From Darksidea phi (Eukaryota > Ascomycota > Dothideomycetes > Pleosporales > Lentitheciaceae), in assembly GCA_030770425.1 (NCBI GenBank), contig JASJFT010000153.1:1-64000 (forward strand): a DNA stretch of 64,000 bases, read 5' to 3'. Of this stretch, positions 1-64,000 are shown one piece after another. Below the pieces are notes generated by a model. It saw only the letters and a list, made by a program, of their open reading frames with translations, was not told where the DNA came from and searched no databases. Numbering within the stretch: position 1 is the stretch's first letter; each line of letters opens with the position of its first letter. The position numbers were made by a program, and so were the translations under genes.

Positions 1-120
1 CGTGGGTTCCCCCATTTAAACCCGCCCCCCCCCCCGGGCGCGGGCTTTTTGCCCCCCGGGGCAAAACCCCCCCCCCCAACCCGCAAAACAAACCCCCCCC
101 CCCCCCCCCCCAATCATCGC
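1..120. other. Low-complexity poly-C sequence at the window edge
   Basis: Long runs of C and a few G runs with almost no ordinary sequence between them. There is no TTAGGG/CCCTAA telomere unit. It looks like low-quality sequence at a contig end, not biology. The sequence becomes normal from about 110. Confidence 0.7.
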
Positions 121-392
121 CTACAGACGCTTGACAACCTAAGGTCTATGGCGTGAAATCTTTCCGAAATCACCAATATGTGTGTGGACTATATGGACAA
201 TGTTAAGGAAAAGCCCGCGGAGGGAGCCTTTCAGGAAATGGAGTATGGTTCTGATTGGAATAAATGTAAGCCTTGGCCACTGTGAAGAGAAGCCCAAGGT
301 GATATACTCATTGAAATATGCTCTAGTCCTTCAAGCTGTTCAAATCGATCCTAGCCCACCTGCATCTACCTTTCTGTTCCGCGCAGCTCGAT

Positions 393-1163
393 ATGTTAGT
401 CAGCGTACCACCGATGGCCCAACGCCGGTGGTCATTCGACGATTTTCGCAGGTGCCATCCAGTCGATGACTTCTTTGATGCTCTAGCAAGGCATTTAGGG
501 ATGTTCCGAGACAAGCCAAGCAAAAAAGACGTAGATGAACACTTGACTTCCATGACTCCAATCCTAGAATGGGCTCTTCATTGCACGGGGCAGAAGAGCC
601 GCGACCGCAAGGGCGACGTGCAAGCGGAGCTTATTATTTACGATCTTCAGACATTAAGAAATGTGTCAGATAGTGGCGTTTTCCGTGTATCAGATGTTTG
701 CTGGTTCCTCGAGAAGCAGAAAAAGGTGCACAAAATAGACGCACGACTCCAGAAATGGGCAACGAATTGCGACGAATATATCACTATTGGAACGAGCTTC
801 CACGATGGATTCGTGCGATCTATCCCTTGGAAAGATCTTTGCGAGATGCCGATAGTATCGGCTACATTTTGCGGAGCATCTACGCTAGGGGAATATCGCC
901 AATCCAGAGATGAGAGAGAGGAAGTTCGCGTTGAGGACGACAAAGTTTATTCGCAAGTGTTGAAATCAGCGAAGACGATTGCAGGTACGGACCGGGAGAA
1001 CGATGGGCGAATGCGTGAGATATTACGCTTAATTCGTAAGCCAAGAATTCGGTTTTGGAAAATCGGGACCAACCTAACAAGATATGAGGTATGGAAGGGG
1101 TGTGAGAGATTACTAGAGGACGATCTACTACAGAGCCTAAGTCAGGTATCTATTAGTAATTAG
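393..1163 (+). CDS. DUF7587-like fungal protein of unknown function
   Basis: A single-exon frame of 256 codons starting at an ATG; a second ATG 21 bases in would also serve. The middle of the protein matches the layout I know for the fungal DUF7587 family: a segment around 'HLTSMTPILEWAL' (ligand-fold-like start), a beta strand 'ELIIYDLQTL', then an 'EYITIG...VRSIPW' segment equivalent to the family's 'HEYLxxxxIPxxAVxxxxxW'. The function of the family is not known. There is no signal peptide or membrane segment. The family call rests on remembered pattern only, and a first exon upstream in the low-quality sequence cannot be excluded. Confidence 0.5.
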   Translation: MLVSVPPMAQRRWSFDDFRRCHPVDDFFDALARHLGMFRDKPSKKDVDEHLTSMTPILEWALHCTGQKSRDRKGDVQAELIIYDLQTLRNVSDSGVFRVSDVCWFLEKQKKVHKIDARLQKWATNCDEYITIGTSFHDGFVRSIPWKDLCEMPIVSATFCGASTLGEYRQSRDEREEVRVEDDKVYSQVLKSAKTIAGTDRENDGRMREILRLIRKPRIRFWKIGTNLTRYEVWKGCERLLEDDLLQSLSQVSISN

Positions 1164-2190
1164 CGAAGACGAATACCGGAGGACCATTTTGTAGCCTGGT
1201 CGTTCAAATAGTCGTGTGGTTATCAGGCGGCCGGAGAGCTGGCCACTCCCTTGGTGGACCCGAGTCAGTTCTAGGAGGTAGATACTGTCGGTTTTGTTGA
1301 GCTGTGAGTAAACGCTCTATGAGCTCATCTTGAACGTAGTCGAGGTTGTTTTCTAGAGATTCCTAACTGTCAAGATATCGCCGCTATACTGCGATTAGCC
1401 GCCGTACGTGTTTAAAAATACACCAGAATAGGTACCAACTGTCATTAATATATATTCGTCGAATGTGCCCTTTTTGGAGATGCTGTTCATGCCGATTTCT
1501 CACGCAGAAACAGCTGAAAAAAGCCATCGCCTCACGGATTTTAGGGCCATGGGCTCATGTAATTAGCAGTTGCAGTGTAACAGGATTTTCAGCTTTGTAC
1601 ATACAACTCTGCATTATTGTTATCTCCTGCCTGTGATTTGTATTTGTCTTGCATTTCTTATACTCTAAAGACTTTGGGCATTCCATCCTTGACCGACGCA
1701 TTCCGAGCGAAGCAAGCGCGCCAGACGTATTTTAGCCACAGTGTGAGAACCCCCATGACACGTCAGCGCCCGTATCTTCAACGTGCATCCCATGACTTTT
1801 ACAGTGTTGCTCAGCAACATCTTTCTAATTGGGTTCTAAATCTACATAGATATACGTAACTCAACCTGTGCGACAGTTTACAACGTATGCCAATTGTCGC
1901 CGGACCCTTCAACACCAAGTCAGGAGTGACTATCTTCGATGTGCAGCAGCACGAACTCGACCGAACCAATAACTTTGTATACCTCCAAATCGACAGTTAA
2001 GGGACTTACCGTTGTCCCTTGATCCTTAAGATACAAACATAGCTAGAGAGTGTCCTACGTACAATATACGAACGCCATCCAATCTTCAGATTAGGATCGG
2101 TCGGTACCCTATTTAGTCCTCCGGCAGCGCGCGAGCAAATTTATATACATTACTATTAAGTATTTTGAATTTACTAACTTATTACTTAGC
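1164..2190. other. Intergenic, no gene seen
   Basis: Only short frames without recognisable protein character. The stretch from about 2085 to 2300 is AT-rich and could be old RIP-altered repeat, but I see no element ends. Confidence 0.5.
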
Positions 2191-2908
2191 TTAAACGTGT
2201 GCGAGAGATGTAACTGTATACAATTCGTCTTTCTTCTCTACTTTAAAGACTTCGTATGCTATCTTACTATTATTAATAGTTGGGTGCGATTTACAATAGA
2301 TATCCAGAACAATATGCATTTTGGAAGATTCGTTAGGGGCTATCAAATAAGAGAAGTAATCGTTCTGCGGAGGTTCAAGGCCGGATAGGGGGAAAAATTG
2401 TTTCTTTATAGCTACTTCCTCCAGCTCGTGTCGAACGTGAAAACGAAGAACGACTCGCTTCAGGTCATTATTGGATTCCATCTTAACGGTGCGGGCTTTG
2501 AGGCTGCCAACTCCAGCACAAGATTCATGTGTAGCTAGTTGTAGACGCAGTGTAGATCCGGTAGCGCGCTGTGCAAAGGACGGTGGTAGGTTCGACGACG
2601 GTGTGGAAGGCGTCAACGTGTTAACGAACGATCAATTCGGGTTTTGAAGATCTACGATCAGGAATTGGAGGTCGGCTGGCTGTTGGTGACACTACATTAA
2701 CGGCGGTGGTCGGCGTCGGCTTGCTGTGGGCCGATGGCTGCTGAGTCAGCGAAATTGCTGCAAGAGGCAAACGATACTTCACCTTTGGAGGATAACCTAC
2801 ACCGTCACTGGATGAGACTGCCCGCATAGAGTCCTCTTCATGGTGAATCAGGCGCCTGGACTGTTCGACATACTGGAGACTATCGCACTTGTTGAAGAGC
2901 GGCGCCAT
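2191..2908 (-). pseudogene. Hypothetical protein split over two frames
   Basis: Two minus-strand open stretches lie end to end in different frames. The first starts at an ATG at 2908 (MAPLFNKCDSLQYVEQ...) and stops at 2621. The second runs from about 2616 to 2191 and contains a plausible folded segment ('LKRVVLRFHVRHELEEVAIKK'). I find no good splice donor and acceptor that would join them, so this is either a frameshifted gene or two unrelated chance frames. I recognise no domain. Confidence 0.25.
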
Positions 2909-3577
2909 GTCGAAGTCATTGGGTGGGAAGATCGCAAGCCGGTCGCCATTGATGACGCGTACGACAAGCCTTGGGACAAGTATCTGCAAGCATACTCAAC
3001 GATAAAGATGGGCGCGCTGGAATAGCCATCTACCACAAGTCATGGAAAGGGTATTTAGCTGCATATTCAACGTGGAGATGCGAAGAACGGTGATATTGGC
3101 ATGCGCAAACGAGCTGTATATTATTCTGTCCTTGGCTACAAAAAGCGGCGATTTATTATCGTGCTTGGGTTGCATGTACAAACTGGAACTGTCTTGAGGC
3201 ACATTCGAGGGCGTGGGATGCCCTATGAGTAATTTATTCCTCTCCCATGAGACTAGACCCTTCTCATGCGTTTGTCCTCAGTTATATTTAAAACTTGCTC
3301 GATTTCTCTAACATGCATCACACAGTCCTTCCTTTCTGTAAACGTAACGTCTGACGCGGAGCAAAAGCACAGACCCATCGGCTTCACCTCCCGGGGAACG
3401 GAACCGTGGTGCAACATTAAACGACAACGGAGTTCCGCGCGGCGTAAGAGTGTAACGTCCACGCCACCTAGTCTATTTCTTTTGCATATAAATTAATGCG
3501 CCTTTCGGTTTCTCCCGTAGAGCTGCTTACAAGATTTCACCTGCATAGATAGATAAATTTAGACCCCCCCCACCACC
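2909..3577. other. Intergenic / promoter of the UPF0303-like gene
   Basis: No gene supported. The last 15 bases before the next start are a C-rich leader ending CACCACC-ATG, a favourable fungal start context. Confidence 0.45.
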
Positions 3578-4153
3578 ATGCCCACCGATACCCTACCCTC
3601 CCCCGCCCGCTCCCTCGACGACCTCGCCCGCGAAGAACGCTCTTTCACATTTACGCATTTCACTTGTGAACACGCCTGGGTCATTGGCAATATCCTGCGC
3701 AACTCGCTCCGCACCGCCGATGTCCCTGCTATAATCCACATCTCCCTCTCCTCCGCAAACCCCACGCCGCAAACGCTCTTTCATGCGCCCTCACTGCCGG
3801 GGCTAATGCCCGACCACGAAACCCAAATCTCGCGGAAACGCGCGACGGTGCTGAGATGGGGACATAGCACGTGGTATATGGCGTGTAAATTTGGCGGGGA
3901 TCAGCAGCAGTTTCGCGAGTTTTACGGCGTGGCTAGCAGCGGCGAAGAGGGAAGGATTTATTCGTGCGAGGGAGGTGGGTATCCTATTTTTGTGAAAGGT
4001 GTAGAGGGCGTTGTGGGGGCTATTGTTTTGGCGGGGTTGGATGGGGAAGAGGCGCATGGGAGGCTTGTCAAGGCGATTGTCGAGTATAAAGAGCTGAGAA
4101 ATGATTTTAGGAGTCCAATGCGGGAGCGGGCATTGACGACAGGGGCGAAATGA
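3578..4153 (+). CDS. UPF0303 / HbpS-like (haem-degrading family) protein
   Basis: An intronless 191-residue protein. The family signature is clear: 'ATVLRWGHSTWYMACKF' followed by a Gly-rich segment 'YSCEGGGYPIFVKG' and 'GVVGAIVLAGLDGEEAH', the core of the HbpS-like fold (PF03928) also found in yeast YBR137W and the bacterial UPF0303 proteins. Related bacterial proteins bind or degrade haem; the fungal members are poorly defined, so a haem role here is inference. Length is typical for the family. The start is the first ATG, in good context. The gene converges on the aspartic-protease-like gene, with 61 bases between the stops. Confidence 0.85.
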   Translation: MPTDTLPSPARSLDDLAREERSFTFTHFTCEHAWVIGNILRNSLRTADVPAIIHISLSSANPTPQTLFHAPSLPGLMPDHETQISRKRATVLRWGHSTWYMACKFGGDQQQFREFYGVASSGEEGRIYSCEGGGYPIFVKGVEGVVGAIVLAGLDGEEAHGRLVKAIVEYKELRNDFRSPMRERALTTGAK

Positions 4154-4214
4154 CTACATGGAAGTGATAAGATTGGTTTGGGTATTGTGGGAGCTAAGAG
4201 GGATGACATGGATT

Positions 4215-5489
4215 CTATTGACGAGAGGTTGAGGTGGTAATACTACGTGGGCGGAAGCCGAAGCGACCATGGACGGCGTCGAAGGCTATGGAGTAGCCAT
4301 AGAGGAAGTTGCGGCCCGTATTGAGGAAGGGTGGAGGTGTTTGCTTGCCTGGAGCGACAAAGCTTGGTGCCATGGAGGATTGCTCGCCGACTATGAAAGA
4401 ATATCTAGCGACTTCCTTGGCACCCAATGATGGGAATCCGACGACTATCTCAGTTCCCGGCTTCACCCGCTCCACTTCTTTGCCGCTCCCGTCGCCGTTC
4501 GGATCCTGAATCTTGACGGTAGGGATGGAGAAATCCGCATCCGCTCTGATGTACATCTGCGCCACACCTGTATCAACTAGGCCGTATCCAGGAGAATCTT
4601 GCTTCCCGTCCACGCTAAAGCACAACTTCACCATTGCCCAGTCCCGAGGATCTGTATTATACGTGACCCCTCGTTCGAGTTTCGTAAAGTTGAAATCCCG
4701 CGTATTATCGTCGGTCAAGCCGATGTAAATGCCTCGAGTCGATATAACCCAGCCCGCTCGACTCTTACCAGACTGCAGCGCCCTTCCGTTGATCGTATCG
4801 ATATTCAAGAACGGGTTCACTTTCGGCACAGCTCCAGGCTGCCCACTCCCAGCCTGATTTCTCCCAAATCCAACGCCCATGTACGTTATCCGCGACGTAT
4901 CTCTAGCCGTGGGCTTTTCTCCGTCTGGGCCTAGTGGACATTCAAACGTATCCTTGCGTGGATCGTACCACGGACATATCCAGCTCTTGTCGACCACAAA
5001 TACTGGGACCCTAGTTTCCGCATATGAGCTACCGGAGCCGTAGAAGGTGACCATGAGATTGACCAGTCTGCCGTTGTATAGAATCTTGCTACTCGTCAAG
5101 TAGTGGTATGTCGGAGTACCTTCTTCCGGGTCGAGGTGTGGTAGTAGTGGTGCACCGATGAGTAGGCCTGTGGATCCGGTATCCACGGGCATGTCGATGT
5201 TGACTCCTTCGATGGTTGTCTTGACGAGCAGCACGCTGGCCGTGGTGAATGGCTTGGCATATGGAAGGAAGATCGAATGTGCATGTTCTGGCTTATCCGT
5301 ACATGCACGGTTGTTCCCGAGCTTGGTGATGTACCGTTCGGCGACGCGCATGGTATATTCGCTTGCATATCTGTGATATGAAAGAAGTATCAAAAAAAGA
5401 AGCGCCATAGCATATATACTGTGGCGACCTGAATAGCCAAACCACTTCCCGGACTCGGATACTTGTGAATGTTTCTCTTGGGTCAACAT
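4215..5489 (-). CDS. Membrane-anchored pepsin-like (aspartic protease-like) protein
   Basis: A single exon of about 424 residues from the ATG at 5489; the open frame extends further upstream but only from a non-ATG codon. One hydrophobic segment at about residues 25-39 (YAMALLFLILLSY) predicts a type II anchor with the bulk outside the cytosol. A DTGSTG motif at about residue 103 and a second 'GLVDTGVAQMYI' at about 306 have the spacing of the two catalytic Asp lobes of A1 proteases. The second has DTGV in place of the usual DTG[ST], and the region between is short and poorly matched to classical pepsins. Four Cys occur near the anchor and mid-protein. It is transcribed away from the ankyrin-CorA gene, sharing a 573-base spacer. 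Confidence 0.65.
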   Translation of the reverse strand: MLTQEKHSQVSESGKWFGYSGRHSIYAMALLFLILLSYHRYASEYTMRVAERYITKLGNNRACTDKPEHAHSIFLPYAKPFTTASVLLVKTTIEGVNIDMPVDTGSTGLLIGAPLLPHLDPEEGTPTYHYLTSSKILYNGRLVNLMVTFYGSGSSYAETRVPVFVVDKSWICPWYDPRKDTFECPLGPDGEKPTARDTSRITYMGVGFGRNQAGSGQPGAVPKVNPFLNIDTINGRALQSGKSRAGWVISTRGIYIGLTDDNTRDFNFTKLERGVTYNTDPRDWAMVKLCFSVDGKQDSPGYGLVDTGVAQMYIRADADFSIPTVKIQDPNGDGSGKEVERVKPGTEIVVGFPSLGAKEVARYSFIVGEQSSMAPSFVAPGKQTPPPFLNTGRNFLYGYSIAFDAVHGRFGFRPRSITTSTSRQ

Positions 5490-6062
5490 CTTGAGAGGAG
5501 GCGTCGATTGTTGAAATCGACACTCCAACAGTAAACGAATACTGCCGATGGAAGCGTAGAACGTGAATGCGAAATTGGTGTTGACGGTGGAGTGGTTCTT
5601 ATACGTCATCCCTGCCACTATGGGGGCGGTCGGTCGGATGTGTTGGCAGCCGCATAGCTTCTTCTGCCTCGAATCGTCTCTAAACCGTCGGCCTCCCCAC
5701 AATCTCCGCCATATGTATAATCAGCAAACAACTGTTTGCACATCATGCCGTTTCTCGGATTCCCGATCGGGGGTATCGCATCGCGGATCCCACGTGATGC
5801 CGCACGATGCAGCTCGGCCTTGGCCTTCCTTGAGCGGATCTTTGGTGGCGTTGTGCGACTGCTGAGCAGCGCCATGACGGCTACGCCCACAGCGACCTGA
5901 GGAAGCAATATTAACCGCAGAGTATTCTAGAGGCCTACGCGACACTTCATCCCGAGTTTTGACGTCCATTTCGTCCGGAGTATTGAGAGACAGCTCCGTA
6001 AACTTCCCAGCTTTCGCAACCCACCACCGATGACTCGAGACATGAGCATGTAAACCGCAGCT
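5490..6062. promoter_or_regulatory. Shared spacer between divergent genes
   Basis: The only non-coding sequence between the divergent starts at 5489 (minus) and 6063 (plus), so it must hold both promoters. I do not see a distinct TATA box or a recognisable operator. Confidence 0.5.
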
Positions 6063-9000
6063 ATGGCGCGCTCACCATCGCGCTCGAGCGACGGCGCCGG
6101 CTCCGAGCACCACATCCGCGCCGAACCACGTCTGCTCAAAGCGATCGAAGAAGCAGAAGACGCAAAGGTCATCGCGATTATCGAGACCGCAAAGGCGAAG
6201 TCGCAACCCATCGAGCACCTCCTGCGCATCGGTATCGCACGCGCCGCCGAACGCGGAAACGTGTCCATCACCGAATATCTGCTGAAGGCGGGCGCGAAGT
6301 CGGATGGTGCCCCAGGAGGCCGAGTCTCGCCGTTGCTGAGAGCGATCGAGAAGAACCATGTGAGAATTGTGCAGTTGCTGCTCGAGTACGGCGGGAATGT
6401 GGACATTGCAGATAAGCAAGGGCGGACAGCGTTGATGACGGCCGCGTGGAAGAATCATTGGCATATATTGAATGAGCTGTTGCGGAAAGGTGCAGACGTG
6501 AATAGGAAGGATTGTAAGGGAAGGAATGTGCTGCATAACCTTGCTGCGGACAAACATTGTAATTGGGGGAGCTATGTGATTGACCTGCTGCTAAAAGAAG
6601 ACGTCGCGATTGATGGGCCGCAGGGGAAGGACAATACAGGGAGGAGTCCGCTGCATTGGGCGGCGTCAACGGGGAAAAAAGAGCTGTGTGAGATGTTACT
6701 GATAAGGCCGAGGCAGCCTAGAGCGAATATCAATGCCGTGGAAATGAAGGAGAAGACGCCGTTGCATCTGGCAGTTGCGCATGGAAGGGATGATATCGTC
6801 GAGTTGCTTATTCACTATGGCGCTAATGTGAAGGCCCGGAGTGATGGTGGATGGACGCCACTGCATAATGCCTGCCAGCATGGCAGTGTCAAGATTGTGA
6901 AAATGCTGCTAGCAGCAGGCGCCGATATAAACGCCCAAGTTTTGAACAGAAGTACACCGCTACACGAAGCCGCATTAGCGGGTCATCTCGAAATCGTGCA
7001 GTGTTTGCTCGAGCGAAAAGATTGCAAGCGTGCCCCAAGAGACAGCTTCGGAATCACGCCCTTTATTCGTGCCGCCCAGAAGAAGCATAAGGAAATCATT
7101 AATATACTTGCGCCGTTCAACCAGGTTGATATGCTGAGCGAGGACGCGCTGGGGGCATGCAACGGCTTCAACGCTACGATCGTTGACTTCGGAAACTTCC
7201 ACAATGAGAACAGAGTCACGAAGCGGACCATGTTCGAGATTCTGTACGGTCGAGACCCGCTGAATGCGCGGAAACCTGCCTTCAATATTCTCCCGAAGGA
7301 GGCCAAGGCTGTCAACTTCAGATGGGTACACCTTCCGGCCAATAACATGGCTTGGGTCGAAGCCCTTCTTACGAAAGCTTTCGTTGAGGAGGGCGCGTCC
7401 GACGTAGCTGGATTCATGGCTCTAGAGCGGTCCATCACTCATCAGCATCGCGGACAGCAGATACATTCACACTTTATGCGACCATTGTGTCAAAGTACAC
7501 CGCGAGCGCCCAAGCAACATGATGATTCGGACCTCTCAGATAGCGCAGAGCAGGGCCCACCGCAGATCGTTATCAGTCAAGGTACCGGTCTGGGTATTGA
7601 TACCACCTCTGGCGCACAAGAGCCATTGCCGTCTATACCGAAGACCCCTGTGCGGACTGGAACTATCAGTACAGATCAAACAGACTGGACAGTGGGCTCT
7701 GGCTCTGGTAAAGAGCCAAAGACACAGGGGAAGACCAAAGAGAAGCACAAGAAGACTGCGAAATGGGGAGGTGCGAGGCAAGCGGGTGGCAGGTCGGGTG
7801 GTACAGATACGCCGACAAGGCCTGCAGATCACCATACACGACGACATAACAGCACGCCAATAACGGGCAGTGGCCACCTTCGGTCGCCCGGGAGTCCGGG
7901 TAGGAAGGATCCGACGTCAGTAGCGAAGGGCAATATCTTCGCCTTCATGCCATACTTACACTTCGAGTCGCATCAGAGAAGACGGGAGATGCACGACGCC
8001 ATCGACCGGGTACAGAGAATGAAAGCGCGGGACAGGAGCGACGGTCGGTTAGTGAAGCCAACGCTGCAGAAAGCTCAAACATTTGACGAGATGCTGCTGA
8101 GGGCTCATTTGAACTCTTCGACCGTCTCGCTCCACGTGCGACGAACACTCGATCAGTTCTTCTACCACAACATCGACACGCAATCCCGCGACGAAGATCA
8201 GGTCGTGTATCGGTACCAGTGTCGGAGAGGGCCACCAGAGGAACTCGGTTTCGATCCGAAAATCTTCATGGTAGATCAATTGTGGATGTGGATTCTCGGT
8301 AAAGATCTGATCGTAACTGCTTTTCCGCAGCGTTGGCAACAGCCGAGAAATGATCCGCTGAACGTCTTAGACGGCATCATTGAGGACATAAATAGCAAAA
8401 CCCGCGACCCAGTGCGCTCCGTATACGATCTCGCTATGATCATCACGAGTCGCTGCTCCGGAGTATTCGATCGGCATAGGATGGGCGATGAAGACTACCA
8501 ATTCCTTGACATGTTCGAATCTAGCATCGGCGACGCCACAGAGATGGAAACCCAACTCTTCCAAGAATTCAACACAGCATCTGCTCAGGCGTCGGCCTGG
8601 CTCCAGCACCACCGTCGTCCAAACCGTTTCTCACGCCATCTTGAAGCCGAGGGAAGGCATATTGAGCACGAAAATAAACGGGGCATGCATTCGCACTCGC
8701 ATCGACATGCACTTGCTGATCCTCCTATCAACGAGAGTAGATTTCATGATGACGGAATGGGAATTGCGCATACACCACTTTTTGTCGATAAGTTACTTGA
8801 CATTGGCGCTGAAACTGACCTTCTAGCCGAGACCAAGGATATTAGGGATGAGCTTAATATGATTGCGAAGGTGCTTGAGGATCAACGGTCTGTGCTTCCG
8901 GATTTGGAAACGGGGATTATGGACATTTATAAGGAAGAGCACAAGAGTCAACAGGACCTGAAGAGGAGGTTTAAAGAGCAGATGAAGACGATTGATATTC

Positions 9001-9758
9001 ATTTGAAGGATTTGGATAGGATGGACAGACAAGCTGAACGGATCTACAAAAGTATAACCGACCTCTTAGACCTTAAACAGAAACACGCCAATGCCTTCGA
9101 AGCACGCTTTGCAAGAGACCAGGCTGCTGGAACAGCGCGGCAGTCGCAAACCATCATGGTCTTCACCATTGTCACCATCATCTTCCTCCCTCTTAGCTTC
9201 ATCGCGGCAATCTTTACCATCAACATCAAGGAATTCCCACACGAGCCCGGTAGCACCGAACCAAGCTTGCCCTTCAGCTTCGTCAGCAAGTTCATGTTCG
9301 GCATCGGCTTCGCCATTAGTATCCCCCTTATCGCCATCGCCGTATCCGTTGACGCGATCGGTGATTTCTTCCGCGAAGCCAAGCGCCGGTTCGCGGAGCG
9401 CGGGACACACTCTTCCCGGCAAAAGGCAGAAATCAGAGACGACAAGTTCGGTGTCAAGTACTCAGTCGACATGCATGCTTTGGAGCAAGCCCTCTCCGAG
9501 GGGAGAACCACGGCGCAGGGAAGGAGGAGTTGGGAGAGTTACCTAGGCGGTAGGCGTAGTTTGTCGCTCTTGCCTATATCTAGTAGAGGCACTGCGAGGT
9601 CGCCGGTCAAAAGAGATATTTTGGGAACGAATGGGGCTGCGAATGGGAGTGGTGGGGCGATGAGAAGAGGTAGCTCGGCGAGGAGACCCGGGCCACCTAT
9701 TGAGAGGATGAGTACTGGGTTTCGCATTCGTAGTGAGGATGTGGAAGCAGGGACTTAG
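6063..9758 (+). CDS. Ankyrin-repeat protein with C-terminal CorA-like membrane domain
   Basis: A single exon encoding 1231 residues from the first ATG. Residues of about 40-360 are a row of ankyrin repeats (typical 'GRTALMTAAWKNHWHILNELL' and 'GWTPLHNACQHGSVKIVKMLL' units). A low-complexity basic linker follows at about 470-620. Residues 700-1000 resemble the long alpha-helical cytosolic part of CorA-type divalent-cation channels, with a coiled region before the membrane. Two membrane helices end it: about 1030-1055 and 1078-1103. Canonical CorA proteins carry Gly-Met-Asn at the end of the first helix; here the corresponding sequence is 'IFTINIKEF', so the selectivity motif is missing. The C-terminal 120 residues are Arg/Ser/Gly-rich and likely disordered. 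This ankyrin-CorA fusion is common in filamentous ascomycetes; transport activity is unproven. Confidence 0.85.
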   Translation: MARSPSRSSDGAGSEHHIRAEPRLLKAIEEAEDAKVIAIIETAKAKSQPIEHLLRIGIARAAERGNVSITEYLLKAGAKSDGAPGGRVSPLLRAIEKNHVRIVQLLLEYGGNVDIADKQGRTALMTAAWKNHWHILNELLRKGADVNRKDCKGRNVLHNLAADKHCNWGSYVIDLLLKEDVAIDGPQGKDNTGRSPLHWAASTGKKELCEMLLIRPRQPRANINAVEMKEKTPLHLAVAHGRDDIVELLIHYGANVKARSDGGWTPLHNACQHGSVKIVKMLLAAGADINAQVLNRSTPLHEAALAGHLEIVQCLLERKDCKRAPRDSFGITPFIRAAQKKHKEIINILAPFNQVDMLSEDALGACNGFNATIVDFGNFHNENRVTKRTMFEILYGRDPLNARKPAFNILPKEAKAVNFRWVHLPANNMAWVEALLTKAFVEEGASDVAGFMALERSITHQHRGQQIHSHFMRPLCQSTPRAPKQHDDSDLSDSAEQGPPQIVISQGTGLGIDTTSGAQEPLPSIPKTPVRTGTISTDQTDWTVGSGSGKEPKTQGKTKEKHKKTAKWGGARQAGGRSGGTDTPTRPADHHTRRHNSTPITGSGHLRSPGSPGRKDPTSVAKGNIFAFMPYLHFESHQRRREMHDAIDRVQRMKARDRSDGRLVKPTLQKAQTFDEMLLRAHLNSSTVSLHVRRTLDQFFYHNIDTQSRDEDQVVYRYQCRRGPPEELGFDPKIFMVDQLWMWILGKDLIVTAFPQRWQQPRNDPLNVLDGIIEDINSKTRDPVRSVYDLAMIITSRCSGVFDRHRMGDEDYQFLDMFESSIGDATEMETQLFQEFNTASAQASAWLQHHRRPNRFSRHLEAEGRHIEHENKRGMHSHSHRHALADPPINESRFHDDGMGIAHTPLFVDKLLDIGAETDLLAETKDIRDELNMIAKVLEDQRSVLPDLETGIMDIYKEEHKSQQDLKRRFKEQMKTIDIHLKDLDRMDRQAERIYKSITDLLDLKQKHANAFEARFARDQAAGTARQSQTIMVFTIVTIIFLPLSFIAAIFTINIKEFPHEPGSTEPSLPFSFVSKFMFGIGFAISIPLIAIAVSVDAIGDFFREAKRRFAERGTHSSRQKAEIRDDKFGVKYSVDMHALEQALSEGRTTAQGRRSWESYLGGRRSLSLLPISSRGTARSPVKRDILGTNGAANGSGGAMRRGSSARRPGPPIERMSTGFRIRSEDVEAGT

Positions 9759-10155
9759 ACCTGGAGTATTACATCGCCTTGGAAAGTAGGCATAGGTAGA
9801 AATGTATGGTATGCGATATTGTGATGGAGTTCTGGGTTTTGGAAGAGGGTGGGCGCGGATACCCCCGTCTTCTTCTCTCGAGAAAAAAAGTTTAGTATCG
9901 TGTTAAAAGAAACCTAACGAATAATGCATCTTTATTATCCTTTCAGATGTCGGCTATGGCGATCATGGCGCACCGCCGCCGAAAACTTAAAATCCTAAGA
10001 ATCCGAGAGTTTCTCCGTATAGATAGGAGATAGGCATGTGGCTTGGCATGTAATCAGATATAGCTATATCATTCGTATTAGAAAAGCGCGCTATACTGAA
10101 TCTGATTCCAGAGCAACTAGGTATTATTACTTATATTACTAAATAGTAAGAGTAG
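9759..10155. other. Intergenic, AT-rich
   Basis: The 3' flank of the ankyrin-CorA gene. AT-rich sequence from about 9890, with no gene. It ends at the left edge of the candidate solo LTR. Confidence 0.5.
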
Positions 10156-10339
10156 TGTGGTGTAGTAGAAGTAAGGGGGGCCCGATCGAGTATCGAGGGC
10201 TTATGTAAGCGGAGAAACGTTAGGCCGGAGTCCGAGAGGGAGTCGTCCGGGAGTATCCTCAGCTTGATCCTACCAATCCCATCACACAGTAGACAGAAGA
10301 AATAGTTCAATTGATTGAATATTCTAGCCGCCTATTCTC

Positions 10340-10415
<76 letters not shown>

Positions 10416-10477
10416 CACTCCTCCGACTGCGGGTCGTGAGCTCCGCCATCCTATCTTCGATATACCTATATACCACA
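10156..10477. mobile_element. Candidate solo LTR
   Basis: A 322-base segment begins TGTGGTGTA and ends TATACCACA, imperfect 9-base terminal inverted repeats with the TG...CA ends of LTRs. It is flanked on both sides by GTAG (10152-10155 and 10478-10481), a plausible 4-base target duplication. It contains a long TC microsatellite. No internal retrotransposon genes are next to it, so a solo LTR is the simplest reading. Orientation is unknown, and short matches like these can arise by chance. Confidence 0.5.
10343..10413. repeat. (TC)n microsatellite, about 35 units
   Basis: Uninterrupted TC dinucleotide run of about 70 bases inside the candidate solo LTR. Such runs are length-variable and error-prone in assemblies. 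Confidence 0.95.
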
Positions 10478-10607
10478 GTAGTAATACCTAGAAATTTCTA
10501 GAGACAACGTTACCTTCGGTAATATAAATGCTTGCTACTCCCTCGACTCCTCTATAAAATAGAGATTATGAAGAATAAATAATAAAATAAAAGTATATAA
10601 GAAACGC

Positions 10608-13600
10608 CTATTTCATACAAAGGTGAAGAATCGTAGTACGCCCTGAAGAATGCCCTAAGCAGACTACATTTTTATTGACTGCGATGCAAGTCGGTCGATA
10701 CTCAGAAGGAAGCCATAGCAACCGCTGCTGATCTGAAGAAATCCAATAGTATTGTACGAAGATACGAGACGGCTGCGCTGTTTGTGATAAGGGTAGTAAC
10801 GTAGTAGGAGAAGGCAAAGGAATGTCTCCCCAATCTGTTTGAAGATACTGGCCGTCCGGCGAGAAGGTGACGGCTCCAATCCACTCGCTATAGCCCTCGA
10901 GCACGCTGCGGCACAACCCCGTCGCCGCCTCCCACACCCGTACTGTCTTGTCGCCCGAGGCCGACGCGACCAGCTGGCCGTCTGACGAGAAGGCGACGGC
11001 GTTAACGCAGTTGGTATGGCCCTCGAGCACGCTACGGCACGACCCTGTCGCCGCCTCCCACACCCGCACTGTGTTGTCGCCCGAGGCCGATATGACCAGC
11101 TGGCCGTCTGGCGAGAAGGCGACGGCCGTGACGCGGCTGGTATGGCCCTCGAGCACGCCGCGGCACGACCCCGTCGCTGCCTCCCACACCCGCACTGTCT
11201 TGTCGTACGAGGCCGACGCGACCAGCTGGCCGTCTGGCGAGAAGGCGACGGCTCTGAGCCACATGGTATGGCCCTCGAGCACGCTGCGGCACGACCCCGT
11301 CGCCGCCTCCCACACCCGTACTGTCTTGTCGTACGAGGCCGACGCGACCAGCTGGCCGTCTGGCGAGAAGGCGACGGCCGTGACGCGGTCGGTATGGCCC
11401 TCGAGCACGCTGCGGTACGACCCTGTCGCTGCCTCCCACACCCACACCCGCACTGTCCTGTCGTACGAGGCCGACGCGACCAGCTGGCTATCTGGCGAGA
11501 AGGCGACGGCTCTGATCCACCTGGTATGGCCCTCGAGCACGCTGCGGCACGACCCTGTCGCCGCCTCCCACATCCGCACTGTCTTGTCGTCTGAGGCCGA
11601 CGCGACCAGCTGGCCGTCTGGCGAGAAGGCGACGGCCGTGACGCGGTCGGTATGGCCCTCGAGCACGCTNNNNNNNNNNNNNNNNNNNNNNNNNNNNNNN
11701 NNNNNNNNNNNNNNNNNNNNNNNNNNNNNNNNNNNNNNNNNNNNNNNNNNNNNNNNNNNNNNNNNNNNNNNNNNNNNNNNNNNNNNNNNNNNNNNNNNNN
11801 NNNNNNNNNNNNNNNNNNNNNNNNNNNNNNNNNNNNNNNNNNNNNNNNNNNNNNNNNNNNNNNNNNNNNNNNNNNNNNGCGACCAGCTGGCCGTCTGGCG
11901 AGAAGGCGACGGCCGTGACGCGGTCGGTATGGCCCTCGAGCACGCTGCGGCACGACCCCGTCGCCGCCTCCCACACCCGCACTGTCTTGTCGTACGAGGC
12001 CGACGCGACCAGCTGGCCGTCTGACGAGAAGGCGACGGCATCAACGCAGTTGGTATGGCCCTCGAGCACGCTACGGCACGACCCCGTCGCCGCCTCCCAT
12101 ACCCGTACTGTCTTGTCGACCGAGGCCGACATGACCAGCTGGCCGTCTGGCGAGAAGGCGACGGCCGTGACGCGGTCGGTATGGCCCTCGAGCACGCTGC
12201 GGCACGACCCCGTCGCCGCCTCCCATACCCGCACTGTGTTGTCGCCCGAGGCCGACGCGACCAACTGGCCGTCTGGCGAGAAGGCGACGGCGTCAACGCA
12301 GTTGGTATAGCCCTCGAGCACGCTGCGGCACGACCCCGTCGCCGCCTCCCACACCCGCACTATGTTGTCGCCCGAGGCCGACATGACCAGCTGGCCATCT
12401 GGCGAGAAGGCGACGGCCGTGACGCGGTCGGTATGGCCCTCGAGCACGCTGCGGCACGACCCCGTCGCCGCCTCCCATACCCGCACTGTGTTGTCGTCTG
12501 AGGCCGACGCGACCAGCTGGCCGTCTGACGAGAAGGCGACGGCGTTAACGTAGTTGGTATGGCCCTCGAGCACGCTGCGGCATGCATCCCAGTCGTCTTC
12601 CCTCTTCAACAGTGCCCTAATCCACCCCGGTATTTTGTTCATAAATGCTTTCCGTATTATACTCGCCTCAGGTGTAAAGATAAGAGCTGAGGAATATATC
12701 TGTAGAGGAGCATCTTCAAGTATATATCGGAATCGTAGTGTGAATCGTTGAGCATCTTGGACAAATGGGCGGAGAGTACTACTTGATGACTGTATTGCAT
12801 GTCAGTAATACCTTCTAGTAGAGTAACGAATATCCTACATCAATCAGCGCATAAAGCATTTCTAGTAACTGAGTACATTTGTTTGTCTCTCCGACTAGAC
12901 TCATCGCTTCAAGCCAATGAAGGAAGTGTTTCCGGAGGAATATATCTGTCAGGTCCCCGTCACTAACGTGGCCTTGGCTCTGCTCTAGATGATGCACCCA
13001 GTAACGGCAAGCATACTGCAACTCGGGCGACAGATAGCTCGTAATCCTTCCTTTATCGACCTCGCTTCTTAAAGTTCCAGGCTGTAAGTCGCACATGTTC
13101 TGTCGTAGGCCGCTCGGTCCGGACATGAGTTCAAGGCAATGAGACGCTAACTTCTCGTGTCTCGCTCTCTCATCCACCCAGAACGGGTTCTTCTCCTTCT
13201 TCGACGCATCGACGAGGAATTCCCGAAAGGACAGATGTAGGAGCCGCACAGGCATATCATCGCGGTCTGGTATGCTTAGAACGGAGTGTAGGGAATCCAG
13301 TCGGCAACTGATGTCATCCTTGGATATATGAAGAAGGCGAGCAAGCGATACCGTGGACAGTGGAGTCTCCAGAACCACTATACTCCCTACAATTTTCTGA
13401 AACTGGCATGCCCATCTCTCTCTGTCTTCCTTATCCTCTTCGTCAAATAGCTGATTGAGGATAGGGAGATACGTCGCATCGAGTTTCGAGACTTTCGCCT
13501 TCCCATACTCCAAAATGATCTCTAGGCGCTTTTTAGGATTATCCCGTCGATCGCCGATATATCGGCACGCTGTAGCAGCGAAGATGAACAGTGGGACTGC

Positions 13601-14926
13601 TTGTGCGACTAGCGCCTCGACTTGATCCCGTCTCGGCCAGCCTGCGGACAACGATCGTTCTTCCCGTACTCGTCTCAGTTCATGCTCGAAATAGACGCGT
13701 ATGTCGTGCTGAATCGTTTGTTTTGCGACTTCGTGCAGGATTAGGTCTTCGAATGTGCCGTCGGGCAATTGTTTGAATCCCAAGCGGATTTGCAGTTCCG
13801 GTCGGCTTGTTACGAAAACTCGTAATGATACCGACTTAAGATGCCTCGTTCGCGAAAGGAGCTGGAGGATTACCCGTATGTCCTTATCTTGCTCGCATTC
13901 ATCCAACGCATCTATTACGATGAGTAGTACCAAGGCTGATGGATGTGCCACGTCTAAGAGCGGCTGAAGGATCAACTTCTCGAATTGATCCTTCAGAGCC
14001 TTCTCAGATATGGCTGGATCAGCTTCAATCGCCTTCTTCACTCCAGATCCTAACTCCGGTAGACGTCGAGCCAGCTGTGTAGCGATTGTGGCAAAGAATC
14101 GCGTGGCGTTGCCGCGCCCCCCCTCGCCTCTTTTGAAGAAGAAGCTGGCTCCTAGTTCTCGTTGGTCGTGGAAGGTCCGGGCAACCGTACGCGCAATCGT
14201 AGACTTTCCCGTGCCTGCCGCCCCATTCAGCCAGAATATAGGTTTGCTATCCTTGTCCTTTGCCCATCCTTGTATGTGACGCAACAACTCGATGCGGGTG
14301 TTTGGGAGGCATGTCGAGTTATGTTCTTCCATGTGAGAGTCGAAGGAAGCGCCTTTAGCGGTAGGCAGCCTGGCCAAATCAACCTTCGATAGGAGTGTGT
14401 CGGTTTTCGTGTTAACGAGGTCCAACTTGTGATCAACGCTAAGGATAAGCTCTCTATACAGATCAATTGTTAGAGTTTGCTTGCGCTGTTGAACGCCTAT
14501 AACTTACGTTTGGTCGACCTGAAGCGCCAGGCTGAAAGTGTGCTCGTACTGCTCAAGGCTAACAACCATCCTTTCCACTTGCGTGCTCGTGAAAGGCCAT
14601 TTCAGGGCCCGGAAACCAACTCGCTGCATTGTTTTACGGCCTCGGCCGGGTTCGAGCTGCGCCTTGAGCCCTTGCAACTGCTGATAGCATTCTTTTAACG
14701 AGTCTGCCATCTTGCGTGTGGTAGAGAGCTGCGACTCGTCCTGCCTATCTAAAAGCTGTTGAAGCTTCTCAAGAACATTCTTGATATCCGTCACCTTTTG
14801 TTGGAGGCGTCCAATGACCCTCTTTGCGTCCTTGACGGCGACTGAATACTGGAAGCAGAGCAACGCGACCTTGGCGGATATGTTGACGACGGTTATCACG
14901 CTTGCCGCCCCGGAAAGGCCGTCCAT
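10608..14926 (-). CDS. NLR-type STAND receptor: HeLo-like N-terminus, NACHT, WD40 repeats
   Basis: Three exons by my reading: 14926-14508, 14453-12839 and 12789-10608, with introns of 54 and 49 bases (GTAAGT...CTAAC...TAG and GTAGGA...CTGAC...CAG). The joins restore '[15 protein letters not shown]' and '[15 protein letters not shown]', both expected for the family. Residues 1-140 are the helical N-terminal domain of fungal STAND proteins (HeLo-like type). The NACHT follows, with P-loop GAAGTGKST (Lys about 223) and Walker B '[11 protein letters not shown]' (about 318-326). The linker '[15 protein letters not shown]' leads into the WD40 array, and the protein ends with the usual '[10 protein letters not shown]' blade. 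Proteins of this build act in vegetative incompatibility and, by inference, innate immunity-like recognition in the cytosol. An N gap interrupts the array, and the frame is off by one base across it; with a corrected gap length the gene is intact. Confidence 0.9.
10908..12576 (-). repeat. Array of near-identical 126-base WD40 units
   Basis: Each unit encodes 42 residues running from SVLEGHT to EAATGSCR. I count five full units plus 68 bases before the gap (698 bases exactly) and six full units after it (762 bases, of which 6 are an insertion), followed by a degenerate last unit. Variation between units is concentrated at unit positions 8, 9, 11, 23, 27 and 29; the rest is almost constant even at DNA level. 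This pattern indicates homogenisation of the array with diversifying change at the exposed propeller positions. Confidence 0.9.
11670..11878. other. Assembly gap of 209 N
   Basis: All bases are N. The gap starts 68 bases into one WD40 unit and ends exactly at the start of another, so the true missing length should be 58 plus a multiple of 126. The nearest value to 209 is 184 (one whole missing unit), which also repairs the reading frame. Confidence 0.95.
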
Positions 14927-15480
14927 GATGCGGGGCGCGGTCAGGACCGCAGCGGACGTTGTGGTTATGTAGAAGCTCCTGCGTATGTTCGCAAGGCGGC
15001 GAGGCCGTGCCTTGGGTGTCAGAGATGTTGCCGTTCATCTTGAGTGCGGCGGTGCTGAGAAGGCTACTGCGGCTAAGCGCTGTTCCACATGGTAACGTGT
15101 TCCACCACTCAGTGGGACACTACGGCGGAGTCGGTGGGACGCCCCACCAAAACCAATGCGCGTTTTTGACTGATTGCGCGATAACGCCAGAATATTTTGT
15201 GTTGCAATTCTATAGACAGGCTTCCTAGATAGCTCTAGTAGAAATACCGCTAGTATGGCTACTAACCAAATTCTCGAAGTATTTAATAGAGCGTACGGCG
15301 AGGATAAGAGATTACGAACAAGCGAAAAGCGACGAGTAAGCCTAAAAATATACAAAACAATAGGTAGACGATGGTCTATTTTGGCTACGTATTTTGGGCT
15401 CGGCATCTTCTTGACTTGTAGCCCCCGCTTAGAGGCTCAAATGTAAGATCCCCGTAAGTTCCGGTTTCCTATGACTAACT
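14927..15480. other. NLR upstream region
   Basis: The 5' side of the NLR gene. No gene is supported here. It presumably contains the NLR promoter. Confidence 0.4.
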
Positions 15481-16445
15481 TATCTAGCTTGACCTTCGAG
15501 CGCACCTTCTTTCAATGTCTACAATGCTGTTGTGGCGCATGGACATCTCTGCTACCAGCAGTCGCACCTACCCTCGTCGACGGACTCTCTACGCCAGGTT
15601 TGCTTGTTGTTTCTTACGAGACTTCCAAGAGAGTTGCGGGGCGTCGTGTACGGGATCTTGTACGAGGATTTGGAAGACCAGGAACAAATTACTCTTGGTG
15701 GTGCCAACGCAGCTATGAATTGCAACCTCAAGGAGAAAGCCCCCATCTAGAAGCTATTCCGGTCCGACTCCGGCTGCGAATACGCAGAGATGTTCTGCCA
15801 GCAACATTGGTCTGTGTACCATTCAGAGCTGCTATTTCTAATGTCATTTGAACTCTTCTCTACAGATGTATTATCACGAATCACATACGAAGCTTAGCGA
15901 CCCGTCTTTATCCTGTATACTCCCTTACTACGCGGGACAAAGCGGGGCTGGAGACCATGTATCTATCAACTGGTCCGAACCCATGCGAGACTTAACATGC
16001 AAATCTCCCATTCATCTTCCCCCCGGCAATTCAAGAGCTCTCCAAGGCAGTCAGGCTAGCAGCCGACAGACTTATTCACCTAACACATTCCGATATCTTT
16101 ATAGGATACGAAAGCGATCCATTGCTTTGGGTTCTCAACCTTTCTGACTATCTTTCACCGCTAGCTCCAGCTTTGTGGTGTTTACAAGAACGAGTATGTG
16201 ACGTTGAATGCTATGACTGTCACGACGGATGGGAATACTGGGATATCCGTACAACTCCGGAGATGGACGTACCCGTCCATACTGAGGAGCTGCGCTATTT
16301 TCAGAAGGAAGTTTTTTCCTGCGCTTTTATGTTTGACGAGGTACCGACTCGGAGTGGAAGGTCGATGATTTCTTCAGTGGTAGGGGGTGGGAAAGGGATG
16401 TCGTTCTTGGTAATCGGCTTCTCAATCGATATCAAAGACCATTGA
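15481..16445 (+). pseudogene. LPREL-type (F-box-like) protein, fragmented copy 1
   Basis: The plus strand encodes 'LTRLPRELRGVVYGILYEDLE' at about 15627-15690, the opening motif of a large fungal family of F-box-like/2EXR-type proteins ('LPxELRxxVYxxLY'). The rest of a possible protein is scattered over other frames: 'RLYPVYSLTTRDKAGLE' near 15905-15955, and an open stretch from about 16020 to a stop at 16445 that includes 'LLWVLNLSDYLSPLAPALW' and two CxxC-like pairs. I could not connect the pieces by convincing introns. It is likely a decayed gene, or one with several introns I cannot place. Confidence 0.4.
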
Positions 16446-17081
16446 TGGCCTTAAACTGTTCCATCTTAGCCTACCATGTATCGGAATAATGGGATATTGA
16501 TAGATTTGTGGTGTGAGGGAAATGGCGCATCTAGCACATGCATGAGAGAAGGGTAGCGAGGTCACGTGAACACGCACCTCACGCTAACTGCACGGTCGTC
16601 GCTCACTCCCGAGGCAACCTTTGGTAATTCCATCTTTCATTCCAACTCTTCGTCTCACACTAGCTCACGTTCTCTCGTAGCCACGACGAATTGAAACGCG
16701 GATGCTTTGCCTCTTCTGAATAAAAGCTGCGTCGGCCGCGAAAACGCGTCGCGGAACGTCATGGTGCGATCCATTCACGGTCTATCGGGCGAGCTTCACC
16801 GAACAGAACACTGTAAGCGTACGCGCGAAGTCTTGTACGAGGAGGAAAGGCTGACGGAAGAGCTTGTTCTCCTGCCACATAGACATATGGTGAAGATTGA
16901 CAGGTGCTGGTATAAACTCTTTACTCGACGACGAAAACGAGCTTGACCGTCAAGCTGCGGCTTTACAGCAACAGAAGGGGAAACTGCGAATGATGCATGC
17001 AGAGGCAGAACTTGAGCAGGATGTTATCGTTAGTGGGTGCGAGCATACCTTTTTTAAGCACGCCATTGGGCCCCCGCTAAT
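16446..17081. other. Intergenic between the two LPREL-type copies
   Basis: Short frames only. A fragment encoding a helical Gln/Leu-rich stretch near 16920-17030 could be an upstream exon of the next gene, but I cannot place its splice sites. Confidence 0.35.
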
Positions 17082-17860
17082 GTGTGTACCAGTCTTGAGC
17101 GCGAGTCGTATGATGCCGCAACACGTTCTATCCGCCAGCTGTGCCCGCGAATGCTGGACAAACTTCCACGTGAGCTGCGCGACATGGTATACGAGTACCT
17201 CTACCTCAGTGTAGATCATCAGGAGAACCGGGGACACCCTCAAGCACCCTCGGCGGCACCAAGCTAGATGCTTTCCGGGTGGGCGACAAACTTTTCCGCG
17301 AATACGGCGAAATATACTTCCGTCTACATACCTTCCGTGTTCTCGACTACGAGACCAGCAAGCTCATACACTTTCTACACAGCACCCACCATGTATACGG
17401 CATCAATCCAGCCAGCTATACCCGCAGCCTCGAGATATGGACGAGTGCAAGTTATAAATACCGGCGGAGCGACAAAGTCTCTCCATTCATACCACATCCA
17501 TCAGTCTTTCCCATTCTTACCGGCAGTGACGAGAACCATTCTCTCTTGTCGGCACTCAACGAGGCAGTTGGCAGTGTTCGGCGTCTGAATTGTATATGTA
17601 TTGTCTTAGATGGGATACGTCATCAGCCTCTGAAGGCGTATCAATGGGGGTTGGACCTCGTTCCGTGGTTGCGCAAGCATAGTGAGTGGTTTTGGCGCAT
17701 GGAAGAGCGGGGTTGTATTGTCGGTCTAGTGTTCTATTCGATGTACTACAAGCGGGAGTTTCGGACCGATTCGGCCATCGATTTTAAAGGCTACGTCCAA
17801 CAGCTGTGCGCATTGGGAGCCGTAAGTACGGTGCTTTACGAGGGCATGGACATTGGTTAA
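17082..17860 (+). pseudogene. LPREL-type (F-box-like) protein copy 2, frameshifted
   Basis: The first part (to 17267) encodes 'MLDKLPRELRDMVYEYLYL', the same family motif as the copy 1.5 kb upstream; an ATG at 17151 is a possible start. The remaining 200 residues, from about 17213 ('SGEPGTPSSTLGGTKLDAF' on through 'VGDKLFREYGEIYFRLHTF') to 17860, are in a different frame and look like the body of the same protein, with 'RRLNCICIVLDG' as a core strand. The change of frame falls between about 17190 and 17265, where no intron of realistic size fits. This suggests a one-base deletion or a sequencing error. Confidence 0.5.
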
Positions 17861-18756
17861 CATAAGCTAGGAGGTTGAGACTTATTATTACACATGGTCG
17901 TAGTTCACTAGACGACAGTCAGTAGAATTCAGTAGTTGCCTATTACGGATTGAAGACCAAGGCGATCCTCCAACCCTTTTTCTTCCTTGAATTACGACTT
18001 CATCTTGGTCAAGCTCTATCAATCAACGTCAATCTTAAAACTGCGCCACCGGGATTGTTATACTGCAAGCAGCGTAGTCCCCCAGCTCATAAATCACTGC
18101 GGACAAATCTGAACATGGCGTCTTCGTGATCCTTGGTCTTTTCAATATCTTCTCCAATAGGACCTCGAAGCGGACGTCGCAAAGCACGATTAAACTTTCA
18201 TGCCAAGCCTCCCACGCACATGGCGTCCGGCTTCACATGACATCGGTGCACGACTCGTTTCACCGCCCATGCTTTCCGACGGTTCCGATGCGAACGCCGC
18301 ACTAATAGGCGCTCTGAGAAGTGGCGTTCGCATCGCAGCCTAGACTCGAGTTTAGCGAGTTGTCGCTCGCGGCAGACCTGCCTGATACATGACACTAACA
18401 CACACATCCGCCACTTCAAGCCTCCAAACTTGCCGCACAGGAATATGCAAGCCATTGAACCCAAATCAAACATGTGTCAATGTTGTTTTTCTGGGCTCCA
18501 ACCAACCCGCGTTGTTTCCGAGAAAGCCCCGCCAATGTCGCCTTGCACCATTAAAACCTAATTGACCTCGTCCGCGTTAGGTCCCATGAAATTCACAAAA
18601 TCAAGAGCACTTTCTCTTGCCAGAGGCTGGATCACATTTGTCAGGAAGAAGCGCTCAATTACTGATCGGATTTTTAACCTATCTAATCGCATGGATCCTT
18701 CGACACCCATATATCAAAGGACATTCGACCTAGGATTTCTGGGCTGGAATTGACTG
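17861..18756. other. Intergenic
   Basis: No gene supported. It contains one perfect 13-base inverted repeat, listed separately. Confidence 0.45.
18286..18335. repeat. Perfect 13-base inverted repeat with 24-base loop
   Basis: CGATGCGAACGCC at 18286-18298 and its exact reverse complement at 18323-18335. It could form a GC-rich hairpin or be a dimeric protein-binding site. It lies about 420 bases upstream of the 7-TM gene. No function can be assigned. Confidence 0.75.
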
Positions 18757-20207
18757 ATGCCCATAGGTACCGCTTTTTCGATGCCTCTGACGCAGCGCCA
18801 TGTTTCCGTTGACTTGTTCCCTCAGTCAGCTACAGTCGCGGCCTCGGATGATCATAGTGCAATCGCTAATCCGGAAATGGGAATGACGTTCGAAGCCGGG
18901 GAGACGGAGCAAGCCCGCACAATATTCGCAGTAGTGTCGTTATTCTGTGCGGTGATATTGGCATTGCTGCTAGGTGAGTGGACCCAATACTCTCGATCGG
19001 ACTACCCGATGACCGCCACGGGCTACTCATGGGTAGTCTAGAGAAGTGAGAGAACAGTTAACAAATGTGGACTGAGCTGATGGAATCTGTCGCAGGCCTG
19101 CGCGCAAAGACACTCAAGACCAATATTCTCTACAAAGTCAACTTCACTTCCATACTCATTGTCTTCCTCTTCTTCTTCGCCTTAGTATTCATCTTCTGCG
19201 CGACTGTTGTCGAGACCGGACTGAGCCTAAGGACACATCAACTATGCTCCTCGGCTGGGATAATATGCTTGGTCTTTTACACAGGGAACAAGTTAACTAT
19301 GTAAGCAAGCACCTCGCGACCCAGCACGATACCTTCTGACAGTGTCTGTATAGCTACATCTTTCTTCTCGAACGCGCTCGCATCGCCCGCGCGCCATTTA
19401 TGTCTCGCCTCAAAGATGGCATCTGGATCACGTTCACGCTCCTCATCTGTGGCGGCTTCGGTTCGATCTCCATCCTCAGCTATCTCACCCTCATCGTCGA
19501 ACTTTCCCCACTCGACGGTCGTTGCCGCATCGGTCTCCCGTTTAAAGTCTCATTGCCGTTTGTGTGCTTCGACGTTGGTGTGAACTTCCTGCTTACAGGC
19601 GCCTTTCTTTGGCTGTTGAAGCCAGTGTTGTCGCATCACGGGCTGCTATCTTTAGACGGGTTGGCGGGGAAGAGGATTGCGAAGAAGCTACGGTTGGGAA
19701 TAGGCAAAGGAAACGGCAGGTGGAGTGGACCACAGTATACGGATTCGCAGCGTCAGGCTTTGGATAGGAATATCAAGACCTTGCTGTGGAAGTGCTTGGT
19801 GGGGAGTACGTTGGTTATGTTGCCTACCGTGGGCAACATGGTTCAATTCTACATAATGAAAGGACGACAACTGGCATGGGTTTGTTTGACCGTCTGTACG
19901 CTTAATGGTAAGTATTGTAGTCGTGTACTCCTGCAGCAAATCAGCTTACGTCGCGACAGTGACTTGGGGTGTCATCATAGTAAATTGGCTTACCGTCGGT
20001 TCAGCCAAAGCGGAGAAAAACTTGACGACCTTGATATCGCAACAAACGATTTGCGCCAGAGAGGCACCTTGCCCTCTCATTCCCGAACCAAGTCCTTGCA
20101 ATTCGCTAGCTGACCTTCCCCGTCCGGTTGTGCTTCAGGATGCAGGGAGGTTGCTGGGAGTTGATAGCTCAGTGTCTCCACTCAGGAGACTGGATCACTT
20201 CTGCTGA
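18757..20207 (+). CDS. Seven-transmembrane protein of unknown function
   Basis: Four exons by my reading: 18757-18973, 19096-19300, 19354-19907 and 19960-20207, giving 335 residues in one continuous frame (introns of 122, 53 and 52 bases). An internal ATG at 18781 is an alternative start. About seven hydrophobic helices are visible, including 'TIFAVVSLFCAVILALLL', 'ILIVFLFFFALVFIFCATVV', 'GIICLVFYTGNKL', 'ITFTLLICGGFGSISILSYL', 'VNFLLTGAFLWLL', 'LVGSTLVMLPTVGNMVQF' and 'VCLTVCTLNVTWGVIIVNWL'. Between TM3 and TM4 sits 'IYIFLLERARIARAPF', and before TM5 'GRCRIGLPF', features I associate with an expanded but uncharacterised fungal 7-TM family. A receptor role is possible but unproven. The C-terminal tail is cytosolic-like and Pro/Ser-rich. 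Confidence 0.7.
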
Positions 20208-20617
20208 AAATTTGTGGGGTTGGTTCAGGAGTGGGGGACGCTTCATCCGCAACCAAAATTGTTATTTCTAATTGTGAGCAGAACTGCCTTCGGTCTTGAA
20301 CCAACTTCCACACAACTTTTATATATAACTAATGAAAAGTGTCGATACCAGCCTTCGAGGGCTGCACAACAGATATGTTGGTGATGTACGTGTTGAGCTC
20401 CGGCAGGTATGTCTGCATTGTTCGCAAGACTGGCGCTCCCCACAATGTCAATATCATTGTACAACCAACCTATAAATCTGTATGTATTTCTTCAACCTTT
20501 CTCGCTCAAACTACCAGCCCTTACGAGCCTAATATTCTTTAACTACGCAGAAGTCTCATCCTCATCATTCTGAAATTTGGTTGACAGTTAAGTCATCCAT
20601 AGGTCGCAAATCTCATC
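20208..20617. other. Intergenic, promoter side of the kinase gene
   Basis: No gene or distinctive motif seen. Confidence 0.45.
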
Positions 20618-21877
20618 ATGTTGCAACCCCAAAATCCAGAACACTACTCTGACGCTTTAAAAGCGGTTGACGCGGCCACCATGGCCGACACTGAAGACAC
20701 AAAAGGCATAAGCTCCCAGATCATAGACGAACACCAAAAAAACCAGGTGCTGGACACCTTCAGCTACCACCAAGACGACAGGCTCATGCACTTAGTCCTC
20801 TTCCACCATAACGACAAACTCTGGTTCACTACCACTGATGATTTAACGGGAGACATCTGTGCAGTGGACCCTGATGATTTAACGGGAGACATCTTGACAG
20901 TGGACCCTGATGATTTAACGGGAGACATATGGGCAGCGGACCCCGAATCATGGGAGGAGCCGCTTGAAATAGACCTAGAGACGATCCATCCACGCTACCA
21001 AGACAAGGCGATGACCAAAGTCGATAATCTTCTAGACGAAGATATGTTCATCAAGCGGCCCAACTATCTTGCGATTCTCAATTCAATGCAGCTTAACATG
21101 TCACTCCTTCAACTTTTAGGCGCGCGGCTAATTATGCGCGAGGTGCAGATGTGTGAGCTGTTGAAGCGTAATCCGCATCCCAATGTAGCTACGTACTATG
21201 GGGTAGAAGCTAGTAACACGGTCCGCGTCAAAGGTGCAACTGTAGGAATTTTCCGATACGAAATCGTCACAGGTGTATGCTTCAAACGCTACGACTGCAC
21301 CCTTGATGACCTTGTACTGCGCAAACAATACATCGACATTGAAAAAACGATTTCAGACATCCGCGCCGGCATTGCACATTTCCACAGCCTAGGCTTTGTC
21401 CATTGCGATATTAAGCCCGCCAATATCTTCTACAAAAACGGCGTCTTTGTAGTTGGCGACTTCGACTCCGCACATCGCGTGCATGCTAAACTTGAGCTCA
21501 GAATCGGGACGGAGCCGTGGTACGATTGCAACGTTATTACACAAGCAGAATTTGAGCATGATTTTGAGGCGTTGAGGAGGATAAGGGAGTGGTTGAAGAA
21601 AGAACAGGTGGATGTTAAGCGCGAGCCTAGCTTTTTCCCAGTGAAATGGGACAAAGAAATCGTTGCAGCGAGCTATAAAACAGCTATCAACGTCTTGCAG
21701 GCTTCTATTATCTTCTTATTGCTGCTGGTTCTGCCCACTAGGTACTGGAGGTATGTCGAGAATGTTCTGGGGCCCTTCGAGAATATCTCGCCAGACTTGA
21801 GAATGCCGCCTGCACCCCACAACACGCGGATTGTCGTCGCTGATGGTATCTCACAGGTAAATTCGGGTTTCGTTTAA
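20618..21877 (+). CDS. Protein-kinase-like protein with N-terminal 12-residue repeats
   Basis: A single exon of 419 residues. Residues 74-109 are three copies of DDLTGDI-xxxDP. The kinase-like part runs from about 140 to 345: possible VAIK-equivalent Lys in 'MFIKRP' (146), helix-C Glu in 'LIMREVQMCELLKRNPHPNV', catalytic loop HCDIKPAN (262-269) and DFD at 281-283 in place of DFG. The catalytic Asp, Lys and Asn are present, so activity is possible, but HRD has become HCD (not an RD kinase) and the DFG Gly is lost. The C-lobe is short. A single hydrophobic segment 'IIFLLLLVLP' near 366-375 could anchor it to a membrane. Such small divergent kinases are common in Dothideomycetes; the substrate is unknown. 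Confidence 0.75.
   Translation: MLQPQNPEHYSDALKAVDAATMADTEDTKGISSQIIDEHQKNQVLDTFSYHQDDRLMHLVLFHHNDKLWFTTTDDLTGDICAVDPDDLTGDILTVDPDDLTGDIWAADPESWEEPLEIDLETIHPRYQDKAMTKVDNLLDEDMFIKRPNYLAILNSMQLNMSLLQLLGARLIMREVQMCELLKRNPHPNVATYYGVEASNTVRVKGATVGIFRYEIVTGVCFKRYDCTLDDLVLRKQYIDIEKTISDIRAGIAHFHSLGFVHCDIKPANIFYKNGVFVVGDFDSAHRVHAKLELRIGTEPWYDCNVITQAEFEHDFEALRRIREWLKKEQVDVKREPSFFPVKWDKEIVAASYKTAINVLQASIIFLLLLVLPTRYWRYVENVLGPFENISPDLRMPPAPHNTRIVVADGISQVNSGFV
20837..20944 (+). repeat. Three tandem 36-base coding units
   Basis: Nearly identical DNA units encoding DDLTGDI followed by four or five variable residues ending DP, within the kinase-like gene. The low divergence suggests recent duplication. Confidence 0.9.
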
Positions 21878-23859
21878 GCTGAAAGATTATCTTTTTGGAC
21901 AGAGCTTTCCAGTAGGTTCTTAGAGTCCTTACAGATCGACTTTTCATATAAGCTCTGGTAGCACATCTGTATCATATTAGCTTGCACTCACCGCTGCAAT
22001 AGTCAACTTACATTACTCTGATTATACATCGTACTTGTGCCACATATTTTACGTTGAAGAAGTCCGATCGTAACGAGGCTTGATTGTTAGACATCATATG
22101 ATTTATCTTATATCCATGCGAAAGTTATATAATTAGGCTTTTTGAATAGATCTATATTCAGTTATTGACTGACCAATTTGATACTTGTGACAGTTGCGCT
22201 CTGCATTGTGCAAAAAGATTCTACAATACTCGTATCATTGTACGACGAAGTCTTTGCTTAGAACCCTAGCGCCAGAGCAGACACCCTTAGAATGACTCTC
22301 TCGATCGTAAGTTGCGATGGAAATGTTATCACGTCATAGGAACAATTGCTCGTATGCGAGATCTCGGAGTTCTCTCTCTCGGAAGCGCGGTATGGTAGGT
22401 GGCGCAAAACCGCAGCATATCGGACCTTTGGATGTGTTAATGGAGTGGGATAAGGCCACTTACTGGTATCTTTTGTATCGAGATTCCTCCAATCTCCTCT
22501 TAACCAATAGTGAAATATTTTGACTCAGGCTGATACTATATTGTGCTGTACTGTGTTTAGCTGAAGAGTAAGAAGAACACAAGGAGAAGGAGCGCGGTGG
22601 CGTTATCTGGGTGGCGTAGTGTTCACATAAGCTTCTGTGCGCAATGATGCCAGTGGTGATATCATTTATACCGCCAAACCCAGCCTCCATCACGGCTTTA
22701 CCCCTCATCTCGCATTCGTCCTACGCTTATGTAGCTAGACCGCCTAGCATTGCAAGCGCAGGAACGATGAGACCGGCGCAAGGAGCAGCTCCGTGCCTAA
22801 ATGTTAGTTTTATTTCAAGGCTATGATGAGACAATTTCACCTCTGCCGATGTTTGAGAAGCTGCTTCGGGTGGTTACAATAAAAGATGGTGTGCTTTTTA
22901 AAATTCAATCTACGATACTCACACGGCTAGACGATCTCAGTCCCAAGCTCACGGAAAGGCAAAATTGACAACATTGGCAAAACGCCAGATCTCACCAGTT
23001 GCCTCTCAAAGTAGGCCAAGGTAGAAAACCTCCGAGCCATCCCGCTATCCTTATTTTCGTCTCAGTGGACATAAAGCCAGCGAGACGCAAAACGTTTTCA
23101 ACTTTCACAAGGGGCATCTGGACTTTACGCACAACACGTTCGTTACTTTCATTAGCGTGGACGATATTCCATATGCGTAGAATAAAGTAAAGATGGAGAG
23201 TCTGAAAGTTGACGTGAAGCGGAAAGGCAACCCGGACCGTGGGTGGAATTGTCGGAAGTCACATGGGAACATGCATGCACGGCTCGATGACGCTAAGGTA
23301 GAAGTTCTTCCCCTTGGTTACAGTAGGTTTTAGGAGTGGTCTTGTGGCTCGGCCTACCTTGATTATATTCAAAAAGAATTTTCCGGGGATAGATCTGAGT
23401 GTTGCTAGCAAAGAGCGATTTGGCACGCCGAAAGGATGCCTTGCATCAGTATATACACCTATTAGTGTATATCTAATAAGGCTGTGAAATTTACCGCACA
23501 TTTTGGCTATCATGATAGTTATCAAGGGAAGCTTTTTCTGGTGTGACTATTTTCTAGAACACAAGGCAATTTAGAAGATAGATCTTCGAACAGCAACTAG
23601 GTATGCTATGGCATGGCACAAGTACTAACTAGTGGCGGGTTTTGCATAATGCTACCGGTGCTTTCATGAAAGGATTATTCTGCAACTCCATTGCTCTGAC
23701 ATCATCGCTCCCACACGTGCACTTAGCCACATAACTCGTCATTCACTTCACCGCGGTGAGTGCATTGACCATGTATCAACCGCACCCTTCTCGTTCCCTT
23801 AGCGACACTTGGCGCTAGACGCTTTCTACTTCTGCTTCAATCGCAGAACTTCGAATCTG
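21878..23859. other. Long intergenic region, no gene seen
   Basis: About 2 kb with only short chance frames. Nothing repetitive or structured stands out on reading. Confidence 0.45.
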
Positions 23860-23958
23860 AACCTCAACCTCTAACATCCACCTCTACTCCACACTTCTTG
23901 CTCCGGCTTTACGCTTCTCATACTCTCTTCTCCTACTACATTACTACGCACAACCAAA
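23860..23958 (+). promoter_or_regulatory. Pyrimidine-rich leader / core promoter
   Basis: A C/T-dominated tract runs directly up to the ATG at 23959, ending CACAACCAAA-ATG. Such CT-rich blocks commonly mark transcription start regions in filamentous ascomycetes. Confidence 0.5.
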
Positions 23959-25088
23959 ATGCACCTTACTCTCAGCACCATGCCTGCGGGAATTCTAGCG
24001 TTTTTCCAGCACTACGTCGCTTTGGTTTGGATCGCTAGTAATGACTTCGCCTGGTACCTCGCCGATGAAACGGCCAAGATCTGGATGTGGGAGGCGAGTT
24101 GCCAGTTTCCGAGCCTCACGTGCATCCGCAAGGCAAAGATGGCTCGTCACGCTGCTCACTTGCTCCGTTTGGAGCGTGAGGAGTGCGAGCGCAACAACCG
24201 ACTTGCTAGCGCAGAGAGGGAACGCCTCGACCAGGAAAAGGAGGAGCAGCACCAGAAGGATATAATCGCAAAGGCTAAGCGCTTCGACGAGCTCACGAAG
24301 GAAAACTTCACTATCAACGTCGTCGACAACAGCGTCACCATCAACAACTACAATGACTATCGCAGCTATCACCAGCACTGTCCTCAGATGCAGCCAGCGG
24401 AGGAGTGGCAAGCCGGTGTCGCCGCACGCACAGTCGGCGAACCGTACCATAGGTACTTCAACACGTCAAACCAAGCCGACATCAATGAAGCGGTGTCAAT
24501 CATGCACCCAGCCTTCCACATATTCATCGGCATCTTCATCTTTCTCGCTTGCCTAGGTCTCTTGTCCTTGTATCAGCGTCTCCTCGCTGCCTTCTCCACC
24601 TCCTACGCCACCTCCGCAAACGCGATCCGGGTTAACGGCAATGGCGCTCCCGAAGCCACTTCTGCTCAGGCACAACAGCCTTCTACATCTGCCAATGCTG
24701 TACGTATCATTCAACCACATATTTTGAGGAAGATCTAATTGTTCTTAGAGCCCTGTCGCCGCAAACCAAGAATACAGGCCCAATCATGCAGAGCTTCGGA
24801 AAGTGGGTTTTTGTTTACAATCATAGTTTGCCCCACACTGACAAAATATCTTAGAGATGCGACCGCGTCTATGACATGGTCCGCCGGTCGAAGCAGCTTG
24901 GTAGGGCCAAGCGGGCCCAAGCCATCGAAACACCTCCTCGCCCCCGAACAGACACCGCCGCCCGTGCCCCTTCCAGGCCGGAACAGGCTCAGCCGGCGAC
25001 GACACCAGTCATCGATGATGGGATGTTCGATGGTGACGAGACAGTGGACAGCTTAATCCAGGCGGAAGTGCGCCGAAGGATGAGATAG
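23959..25088 (+). CDS. Coiled-coil protein with one transmembrane segment, unknown function
   Basis: Three exons: 23959-24699, 24749-24802 and 24855-25088, all in phase 0, giving 342 residues. Introns of 49 and 52 bases have GTACGT and GTGGGT donors. Residues 60-115 are a charged, Glu/Arg-rich coiled coil ('ERERLDQEKEEQHQKD'). A hydrophobic helix near 182-204 ('FHIFIGIFIFLACLGLLSLY') is the only strong membrane segment, and a weaker hydrophobic N-terminus (about 8-33) may be a second or a signal anchor. The C-terminal third is Pro/Ala/Thr-rich and basic ('MVRRSKQLGRAKRAQA'), probably disordered. I recognise no named family. The preceding CT-rich leader supports the start. Confidence 0.65.
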
Positions 25089-25409
25089 ACAAGGGGTTTT
25101 GGCGCGTTAATGTACCCACTCTTGGTTTTTCTTAATTGTCTTTGCTTGTTTTCGCTTTTCAGTTATTTCATGGATCGTCGAGAGTCTCTCTTGACATGTA
25201 CGTAGTATGGCATGCGTGCTTGATAGACCTAGATACAAAAATGCTTTCCCACCTTTCAAGCAGAACTGTCTTATATTCCGAACGGCGCTTTGTTAGCTTC
25301 ATACAACGAAGTGTTTATAATACATTGTCTCTTAAAGTCTGTCAGTATAGGCAATGTGTCAATCATGTTTAAACTTCTATTATTCTAGTCAGACTTATCC
25401 CCAAGCCCG
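25089..25409. other. Spacer between convergent genes
   Basis: The 3' ends of the two flanking genes face each other here. No gene seen. Confidence 0.5.
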
Positions 25410-26513
25410 CTACTCCCTTTGCCAGATTTCAGCGAAGACATCGTCAGCGTTTTTGAACAGCTCTGAAGAACGCAACTTCTCCCAGTCGCCATCAACAACA
25501 GCTCTCAGCACACCAACACCAATATCCACAAGTTGCTGCGTGCCTTCTCGATCCGTCCACTCCACGTGGGTAGGCCAAAACGCAACATGGACGGCCCAGT
25601 GCACCGTCATCCGCTTCATCCATTCTTTACCGATAGTCACTCCACCTTCAGCTATGTTCTCTTCTCTTGCAACAGCATACGCATTGAGGAAAGCGGGAAG
25701 CAAACCCCTCCCACCACGGAACTGATCCAAAAGAAACGCCTCGGCAGCGAACTGCCCGATGTCCGTAGCACTAGTCCCACGCCTTGTTATTTCCCAATCC
25801 ACTATAGTGAGGTCGACATCTTTCTCCGCCTCATTGCTGAACTCGACGAGCACATTGCCTGGCCAGAAGTCACCGTGACAGACGCACTCGTTATCTGCTA
25901 CAAGCTGGCTGCCAAATTCCTCATCGATGTACTTCCCGAACTCGGCATCGTGTCCAAACTTCGCAAGCGCGCTGGAGAGATTACGGTACGAGTGCCGATA
26001 GATCGCCACTCCAATTGGATTGTTCGCCTCCAAATCTTTCGCATCCGTCAGCGAAAGCGAGGTCTTGGCCGAACACAAGTGTAGCGCAGCAATCCACCTT
26101 CCTATCTCCTCCCCTATCTTCTTCATATCCAGTCGCTCATCTGTGTACGCCTTCTTCAGCTCCCTCTCTCCACCATCTCCGATACACAACAACTTGGCGT
26201 CTCGATCATAGCTGTACCAACCTACGGCGTGCACGGTGGAGTCCGGTAGTTGCTGTTGGAGGAGAGGCGGTAAGATCTCAAGAACACGGTCTTCATAGTC
26301 CATGCGGGTGGGATCCAAAGCAAAGGCTTTGTTCGAGTGCAGATACGGGGCTGCGTGTTTGTATATTACCGTTCGGTCGTTGGGAAGGAGAGCGCGGTAG
26401 ACGTAGTTTGCGCTGCCGCCCGTGAGGAGTGTGATGCCGGTGTGTTCTACGTTTTTGGCTTTTAGATAGGCGCTGAGGCCTTGCTCGGTCGTAAGGTCGG
26501 GCGTGGAGGCCAT
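25410..26513 (-). CDS. APH-family (aminoglycoside/methylthioribose kinase-like) phosphotransferase
   Basis: A single exon of 367 residues from the ATG at 26513; the frame is open further upstream but has no earlier ATG. It has the fold markers of the APH/choline kinase group: nucleotide loop 'LTGGSANYVYR' (30-40), ATP-binding Lys in 'VIYKHA' (52), catalytic 'CHGDFWPGNVL' (Asp about 215, Asn about 220) and metal-binding 'IVDWE' (Asp about 239). The sequence resembles fungal proteins annotated as phosphotransferase family or methylthioribose-kinase-like rather than true antibiotic-resistance enzymes. The small-molecule substrate cannot be read from the sequence. It is divergent from the CDF transporter, with a 1.15-kb spacer. 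Confidence 0.85.
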   Translation of the reverse strand: MASTPDLTTEQGLSAYLKAKNVEHTGITLLTGGSANYVYRALLPNDRTVIYKHAAPYLHSNKAFALDPTRMDYEDRVLEILPPLLQQQLPDSTVHAVGWYSYDRDAKLLCIGDGGERELKKAYTDERLDMKKIGEEIGRWIAALHLCSAKTSLSLTDAKDLEANNPIGVAIYRHSYRNLSSALAKFGHDAEFGKYIDEEFGSQLVADNECVCHGDFWPGNVLVEFSNEAEKDVDLTIVDWEITRRGTSATDIGQFAAEAFLLDQFRGGRGLLPAFLNAYAVAREENIAEGGVTIGKEWMKRMTVHWAVHVAFWPTHVEWTDREGTQQLVDIGVGVLRAVVDGDWEKLRSSELFKNADDVFAEIWQRE

Positions 26514-27667
26514 TGTGGTGTTAATGTGTACGGGATTGAGAAGCAAGGTATATGTTAGAAGACTTGTGGGTAGGGCGTCGAACGCTTAGAAGATCAGCGC
26601 GATCCTTGTCTTCAGGCGGATATCAAAATACATATTCAGCCTCCGCCTCTATATATGCGATACCTGGGCCGCTTCTTCAGATATCTTGCTCCTGCAAGGC
26701 GGTGCAAATTCCACCTCCCGGAAGCCGCTGATAGAGCCACTAAGGCCTTTCAGCCTCCGTATTTCGGTCAGATTCCCATAAGTGATATGTATCAAGCATA
26801 TCCAAGTCGCACGCAAGAGATGATGTGAAATGAGTCATTTGCCGAGAGGCGGGGTGTGAATGACTAGACGGAACGAAGCCAGGCTAAGGTTGTTTCCGGA
26901 CTAGCGTCGATTGCTGTTGGCAGATTTTCTACACATCCGCACGCGACTGTTGCTCGTTCGGTTCTTTTCCTCCTGCGATTCATCGTTACATTGTAAGCTT
27001 GGGACGTTGGCTTCGTCTTGTTTACTACAAATGATTCATGCCTACTGAACATTCGAATTTTCTTTCTCTTGGACTACCAGAGTCGTTCCAACCACTTGAT
27101 CATCTGAATCGGCCGCATTATCTCCTCCACTTGCGAAGCTACGAATATCGGCTATGAACTTCGTTCCTTTCCCGCACCTTTGAGTTAGACGACAATGAGA
27201 CAATTACCACACGCAGAACGGGAAGCAATGACGTCATCAATTTTGAACCAACATTTCGCGACGATTCTAACAATTCCGACAGCAAAATACTGAATCATAG
27301 AGACTAACATATGCCAGCAGTGAGCTACACGTCACATGAGACCGCGCCGTGCAAAAGTCGCGCGAGCTGACAATAGCTCGTAATGTCGTCATAGGCCCTG
27401 CCAAGTTTTGCTTGGATCTCTGCACAAGCACAACCATGAGCACCGGATCGCGTTCGCGTGGCTATAGTATTATGCTACGCTAAACTTTCCTGCATTTGCC
27501 CTAGTTTTGGCTGTTTGATGATGCGGCTCCCCTCTTCATCTCAGCTGCACCTTTCCTTTCCTGCGTTCCTTCATTCCTCCTTCAGACCGCCCACTTCCCT
27601 TTTCTCCACCTTATTCTTATCCTTCCATTAAAGCTCGTGAGGGAGCCATTGAAGAGTGGACAACACC
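26514..27667. promoter_or_regulatory. Divergent promoter region of APH-type kinase and CDF transporter
   Basis: No gene inside. The 3' end of the spacer, about 27530-27630, is strongly C/T-rich on the plus strand, as expected for the transcription start zone of the CDF gene. Confidence 0.5.
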
Positions 27668-29200
27668 ATGGTAGCCTCAAGACATCGCGAACTATTCCGC
27701 GGCAGCTCGGGGAACGGGCACGACAAACACGATCTTACCGACTTAGAGAACGGCAATGACGAAAATTACGCTACGTACCCGCGGCAGCGCTTTCGCGATG
27801 CGATTGAGACAACGATGAACCAGAAGCACGCAAAAGAGCTGAAGAAGCAGCTGCTCGAGAACGTGGACCACAAAGCCCTGGAGAAGTTCAGGAAGAGCGA
27901 TGAAGAGGTAGGACCCGGGCTTTTCAGGTTGAGTCGCGCGATCGCAGGCGCTAACGAACGGCATAGTTGAAAGCCATCCACAACAAAAAGGTCCGCCGCT
28001 TCTACGAAGAACAAAATGCAAGACTAGACGACTGGCTCGAGGTCGACGCTATTGTCTCATCGGTTGCAGACGATGTGCTAGACAGCATGAACCCACAGGA
28101 CCTCGATCATGACGGTGTTGTTGAGGATCGAGGACCCCTTGGTGTTAGCGAAGAGAACGTCGAATGTTTTCTTCCGGATAGCGAGCGTGAGAAGCGGAGG
28201 AAATCAGCGCGGAATGTCAAATGGGCTATCAACATTAACGTTATCGTCAATATCCTCCTTCTCGCCGCCAAAGGTGTCGCAGCCATATGGTCCAACTCGC
28301 TCTCCCTTATCGCGTCGCTCGTCGATTCAGCACTCGACCTCCTCTGCACACTAATCATTTGGACCACGAATAAGGTGGTAGGATGGAAGCTCAAGCGTCT
28401 GCAAAAAAGGTTTCCCGTCGGCCGCCGTCGTCTCGAACCCATCGGCATCCTCGTCTTTTCTATCATAATGATCGTCTCGTTCCTCCAAATCCTGCAAGAG
28501 TCGGTGCAGAAACTACTCCCAAGCGGCGACCACAAGACCGCGACACTACCACCAGCAGCCATTTTCGCCATGGTTGCGACCATCGTAGTGAAAGGCACTA
28601 TCTGGATCGGTTGTGTGAAAGTGAAAACGACCCAAGTCCAAGCTTTAGCTCAGGATTGCAAGACCGACGTCTACTTCAATACTTTATCCCTTGCATTCCC
28701 CCTCATTGGTCATCAGCTGGACGTCTGGTGGCTCGATCCGCTTGGCGCGTCACTCCTCTCACTTTTCATCATCTACGACTGGGCTGGGACCATGCTTGGG
28801 AACATTACCCGGTTGACTGGAGAAGCTGCGAATGACCGTACTGCACGCAAGATGATGTTTATGGCATGGCGCTTCGCCCCTCTCGTGGAAGGATACAAAA
28901 TGATCAAGAGCTATCACGCTGGCGATGGCGTGTGGGTTGAGATTGATGTATTGATGGATGAGAAAACGCCGCTGAGGAAGTGTCACGATATCGCTGAGAC
29001 ATTACAATACTGCACAGAAGGTTGATTTACATTGTGCAAGTTCAGGAAGATAGAAATACTAACGCTTTACAGGTCTAAAAGAGGTTGATCGGGCGTTCGT
29101 GACAATGGATTGTAAGTGCGCGAATCGCTTATACGAAGCAGGACTAACTTCAACAGATACATCCCAGGGACCGACTGGACATGCGAGGGAGAATGAATAA
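27668..29200 (+). CDS. Cation diffusion facilitator (Mn-type CDF) transporter
   Basis: Four exons: 27668-27907, 27967-29020, 29073-29111 and 29157-29200, summing to 458 residues with every phase consistent. Exon 3 is only 39 bases and its upstream intron has a weak GTTGAT donor, yet the join gives 'CTEGLKEVDRAFVTMDYTSQ', as expected for the family. The cytosolic N-terminus (about 170 residues) precedes the six-helix CDF core. Metal-site motifs are 'SLVDSALD' in TM2 and 'QDCKTDVYFN' in TM5; the DxxxD form of the latter, in place of HxxxD, is typical of manganese-type members. The C-terminal cytosolic domain begins after 'LDPLGASLLSLFIIYDW'. Likely a proton-coupled Mn exporter of an internal membrane or the plasma membrane; location is not evident. 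Confidence 0.9.
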
Positions 29201-29630
29201 CCATTTACGGCTTGTGCTTCATATCATTTTTAGCATTGCATCAACGGCGTCTGCAAATTACATCTAGCATGGCACTCACTCGGAATCACTCGGAGTTGGA
29301 GCATCTAGTCACTGTTATATCCCTATAGTCTATCTTCGGCCCCACGACTTCAGATCCACCATCGCATCAACCATAGGGTTGCTCTATACACTGCTATACA
29401 CTGCTATACATTTCAGCGAAATCGTGTTTTGTTTAACAACATGTAGCGCCGACTTATCCCCTAACAACATTCTCACCTAACTGCCAAACTTCATATAAGA
29501 CGCAGTATGTTCTCCTATACCATCTTGCATAATTCCTAATACAACTCCTCTTTCCACAACTGAGCTTCAGCAATCTCGTCGGAAACAAATGTAGCTGTTC
29601 CAAAGTACCAAAAGGGCTAGAACTATAGCC
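29201..29630. other. Intergenic
   Basis: No gene. A small direct repeat of CTATACACTG occurs near 29386-29412. Confidence 0.45.
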
Positions 29631-30708
29631 ATGTACAAACCGCGAGCGAAAACACGGTTACTAGCCGCACAGCAACAGCATCAAATAGAGCGAGCCATGA
29701 CTGCCCCAGATGTGCATCAACGCCCCGTCCTGATGACCGAAGAAGCTATGAAAGATATGAATTTCACAACGATCGATGCTATAATTACACAACCTGCACT
29801 AAGCCCGCCCCAGCCTTCTACTGGCTTTCAGCACCCGCAAATCCAAATCCTCGGCCAGTCAAAAGCGACTTTCAACGGCGGCGCCCACGAAGAGCTAGCC
29901 AAACAGTGTCTAACCCTCATCGCTATCATCAACAAGCTCATTCAAGCCCGAATGCATGCCGATCCCAACGCCGTCGATAGCGATCGCATCTTGAATAGCA
30001 ATGACACTATTCGTATGGCGGCCGAATGCCTCGCTCATCACTTAATGGTCCTTTCAGCCGCAATCTTGGCCTCAGCTGGGTTGATGCATGGAGCCGATCG
30101 GATGTCGTTCCACGGGAGTACTTTAACATTATCAAAGACGCGTTGAACCACCAATCTGTATTAGCGGAGCTAGCCCGTCTTGTAAAGTCGACATGGACCG
30201 CGAGACTCCCTTCACCTCCACACCTACTCTCTCAAATCCGTACGCTATCACACCCGCAATCCTCGAAGAGCTCAAGGACTACACTCCGCTTGATCTAGAT
30301 GGCTCGGCTATTCTTGATACTTCCTTCGCGTCTCAAGACCTACGCCAACGGAATCTTCTACGGCTTTATACCGCGGCGCGCCACTCAAACACGCTTCTCC
30401 AACGCGTCTACCATGGACGTGGGTTTACCACCCAGCAGCTGATCGACCTCATCCTACATCTCGAACTACACTATTTCAGCACCATCGTACACACATATTT
30501 GAAACGCGCAGAACATCTCCACTCCTACACTACCGCTATCAACGAATGTAAGGAGGACCTCAGGGACCCTAGGGTAATGGAGGCAAAAGTGGTTGGTATA
30601 ATCGCTTCCCGTGCAGAGTCGGCTATTAAGCAGAACGCGAAGAAGAATATAGACGCGCATAGGCGGCTCGTGCAGAGTCGGAGAAATGGAAGGCGCGGCG
30701 TTCTATAA
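29631..30708 (+). pseudogene. Unknown gene split across three frames
   Basis: An ATG at 29631 opens 171 codons with Gln/Pro-rich then helical sequence ('EELAKQCLTLIAIINKLIQ'). From about 30065 to 30190 the protein-like frame changes ('VPREYFNIIKDALNHQSVLAELARL'), and from 30193 another frame carries 171 codons of helical sequence ending 'RRLVQSRRNGRRGVL'. The three parts read like one helical protein, but I find no convincing introns at the changes. It is either a decayed gene or a gene model I cannot resolve. No domain is recognised. Confidence 0.4.
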
Positions 30709-32982
30709 GAAGAACAGAAAGAATATTGAAGCTTCAAGGGCGGATCGGGAAATTGCAGCTATGGCGATTAATATGCTGCGCGGTTGAAGGGTGCGTACTT
30801 AGGTTGGTGATGCACGTGGTGCACCTTATGGATGGCACCGGCAAGCTTTCTTTCTTTCCTTACAAGCACAGGACGGTATTCCAAGCGTCCTTTTTTTGCA
30901 TTCAGCTTATATTGTAGCTTTCGACGGTTAGAATTCGGACACATTAATCAAGACTTCGTGCCCACAAAAAGAGTACTATGCTACTAAACTCTACTAAGCC
31001 TGGAACCCGTGCTGTCATCACCTCTCCAGCCGCACATTTCATCACGCGTACCCTCCCAAGCCTTTTACCATCAGTCTCTAAATTCCTTACTAATCTCGTA
31101 ACAAAACTTCGCACCCCCATTCCACCATTCCACCTAGCATCCCACCGCACAGTTCCACAGCATCCGCCTCCAATTCCCCACCCAATCACCACCCTCCAAC
31201 GCAACCGTTGGCTGCCCGCGCCGCAAGGTTGTAGTAAGCACTAAGCCAAGCAGCTGTCGTATGGCCCTGCGTTTCAAGAAAATCCGATCCAATTGAAAAC
31301 GGCCTTGGCGCGTCGGAAATCGGAGTCGGGGAGTTAGCATTGGGCCTATGCTTGCATGCTTGTGTAATCCCCTAGGTTCTTCTTTCTCACCGGGTTCTCT
31401 CTCAGTATTTTCTCAGCTATAATTTTCACAGAGTGTGAATATGGGAGCGGCTGAGTATGACATGCGTCGCGGTATAGATTGCACAGCCTGAGCCTACGTA
31501 TGTCGCAAGGTACTGAAGCAGCGAGAGTAGAATCGCAAGAGCGAAGTTCGCTAGGGGCGGAGTAGCAACCCCTTGTCATTGTACCGGCAAGCGATAGGGT
31601 CGGGATAAGTCGCTCCTGCGGCCGCGCTTCGCACCTTAACTCTCTGTAGGTTAGACTTACGACGCAACACAGGGGTAACGCTTAGAACGAAGTCCCAGAA
31701 CCGCGGATTGATTTGTGGTGGGGAAGACGACGGTGTGCGGCTGAGTCCTGAGTTGATAATTGATGAATTGAGCCGAGCGCATGCGAGGAATATTTGGACA
31801 AGTGTTAGGCTGATTATTTACGTCGCATTGGGAGCGTACGCCGGGAAGCAAAAATGTGCGCATCCTAGACCTTTCGGGAAGAGCTTGCGAGGAACGTTGA
31901 AATAATGACCGTGGGCTTTCGACCCCAAATTTCCCGACAAACACTCGCGCGAGAATTCAACATGCGCATCCTTGAGAGCCTCCATGACTCCCCGACCCTT
32001 TCCACTGTTTGCTTTACCATGCCATATCTGACTCAGCTATATTCCGCCTTGCATTAACAACAAAGCCTTGCCGTTAATACTTAAGCATATTAAGTTACAC
32101 TCGGTGTTTGCCTGAGTGTAGAGCGAGGCTGGTTGCAGCGTGACCAGAATAACAGCGACAACGTCAACCCCGCAATACCAGTCTCAAAGGTGATCCAGCC
32201 ATCTCCCATTCGCGCCAATCCAGCGCTCCATAATTACTAATGTTATTCTCTACATGACCTTAAATCTATCATGAGACCGAGCACCCAAAACTCGAGGCTA
32301 GTTGCGGCGCGGATATAAGACAAACTAATATCTCCTAAGCTAGTTTACTCTTCTAGAAAAGAAAGGCTTGCGAGATCGCCACTGTGTCAGATATGCTCGC
32401 GGCGGAAAATTGGGGTGGGACTGGTGGCCTGAATGCGGGTTTGCGGCGTGGTTGTGGCTGTTACCTGGGGTGATGCATGGAGGTGGTAATTAGTGATTTG
32501 GGGCCAAAATCTTGCGAAAGGAAACATGGGAGATAGTTTGAAGGCGTTGAAAATTGCAAGTCGCGGGACTGACTGCAACAAAACCAAGCAAGGAAAAATG
32601 AAACGCACATGGTAGTAACGGCATATAATCAATCGCAAAGTCGCACTGAAGTTCCAAAAATATAAGTCGTAATAAACTTCCATTGATCTAGGTAGGGTAT
32701 ACAACCTGTAAGAAGTACGCAAAGGAAAGCTAATGCTACCAAACAAACACCAGCGATGCAATGACACCGCTAAACTCCGTAGTCCTCCTCTATGCACGGC
32801 CATTAAAACAGTCCTGTTTAATCCTTATTGTCTAATCATTGATATCGAAGAGAAACTCGACTATCTTGCGCGCGACCGGTCGTACGCCTCGTGTGGGCGT
32901 ATAGCTCAGATCCTCACTAGATCGTCGTCATGTCGAACTGTGCAGAGACTTGAACTGCTCGCACTTGTCCAGCTGTGAAGAC
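30709..32982. other. Intergenic, no gene seen
   Basis: Short frames only over 2.3 kb, with locally C-rich sequence near 31080-31200 and no visible repeat structure. Confidence 0.45.
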
Positions 32983-34153
32983 TTAGACACGGTGGTAAGC
33001 AGTCTGGCTCTTCCACTGGTCGGGCTCGGTAAGGTTCATGGTGGAGCCCTCCTCGCCGTCGAAGCCCTTGGAGGTGCGGACGCCAAGGCCGGCAGGGACC
33101 CAAAGGTCACCGAAGATGCGGCCGGGATGGAAGACGGTCATGGCGAGAGCGGCGGCGATGATCAAAGGACCCTCGAAGATCATGAAGGTGAGTTCATGGT
33201 TGGCGAGATGGGAGTCGAAGCCACCCCAGAGCTCGGCGACACGGTAGACGCAGCGGATGAAGATGAGAACAGTGGCAATGAACAAGCCTGTTGATATTAG
33301 CAATTGCGGGGTTGATGGAGAGGAGAAAAGACTTACTCCACTGAAACCACGAGAAAGAGGGCCTAGCACGGAGGTGGGCATATAGCGGGGGCTGGGTGCG
33401 CTGGAGCCTGCCGGAGACCTTGGCCTTGCGAACGCTGAAGATGAAATCACCCCAAATTGCCAGGAAGAGAATCATGGAAATGACCTGGGAGACGAGACCA
33501 GCAATCATGACCTTGACACCCGTGTCAGAGTCAGCCTTAGTGTCAGCCGTGGAGGCCAAGTAACCACCGATAGCCTGGAGAATGAGAGAGAGCAGATCGC
33601 AGCTGATGAAGATGATGGTGTAGAGCTTGGGCTTGAGGCGGGAGTGTTCAGAACCGATTGCGGTGATGACACGACCAAGGCAGAGGTAGATGCCAGCGGT
33701 GAGCAGAGCGGGTGCGAGCGTGAGCGGGACCAAGTTCCTGGCTGCAATTAGCGTCTAAAACGAGATCAAGCTAAAAGGTTGTGCTCACATGAGGAAGTTG
33801 CGCAGGGGGAAAGGGTTCTTGTTGTATAGCAATCGACCAAAGTATCCGACCATCTCGCCGATGATACCTAGGGAAACGCAGACCATGTACTTCCAGGTCC
33901 TATGGCGGAAGCCGAACCACAGCTGGCCGATCAGCAGAATGGCAAAGCAGCCGAGATAGACAGCATTGCCCGCAAAGTTGGGCAGGTAGTGCATTGTAGC
34001 CCATTCGACGGGGCATCCTAGGGCGAGTGTGCATATTTTCCTCTGCGCCTTGATGAGAAGAGGATCGGTAGTCGTGAGGTTGAGGTTGTCAACCGTAACG
34101 TTCATCGGGTCGGTGTTGCGAGCAATAAGGCTGATCATGTCGAAAGCGGACAT
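32983..34153 (-). CDS. RTA1-family seven-TM lipid-translocating exporter
   Basis: Three exons: 34153-33789, 33737-33337 and 33287-32983 (introns of 51 and 49 bases, GTGAGC and GTAAGT donors), giving 356 residues. The joins restore 'RNFLMNLVPLTLAPALLTAG' and 'WFQWSLFIATVLIFIRCVYR', both typical of the RTA1 family (PF04479). Landmark segments are 'GIIGEMVGYFGRLL', 'LTAGIYLCLGRVI', 'FISCDLLSLILQAIGGYLA' and 'FIRCVYRVAELWGGF'. Family members such as yeast Rsb1 export or flip sphingoid long-chain bases, and Rta1 gives resistance to 7-aminocholesterol. The substrate here is inference. N-terminal NVT/NLT/NTT-like sites fit an outside N-terminus. Confidence 0.92.
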
Positions 34154-37083
34154 GGTGACTGTGTGTGAGGGGAGCGAGTGTAGAGGGTGGATGAGATGTG
34201 AGGCTGTCTGAAGAATTGGTAGTGAGCGGGCTTGATGTTTATGTATGAAAGCGTGCCTGGGGTCAGCGCGGGACTGTGGCTCAGGCGTCGCGCGAGAGGA
34301 AGCCCAAGCGTGTGTGTGCCGCTAGCATGCATGGTAGTAGGCTTTGTCAATATGATCGTCAGGCTGTGTGTTAGCACAGACGGCGGGGCGTAGAGCATGG
34401 AAGGCTTGTGCGGCACGGAACTGTGATGCGCTCCCGAATTAGACCGTGAGGCGACGCGGACCGGGATGAGAAAGGGTTGCACATCGCGTCCCCCACCGCG
34501 CCTCTACTCGGCCTGCTGCCAGTCTGATGCACGAATAAGATGCCATGTTTCAGGTTCGCTGGAGCTTTTCCGTGGCCTTCGTGTGCATTCCCACGAACGG
34601 GCCATTGCGTGCCGGCAGCCTGGCGCGCTGATTCGCCGGTGCACGCAGAAAAGCGATAGTCGCGCGGTGGAATGCGCATTGGCAACGTAAGCCCGAAGTC
34701 TTGGGGCCTCCGGACGCTTCTGCTTGGGGACGCCTGGGGAGGAACAGGTCGAAGCGGTCGGAGTGGGAGTGCCCAGCGCTATGCTCTGGGCCCGTATTGT
34801 TGGGTCCGTCCGACTAGACCTAAGATGGAACGCCTCGCTTATGTAACACGTTTGCTTTTCCATACGGTTGCCGAGAAGGGCTTGGCTCCACACCTCCATC
34901 GCCGACACTGCCGACGTCAACCCTATCTATCATACTCGTCTGCCGGGGACGTTTCATATCAAAAGGGTACAGTAGATTGTTCACGCCCGCCTTTCCCCGA
35001 GTAGGCGCGTGCCTGTCTGTACCCGTCCCGTCTCTTTTCCGAGTAACATGGAAGGCCCCATCCGATGTCCACGGTCTCGACTTCATTATCGTCCGGACAA
35101 TACCGCACAGTGGCTTCACGAGCAGGAGCACCCCGCAAAACCCATAAATCTGGCCTTCGTTGCCGTTCCTCCCGACCCTTCCTCCACGTGCGGGTCACCC
35201 TACCATGGTGCCGCACTAATGCCCCTTCGGCGAGCATTGGGTACGCATTAGGCAGATTATAGGGTGATTGCTTATTCATTCCAACTTCATTTCGTCGTGC
35301 TTTGTCGCTCCTTACCCCAGACTCTACCTTCCTCTCAGTGTCGAAGACCTCGTCTAAAATCTCAAACATCTTTCCTCTTGACCTTCCACTTTCTCCATGG
35401 CACAGACCACTCCCAAACAGGACGATGATAAGCATTGCTACGCGAGCAGTCCTGCGACAAAAGCCAGGCATCAAGTCATTCTCCATCGAACGCCAGAGCC
35501 GCTAACGGCAACAACGTCCATCAGTGGAGGTGACTAAAAGAGTAAAGTATACGCCTTGGAAAATGAAATGGCCAAGACATTCCTACTTAAGTCAGCAACA
35601 TTGTCGACACCGGAGCAGTTCCAACCAATGTATCGAAGTGGTAGCATCGCGCGTCCGGCACATTCACCTAAGATCTACATCGTTCTGAAGCATACCAAGC
35701 CATATGGCCACCGCTACCAAGGAACATACCGCATCCTGCAGCCACGACGCGCAAGTCGCAAGGATTGATCGTTACCGGCTTTAAGGCGCCAACCGAAGTC
35801 CGTACTGTCAAACGAACCTAATACGGCTTGGCCTTGTATCAGCGTAGCGAGGCCAGTCTATGACGTCGAAACACCTGGTTGAGGTTGATTGTTTCTTGAC
35901 TCATCCCACAGCAGGCTTACCCCATACACTAAGTAATCCAGACTACCTAGCTACAGATGAATACGAGAATGCATGGTCAGCTACTGTGCACTAAGGGTTC
36001 ACAGGGGTGTCCGGACTTCATATTAGCCGCCTTGAAAACACATAATACGCCCTTGCCATCCCCAGACACTCTAGATAATCTGCTTCTCCAACTCCATCAC
36101 CATCTCTGGATCCTCTCCCTCATCCTTATGGCTCTATCGCTTCAACTTAGATACCGACATCTACAGGCACAGACAAATGGTCGCGGGCAAGACAGCACGA
36201 AATGGACCATGCAGAAATGACCTTCCATAGAGCCGCCCAGGTTCCACCTCGTCCTGTCTAGGTTATCATTGTTATTTTTAACTTTCAACAATTTGCTCTT
36301 ATCACTAACTATCCAAGGTTCGGACGGGATCTTTACTACAATAGGATCGGCGTAGCAAATGTCCGATTGGCTCCTCTGCCCAAATTGATGTCGATACTCT
36401 CCGATCTGACCCGTATCTGACCGATCACTCATATAAAAAACTTTAGTTTTGTCAGCATCCACATCAGCATAATAGCAGCGAGGTATGTACAAAATGGCTT
36501 ATCCTTTTGGAAAGGAAAAAAGTATAGCAAACCATCAGACGAATCCTATCCAAGAGATTTTCTGAAGAACAGGGAGAGGTAGTGATTATATGCTGCGCTA
36601 TCATCCCTCCTACAAGCCTTCTAGTCCCTCCCGCTCACATTTTCCGCAGCGCTCATCGCACCCTCTGATACTGGGTTCGCTAACCTCCCGTTGGAAGTTA
36701 CTCATCTTCTCAGGTACAATACAACCGCTTCACTCTTCTAATCGTTTCCCTTGTCTGCATTCCACTAACAAAGTTCCAGCATTGTAGTTTTTCCTTTGGC
36801 ATTAACGCATTTCAGCCAAGCCATACAAGACAACAATTCTTTCTTACCGCTGTTTCGTTGAGATATTGGCTGGGTCGCTATCCCGGGTAGATGGGAGTTC
36901 TGGATCGGCAGCTTAGGGTGTGGAGAATGCGTTGATAAACTTTGCACTCGTCGCGTTGGAACGAAAGACATGACAACAAGGTCAGTCCCGCTACATGTGT
37001 TCAGCTTTTACTTTCAGATCAGTAAAATTGGCTGACTTAGAGTAGTTGCATTTTGGCTAGCCAAAACGGCATACATCTCTGGT
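34154..37083. other. Gene-poor region
   Basis: About 2.9 kb with no confidently supported gene apart from one weak minus-strand candidate (listed at 34959-35486). Base composition shifts from GC-rich at 34.3-35.2 kb to AT-rich after 35.9 kb. Confidence 0.4.
34959..35486 (-). CDS. Weak candidate small secreted or membrane-anchored protein
   Basis: An ATG-started frame of 175 codons. The only positive sign is a hydrophobic segment 'VAMLIIVLFGSGLCHG' at residues 16-31 that resembles a signal peptide or anchor. The rest is basic and unstructured-looking, without family resemblance. It could easily be a chance frame in GC-rich sequence. Confidence 0.2.
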   Translation of the reverse strand: MENDLMPGFCRRTARVAMLIIVLFGSGLCHGESGRSRGKMFEILDEVFDTERKVESGVRSDKARRNEVGMNKQSPYNLPNAYPMLAEGALVRHHGRVTRTWRKGREERQRRPDLWVLRGAPAREATVRYCPDDNEVETVDIGWGLPCYSEKRRDGYRQARAYSGKGGREQSTVPF

Positions 37084-37783
37084 TCAGGACACCTTCATAG
37101 GTTGCCTAATCATCAGGGGTACAGTGTAAACTTTCTTCTCGCCACCATAAAGGCTTAAATCCAACGCAATACTGTCGACATCCTCAAATCCACGTCTTTT
37201 GTAAAACACATTCGCACCAGGACTGCTCTCCAAATACACCGGCAGCCTAAGCTCATCTGCCTTCTGCGTCCCCCATTTCAACAGCGCACTTCCCGCACCG
37301 CAGCCTTCCTGCTTCGGGTCGGTGTGCAGCATATGCAAATCTACGTTCATCAATATCAAGTACAACACGTCAACACAGCCCGCATCTCGACTTACACATA
37401 TGCGGCTTTGACCCCATGATCACTTTCTTCTTACTCAAAAGCCCACCGAAGAGAGTCTCACATGCCTCCCGATTGGTGCCCTCTCCAAATCTCAAGGGAC
37501 GTGTAGGTGCTTTCTGTGCAATTTCTTCCGTCTCATAGATATGCCATTTCGCGAACGCAATCATCTTGCCCGTTCCTTCATCGACGGCTTTCAAAAACAC
37601 TGCTGTGGCATCATTCTTCCGCATCTCGATGATCTGTTGGATGCGCTGCTCGCGAGCATCGGGCGGGAAGGGGCCGGGGAAGAGGATCGGGTTCGTGGGG
37701 CTGTCGGCGTAGGCAAGTGCTTCGAGGACGCAAGCGTTGGGGATATCTGCGTCTGTTGCTTCTTGTACCACGATGCCCCCCAT
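37084..37783 (-). CDS. GNAT-family N-acetyltransferase
   Basis: Two exons: 37783-37396 and 37340-37084, joined across a 55-base intron (GTAAGT...TAG) to give 214 residues; the join reads 'SKPHM-YLHMLHTDP'. It begins with the usual 'VVQEATDADI' strand-helix of GNAT proteins, has a central 'KMIAFAKWHIY' strand and the acetyl-CoA pyrophosphate loop 'EGCGAGSALLKW', and ends with 'FYKRRGFEDVDSIALDL'. Length fits single-domain fungal GNATs. The substrate (amine, polyamine or protein) is not evident. The frame is open upstream of 37783 but that part looks non-coding. Confidence 0.88.
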
Positions 37784-38035
37784 TTTGGAGGGTTTATGGT
37801 TGTGAAGCTTTGGAGAGTCGGTCAATGTAAAGAGGTTCTTCGGTGGGTTGTGATGAGTCATCATATCGGAAAAGGAAGGTGAATTCCGTCTTCGCCCTTC
37901 TTGACCCCAATTGCGCCCTTCGGTTCCATGCCGTATTCCTGTCGACGCTTTCGCTATTTTCAAGCTGTTCAGTTGTCGCCGACATTTTACGGTTCTTTGA
38001 GTGTTGCGACGAGGTCCGTTCGCTTGCTGCAACCA

Positions 38036-39576
38036 TCATTCGCGCAGCTTTTCCCAGAACCGCCGAGCATATCGCTCCATCGCATGGTCAGACCAGATGA
38101 ACTTCCTCAATTTGGTCTTCAATTGCTCCCAATCGTCGTACGTTCCAATTAGAACATCGTGAAAGGACGCCCTAATCATCATCAAAGCCTTCGCTCTGTC
38201 AACGCTCCTTCTAGTCAGCGCACCGCTGATGATTAGGAGCCACAATAGCAGTTCTTTCCACAAAAGCAATCGCGGGTCGTTTTTTTCCTGCGAAACGAAG
38301 TCTAGCACTTTGATTACGCAGTAGTCGGGGATGAAACAACTTTTCCAGATGCCGACCGATAGCATGTACGTGCAGAGAAAGGTAGCGAAGATGCAGGCTT
38401 TGTAGATAGGGTCATCGAACCCTATGCTTTCACTTTCGCGCAGCAAGTCGACTAGACGCGACTGGATGCAGTACTGCAAGTCACTGAAGGGGAATTCGTC
38501 ATTTGAAAGTGCATCAGGACTGCCGTAAGCCTCAAGTACTTGACACAACGCATTTAGGTCTCTAAGAACGTCTCCGTATCCAGAAGGGAATGTTGGTACT
38601 ACTGATCGGAACCCAATGGGTACCAAGTATCCAGGGAAATCTGACAGCTTTATTTCGCTGCTGAACTCGGCGTAGCTTTCCTGCGAAAGAAATCGACGTG
38701 TGCCGAGAAACAAACAGCTATAAAGGTCGTGCCTTTGGTCTCGTCAGCATCGACATCGTTGCAGCATTGGAGATACTCACCAATACAAAGCTCGCTGCAA
38801 TGCACCTGAGATGGCAGTATTTGCCGTCCTGGTCAAGTCGAGAACATTCTGCACAGCTCGGATATGCACCGGAATGTTACCGGCGTTAGACCCATCAACT
38901 CGATACTGTGCCCAGATCAGGTCCAGTCTGGCCGTCGCTCAAACTTATATACGTACCTCAGACCCAATTAGCAACAATATTGCCGTAAGAGTCGATATCG
39001 AGGGTACTAGCTTCGCATCCGCCATCCGTCTTCTTACGTCTTTCAGCATTGACCCCCGATGCTTTAAAGCATCCACATTCGGCATTTCACTGCTCATAGC
39101 TGAAAATAGTACCAATGACATAGCGTGGAACATCTTGGGATCGGTCAAGGAGCCGAGGAATATGGCGTCCATGCCGGTTGAGAAGACTCTTCCCGCATCC
39201 GTCGGACAGGACTCGACGTCGGAAGATTTCAGAGACTCTACCTTACATCAGCAGATGTTCTTTTTCATACATGGGCTCGCTTACTGTGGGACATAAGCAT
39301 GCGGAGTTGCTTGCCGGATCCGTACAAGGCATCGAACGGATCCAGAAAGTCTGCATCAATCGGTCTCGCAACTCTTACAAGTTCCTTTTTTTGGAATCTC
39401 TTTTGCAGTTTTCCAGTTTGTTTATCCAATTCTATGGCTACAAAGTTGTCCTGTCGCTTTGCGCTCACGGCCTGTTTACTCCGGAGAGCGCTCCGTATCG
39501 CATGCTGTCGTATTCCCGTTTGCCGCTTCTGCTCCTTCAGTTCGCCGGGGTGGTTGACCGTCACGAAATGGAACAT
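38036..39576 (-). CDS. Fungal-specific transcription-factor-like protein (Fungal_trans_2 type) without zinc cluster
   Basis: Four exons: 39576-39285, 39237-38957, 38905-38781 and 38717-38036 (introns of 47, 51 and 63 bases), 459 residues. The N-terminus 'MFHFVTVNHPGELKEQKRQT' and basic 'RQHAIRSALRSKQA' are the usual start of this class, followed by 'FLDPFDALY'. Exon 2/3 gives 'LLLIGSEYRVDGSNAG' and 'IPVHIRAVQNVLDL', and the C-terminus carries 'LLLWKELLLWLLIISGAL' and 'LKTKLRKFIWSDHAME'. These are hallmarks of PF11951-like regulators often annotated as C6 factors, but no Zn2Cys6 domain is present. It may be a regulator lacking DNA binding or a cofactor. Its stop is about 250 bases from the GNAT start on the same strand. 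Confidence 0.75.
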
Positions 39577-40857
39577 GTTTAATGCTGAAAAGGGAAAGAA
39601 CTATTGTTCGAATTGGGACTGAAGAATTAGGGTTTTCGGCGCAATGTTCTGCGGGGCGGGATCTCGACTCAACCGAGCTTAGTAATGGGCTCAGACTAGA
39701 CCAGATGGCGACTAGTGAAGTGGGGCTTGACAAGGGGTTGCAAGAGTGGTAGAGGATATTAGCTAATAAGGTCTTCTATTCGAAAGGCGTCTTCTGATTT
39801 CTGTATAGCTATTTGACATTGACTTGAAATGATCTTGCCAGCACATTTCTTAGTCTGTGAACAAAACTTACCCTACGTATTTGGAGCTTTGGGGGAGCTT
39901 CAGTGTTGTTATGCGGCTTGGTCGATGTTTCGGGACTTGGAACTCGGGAGTATATAGGACTTATACTTTAATAGTTAAGAAAAAGTTATTATTAAGCTTG
40001 GTAATAAGCTAAAGTTATCTGTAGATTATAAGTAGGCTCTTGAGCCGTATACGCGTATACACATACACACACACATATAAATAAAAACTCTTACTATAGA
40101 AGCAGTTGACGTGATCGCCGTATGCCAGCGGATCGGATAGCTGTCTTTGAAACGCGCGTTAAGAGTAATTTGCGATTATTGTGGCTTGTATCCATTCGAA
40201 TATTCTACTCAGCAATTGAGTTTGAAGTTTAGCAGTCGAATTCGAACGAGCCCATCCCCCCAGGATGACTACTGGGTGTTTGGATATTGAAATGCTGCAT
40301 AAAGGTAAGGTTTGAATTATAGTGATCAGCCACATAACCGTGATCGATTATACGTGCCTTAATTTCTTCTTTGCTTCACTTGACCTATTATTTTCTGTAG
40401 TCTTGTATGGCATCGTGTACTCGCGGTTGTTCTTTTGTTCTAGCTTCAAACTAGGACTAATAGATGGCCATATATCAAATTTTCAGCTCGCTTTGCCATT
40501 GCACATTCATATACAGCCACTCTCATGAATTTCTCGGCTCGAGTTTCCTTCGATCCAACAATCACAAAATCGCATACAGCTTTGGGAGAGAGTAAAGTAC
40601 GCGCAAGGAGCCCCTCATTCAGCCATTGATCCTGGAAGGATGAACGAGTGAATAAGAAGACTAATTGTTAATCGATATAAAGCAAGTAACTTTTGAAAGC
40701 AGTTGCCAGACACAACGCTAGGTCACCCTAGCTGTCTGAGCCGTGATCAGTAAAACCAAATACATGTAGCATGCCAAATCCGGGTGTCTAGGCTCCTTTA
40801 GTTGCCTCTTGCTTGACCAACTTCTCCTCCATGGCCTGAGGTATCTCCTCCATGACC
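39577..40857. other. Intergenic, AT-rich centre
   Basis: No gene. AT-rich from about 39940 to 40090, with a TA/CA dinucleotide patch (GTATACGCGTATACACATACACAC near 40045-40070). Confidence 0.45.
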
Positions 40858-41682
40858 TTAAGAGGTATTTCCTCCACGGCCCCGAGTATTTCCTCCACGG
40901 CCTCGAGTATTTCCTCCACGGCCTCGAGTGTCTCCCCCACGGCCGCCGGTATGTCCTCCACGGCCTTGAGTATTTCCTCCACGGCCTTGAGGATATCCTC
41001 CTTGGCCTTGACCTTGAGGATATCCTCCCTGGCCTTGAGGATACCCTCCCTGGCCTTGAGGATATCCTCCCTGAGCTTGAGGATACCCTCCCTGGCCTTG
41101 AGGATACCCTCCCTGACCTTGAGGATATCCTCCCTGACCTTGAGGATATCCTCCCTGACCTTGAGGATATCCTCCCTGAGCTTGAGGATATCCTCCCTGA
41201 CCTTGAGGATACCCTCCCTGACCTTGAGGATACCCTCCTTGACCTTGAGTGGAAGCCATTGGGTTTGACACTGGTGCCTGAGGCGACTGAAGTTGATCAA
41301 TCCTACTACGTGCAGCATCGGCTTTCTCTTGGAACGCCGTGCGCTTGGGCTCCTCACTCTCCTTTGCAATCCTCTTGTAGATTGGCTCCAGTGCCTCCAG
41401 GACATACAATTCCCTCGTTGCCTCCCCCAGACCAGTTGCTTCCAGGTTAGCGTCAAATGCAGCAATATTCATTTGCCGCTGCTCTTCTTTCGTGGGCTTC
41501 TTCTCCCGTGCTTCCATGCAGCTATCGCATGCGTCCACGTAATGGCTATCGTGGTATGCTAGAGCCGCGTCGGTCCCGCAGAGTGCGGTGCGCTGCTCCG
41601 AGTTTTGCAGCCCGCATGGTTGGAAGATGCGAGAACAGATGAGACGGCAGATATTGCACTTTGGGCCTCTATAGCTGCACAT
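40858..41682 (-). CDS. Cys-rich protein with GGYPQGQ repeat tail
   Basis: An ATG-started 274-residue protein with an even amino-acid pattern through the whole frame. Residues 1-55 are Cys-rich (CxxC and CxxxC pairs in '[16 protein letters not shown]' and '[10 protein letters not shown]'), possibly metal-binding or disulfide-forming. Residues 56-140 are helical and charged. From about 145 there are 14 copies of GGYPQ[GA]Q, then five or six GGxTRGR units, to the stop. The tail resembles low-complexity prion-like/RGG sequences that drive phase separation or RNA binding, but this is inference. A small Cys-rich gene of similar N-terminal style (42443-42625) lies upstream on the same strand. The function is unknown. 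Confidence 0.65.
40862..41250 (-). repeat. 21-base coding minisatellite (GGYPQGQ units)
   Basis: About 14 units of 21 bases encoding GGYPQGQ or GGYPQAQ, grading into five or six GGxTRGR-type units. Because the units are stop-free in several frames, long spurious frames occur on both strands here. Confidence 0.9.
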
Positions 41683-42047
41683 GTTGGCTGAAGGATTAGG
41701 AGACTATGTCAGTTTGTTGCTCAGAGTGACTTAGTAGTGCATGCCGTAGGTCTGGCCGAGTCGTGTTATCTGGAGATAAAGGGACTTGGACATACCAGGT
41801 AAGCGATTGGTAGGTCGAAATGTTGATTCTATCGTTGCAGTAATCTCTTGTCAGGCGTAGAGCTTTAAGCGTCTACACGTTCCGTGTGTTGTCTTTGAGA
41901 TGTAGGGTGTATTTTCCGCCCTATCAATTGTCGTAGGAGGCGTCCGGTGCTTGGGCGTTCGAATATCTTCGCAGTGTCTTGATGTTGCTAACGCAAGGAG
42001 CTGTCTGGAGATCTTAGGGGAGCGATTCTAGCCTATTTATACGAAGG

Positions 42048-42081
42048 AGCAGAGTGACTGTTCTAGCAGAGTGACTGTTCT
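42048..42081. repeat. 17-base perfect tandem duplication
   Basis: AGCAGAGTGACTGTTCT occurs twice back to back, about 370 bases upstream of the Cys-rich repeat gene. Confidence 0.9.
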
Positions 42082-42150
42082 AAGTTTGAGCCAAACGCCT
42101 TGAAAGTTTTGCGTTTGAGGATTTTGTAAAGGCCGATTGAAGATGTGAAC

Positions 42151-42231
42151 CTATTTGCTTTAATATTCAATTACTATGTATTTGCTCTAACGTTCATTTA
42201 CTATCTATTTGCTCTAATGTTCACCTACTAT
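42151..42231. repeat. Three tandem 27-base units upstream of the Cys-rich gene
   Basis: Units of the form STATTTGCTYTAAYRTTCAnYYACTAT at 42151, 42178 and 42205. They differ mostly by C/T changes. Their position, upstream of the minus-strand gene at 41682, makes a regulatory role possible. Confidence 0.85.
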
Positions 42232-42442
42232 AGGTCTCTTCACAAATACCTTCAAAGTGACAAGAGGATATAGTCAATGAATGGAGGACGACTGTAACAG
42301 TCACGAAGCGTATGGCGATTGTAGAACAGCAGTGCTTTCAGTACAATGCAATAGGTACTAACACCCTATAGATTAGCTTTGGGACTCCGTACCCTAGCGC
42401 CGAGCTTTCCATGCCTGCAGTTTCCTTCCCCCAGTTCAATTA

Positions 42443-42625
42443 TTAACGGTTTCCATTCGACAGCCCATGTCTAGGGCAGTTATCCGCCTTAAAACACGCC
42501 TGACTCCCGCTGACCGATTCGACAATGTAGAATGGAACATTAGTGCAACCACTACCGCAAAGCGTTGGAAGACCGGCTACTTGCTTGCAGCCGCAAGCGT
42601 ATTTGTAAACCGTTCGTGTGCACAT
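42443..42625 (-). CDS. Small Cys-rich protein
   Basis: A 60-residue ATG-started frame with eight Cys: 'MCTRTVYKYACGCKQ', 'PTLCGSGC', a single Cys in 'QACFKADNC' and its partner. The opening 'MCxxxVYxYACGC' matches small Cys-rich proteins that I have seen repeatedly in Dothideomycete genomes, without known function. There is no signal peptide. A downstream exon could exist, since the frame ends soon after the last Cys. It is probably related to the N-terminus of the neighbouring repeat protein. Confidence 0.5.
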   Translation of the reverse strand: MCTRTVYKYACGCKQVAGLPTLCGSGCTNVPFYIVESVSGSQACFKADNCPRHGLSNGNR

Positions 42626-45600
42626 CCTTTGATAACCAGTGCGATGTACCGCGACCGCCCCTATGTGTGGAATTACCTTATGCTAGGAGTGAAGCAACTT
42701 GTGGCTGTTTTGTAGATATCGTTGGAAATGCGGAACTTTTTTCGCTGCCCAAGGGTGGCAGTTCGAGTCTAGTTACTTATATTCAGTTCTGCTAGTGAAC
42801 TTCGTCGTTTGATTTGGTTTTGTGAGTTTCTGTATTGAGGAATGGAGGCACGGCGAAATGGGGGTTATGTAGTATGTTCAAGGTCCACAATGGCGGACGT
42901 GCCAGTACATTAGAAATTTACGTTGTGCTGCTTTATAGTAAATTGTGTAAGTAATGCTATCAATTATGGCGTGTATAGAAATATAACATCATTGTTGGTT
43001 CTCAGATATGTACAGTTTAGTTATTAGCCACCATTACTACAATAGCATAGTTGTGCAATGCGGCTTTCCTCCTGGGAAAAAAAATGTATTGTACTAGAGT
43101 CGACGTGCATTCTATCCCCTCTGCGGCTTGTGATGGGTCACTGTTTGCGACTCCTCATCATAAGACGTAGCTTGGTTCTTGAATAATACAACAATCACTC
43201 AAATACCGACATGAATGGTATGCCACGCTACCCTGTGAACATTGTATGGTGGTGAGGTAATGGAAGAATATACTGCAACCTATGTTTACAGTAATAAACA
43301 ATGCGGCGTACAACATTCTTTGTGAGGTCTAATATGCGATAATACTCGCGAAACCGTGGGGTATGCTGTTTCGTTGACAGTTTCTTTACTATGTAAAACA
43401 TATCAGGATGGTAATGAGTCATGAGCGAAGTCAATTCTTTGCAAACGCACCGACACACAACACCAACCTCGATTCTATTATCATGTTATCGAGTGGTAAA
43501 TTTCGATCAAATGGCAGCAACACATCTGCAATACGTCCACGACTTCCGCGAACTTTTTACCTCCTTACACTTCGACCTCTCACTTGAGGCGCTCTAGGTC
43601 ATTCCCGCACGTGTCAAACAGAGTTGTCGCTCGGCTCGCGAAAGTATAGATTTTATCTTGGATTCTGGATCAAAAGGAGAGGAGCATGTCGTCATTATAG
43701 AAACACTGAAGCTGCTAGCCAAGGTACCAGAAGCGAGGCTCGACTCGGACCTCGAAGCACACCATGAGACCCGCATACGCCCAGCAATGACAGACCGTGC
43801 TACCGATAAATCCGGTGAAGTGTTTGACAGTTAGCTATTGGTTCGTCAAACCAGAATGCTCCATCTCCTTGCGACTCTTCGTCTTGCTGGGACTATTGAT
43901 AACAAGGAGAGAGGCGCGGATCCTTTGGGTTGAAGCGTTGGAGGGATGGTACGATTTGTCGTACGAGTATGAAGATAAGGGGAGGGCACATTACTGGACG
44001 TGAAAGAGAAGTTGTAAGACATGAAGTGATCTCGATCGTCTTTACATACATAATGGTTTCCTAAATCGTATAATGGGCTGGACAGCTCGTCCCAACAAGA
44101 ATGTATTGAGGTCATTTCAGACCCATATCGCACATGCAAGCCTCCAATGCATTTGCGTGATTAATTGCAAGCAGGATCAACCCCTTGATCACACATATTT
44201 ACCTGCCCGATCCAGAACCAACACCAGCATTCATAGCTCAGCATTCATAGCTCAACAACCCTCAATGTTTGCACCAGCGGAAACTTCTAGCTCCCCAAAA
44301 CAATGACATCACACCTCTCAAAATAAACGCCAACCCTGCCCACCGGAAATTAAACAAGCACACGCGACGCATGACCCAATCTGTCCTAGTGCGTAATCAA
44401 TATGACAAAGGCCGAAGCCGGCCGAACAAACCTCCCTTCCTGAGCGCTGCCCCATCCTCAATCCTCTTCGGCCACCAACGGCTCACCACTGTTCCCCGAA
44501 TATCAAGGTTTTGGTCAAGGTTCTTACGTGTGCATATTATGTCGCCCGCCACGGCACCCGCGCCTGTCGCGTGTATTTAACGCGGTCCTGCGGCATGTCG
44601 GGTGGATGATGCGCTTCCGACTCGGGGGCCTGGCGCGCGGAGAGAAACGAGATGGGCGCAGCTCGATGAGGATGAGTGAGGCCTTGAAACGGTCTGGGAG
44701 AACGGGGTGGGCGCTACGCTAGGCGACCACGATTGGGGAAGGGCGGCCTAGACGATGCATTGCGTCAACGGATATTTACAGATTCCGGGATACAGTTAGG
44801 ACCCGCTGCGATGGGAGCCCGATGAGGCGGTCGTAGGGACAAAGGCCTACTGTTGGAGGCCCAGACTAGGAGAGTACGGCCTGATGCGGCGGAGAAAAGA
44901 TAACGCATATGGCCCGTTACACATGCTCAATACCCTGTTCATGAACCCTATCTACACCTCTGGTTCCACTATCTTCTCGATCTCTAGGGTCGACCTTCAG
45001 TTGTTGCACCTCTCGCTCGGGCTTCTCATACTGTCGAACTCTATCCTAAAAACAATTTCTACTGCGCCTTTGCAGAAGCACCAATCAAAACCGCCACCGT
45101 CACCCACCTCCGCATCTACGCGCCACTAACACTCCACCTCTTCGCGGAATCGAGCCTCTTGGTTCTTGGCATAACAACCCATCTTACCACCTAAATTCGT
45201 CTCGCTACCGAGCAACGCGCTCTTGGCATCAACGCACGTGATCTAACGTCAGCACCGGGAATCTCCATTAGCACAGCTCACAAGCGCTCCCGGATACAGC
45301 GGTTCAGGCATCACGAAAACGCTTCCAGTGGCGGCTGATATTTGGAAGGTTCTGAGTAATATAGGGGTACGAGCGGTAAGCTGCTCAGCGACTCGGTGGT
45401 AGGATGCTGGGATGATTACTGGGGAGCTGGAATGATTAGTCACGGGCTGGAAATCCGATCTTGCCCAATCAATCAGCTTAATGCATAGCTATGCGATGGG
45501 ACGGCGTAGATCTTTGTCTCAGTAATCGGCCAGCACATGGCCACCTAACGTACGATGGAGGAACGTACGTAATCTGCAGAGCCTCCTGCATGGAGTAGCT

Positions 45601-46554
45601 GCGTGCTTTCACGATAGACGCTTGGCATATGCTTCAAGTGATAGATTGATGCAGACACTAGCGTACGTAAACGTTACACGGGTTGCGACACCTTCGTACT
45701 CGCCAAAGGTAGCAGATACTTACAAGAGCTGCAACCGTCAGCGTTCGGTGTCCCCGCGGTGCCCACTCAGCAGCCCTTGCGCTCCACCTTTGTCCCATAT
45801 CTTTGTCTCGCCCTGTCCTTGTCAGCGTCGTGCTTGTTCCGTTGCAATATCATGACTAACAAATGCACAGTCTGCATAACGTAACAAAGGCCAAGTCTTT
45901 CGTAGTCTCGAGCGAAATCGCTCGACTCGCACTTGCCGCGTTGGGAGCCGTGAGTACACACCGGAGATTTAGTGTAAATCAACCTTCCCAAACGGTCTTT
46001 CGGTTAAAGCCTCTTGACAACAACAAACCGCCGATCACAATAAACAGGTGCAAAGACGAAAAGTGATAGTGAATGAGGGTCGTTGTATGTGCAATATCTA
46101 GCAAGTCGTTCATATATACAGTAGAAAATAATGCGTAAAGTCATCCATCTACAAGGATAGGAAGAAACATCATGCTTCCCGTCTAGCCCATTATGCCTAG
46201 TAACCATGAATACGTCCATTTATCAGACCATATCAAGGGAAATTTTGAAATGCTCAGATGCAATAAGCCCAAGTAAATGCTCAAGTAAACTCCTGTCGTG
46301 CCCATGCGAAACCATACGCCGTGTCGCGATGCAATGCTATAATGAAAGCAAGTCGAGTCTATGGGTATAACAGGAAAGGGAAAAAAGTGTGTAGGAAAGT
46401 ATAAACAGAGAAGTGAAAAATAGAAAAGAAGACCTGGGTACGGTTCGTGAAGTCCGATGTCTCAAACAAAAGGAAAGGCTCCCACAAATGATGACAAAGT
46501 CCGTTGTTTCAAGGCACCGCCGGGCGGACTTGGTAAGGTGTGTATATAGGACGT
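42626..46554. other. Gene-poor region of 3.9 kb
   Basis: No supported gene. One stop-free plus-strand stretch of about 80 codons without an ATG (about 43600-43842, including 'DFILDSGSKGEEHVVIIETL') has protein-like character and may be a gene relic or an internal exon. A 14-base tandem duplication (AGCATTCATAGCTC) occurs near 44226. Confidence 0.4.
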
Positions 46555-48385
46555 TTAGCCCAGGCAGAGGAGACGGTTGAAGGGAACCTCGGTGGTGCTG
46601 TTGGTCGGCTGCAGCATCTCATCCCACCAGCCATCGCGGCGCTGTTGGGTGGAGTCCTGATTCTGGAGCCAGATGCGCATGCCGGAGATACGCTTGAGTA
46701 CGGCGGGAAGAGTGTTCTTATCACCCTCTCGGATGGGGACGACGCGCTGGTAGATGCGGTCGCGCTTGTCTGAGTTGGCGGTCACGGCGGCAATGAAGAG
46801 AGGCCAGACGGGGTAGATGGCGGTGTAGAGATTGCCCTTGACGGGGATGGAGAGGAGGACGGCAGTGAGGGCGTCGTTGAGCTCCATGACGGCAGGATTG
46901 AAACGAGTGAATCTGATTCCATATTAGTATATGATAGAAGCTAATGTGCTAGTAGATAACTTACCCATAAAGGCGGCATCGGACATAGATGAGTGCGGCA
47001 AGGCGGAAAGCCTCAGCAGTGGCGAGCATAACATCCTGAGCATCGCCCGGAAGCTCTGTCGACCACTGCCTCAGGCTCTGGAGCTGCTGCTCCTGAAGCT
47101 GAGCGTACATGAGCTTGTTCGGTCCATTCTCAATCGCCAGCGAGTTGATGGACGAGATTATGAAGAGGAGCTGCGGCGATAGACCAGCAACGGCGCAGAT
47201 CTTCTGGGCCTCGCCCGGAGGCATACCCTCGTACCAGTTCTTGGTTTCCAGCGAAGTCAGTTGAGTGTTTTGCAGAGCGAAGGAAGTCTGAGCAGTTCGT
47301 GCGAGGACGAGCTGTGTGCGCATAAAAAGAGCGGGGTCGGAAGCCGGGTTGACGAGATCAGTGGGGATGATCTCGAAGATGTTGGCGTGGCAAGACCAGC
47401 AGAGGCTTGCCTCGTTTGGTTCGTCGACGGCAGAGTGGTGCATCAAGAGCATGGCAGTGGCAAGAGCAGCTTCGTAGTTGTCTCCAGCACTGATCTGCTC
47501 AGCCAGCGCCTGTAGTGCTTGCGAAGAGTAGTAGAGCTCAGCCTGGTGCCACCGCTCCCTCTCCGCGGGAAGATACTCGCGGATGTAGAAGGCGCTGAGG
47601 CTGAGGATTGCAAACCTTGTGCTCTCGCATGTCTGTGCGGTCTGCAGAAGAGAGATGTAGGTGTTGGACTGTGTGGATGCTGTACGGCCAGGGCAGAGGC
47701 CGTTGATGTAGAAATCGAGCAGGAGCTGTTCCATGTCACACCAGGCGCTGGTATCTGGCACATACTTGATCAGGCTGGTGTATCCTGTATCCTGAGAAGA
47801 AGAGCTATCGAAGGAGTGAACAGAGGTGGGAGGGGTGAAAGGGCTGCTGGATGTGGCGCGCAGAGCATCCATCTCCAACATGGGTGATTCGACTAAGCCA
47901 ATCAGTAAGGTCACGAAGCTAATAGCAAATAGTGACTAACCTTTGAGACCAGCAAGGTCCGAGATCTCGCAAAGGAAGTCCTGGCAGGCATCTGCCTTCG
48001 ACCGTTGAATGTGTCGGATTCGCTGAACCACGAGTGTAACTGCACCAGTGTCTTGGATGAGGGAGAGGTAGGTCTGCTGCGTCTGGAGCGTGGTCTTGAA
48101 CTTCTCGAACTGCTTCGCGTTGAGCTCGCCCAACCGCCAGTACAGCTGTCCCAAGACCTCGAGAAGCACGACACCAGGACCCTCTGTGATCATCCACTGC
48201 CGAATCACCAAAAGGTTGCGTCGGCTATTGCGCTGGTTGCCCTCGGTGGGGAGGTCCACGACCCTTGCGAGCAAGCGGTCGATGTGTGTGCAGTCGAGGC
48301 ATCCGAAGTCCGGTGACATGGAAAGGTGCTGAAGAGCATCGTTGGCGGCCTCCAAGGCCTTGACGAGTCGTCTGTCTGCGTCCAT
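46555..48385 (-). CDS. Fungal-specific transcription factor domain protein (Fungal_trans_2) without zinc cluster
   Basis: Three exons: 48385-47941, 47892-46965 and 46912-46555 (introns of 48 and 52 bases, GTTAGT and GTAAGT donors), 576 residues. The joins give 'SDLAGLK-VESPMLEMDAL' and 'RCRLYG-FTRFNPAVMELN', both normal for the class. The long helical body includes 'CDMEQLLLDFYINGLCPG', 'FAILSLSAFYIREYLPAERE' and 'AMLLMHHSAVDEPNEASLCW', typical of PF11951 regulators such as UGA3/ACR-2-like proteins. There is no Cys6 motif at the N-terminus, only 'FGCLDCTHID'. The final 'WPLFIAAVTANSDKRDRIYQ' is the classical C-terminal motif of this domain. Target genes are unknown. Confidence 0.85.
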
Positions 48386-50060
48386 TGTTGCTGCGATGGG
48401 TTGTAATGAGATGTGATGCGAAGTGGAGTCGAGTAGTGCCCAGTGTTGTCCGTAGAGACTGTAGTCCGTAGAGTCCGGAGTGTGTTGTTGTAGTGGATGT
48501 CTGTTGTTGCGGACACTGGAAACTCTTATGCGGAGCTCGAGGGTCTGTCAAGTCTTGTCCGATGCTGATATCGGGCTTGTAGAGGCGTGCGAAGTTACCG
48601 GTCGGTGGTCTACACAGAGAGTTGTAAGGTGCACAGAGAACGTGGGGAAAAGTCACTAGTAGGACCCTGGTCGCCCTACGGAAATAGAAACGAGACGAGA
48701 CTTGAACGAAAGTGGGAATTCTACAATGAGAAGACGAAACGCCTGAGACAAGGACGGTATAACTACAGAAAGGCTTCGTCGCGCCTGCGGAGTGGCAGGC
48801 TGATTCTGACACCGTCTGTGGCCGGCCAAGACCAGAGGTCCCCGAAAGGAACCCCCAAAGCGCTTGAGCGTCGGAATACTAGTGAGCATGAGCTTAAATC
48901 GTTCCGGGTTAGACGAGAGCAGAAAGAGACAATGCGGCAGGCCGTGCGCTGGAATACATGCCTCTAGCATAGCGTTACTGAACGTGCAGACGGTCTGTTT
49001 ACCTCTAGTCGCCGGCATCCACCCCTCCTTCGATGTTCATCGGTCCTTGGGCGAGCGTGCGGCCCAGCTAGGAGCAGCGTAGACGGAGGCCCAGCACCGC
49101 GTTGAAGGCCACATCTACCTTAGGTAGGCCGCAACGCAGCCCTCGTGCCCTCGAGAAGAGCGGCGGCGGAAATTCGTGTGAAGATGCACAGCATTGGCCC
49201 ACGTCAGCGAGCTGCCATGTCCGGCGCCGGGATTGCGAAGGCGTTGGCGGGAGTTACGGAGCAGGCGCGGCTATTATGTCACTAGGGAGCAGGCCGAAGC
49301 GGCGCAGCAGACCGATGCCATGTCCACAGTCCACAACGCTGTCCATATGAGGAAAAAGGGCTCCAATCTTTTTCCGGAGCGGCGGTGCGACGGCTGCAGC
49401 ATGGCCCCCGCGCGTGTAGCTCGGATCTACGCAAGGGCCCATGGCCGGCCGTTTGCGAGGCTCGCGTTTAAGCTTTTCTCAAATCGCGGGATTCTACCCG
49501 GGGGTCTGCACTTGCAGGCCTTTTGCTTCTCGATCGCCCACGCTCCTGCTCGTGATCGTGTGCTAAATACTCCCCGAAGTCCGTAGCCCTCTGAAACAGC
49601 CGTTTGGACGGCTACCTTTCTGCCCTCGCTCGCCCTAGGCCCCGCAGCCACCACGTTGACCAGCTACTGCAGAGCGGGATGAAGGCCTTCTGCTAAGTCT
49701 CGGGTACGGTACCAGATCCACGATGAAGCGCGTTTCAGACGTCACTGTCTCGACATGGGTCTGATATGTCGAGCTACATCTCCGACTTCCTCCCCAAACT
49801 TTTGTTGACAGCTGCCAAACTTCTCTGCATTGTCCTCATTTGGCCCGTCGTAACATCAGTGCCCGACTTTGTGGGCCCGAACAAGAACTCAGGGCCAGTT
49901 TCGATATATACTACACGCTCTGCGCATGGCTCGATTTTGGGTCTAAATCTACTCGCATTTATCACCAGCTTCCTTTTTGTATTTCATCATTTCGTCATTC
50001 TGCACTCTCCAGCAGCTTCATTTCCACACACAATATTCCTATTCTTCCTGCGAATCAAGA
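48386..50060. other. Intergenic, no gene seen
   Basis: The regulator's upstream side, then GC-rich sequence at 49.0-49.7 kb with overlapping chance frames on both strands. Confidence 0.4.
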
Positions 50061-50304
50061 ATGAATGTCATCGGAGCCATTTCCAATTCAGGACTCGCCA
50101 TAACGGCGACCCCGGCTCAGCTCTGTATTGGTGCCGGTTTGGTGGGTGTAGGTCTCCTCAGCAGTGCCAGACTTTTGCTCAGGAAGTAGTATGTATTGGT
50201 TTCTTTGATAAACTTCCGTCTCTAGACTACTAACAGATTACAGCGATGATGCTTCTCGAACCTTGCATGGCGTCTCCTTCGGCGTCTTCCTTTGGTCACA
50301 GTGA
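50061..50304 (+). CDS. Two-exon microprotein candidate, 62 residues
   Basis: Exon 1, 50061-50188, encodes a hydrophobic Gly/Ala-rich segment ('PAQLCIGAGLVGVGLLSSAR') followed by a basic end. A 55-base intron (GTATGT, CTAAC branch, CAG) joins it to exon 2, 50244-50304, which ends 'VSFGVFLWSQ'. Good splice signals and a continuous frame support a real gene. The protein would have one membrane helix. I recognise no family, and no other feature in the neighbourhood hints at its role. Confidence 0.45.
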
Positions 50305-53300
50305 AAAGGGGCCGTCGACACTCAAAGGGGAGCACCTACTATATCAGTTCAGCAGCTCCTCTTTTGGGTCACATGAAACCTGCTCGAGCCTTTTCTGTGA
50401 GCGCGAATGGATTGTCTTCTCAGATCATGTGGCGAAGTCGGGAACGGTATGCCAACTCCACCCCTGGTTGGTAACGACGACTAGCAAGAAAGGCCTTATT
50501 ATAGGAGAGCGGAAGGTAGATGAGGCTGTTTGTATGCATTGCCTCCCCTCTAATGAGGCCCTAGAGAATGGGCAATAAATATGCATCCAAAATCCGGAGT
50601 TGGTTGTTGTACCGCAGTACTGTCATAGCTTGTCGCTTCCTAGTACAGAAGGTCATGACGAATACAGAAAGTCATCACTCGGAAAATTACGCTGATATTG
50701 CATTCATTGTTCGCGGAAGTTTAGTAAGAATGCGCTAAACTATCTACAATTGCACACATCCCCCTAGCTCGCGTCATCACCACGTGCAAACATTATGCCG
50801 TCTTACCTTTGTGATTTGGAGGAATTCGAGCGAGACATTCTCTTTATCATAACAGCCTTCCAACATTATCAGACCTTCACCCCAATTTTGCACAAGCTTC
50901 TATTTGAGAAACTTGGAGGCGATTGGCAGGAAAATACGAAGGATTTTTCAGCTTTGGTTACGTTCGCCCCCAACGGTATATCGCCCCTTTAGAGACCTGT
51001 TAGGAGGATTTCCGCATGCGCGATTGTATGCATTGCCCAAAATGTCGCTTCCCGCGAGCGGTGTGTCCAACTTAGGTGTTACACGTGTTCTAGTCCCATC
51101 TCCCCTTGCCCATGGGAGGTTGCAAATACTCTGCCATAGCAAGCGAATGCTGCATCTCTAAAAAACACCCAATCTGCATTCATTTCATGATAGCTTCAAG
51201 GAGGAAAATCCAAATAGGTTGATTGGATAATTTCCAGCGTGCAACCGGCTCTTTTATGAAAGAACAAAGATGCACACCCCTGCATACGACGTCCCCGCGC
51301 AACCTCCATCACGAACACCGCACTCTCCAGAACGCCCCCACTGCCACCAAATAGCCACCAGCTCTTCCATCTCCCCGTATCCCCCTTACGCATCCGTTCC
51401 ACACACAGGAGACAGACGCGCGAGCTCAAGCTACTCACAACGACCATTCTGCTCGCCTCGGGGATCCCGTGGACCGGCGTAACTCGAACGATCCTAGCCT
51501 GACCCCGCTCGGCCCCAAAATCGCCCCCAGCGTTCCTGATCAGAAATCCGCATCCCCGACCCGATCCGGCACCCAGCGTTGTGGTGGGGGCACAATTGCG
51601 CGGGATGCGATGCAGGTGAAAGGGAGAGAGGTGGAATGCAGGGTTACCCGACGCAATCCGCCTTATGACGGGAGCGGGGCCGGGGACCTTGGCTTGAGGT
51701 GAAGGCGGGAAACGTGATCGCTGGGATACGTACTGTGTAGGAGTGTTGGTGAATTGTTTCATGTCACGATTTGGTTCCCCGATGTCCGTAAGGCTGAAGT
51801 ATTTGGTAGTCACGTTGGCCGAACGATTAGACCACTAAATGTAGTAGGTTCTGCTAGTGCAGTATGACGGTGATCTACTTCTAGCTTCGGGCTTTTCATA
51901 CCATAGGCCTCGATATGGTTTCTGTGAGGCATGCGTGATGCCGTCCGCCCCCAGTTAAGACGCGTATCCTCTTAGTGCCTGAGTAAGTCGCAGACAAGCA
52001 TATCCCCGGCCTTCAATTTTCCGACCGCGACCTCTCGACCTCGTTCCGTTATGCACTTCCCGGTTTTATACGTGCAAGGCTTCGAATCAATAGATCAGCA
52101 CGACACATGCTGAAGCGAGACGTTGTAGAGCTTGAGACAATATCTGGAAGCAAGAAAGGTTCGTGTTTATGTTTTCACGTTGAGGGCGGGAAGTTTTACG
52201 GGCATTGTCATTGATGTTGAGCCTTCTCAGATTCGTGCTTGCTTGCTGTTGGCCGGGTATAGTTCTCAAAGATAAATATGTAGCCAAAGGCATCTGGTGC
52301 CAAGAAAACAAGAGGTGTTTCGCAGTTTTCGGATCAGAAAATAATATGTCGGCATTGTCTCGACAGTAACGAAAAACATATGAGCCTACCGTAGCATAAG
52401 CCGTCCGGCGGGGGCACGTAGGCTGCGACACCCAATACACCTGGCCGCATCCCGATCATTGGTGAGATGACAGCCTTTCTTTGCAGACCCATTGATGTGA
52501 TCTCTCCCGCCCCCGAAGGTTTTGCATACAAGCCAGCATCTGGAACGCACATAGTAGCGAGAAATAAATCAGAGGCTTTGACACCACATTGGTGACATCC
52601 ATCGTCGGTATTGCTGGAAAGCTTGTTCGTAGCAAGTTGGCGGACTTAACTGGGCTCCCGTGGTTCCTTCGGTGTCCATCTACTACATTGTACGCAGATC
52701 CAAACTTTGAAACACCTTGTCCCTTCGTCCCGCGCATACTCTATGTTGCACGCATCCGGAGTGACCTTTAGTGTGTTATGCTTCGTGAAACAGGTAAGAA
52801 ATCCCCAGTAGCCCCCAATGGTGTGTTCTAATCTTCCAAATATGTTATACTTGTAGATACATAAACCTGCAGGGGGTGCTGGTGCACCATCGCAAATTGT
52901 CTTGCCATACGGATTGAGCACTTCCATTTTGAGTAGCCACCTACCTTTCTACCTTCCTATATACACTATGAGATTCGGATTTCGCTCCACCTGGTCATAG
53001 ACACTATGCAAGGTTTCAATATAGCTTTACTCGCTGCTACTGTATATATAGAAGTTCCACATGCAAAGGAAGTGATCCCTACACCTCACGTTCATGACAA
53101 TCAGACTTCCAGGAATGACTACTCAAAGCATACCCAAAACCACAGTAAGGAGCCTCCTTCCATGTCAAACAGTTACTCATAACTAATCTACACTTCGAAA
53201 AGCGTTTAAGTCGAGAAGAAACGAAACATTTGCTTTTATGGTATCCTAAAAAAGCTGTCAAATTGATTCGATGCGTGATGACTTCATCGACCTTAACCAA

Positions 53301-53804
53301 TGTATCTCGCTCTGGTCAATTGATCAAATGGCATGTCAAGGTTCATAGAGATAGCCCTAACACCACGGCACGCGTACCTCGTGCACATATCTTCATCCCG
53401 CATATTGTATCTCATACAGACCACAGATTTAATCTCGCCTCCTCTTCATAACTTCCTTCCCCTCTCATCTGTTTCTGTCCCTTGGTGGCTCCCCCGCTCT
53501 CTAGGTTGCTTGCCTCCTGTATATCAACAACCAAAACACTGCCACACAACTTTTCTATTGACATTGCATACTCTGTCCTTGGTTTTCTCTCCTGGATAGT
53601 TCCTAGTAAGTAAATTCTTACTCTCGTCACTAATATCCTTGGAGCTGTATTTAGGGCAGTTCTATGGTTCGTCTAGGCTGATCTTGCGACCTGGATGCGG
53701 GGTGTATATGGGCATTCTGGATACCGGCTGTAAGAGATGATCGATCAGTAAAGGTAGAAAGAGAAGATGGAATAGCAGGTTCATCAACGTAGTCCCCATC
53801 GAGT
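50305..53804. other. Gene-poor region of 3.5 kb
   Basis: No gene supported. A 65-codon plus-strand frame at 50795 begins 'MPSYLCDLEEFERDILFIIT' and could be a gene fragment. The rest shows only chance frames. Confidence 0.4.
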
Positions 53805-54340
53805 ATTTGATTTGGATTTGCATAGTGGGAGTCTCTTTAGAAGGTCCACACGAAACACAGTAGGAGTTTGTACACAGTAGAGGTGCTATACCCACACCTT
53901 ATACACGATAATAGAGCTGTAGAGCTGTACACAGTACGACGAGGTAATGTTTCGAACATTGAGGCGGTTGGGAGACCAACAGCGGTAGCGATGAGTTAGC
54001 GCACCCACACTACCACCCACAGTATAAAAATTGCCTGCGATAATACTAGCATCCCACTCACATCTATCTCTTATCCTTTGCTAGCTTCCTTACTACATCT
54101 ATCTCTTATACCCAGCTAGCTTCCTTACATTAATACCTACTAACTATATATCTTTACTAACGATCGTTCGCCTAGTCCTTTAGCAGGACCTTTAGTAGGA
54201 GGAACTAGAGTATAATACGCTATTCGAGTATAGCGCTTTAAACCTTTTAAATCTCGCGGTACAGTATCCCCGGTATTATAGGCGGGAGGTACTGTCGATA
54301 GGGCTCCTTAATTTCAATAACTATTAATATAAAACTAACT
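53805..54340. repeat. Direct repeat copy 1 (less mutated)
   Basis: A 536-base unit beginning ATTTGATTTGGATTTGCATAG and ending ATATAAAACTAACT. It matches the following unit along its length. It keeps more C and G (for example GTACACAG where copy 2 has ATATATAG). It is probably an LTR or other repeat of a transposon. Confidence 0.75.
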
Positions 54341-54952
54341 ATTTAATTTGGATTTATATAGTAGGAGTCTCTTTAGAAGATCCGTACGAAATATAGTAGG
54401 AGTTTATACATAGTAGAGGTACTATATCTACACCTTATACATGATAATAGAGCTATAGAGCTATATATAGTAATACCGACGAGGTAATATTTCGAATATT
54501 AAGGTACTAGACGAGAAATAATATATAATACCGAACTACAGAGCCTGGTTAGGAGACTAATAGTGGTAGCGAGGAGTTAGCGTACCAATACTACTACCTA
54601 CTACCTATAGTATAAAAATTACCCGCGATGATACTAGTATCCTACTTACTATATCTATCTCTTATCCTTAGCCAGCTTCCTTATATCTATCTTTTATCCT
54701 CAGCTAGCCTCCTTATATTAATACCTACTAATTATATATCTTTACTAACGATCGTTCGCCTAGTCCTTTAGTAGGACCTTTAGTAGGACCTTTAGTAGGA
54801 CCTTTAGTAGGAGGAACTAGAGTATAATAGCCTATTCGAGAATAATACTCTAAACCTTTCGAATATCGCGGCGGAGCGTCCCCGGTACTATAGGCGGGAG
54901 GTATTACTAATAGGGCTCCTTAATTATAATAATTATTAGTATAAAACTAACT
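54341..54952. repeat. Direct repeat copy 2 (RIP-like mutated)
   Basis: A 612-base unit directly abutting copy 1, starting ATTTAATTTGGATTTATATAG and ending GTATAAAACTAACT. Differences from copy 1 are mainly C-to-T and G-to-A, many at CpA/TpG. It also carries an extra segment near 54505 and an expanded 12-base unit (CCTTTAGTAGGA, four copies near 54770-54815 versus about two in copy 1). Confidence 0.75.
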
Positions 54953-55440
54953 ATACGTTAGATATATTCGAGGGAACGAGCGGTGATAGGATTCTTATAT
55001 AGCTATTGGTAGTTACCTATAGTATGTTCCTATCCGAGGCCCTATATAACGAGGATAGGCGTTTCGTTAAGAGGTAGCTATACTATCTACGTAGGCTAGA
55101 GGACAAGCTTATATAGGGAAGACCGTTTAAGAGGGAGGAATCGGCCTTCTTAGTAGACTATTAAAGGAACTAATACCTAACGTAGAAGATAGAGCTAGTA
55201 TCTATAGTAGATACGATACGAACGATAGCGTAGGGGATCGAATACGGAGGAACTGGTAGGGATAGACAGGACGGACGACGGGGATACCTGGCTAGGGAGG
55301 CTTACTATCGTTGTTACTACCCGTACCAAGATATGTTATTAGTTAAGCAGCGCGAGGGTCCAGAGGGCTAGGTATAGGTATCTATAGTAGGGGGTTCGGC
55401 GTTGTCGGCGCGTTTAACTGTCTACATATATTATTAGTAA
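54953..55440. mobile_element. Degraded retroelement-like sequence next to the repeats
   Basis: AT-rich sequence rich in TA dinucleotides with no open frame of 60 codons on either strand between about 53900 and 55510. It follows directly on repeat copy 2, as the internal part of an LTR element would. I cannot identify gag or pol motifs, so the element type is open. Confidence 0.4.
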
Positions 55441-56442
55441 ATTAGGAGCTGTTATTGTCCTGTAGTTACTGCCTATTACGTGAGATATCGAAACATTAAA
55501 ACACAATAAGGTGATTAGAATCACGAAAAACACAGCCAGCCCAGGAGCCAACGTGACGTCACGCCGGGTAGTGGCCCAAGCTCCTGGGGGAGGGGGTCTT
55601 CATCAAGTATATGGGGTTTGTTGGGTGGGAGAATGGCTTGAAGAGGTTGGTGCAAGAAAGCTTGGAGGAGCGGCTGGTGGAAGAAGGATTCAACAATGGG
55701 TTGACGGTGTTTTTCCACCGTGCCCTCGGTCACAGTCACAAAGTAGTAGCAGTGACCCACTTGGTTTGTGGTACCGTCCTAAATACATGAACTCTTCCTT
55801 CCCCCCGCGCTTATTCAAGCTTCAATCTGTCTAGCGCTTCACCTCAACCTTCTCCTCTGGCCCACTCTTTCCATTCCGCGCCGCAACAAGCCGCCCATCC
55901 CTTCCTAGCATATATTCCCTTTACAAACTTTCCACACTCACGGCCATTCCCCACATAGTATTTTTATTTCCTATAATCGTAAACTCAATACGTTTATGTT
56001 AAATTACTCCATGGACACAGCATACACTTATCGCACCAAGGCTTCGGCTAATACATCGGTACTAGATACGGGTATGTTACATGTTACTTGATGGGAAGTA
56101 GAAGCGAAAGGCGATCTACGGTTTAAAACCAGGTGTTGAAAGTTTCTATGTCGATGGTGTAGTGGAAGAAGCTGTACAAGCACGCATCTCTATTTGTACG
56201 CGCCAGGTTTGTAGTGTCACTTCGGTTATACCGTCATCAGAGCCATCTACGGAGGCGGCAATGCACTTCGCGTCAAGGTCAGGTCTGCTCCCCACCCAAC
56301 ATGCACTCATACCCTCCATTCCGCAAATGAATACATTCGCGCTACTTATGTACAGCTTGGCAAAGACATTTGGACTATCTATCTCTACACCTGTGGTGCC
56401 TCAATCCGACATCTTTCTCCCACGCACATCCATTTTCCAAAC
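55441..56442. other. Intergenic, no gene seen
   Basis: The composition returns to normal by 55.5 kb. Only short frames are present. This holds the 3' flank of LAS21. Confidence 0.45.
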
Positions 56443-59400
56443 CTACCACCTCCCAACTCCCCAAAGCAGCCCACCCAACCCCATGGTTGCCCCAAAATGA
56501 AACGCTATGCCCCACGCCATCGCGAACAGATACTTGGGACTAAACACAGTCCAAATAAACAAATGCGTCCGCAACGCCGTACAAGCTAGCATAACGCTCG
56601 TAGTACTAATCCCTGTCCACAACGTAAGCAGTGCCAAATGCCTCCCCCACGCCTCACCGTCTTTCCGCCTATCCTGCACGGCCTGCTCCTGCTTCGCCAT
56701 CTGTTCAAGATGATCGCGTTCTTTTTGGATCCAATCACGACTATCCACTTCCTCCATCATGATATTTCTGCGGATTTTGCCATGGTCGCCGAGGAGCAAC
56801 ACGCCAACGGCGGTGAAGTAGATGGGCCCCGCCCAGTTCGATAAGAAGAGTAAGAGGCCGACGGCGAGGACGTTGTACCCGCTAACGCCGTTGTACGAGT
56901 TCGAGAGGTCGATGCTGGAGATGGCGTTTGAGTTTCCGAGAGCGAAGAAGGAGGAATGCATTAGGAGGAGCGTGGTTGTTGTTACTGGGGTCGGGGGGAG
57001 GTTGAGGAGCGCTGAGGGAGAGATTGTTAGTATGGACTGTTGGAAGGAGGGGTATGACTGGGTAGTGACTCACAGAGAAAGAAGAACTGCAGGCGGAAGA
57101 GAAGGAAAAGCGGGATATTCTGCGCTCTAGTCTGCGTGATGAGGAAGAGGGAGATGAGATCGAATAAAGCGACCGCAAAATCTGTTAAGTCAGTTAATCA
57201 TCCCATCTCCCTGCCGAAACAACACTTACCGCCAGTCCCATCCCCCTTTCTTCCTTTAGATCTCCTCCATTCCGCAATCCCAATCCAAAATGCACTCAAC
57301 ATCAACCCGCCAAACACCATCTGCGCAATGCCCACAAGACTCAACCCCTCAACCCATTGAATCAACCCGGCGCTGATACCCCTCGTCAGCTCCGGTGCGT
57401 CTCTTGCCGTAAATGCAAGTTTGAACACAAATGCTGTTCCACCCAACGGCAATACGGCCGCCATGCCCATCACTCGGTTAGCATCAGACTCTTCCGTACC
57501 AAACCTGACCCCACTTTGCCCTTCAAAAGTAGCGATAGAGCGCGCTACGTGGCGCGAGAGGCGGACAGTAAGGTCGAGATAAGTAGCCCCGATGAGACTC
57601 CACAGGATAATTGAGTTTGAGCCATGGAGGACCTGGGAATGTACGATGTCGTCCGCACCCGAGAACTTCTGGCCTGTTTGGTTCCATCTCCTGATCACAC
57701 GGTGAAGAATACCGAGCATAATAGCAGGATGGAGGATGAACTTGCGATACCATTCTTTGCGCGAGGACGAGATGAACAGGTAGAAGAACCAGGCCGAGGT
57801 GGCCCAGTACCAGAAGTTGTGTTCTTCTTCAACGTAGGAGGAGGCGAACATAAGGATGCTGTAGAGGATGAGGATAAGGATGTAGGCGATACCCTGTGGG
57901 CCGATTGGGCGGAGGGCGGGAAGTGTTAAAAGGGTTAGTATAATAGAAAGAGAGGCAAGAGCGGTGCCAAGGATGAGACGGGAGACGTCGTAATTCGAGG
58001 CCGTGCTGGACATGGTTTCTTGGGCCGTTTGCATGAACTCGCGTGCAATTAGCGGAGAGCTAGCTAGAAGAGTTTCAGTTGAGCACTTACCGCGTAAAGC
58101 CTATCTACCCTCATCTTCGGATGTATCGTAGCGATAGTCGACATGATTTGCACAACGCCCTGCCATTTGCAAGCCAGCATCTGGCCATCCGACTGCAACT
58201 CGTTAATTCGCTTTTCTGCCTTCCCTACCATGCCATACGTACGGGCGAGGAGCACTCCTTCTCGATATCTCTCATCTCATCCCCAAAGTCTAGACTTGGA
58301 TACGTCGCTTCCACAATCGTCTTCATCTGCCTCGCATTTCTCAGCAGTAACTGAATCCGGTCGCGTCCTTTGATAATTAGCCTCTCCCATCCGCCCTGCT
58401 TCTCCATTCACACTTACCATCATCCCAGAACCCTAGTAGCTCCTTAATAAAAACACCCAAATTATTCCTCGGCACCGGAAATCCCATTAGACCCGCAAGC
58501 GTCGGCGCAATGTCACTTTGCTCCACCATACGATAGTACTCGAATTCACCTCCTTCTGGCTTGATTGGACTAGTCCGATTCGTAAACTGCGTGATTCTCT
58601 TGAGTTTGGGTGACATAAAGACCAGAGCCGGAGATGTTTCGCCTGGCGCCGAGCCGCCATGGTTCCCGCCTTCGTTCATGCCGTGGTCGCCGCATAGAAC
58701 GAAGAGCGTGTTGGCGAGGTGGTCTCGTGTCTCAATGGCTGTGTAGATCTGGCGCACTATCTCGTCCATTTCCTTTTGCTTGGGGATCATGTTAGGGCTA
58801 CTTATTATTAGCACCTTGTCTCACGTCATTGAATACCATGTGTGGGAACTACCTCTTAGGGCCAGCCTTGTGCCCGATATGATCCAAACCCAGATAATGC
58901 AGAATCATCGCATTCCAATCACCATTCCCCAACTCGTCTGGAACATGCCTCGTCACATTATTATCCACTTCTGTGAAGTCCTGCATTTCAACATCAACAT
59001 TAATCTCATTTCTCTATCTACAGTGACAGGGCCATGGTAGCTACTAACCGAAACGAAAAAGCTACTCGTCCCATCCGCACGCACAAAGAATTCTGGAAAG
59101 AGCTTCAACCACGTATCATCGCCGTACATGACCAGCTTCCCGTCCCCTTTCGCTTTTATCTGCGCGAGCCATGTGTCTTGAGTCGCAAGGGTGGATGTTG
59201 TGTCTGACTCGGCGAAGTTAAGGATCACGTCGAGAAAGGAGGGGATGGAGCCTGATGTCATGGCTTTCACGCGAGGCATTGTAATTGTGGGTGATGTGGC
59301 GTGCGCTGTGAAGGGGAGCGCTGTGCCGCCTCGAATCAAACTGGTAAAGTCATTAGCGGTCTGCCAATTATCCCTTGCTCAATTGCTTCTCTCTCCCCAG

Positions 59401-59688
59401 CTCGTGCACTCACCTCTGTACAAATGTCATTCCACTCTCCTCTCCGTATACAAAATCGCTCCTCAGCGCATCCACAACCATGAACACCAACCGCTCAAAC
59501 GACGCGTCCGGCAAACTCTCCGTTCCACTCCCCTTCTCCCAGCCCATGCGATCTTCCCATCCCAGTTCCTCATACTTCGCCAGCCCAGGCATAAAAGGCT
59601 TGTATGGAAAGAACCCTGTCGCAAAGACAAGGATAGCGATGGGAATGAGGAGGTTCGCGAGGGCGAGGAGGATCGTTCGGGACGCCAT
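56443..59688 (-). CDS. las21: GPI ethanolamine phosphate transferase 2 (LAS21/GPI7)
   Basis: Eight exons by my reading: 59688-59414, 59340-59049, 58980-58853, 58797-58418, 58367-58091, 58037-57230, 57181-57074 and 57011-56443. The enzyme adds ethanolamine phosphate to the second mannose of GPI anchors in the ER. It starts with a signal anchor ('LLALANLLIPIAILVFATGF'), then the alkaline-phosphatase-like domain: 'VVDALRSDFVYG', 'KAMTSGSIPSFLDVI', 'DFTEVDNNVTRHV', 'MILHYLGLDHIGHKAGP', 'LCGDHGMNEGGNHGGSAPGE'. The many-helix C-terminal membrane region begins after 'QTAQETMSSTASNYDVSRL'. Summed exon length is two bases over a multiple of three: within exon 5, the frame changes between 'YPSLDFGDEMRDIEKEC' and 'KRINELQSDGQML', with no normal-sized intron available (see findings). 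It is head-to-head with the FUN14 gene. Confidence 0.92.
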
Positions 59689-60212
59689 CGCACAGGTGTT
59701 GTAGGTGTAAAATGGAATCGCGGGGAAATCGAGGGTCTCTCGCTTGTTAGTAGCAATGCAATGGGCTATGCCATTGTCGAGGAGGTGGGAAGTTCAACAT
59801 GAAACTCGACACGAAGTCGCGAACTTTCCCACGACACATCAGGGTCTAAGCTTCAGTCTAAAAGTAGCCTAGCGTCACGCTAGTATCAGCCAATGACCTC
59901 ACCGCAGGGAACCTTACCGCAGCTCCCACATTCAGTCTTACCACCTATTCTATGTTTACGCGCCATTGAAACGGCGTATTCCTTCCTTTGCTCCCAAGCA
60001 AGCCAAGGCATCCTTCTCGAATCGGTTCGGCTTCTCCAAAGAAGGAATCGGAGCTGCTGCTGCTGTGGCCACAAGATCACACCCGCAAGGACGAATTAAC
60101 AGCGTACCTCCACCGAACGACCCTTATCCACAGTAAAAGAGCTAGTAGAAGGACAAAAAGATCAAACACACTCCATCCGCCACTACCCTGTCGCCCCCAT
60201 TCCGCATCTACA
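59689..60212. promoter_or_regulatory. Shared spacer of LAS21 and the FUN14-domain gene
   Basis: 524 bases between two divergent starts. It must contain both promoters. No clear core elements are recognisable. Confidence 0.5.
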
Positions 60213-60861
60213 ATGGCCTTCCTTCTCCCCGGTTTCCGGCGCGGGTTGATGCTATCGACACCCCTCATCCTCTCAACACCCCTCTTAATCCACGCACACC
60301 GTCACCCAATCCTCTGCGGTGGTCCAGATCCTCTCACAAATATCAGTTCCGACTTGAGGAATCGATATGCTAGTGAAGCTCAAACACCCGTAATCAAACA
60401 ATCAGGAGCACCAAATCCCCGCGCAGTCCGCCAAATCAGCATGGGTAGTATCTTAGGCGTGCTGGTTGGCCTAGGTGTAAGCGTCTTTAGCAAACCGCTA
60501 GCCATCCTAATCGGACTAGGAATAGTATGCATACAGGTACGTAAACATGTCGCGACCGTAAACACCGTGTCATTTCAAAATACATGGGGATATCTAAGGC
60601 TCACACAACGTTACACCTCCTATGTCTCTACCCTACTCACGCGCTCAGAAGAGAAGCAAATTGAACATAGGTGGAAAGGGGTAGAAAAAGGAAGCTGACA
60701 AGCATCAGTTCATTGAATCACGTGGTATCCACGTTATTCCGTACTCATATCTGCAACGGCGCTTCAAATCGACGAATATCCGGTCTTTGATTCGAGACAA
60801 TGTAGCGTTCAAGCTTTCATTTGGTTTGACGTTTGCGCTGGCCGCGTTCGCCGAGTTCTAG
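60213..60861 (+). CDS. FUN14-domain mitochondrial membrane protein
   Basis: Two exons: 60213-60536 and 60709-60861, joined over a 172-base intron (GTACGT...CTGAC...CAG), giving 158 residues. The N-terminus is basic and hydroxylated ('MAFLLPGFRRGLMLSTPLIL'), consistent with mitochondrial targeting. The FUN14 core is clear: 'ISMGSILGVLVGLGVSVFSK' and 'PLAILIGLGIVCIQFLESRG', then the C-terminal helix 'KLSFGLTFALAAFAEF' to the stop. In animals, FUNDC1 is an outer-membrane mitophagy receptor; fungal members are less defined. I see no obvious Atg8-interacting YxxL in the N-terminus, so a mitophagy role is unproven. The frame is open upstream of the chosen ATG but lacks coding character. Confidence 0.9.
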
Positions 60862-60905
60862 ATCAATTCGATTGCACGACGGGCGCATGGTACAGGGCGG
60901 GCGAT

Positions 60906-63900
60906 CTAGTAGTTGAAGCGATGCGCATGATGCATTATCTGCGGCGCGAACTGCAGCTGCAGCTGCTTGCAGCTCTGCCAGAAAGCTTTCACAGCTTCTT
61001 TGAAGGCATTGGCATTCTTCGCGTTCCTGTACATATATCAGCAGTGTGTCTATAGCTACGAAGTGGGAAGCCATACCTCATCATACTCTCAATGACCTTC
61101 CGCACCATGTCCTCTGTCGCCGGATCGCCTTGGAGCCGTTGGATGAGTGGCTGCTCCGTCAACGCCACAGTAATATACGCCCTCGCCTGCCGATCGTACT
61201 GGATCAGCTTTCTCAACGGCGCAAGGATATGCTCCAAGCTCGTGTAATCAACCTCTCCGCACACATTGGCCATGAGGGCAAACGTGACAGCTTGGCCAAA
61301 GTGATTCGCGATATCCTGGCACATAATTTGGTCCGGACTACCTGTAGCACCTGTCTTCTCGAATATGTCCTTCCAGAGCGAAGCCGATGCGCGCTTAGGC
61401 AGAACCTCTGGCGACTTTATGCATTCGACACTAAAGTCAAAGGTACCCTTGAGAACATCTGGATGCTCATTCTTCAGGATGGTGGCATTCTGTTTGACAA
61501 AGTTTTGGACGAGCTCGATGCAGCCTACGGATACTTCAGGATCGTTGCGCGGGTGTTGGAGCGCTTGCATGATGCTCAGATCGTAATGGAGAAGTCGCTG
61601 CGCCTGTAACTCGAATTCGCGATGCTTCTTATGCGAAGAAACCCAACAGCATGCAGTCTCTAATACGTATGTCAACCTCGGAGTCTGAGCATTCGTTCGC
61701 GTGATGTAGTCGACGGCGGCAGATGGAGGAAGTACGAAAGGACCAGGACCCATCTCTTTGAATCCAGAACGGAAGATATTGCAGGAAGACTCAATAATCT
61801 CGTCGTTCGAGGGGAATACCTGAGTGAGGTAGTTGATGAAGTTGATGATCTGCTCCTGGATTACTTTCCCAGCACCTTGGGTCCAGAACATTGACTCGTT
61901 CTCCGTCAGCTCTAGATCTACTACGTCTTCGTCCGATGCCTGCAGTGCTCGCGCGATGCACGAAAGACATTTCAGAGTCGTCATAGCAAGCACTTGTCCT
62001 TGTTCTGCGTCGTTGCCATCCTTCGTGAGGTTGATAGCCTGCGCGGCATCGTGTGCAACATATTGGAAAATGTGTTGCACGCCGGCTAACTGTTTCTCGT
62101 CCGAATCTTCGGCTTGAACAATCGCCGCAATGCCTTCCAAGACTTTGCTCTTCGTATACTCCTCAGCTGTTGGGTATGTGAGGAACTGCTCATACATTTG
62201 GAAAAACGAGCTGAGCTCGCTAGTCAACGATTTCCTGCATTCGGAACAGAGGGAAGCGAATGACTTCGCCGCCCCATGTGCCAATGACGGCTGGGCGAGT
62301 GCGCTAAGCAGGAATGGCAGAACTTGCGGCAGAAAACGTGGGTTGCGGAGGAAGAAATGGTTGAAAGCCGCCACCAGGTCGACGGCGGTTCTTCTCGTCA
62401 CTCCAGGTATCCCTGCATTTTCCGTCATGGTGGAGAAGAGGGGTCGCTCAAATAGAGTGCCGAGTAGTCCGTCAACGTTTGTCAGAGCATCGGCTAGGGA
62501 GATCAAACAGAAAAGTCCTGCTTCCAGCTCCAGCCATTTGCTAGCTTCGAGAGCATGTACCGCGAAGCTGATGAACTGTTCGGTCAAGCTATCGCGGAGT
62601 AGCTCGAAAGCCTCCATGGTTATATCGCGAACATCCATTCGAAAGACCTTGAAAGTTCTTTTAGAATCAGAATCCCATGTCTTTGTGACTTCAGAAGGTG
62701 GGTAGATGGTCTTCTGCAGCAGTTCCGAAACCACTTGGATGACATTATTTCTTGCGGAGTCCAACCAAGCCGGCTGCTCCGTTTCCAAATAGAGGAATGA
62801 CTCTTCCGCGACAGTGGTGACATAGTTGCTCCAGAAGTCCAGCACGACAAGTGCAACTTCGTCTTCTACGCCGACGGGTTCTGGGTATTTGAGAAGGCCG
62901 TGTAAGTAAGCTGTGATATGTCAGCAAAGCTGGCACGATGCGAGACGGCAAGGCATCCTCTCCTTCTTCTGACTTACATAGTACTTGCTGATGATGGGGA
63001 CTGTCTGGCTCTTGGTAGAGCTTCTTAGTCTCAGTCAGCTCTTGGCCGTAGGCAACGATGATCCTTGCTAACGATACGGTCTCAGCGTCACAATTTTGAA
63101 GAATCTCTTGGCCCCATTGGCCTGCGATCGCGGTCCAGAGCACTAGTAGGTGTTTCTCTTCGAAGAACTTCGGGTAACCTTCAAGGACATCTGCCACAAA
63201 TTCCATCGCATCGTCCACGTGGTACTCAAGGCAAGAAAAAGCAAGCTCGGTCACAGAACGTAGATAGCGAAGCTTGTCAGGCACCTCCTTAAATTCGGAT
63301 TGTGCATAGAATATCCAGCCCTTGTGTTTGTTAGAGTAGATCAATTGCAGTCGGACGGGAACGTACGAGATAGCATTTTAATGATGCCGCACAAAGCTTC
63401 TCACCAAGCTGGGACGAGTGTTCGTGATTAGGATCATTTGGTGGGGTCGAGAGATATTTGATGCCTCGCCCAAAGGCAACCTGGAGCAGAATTTCAATGC
63501 TCTCTACATTGGCTACCATACGATCATGTGGTGTTCGACTAATCCAGAGTTAGTAAGATAGGTTTGACGCGTTCCAGCTGGCTTACGCACTTTGGATTAT
63601 TCGACATTCTCTTCGTCTCGTCAGCCAAGTTCATTGCGAATTCTAGGAGAACGAGTAGGCGTTCATCTGAGAGCTGCGGTAGGATATCCCATGTCGATGG
63701 GTGGTTTTTGAGTGCATCGTCCAGGACCGGCTGCTGCAATGCAAAAGAAACTGCGAGACTACGTATGCACTCAGTCCAAGAGGATATGGGCTTCGTAAAA
63801 TACTGAGCAAGCGTCGAACACAGCTTTCGTGTAGCAGCAGAGGAGGCCGGGTGGCAGACGAGGTGTTGCTGGTGGTTGTCAGCTCAGTTTTTAGTATGAG

Positions 63901-64000
63901 AAGGCAGTGAACATACGATGAGTTTTGAGAGAAGCTGCACCGACTCCTGCTCACTTAGGCCGGCACTTGACGAATGATTAGCATCTTGGAAAGGAAGGGC
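60906..64000 (-). CDS. Karyopherin, importin-13/Kap111-like, N-terminus beyond the window
   Basis: Six visible exons: (from beyond 64000)-63917, 63868-63591, 63538-63367, 63320-62978, 62910-61077 and 61026-60906. All phases agree, giving about 944 residues to the stop. The protein is a continuous set of HEAT-like helix pairs, for example 'LCSTLAQYFTKPISSWTECI', 'GWIFYAQSEFKEVPDKLRYL', 'LLKYPEPVGVEDEVALVVLD' and 'AVHALEASKWLELEAGLFCL', in the order seen in importin-13/transportin-3-type beta-karyopherins, which carry cargo through nuclear pores under Ran control. The exon at 63868 starts inside the N-terminal third, so the first 50-100 residues or more, including the Ran-binding N-terminal HEATs, are missing here. 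Its stop is 44 bases from that of the convergent FUN14 gene. Confidence 0.85.

What the first reader, a model, noticed from the sequence alone, without database searches (positions are those of the whole stretch)
10608..14926. NLR receptor with homogenised but surface-variable WD40 units
The 42-residue WD units are almost identical in DNA, yet the differences cluster at unit positions 8, 9, 11, 23, 27 and 29. In HET-E/HET-D/HET-R-type proteins the equivalent positions are exposed on the propeller face and evolve under positive selection while the array is shuffled by concerted evolution. That makes this gene a strong candidate for a non-self recognition (incompatibility or immunity-like) receptor with strain-specific alleles.
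Basis: partly seen in the sequence, partly recalled or inferred. Interest (0 to 1): 0.75.

Follow-up and report, generated by a model that had tools for sequence, protein, structure and literature searches.

The report
Fungal immune-type receptor with repeat propeller
A mould gene for a probable cell-death receptor whose near-identical sensor repeats differ mostly at the few spots thought to touch its target; it fits a known class of fungal self/non-self receptors, and this copy is interrupted by an assembly gap.

Summary
A predicted three-exon minus-strand gene (14926-10608) encodes a HeLo-like (PF17111), NACHT/NPHP3_N, WD40 protein with 42-residue units, on average 90.6% alike in DNA. Five of them (8, 9, 11, 27, 29) are among the seven positions published for Podospora HNWD genes. 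They are also the five most variable over 52 arrays from this genome and from homologues. The sixth (23) lies inside a predicted beta-strand and is not a general hypervariable site.

Three corrections. The array is broken by 209 N (11670-11878), whose flanks share an exact 68-base overlap, so unit number and order are unknown. I had no strain data for this gene. The N-terminus is HeLo-like, not HET, so it is not an HNWD gene in the strict sense. In a relative (Bipolaris maydis), two deposited versions with identical 736-residue N-terminal parts differ only in the array.

Best reading: an ordinary high-internal-conservation NLR of a probable pleosporalean fungus whose genome gives 84 NACHT matches. 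It would sense a ligand with a WD40 propeller and trigger cell death; incompatibility or defence is open. New member of a known kind.

The parts
10608..14926 (-). whole NLR gene, three predicted exons: 14926-14508, 14453-12839, 12789-10608
   Evidence: GT..AG introns restore one frame up to the N gap; homologues cover residues 1-760 at up to 84% identity
14508..14926 (-). HeLo-like N-terminal effector domain (PF17111, listed as PigL_N)
   Evidence: 40.1 bits, cut-off 27.2; SesA 23.1 bits, below its cut-off (the query ran one base into intron 1); helices only in the AlphaFold2 model, pLDDT 72, no significant PDB match
12839..14452 (-). NACHT / NPHP3_N nucleotide-binding module and linker (exon 2)
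   Evidence: NPHP3_N 113.8 bits, NACHT 37.0 bits, both over cut-off
12790..12838 (-). intron 2 (49 bp, GTAGGA...ACTGAC...ACAG), predicted
   Evidence: skips an in-frame stop and restores the conserved linker seen in the homologues' consensus
14454..14507 (-). intron 1 (54 bp, GTAAGT...TATAG), predicted
11879..12582 (-). WD40 units 1-5 and the first part of unit 6, high internal conservation
   Evidence: PF00400 245 bits
11670..11878 (.). assembly gap, 209 N; true length 58+126k, or an unmerged overlap
   Evidence: exact 68-base suffix/prefix overlap of the two flanks
10914..11669 (-). WD40 units 7-12; unit 8 (11549-11418) carries a 6-bp in-frame duplication
   Evidence: propeller model pLDDT 91.9
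10608..10913 (-). divergent thirteenth unit and C-terminal tail predicted to fold as further, cryptic blades
   Evidence: strands predicted to residue 349 of 353; tail residues recur in the homologues' consensus

Best explanation
The gene encodes a fungal NLR of the high-internal-conservation class. The WD40 array folds into propellers, probably seven-bladed. Residues in the d-a loop and at the start of strand a (10, 11, 13) and in the b-c loop (29, 31) of each blade form the ligand-contact face. Unequal exchange and short conversion inside the locus keep the framework alike and reshuffle these residues. When the face meets its ligand, the NACHT module oligomerises and clusters the N-terminal HeLo-like bundles, which act on membranes and kill the cell. 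Shown: domain order, repeat homogeneity, place of variability, a confident propeller model for the part after the gap, absence of recent unit exchange with six other loci. Inferred: ligand binding, oligomerisation, cell death, and whether the trigger is a conspecific or a foreign molecule.
For: Pfam architecture. Positions of variability match Podospora. Over 52 arrays the top five within-array variable positions are 29, 13, 11, 10, 31. In the six paralogous arrays of this genome the top seven (11, 29, 10, 31, 13, 9, 38) are exactly the seven published positions 10, 11, 12, 14, 30, 32, 39 shifted by one. DSSP of the model puts 10-11 and 29-31 in the d-a and b-c loops and 13 at the start of strand a; WD40 propellers, among them structures named seven-bladed (7big, 7bie), are its best PDB matches. 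Related NODs carry HET (P0073, P0100, P0119, P0120) or PNP_UDP (P0028, P0113) instead of HeLo-like, so the N-terminus behaves as an exchangeable effector. Pore formation by HeLo-related domains: PMC9815663, passages.
Against: No expression, ligand or phenotype data. The N-terminal model had no significant PDB match. pN/pS within the five codons is below 1 in L042, L043 and L038 and only 1.04 in L047. Over all 52 arrays positions 9 and 38, two of the published seven, are less prominent (38 sixth, 9 twelfth). The array is not fully assembled.
Confidence: 0.8

Rival explanations
1. The gene is a vegetative-incompatibility (het) locus: its alleles recognise variants of a host protein of the same species, as HET-D and HET-E recognise HET-C.
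For: Same sensor class and mostly the same hypervariable positions as HET-D/E/R. In Bipolaris maydis two deposited versions of a related gene are identical over the 736 residues before the array, and all 23 substitutions lie in the array.
Against: The domain is HeLo-like, not HET. Even in Podospora not all HNWD genes are known het genes; hnwd1 and hnwd3 are of unknown function (PMC12222747, section read). No partner or cross data.
Confidence: 0.3
2. The five positions are simply loop residues without constraint, so they drift while the framework is held; no diversifying selection is needed.
For: In six paralogous loci the synonymous level at the same codons is also raised (pooled pS 0.448, pN 0.475).
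Against: In the window pN 0.430 against pS 0.214 at these codons, and 15 non-synonymous to 1 synonymous distinct codon changes against 11 to 9 elsewhere (one-sided Fisher p 0.011). pN at the five sites over array-wide pS is 2.05 over seven loci (bootstrap 1.75-2.50). The same sites lead in the average of 44 external arrays. None of these counts allows for recombination.
Confidence: 0.2
3. Part of the unit diversity and order is an assembly artefact: short reads collapsed and chimerised the units around the gap.
For: 209 N in the array and a 68-base exact overlap of its flanks; the arrays on contigs C99 and C447 run to the contig ends. Published: short-read assemblies of such genes lose, gain or chimerise units (PMC12222747, section read). 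The sequencing method of this genome is unknown to me.
Against: The same variable positions lead in six other loci of the genome and in 44 external arrays, so the positional pattern is real even if the order is not.
Confidence: 0.15

Closest known systems
Podospora anserina HNWD genes het-d, het-e, het-r (PMC1805685, PMC2873952, PMC12222747)
   Same: NACHT and WD40 high-internal-conservation array of 42-residue units; five of the seven published variable positions; homogenised units; divergent C-terminal blades
   Different: HeLo-like instead of HET effector; positions 9 and 38 fixed and 25 variable here; no sign of unit exchange with the six other loci compared; unit number unknown
HeLo-like/NACHT/WD40 NLRs catalogued in fungi (Dyrka et al. 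2014, PMC4986451; PMC9815663)
   Same: same domain order; 21.6% of WD-type NLR repeats there show high internal conservation (passages)
Bimuria novae-zelandiae NLRs P0001 and P0002 (Pleosporales)
   Same: 84% identity over residues 1-760, same unit framework [32 protein letters not shown]
   Different: only two and three full units in the deposited models, other residues at the variable positions

Membership tests
Fungal NLR with high internal conservation (HIC) WD40 repeats | NACHT-type nucleotide-binding domain | tested here: met
   NACHT 37.0 bits, cut-off 26.7; NPHP3_N 113.8 bits, cut-off 24.8
Fungal NLR with high internal conservation (HIC) WD40 repeats | repeats over 85% identical over at least 100 residues (Dyrka et al. 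2014, passage) | tested here: met
   mean protein identity of units 0.86 in the first half (five full units, about 205 residues); 0.84, just below, in the second half, hypervariable sites included; DNA 0.849-1.0. My measure is a simple pairwise mean, not the paper's method
Fungal NLR with high internal conservation (HIC) WD40 repeats | variation concentrated at the published loop positions | tested here: met
   five of the seven published positions are, with 25, the most variable; 9 and 38 invariant
Podospora HNWD gene family | N-terminal HET domain | tested here: not met
   PF17111 instead; no HET match at E 0.01 in exons 1 and 2
Podospora HNWD gene family | unit exchange between paralogous loci | tested here: not met
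   best unit of six other loci is 80.5% identical to a window unit; other loci of the genome were not compared unit by unit
Podospora HNWD gene family | 10-12 HIC units in reactive alleles plus three cryptic C-terminal blades | tested here: inconclusive
   11 units if the gap is an overlap, 12 with a 58-base gap, 13 with 184 (inference); fragment model shows about two divergent blades and one further strand
het (incompatibility) gene | allele-dependent cell death on fusion | not testable with these tools
   no strains, no phenotype
HeLo-like effector | PF17111 match | tested here: met
   40.1 bits, cut-off 27.2
HeLo-like effector | four-helix bundle fold like MLKL/HET-S | tested here: inconclusive
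   helical model, pLDDT 72, pTM 0.45; 0 of 195 PDB matches at E 0.001 or better

The most novel reading that the evidence does not exclude
The receptor is built from two-unit super-repeats. Every second blade keeps a fixed d-a loop (xRVT) while the blades between carry changing ones, and the b-c loops vary independently, so the ligand would be read by alternate blades. In the window no two neighbouring units within either block share a residue at positions 10, 11 or 13, whereas units two apart are on average 63% identical there (null 24%, p 0.0022). Against it: the test was chosen after looking, unit 12 and the divergent unit 13 break the alternation, the gap hides the middle, and only 2 of 32 other arrays show a lag-2 signal at these positions. 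A plain two-unit duplication explains it.
Probability: 0.06. Interest if true: 0.4.

Novelty: new member of a known kind. Interest (0 to 1): 0.22.

Why it matters
It shows that the signature defined in Podospora recurs at the same residues in NLR arrays of other ascomycetes (mostly Dothideomycetes by name, recalled except for the two species looked up) and within one genome, with exchangeable effector domains on related NODs. That supports a general fungal scheme of rapidly changing propeller receptors. The gene itself is one ordinary example, and its broken assembly echoes the published warning about short-read arrays.

Tried and rejected
Two-unit alternation as a family rule: rejected; it is local to this array. 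In the lag test over 45 arrays (43 others and the two window halves; all columns, uncorrected p below 0.05, about 2 expected by chance) lag 1 is raised in 14, lag 2 in 6 (one of them the second window half; the first half has p 0.117) and lag 3 in 4. I read this as duplications of single units and of blocks. My first exact test (p 0.0029) asked for strict alternation including unit 13, which the data do not show; I do not use it.

Exchange of units with other loci of the genome: no unit above 80.5% identity in six loci. RIP as source of the variants: indices of the array (TpA/ApT 1.14 and 1.33; second index 0.80 and 0.82) are hard to interpret in a repeated coding motif, so I draw nothing from them.

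Fold of the N-terminus: no significant match. Solved relatives of exon 2 by sequence: none at E 1. Higher-order repeats in fungal WD40 NLRs in print: the search found 25 papers with four of five terms and listed 8, none of the 8 holding the term 'higher-order repeat'; papers not in that library were not searched.

Rows dropped: 26 unit matches of L loci were left out for indels or ends, and further clean ones in frames with fewer than four; L039, L040, L041 and L044 dropped out entirely, leaving six paralogous loci and the window. In one search, 58 arrays had five or more units and 52 passed the internal-identity limit of 0.70; the lag test needed six or more units (45). One search was a first version that kept only three loci, window included; one search supersedes it. 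The homologue search listed the best 120 of 4382 proteins, and only 7989 candidates had been scored; alignments A1 and A2 used 49 and 39 of the 120.

Full report
Gene and gap. The window lies on contig 61 of an unnamed 51.35-Mb, 477-contig genome with 84 NACHT matches at E 0.001 or better, a lower bound. The best homologues of residues 1-760 are from Bimuria novae-zelandiae (84%), Lindgomyces, Pyrenochaeta, Lentithecium and others (best 120 of 4382 listed). Bimuria and Lindgomyces are Pleosporales, Dothideomycetes, so a pleosporalean host is likely. The gene has three predicted exons. Pfam gives PF17111 (PigL_N here, Helo_like_N in PMC9815663, passages), NPHP3_N and NACHT, and WD40. The array is interrupted by 209 N. 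If no base is otherwise wrong, the true gap must be 58+126k bases, and 209 fits no k. The flanks overlap exactly by 68 bases, but the same 68 bases also occur in unit 9. Eleven, twelve, thirteen or more units are therefore all possible.

Variable positions. Paoletti et al. 2007 (PMC1805685, passages) report four codons (7, 9, 25, 27) under strong positive selection; these equal positions 11, 13, 29 and 31 here. The register is my own reading of that paper's statement that the selected pairs flank conserved sites 8 and 26. It agrees with the repeat printed in PMC12222747 and its seven positions 10, 11, 12, 14, 30, 32, 39, which become 9, 10, 11, 13, 29, 31, 38. In the window 9 and 38 do not vary, and 25 varies in addition.

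Generality. I extracted WD units from the 120 listed homologues and from ten stretches of the same genome. 58 arrays had at least five units, and 52 of these entered the entropy table: 44 external, six paralogous, and the two halves of the window array. The top five positions are 29, 13, 11, 10 and 31, also with the external arrays alone. In the six paralogous arrays alone the top seven are exactly the seven published positions; over all 52, position 38 is sixth and position 9 only twelfth.

Selection. Per-codon counts for the window: pN 0.430 and pS 0.214 at the five sites, pN 0.034 and pS 0.109 elsewhere. Over seven loci pN at the five sites is 2.05 times the array-wide pS (bootstrap over loci 1.75-2.50). 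Told against: within the five codons pN/pS is 0.94 (L042), 0.79 (L043), 0.92 (L038), 1.04 (L047), 1.56 (L045) and 2.2 (L046), ratios worked out, so relaxed constraint is not excluded by this measure. The counting method ignores recombination.

Concerted evolution. Units are 0.905 identical within the locus and 0.592-0.745 to six other loci. No recent exchange between these loci is seen. The alternation of the d-a loop is not followed by the b-c half (lag-2 p 0.12), which points to exchange tracts shorter than a unit, as described for Podospora mutants (PMC2873952, passages).

Structure. The post-gap part folds with pLDDT 91.9 into blades of four strands. In a unit, strands cover about positions 1-6, 12-17, 23-28 and 32-37, so 10-11 and 29-31 are in loops, 13 is at the start of strand a, and 25 is inside strand b. 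The best PDB matches are WD40 propellers: 5yzv, and 7big and 7bie, which the listing names seven-bladed. That both loop types lie on the same, top face is taken from Paoletti et al., not measured here. The N-terminal model is helical but of modest confidence and has no significant match.

Alleles in a relative. Among the 120 homologues, P0085 (Bipolaris maydis C5) and P0087 (B. maydis) are 100% identical over the 736 residues before the array. All 23 substituted columns fall in units 1-4; the 7 gap columns also lie there by my reading of the two sequences. The substitutions are not confined to the five sites, and one stretch at the end of unit 1 looks like a shifted frame or gene-model difference. 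P0086 (ATCC 48331) has the same 736 residues and an array cut down to parts of two units, which may be real or an assembly or gene-model effect. In Pyrenophora tritici-repentis, P0094 and P0098 share 99.9% of the 736 residues with seven and three unit matches, P0098 being on a short contig. P0055 and P0063 (Exserohilum turcica and B. maydis) share 98% of the NOD part and have seven and three unit matches with different residues. This supports fast array change in the family, not in the window gene itself.

Effector exchange. Homologues 66-85% identical over 68-82% of residues 1-760 carry HET (four) or PNP_UDP (two) domains, confirmed by scan. The list is a lower bound because the precomputed domain columns were cut. 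Dyrka et al. 2014 already describe such swaps (PMC4986451, passages).

Verdict. The finding is accurate in its observation and sound in its analogy, but over-reaches on strain-specific alleles and does not mention the gap. It is a new member of a known kind. Papers: PMC12222747 abstract and sections 14, 15, 17 and 18 read, plus passages; PMC1805685, PMC2873952, PMC4986451, PMC9815663 and PMC12258605 passages only; others search listing only.

Noticed in passing
window 15092-15237: Short dispersed repeat about 170-310 bp upstream of the start codon; 20 further matches in the genome at 75-94% identity, about half of them covering some 92-97 bp, like a small DNA-transposon remnant.
   Followed up: partly
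window 10343-10413: Perfect (TC)n run of 71 bases about 200 bp downstream of the stop codon.
   Followed up: no
window 6063-9758 (+): Neighbouring open frame of 1231 residues with ankyrin repeats and a CorA-like domain.
   Followed up: no
L038 (C99) and L039 (C447): Two WD40 arrays of similar framework each run into a contig end, one lacking its 3' part and one its 5' part; they may be halves of one gene split by the assembly.
   Followed up: no
L042 (C49:100500-109500): A 13-unit array with a three-unit period (lag-3 p 0.001): units 3, 6, 9 and 12 carry a PV motif (APV or TPV) in the d-a loop.
   Followed up: partly
L044 (C427, about 79774-79886): Short stretch 82% identical to the window units over 113 bases, sharing the [15 protein letters not shown] framework: perhaps remains of a sister gene.
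   Followed up: no
window 40823-41249: 21-bp tandem repeats inside an open frame (40858-41682, minus), no Pfam match at E 0.001.
   Followed up: no
window 11418-11549: Unit 8 carries a 6-bp in-frame duplication (VWVW); model confidence dips there to about 80.
   Followed up: partly
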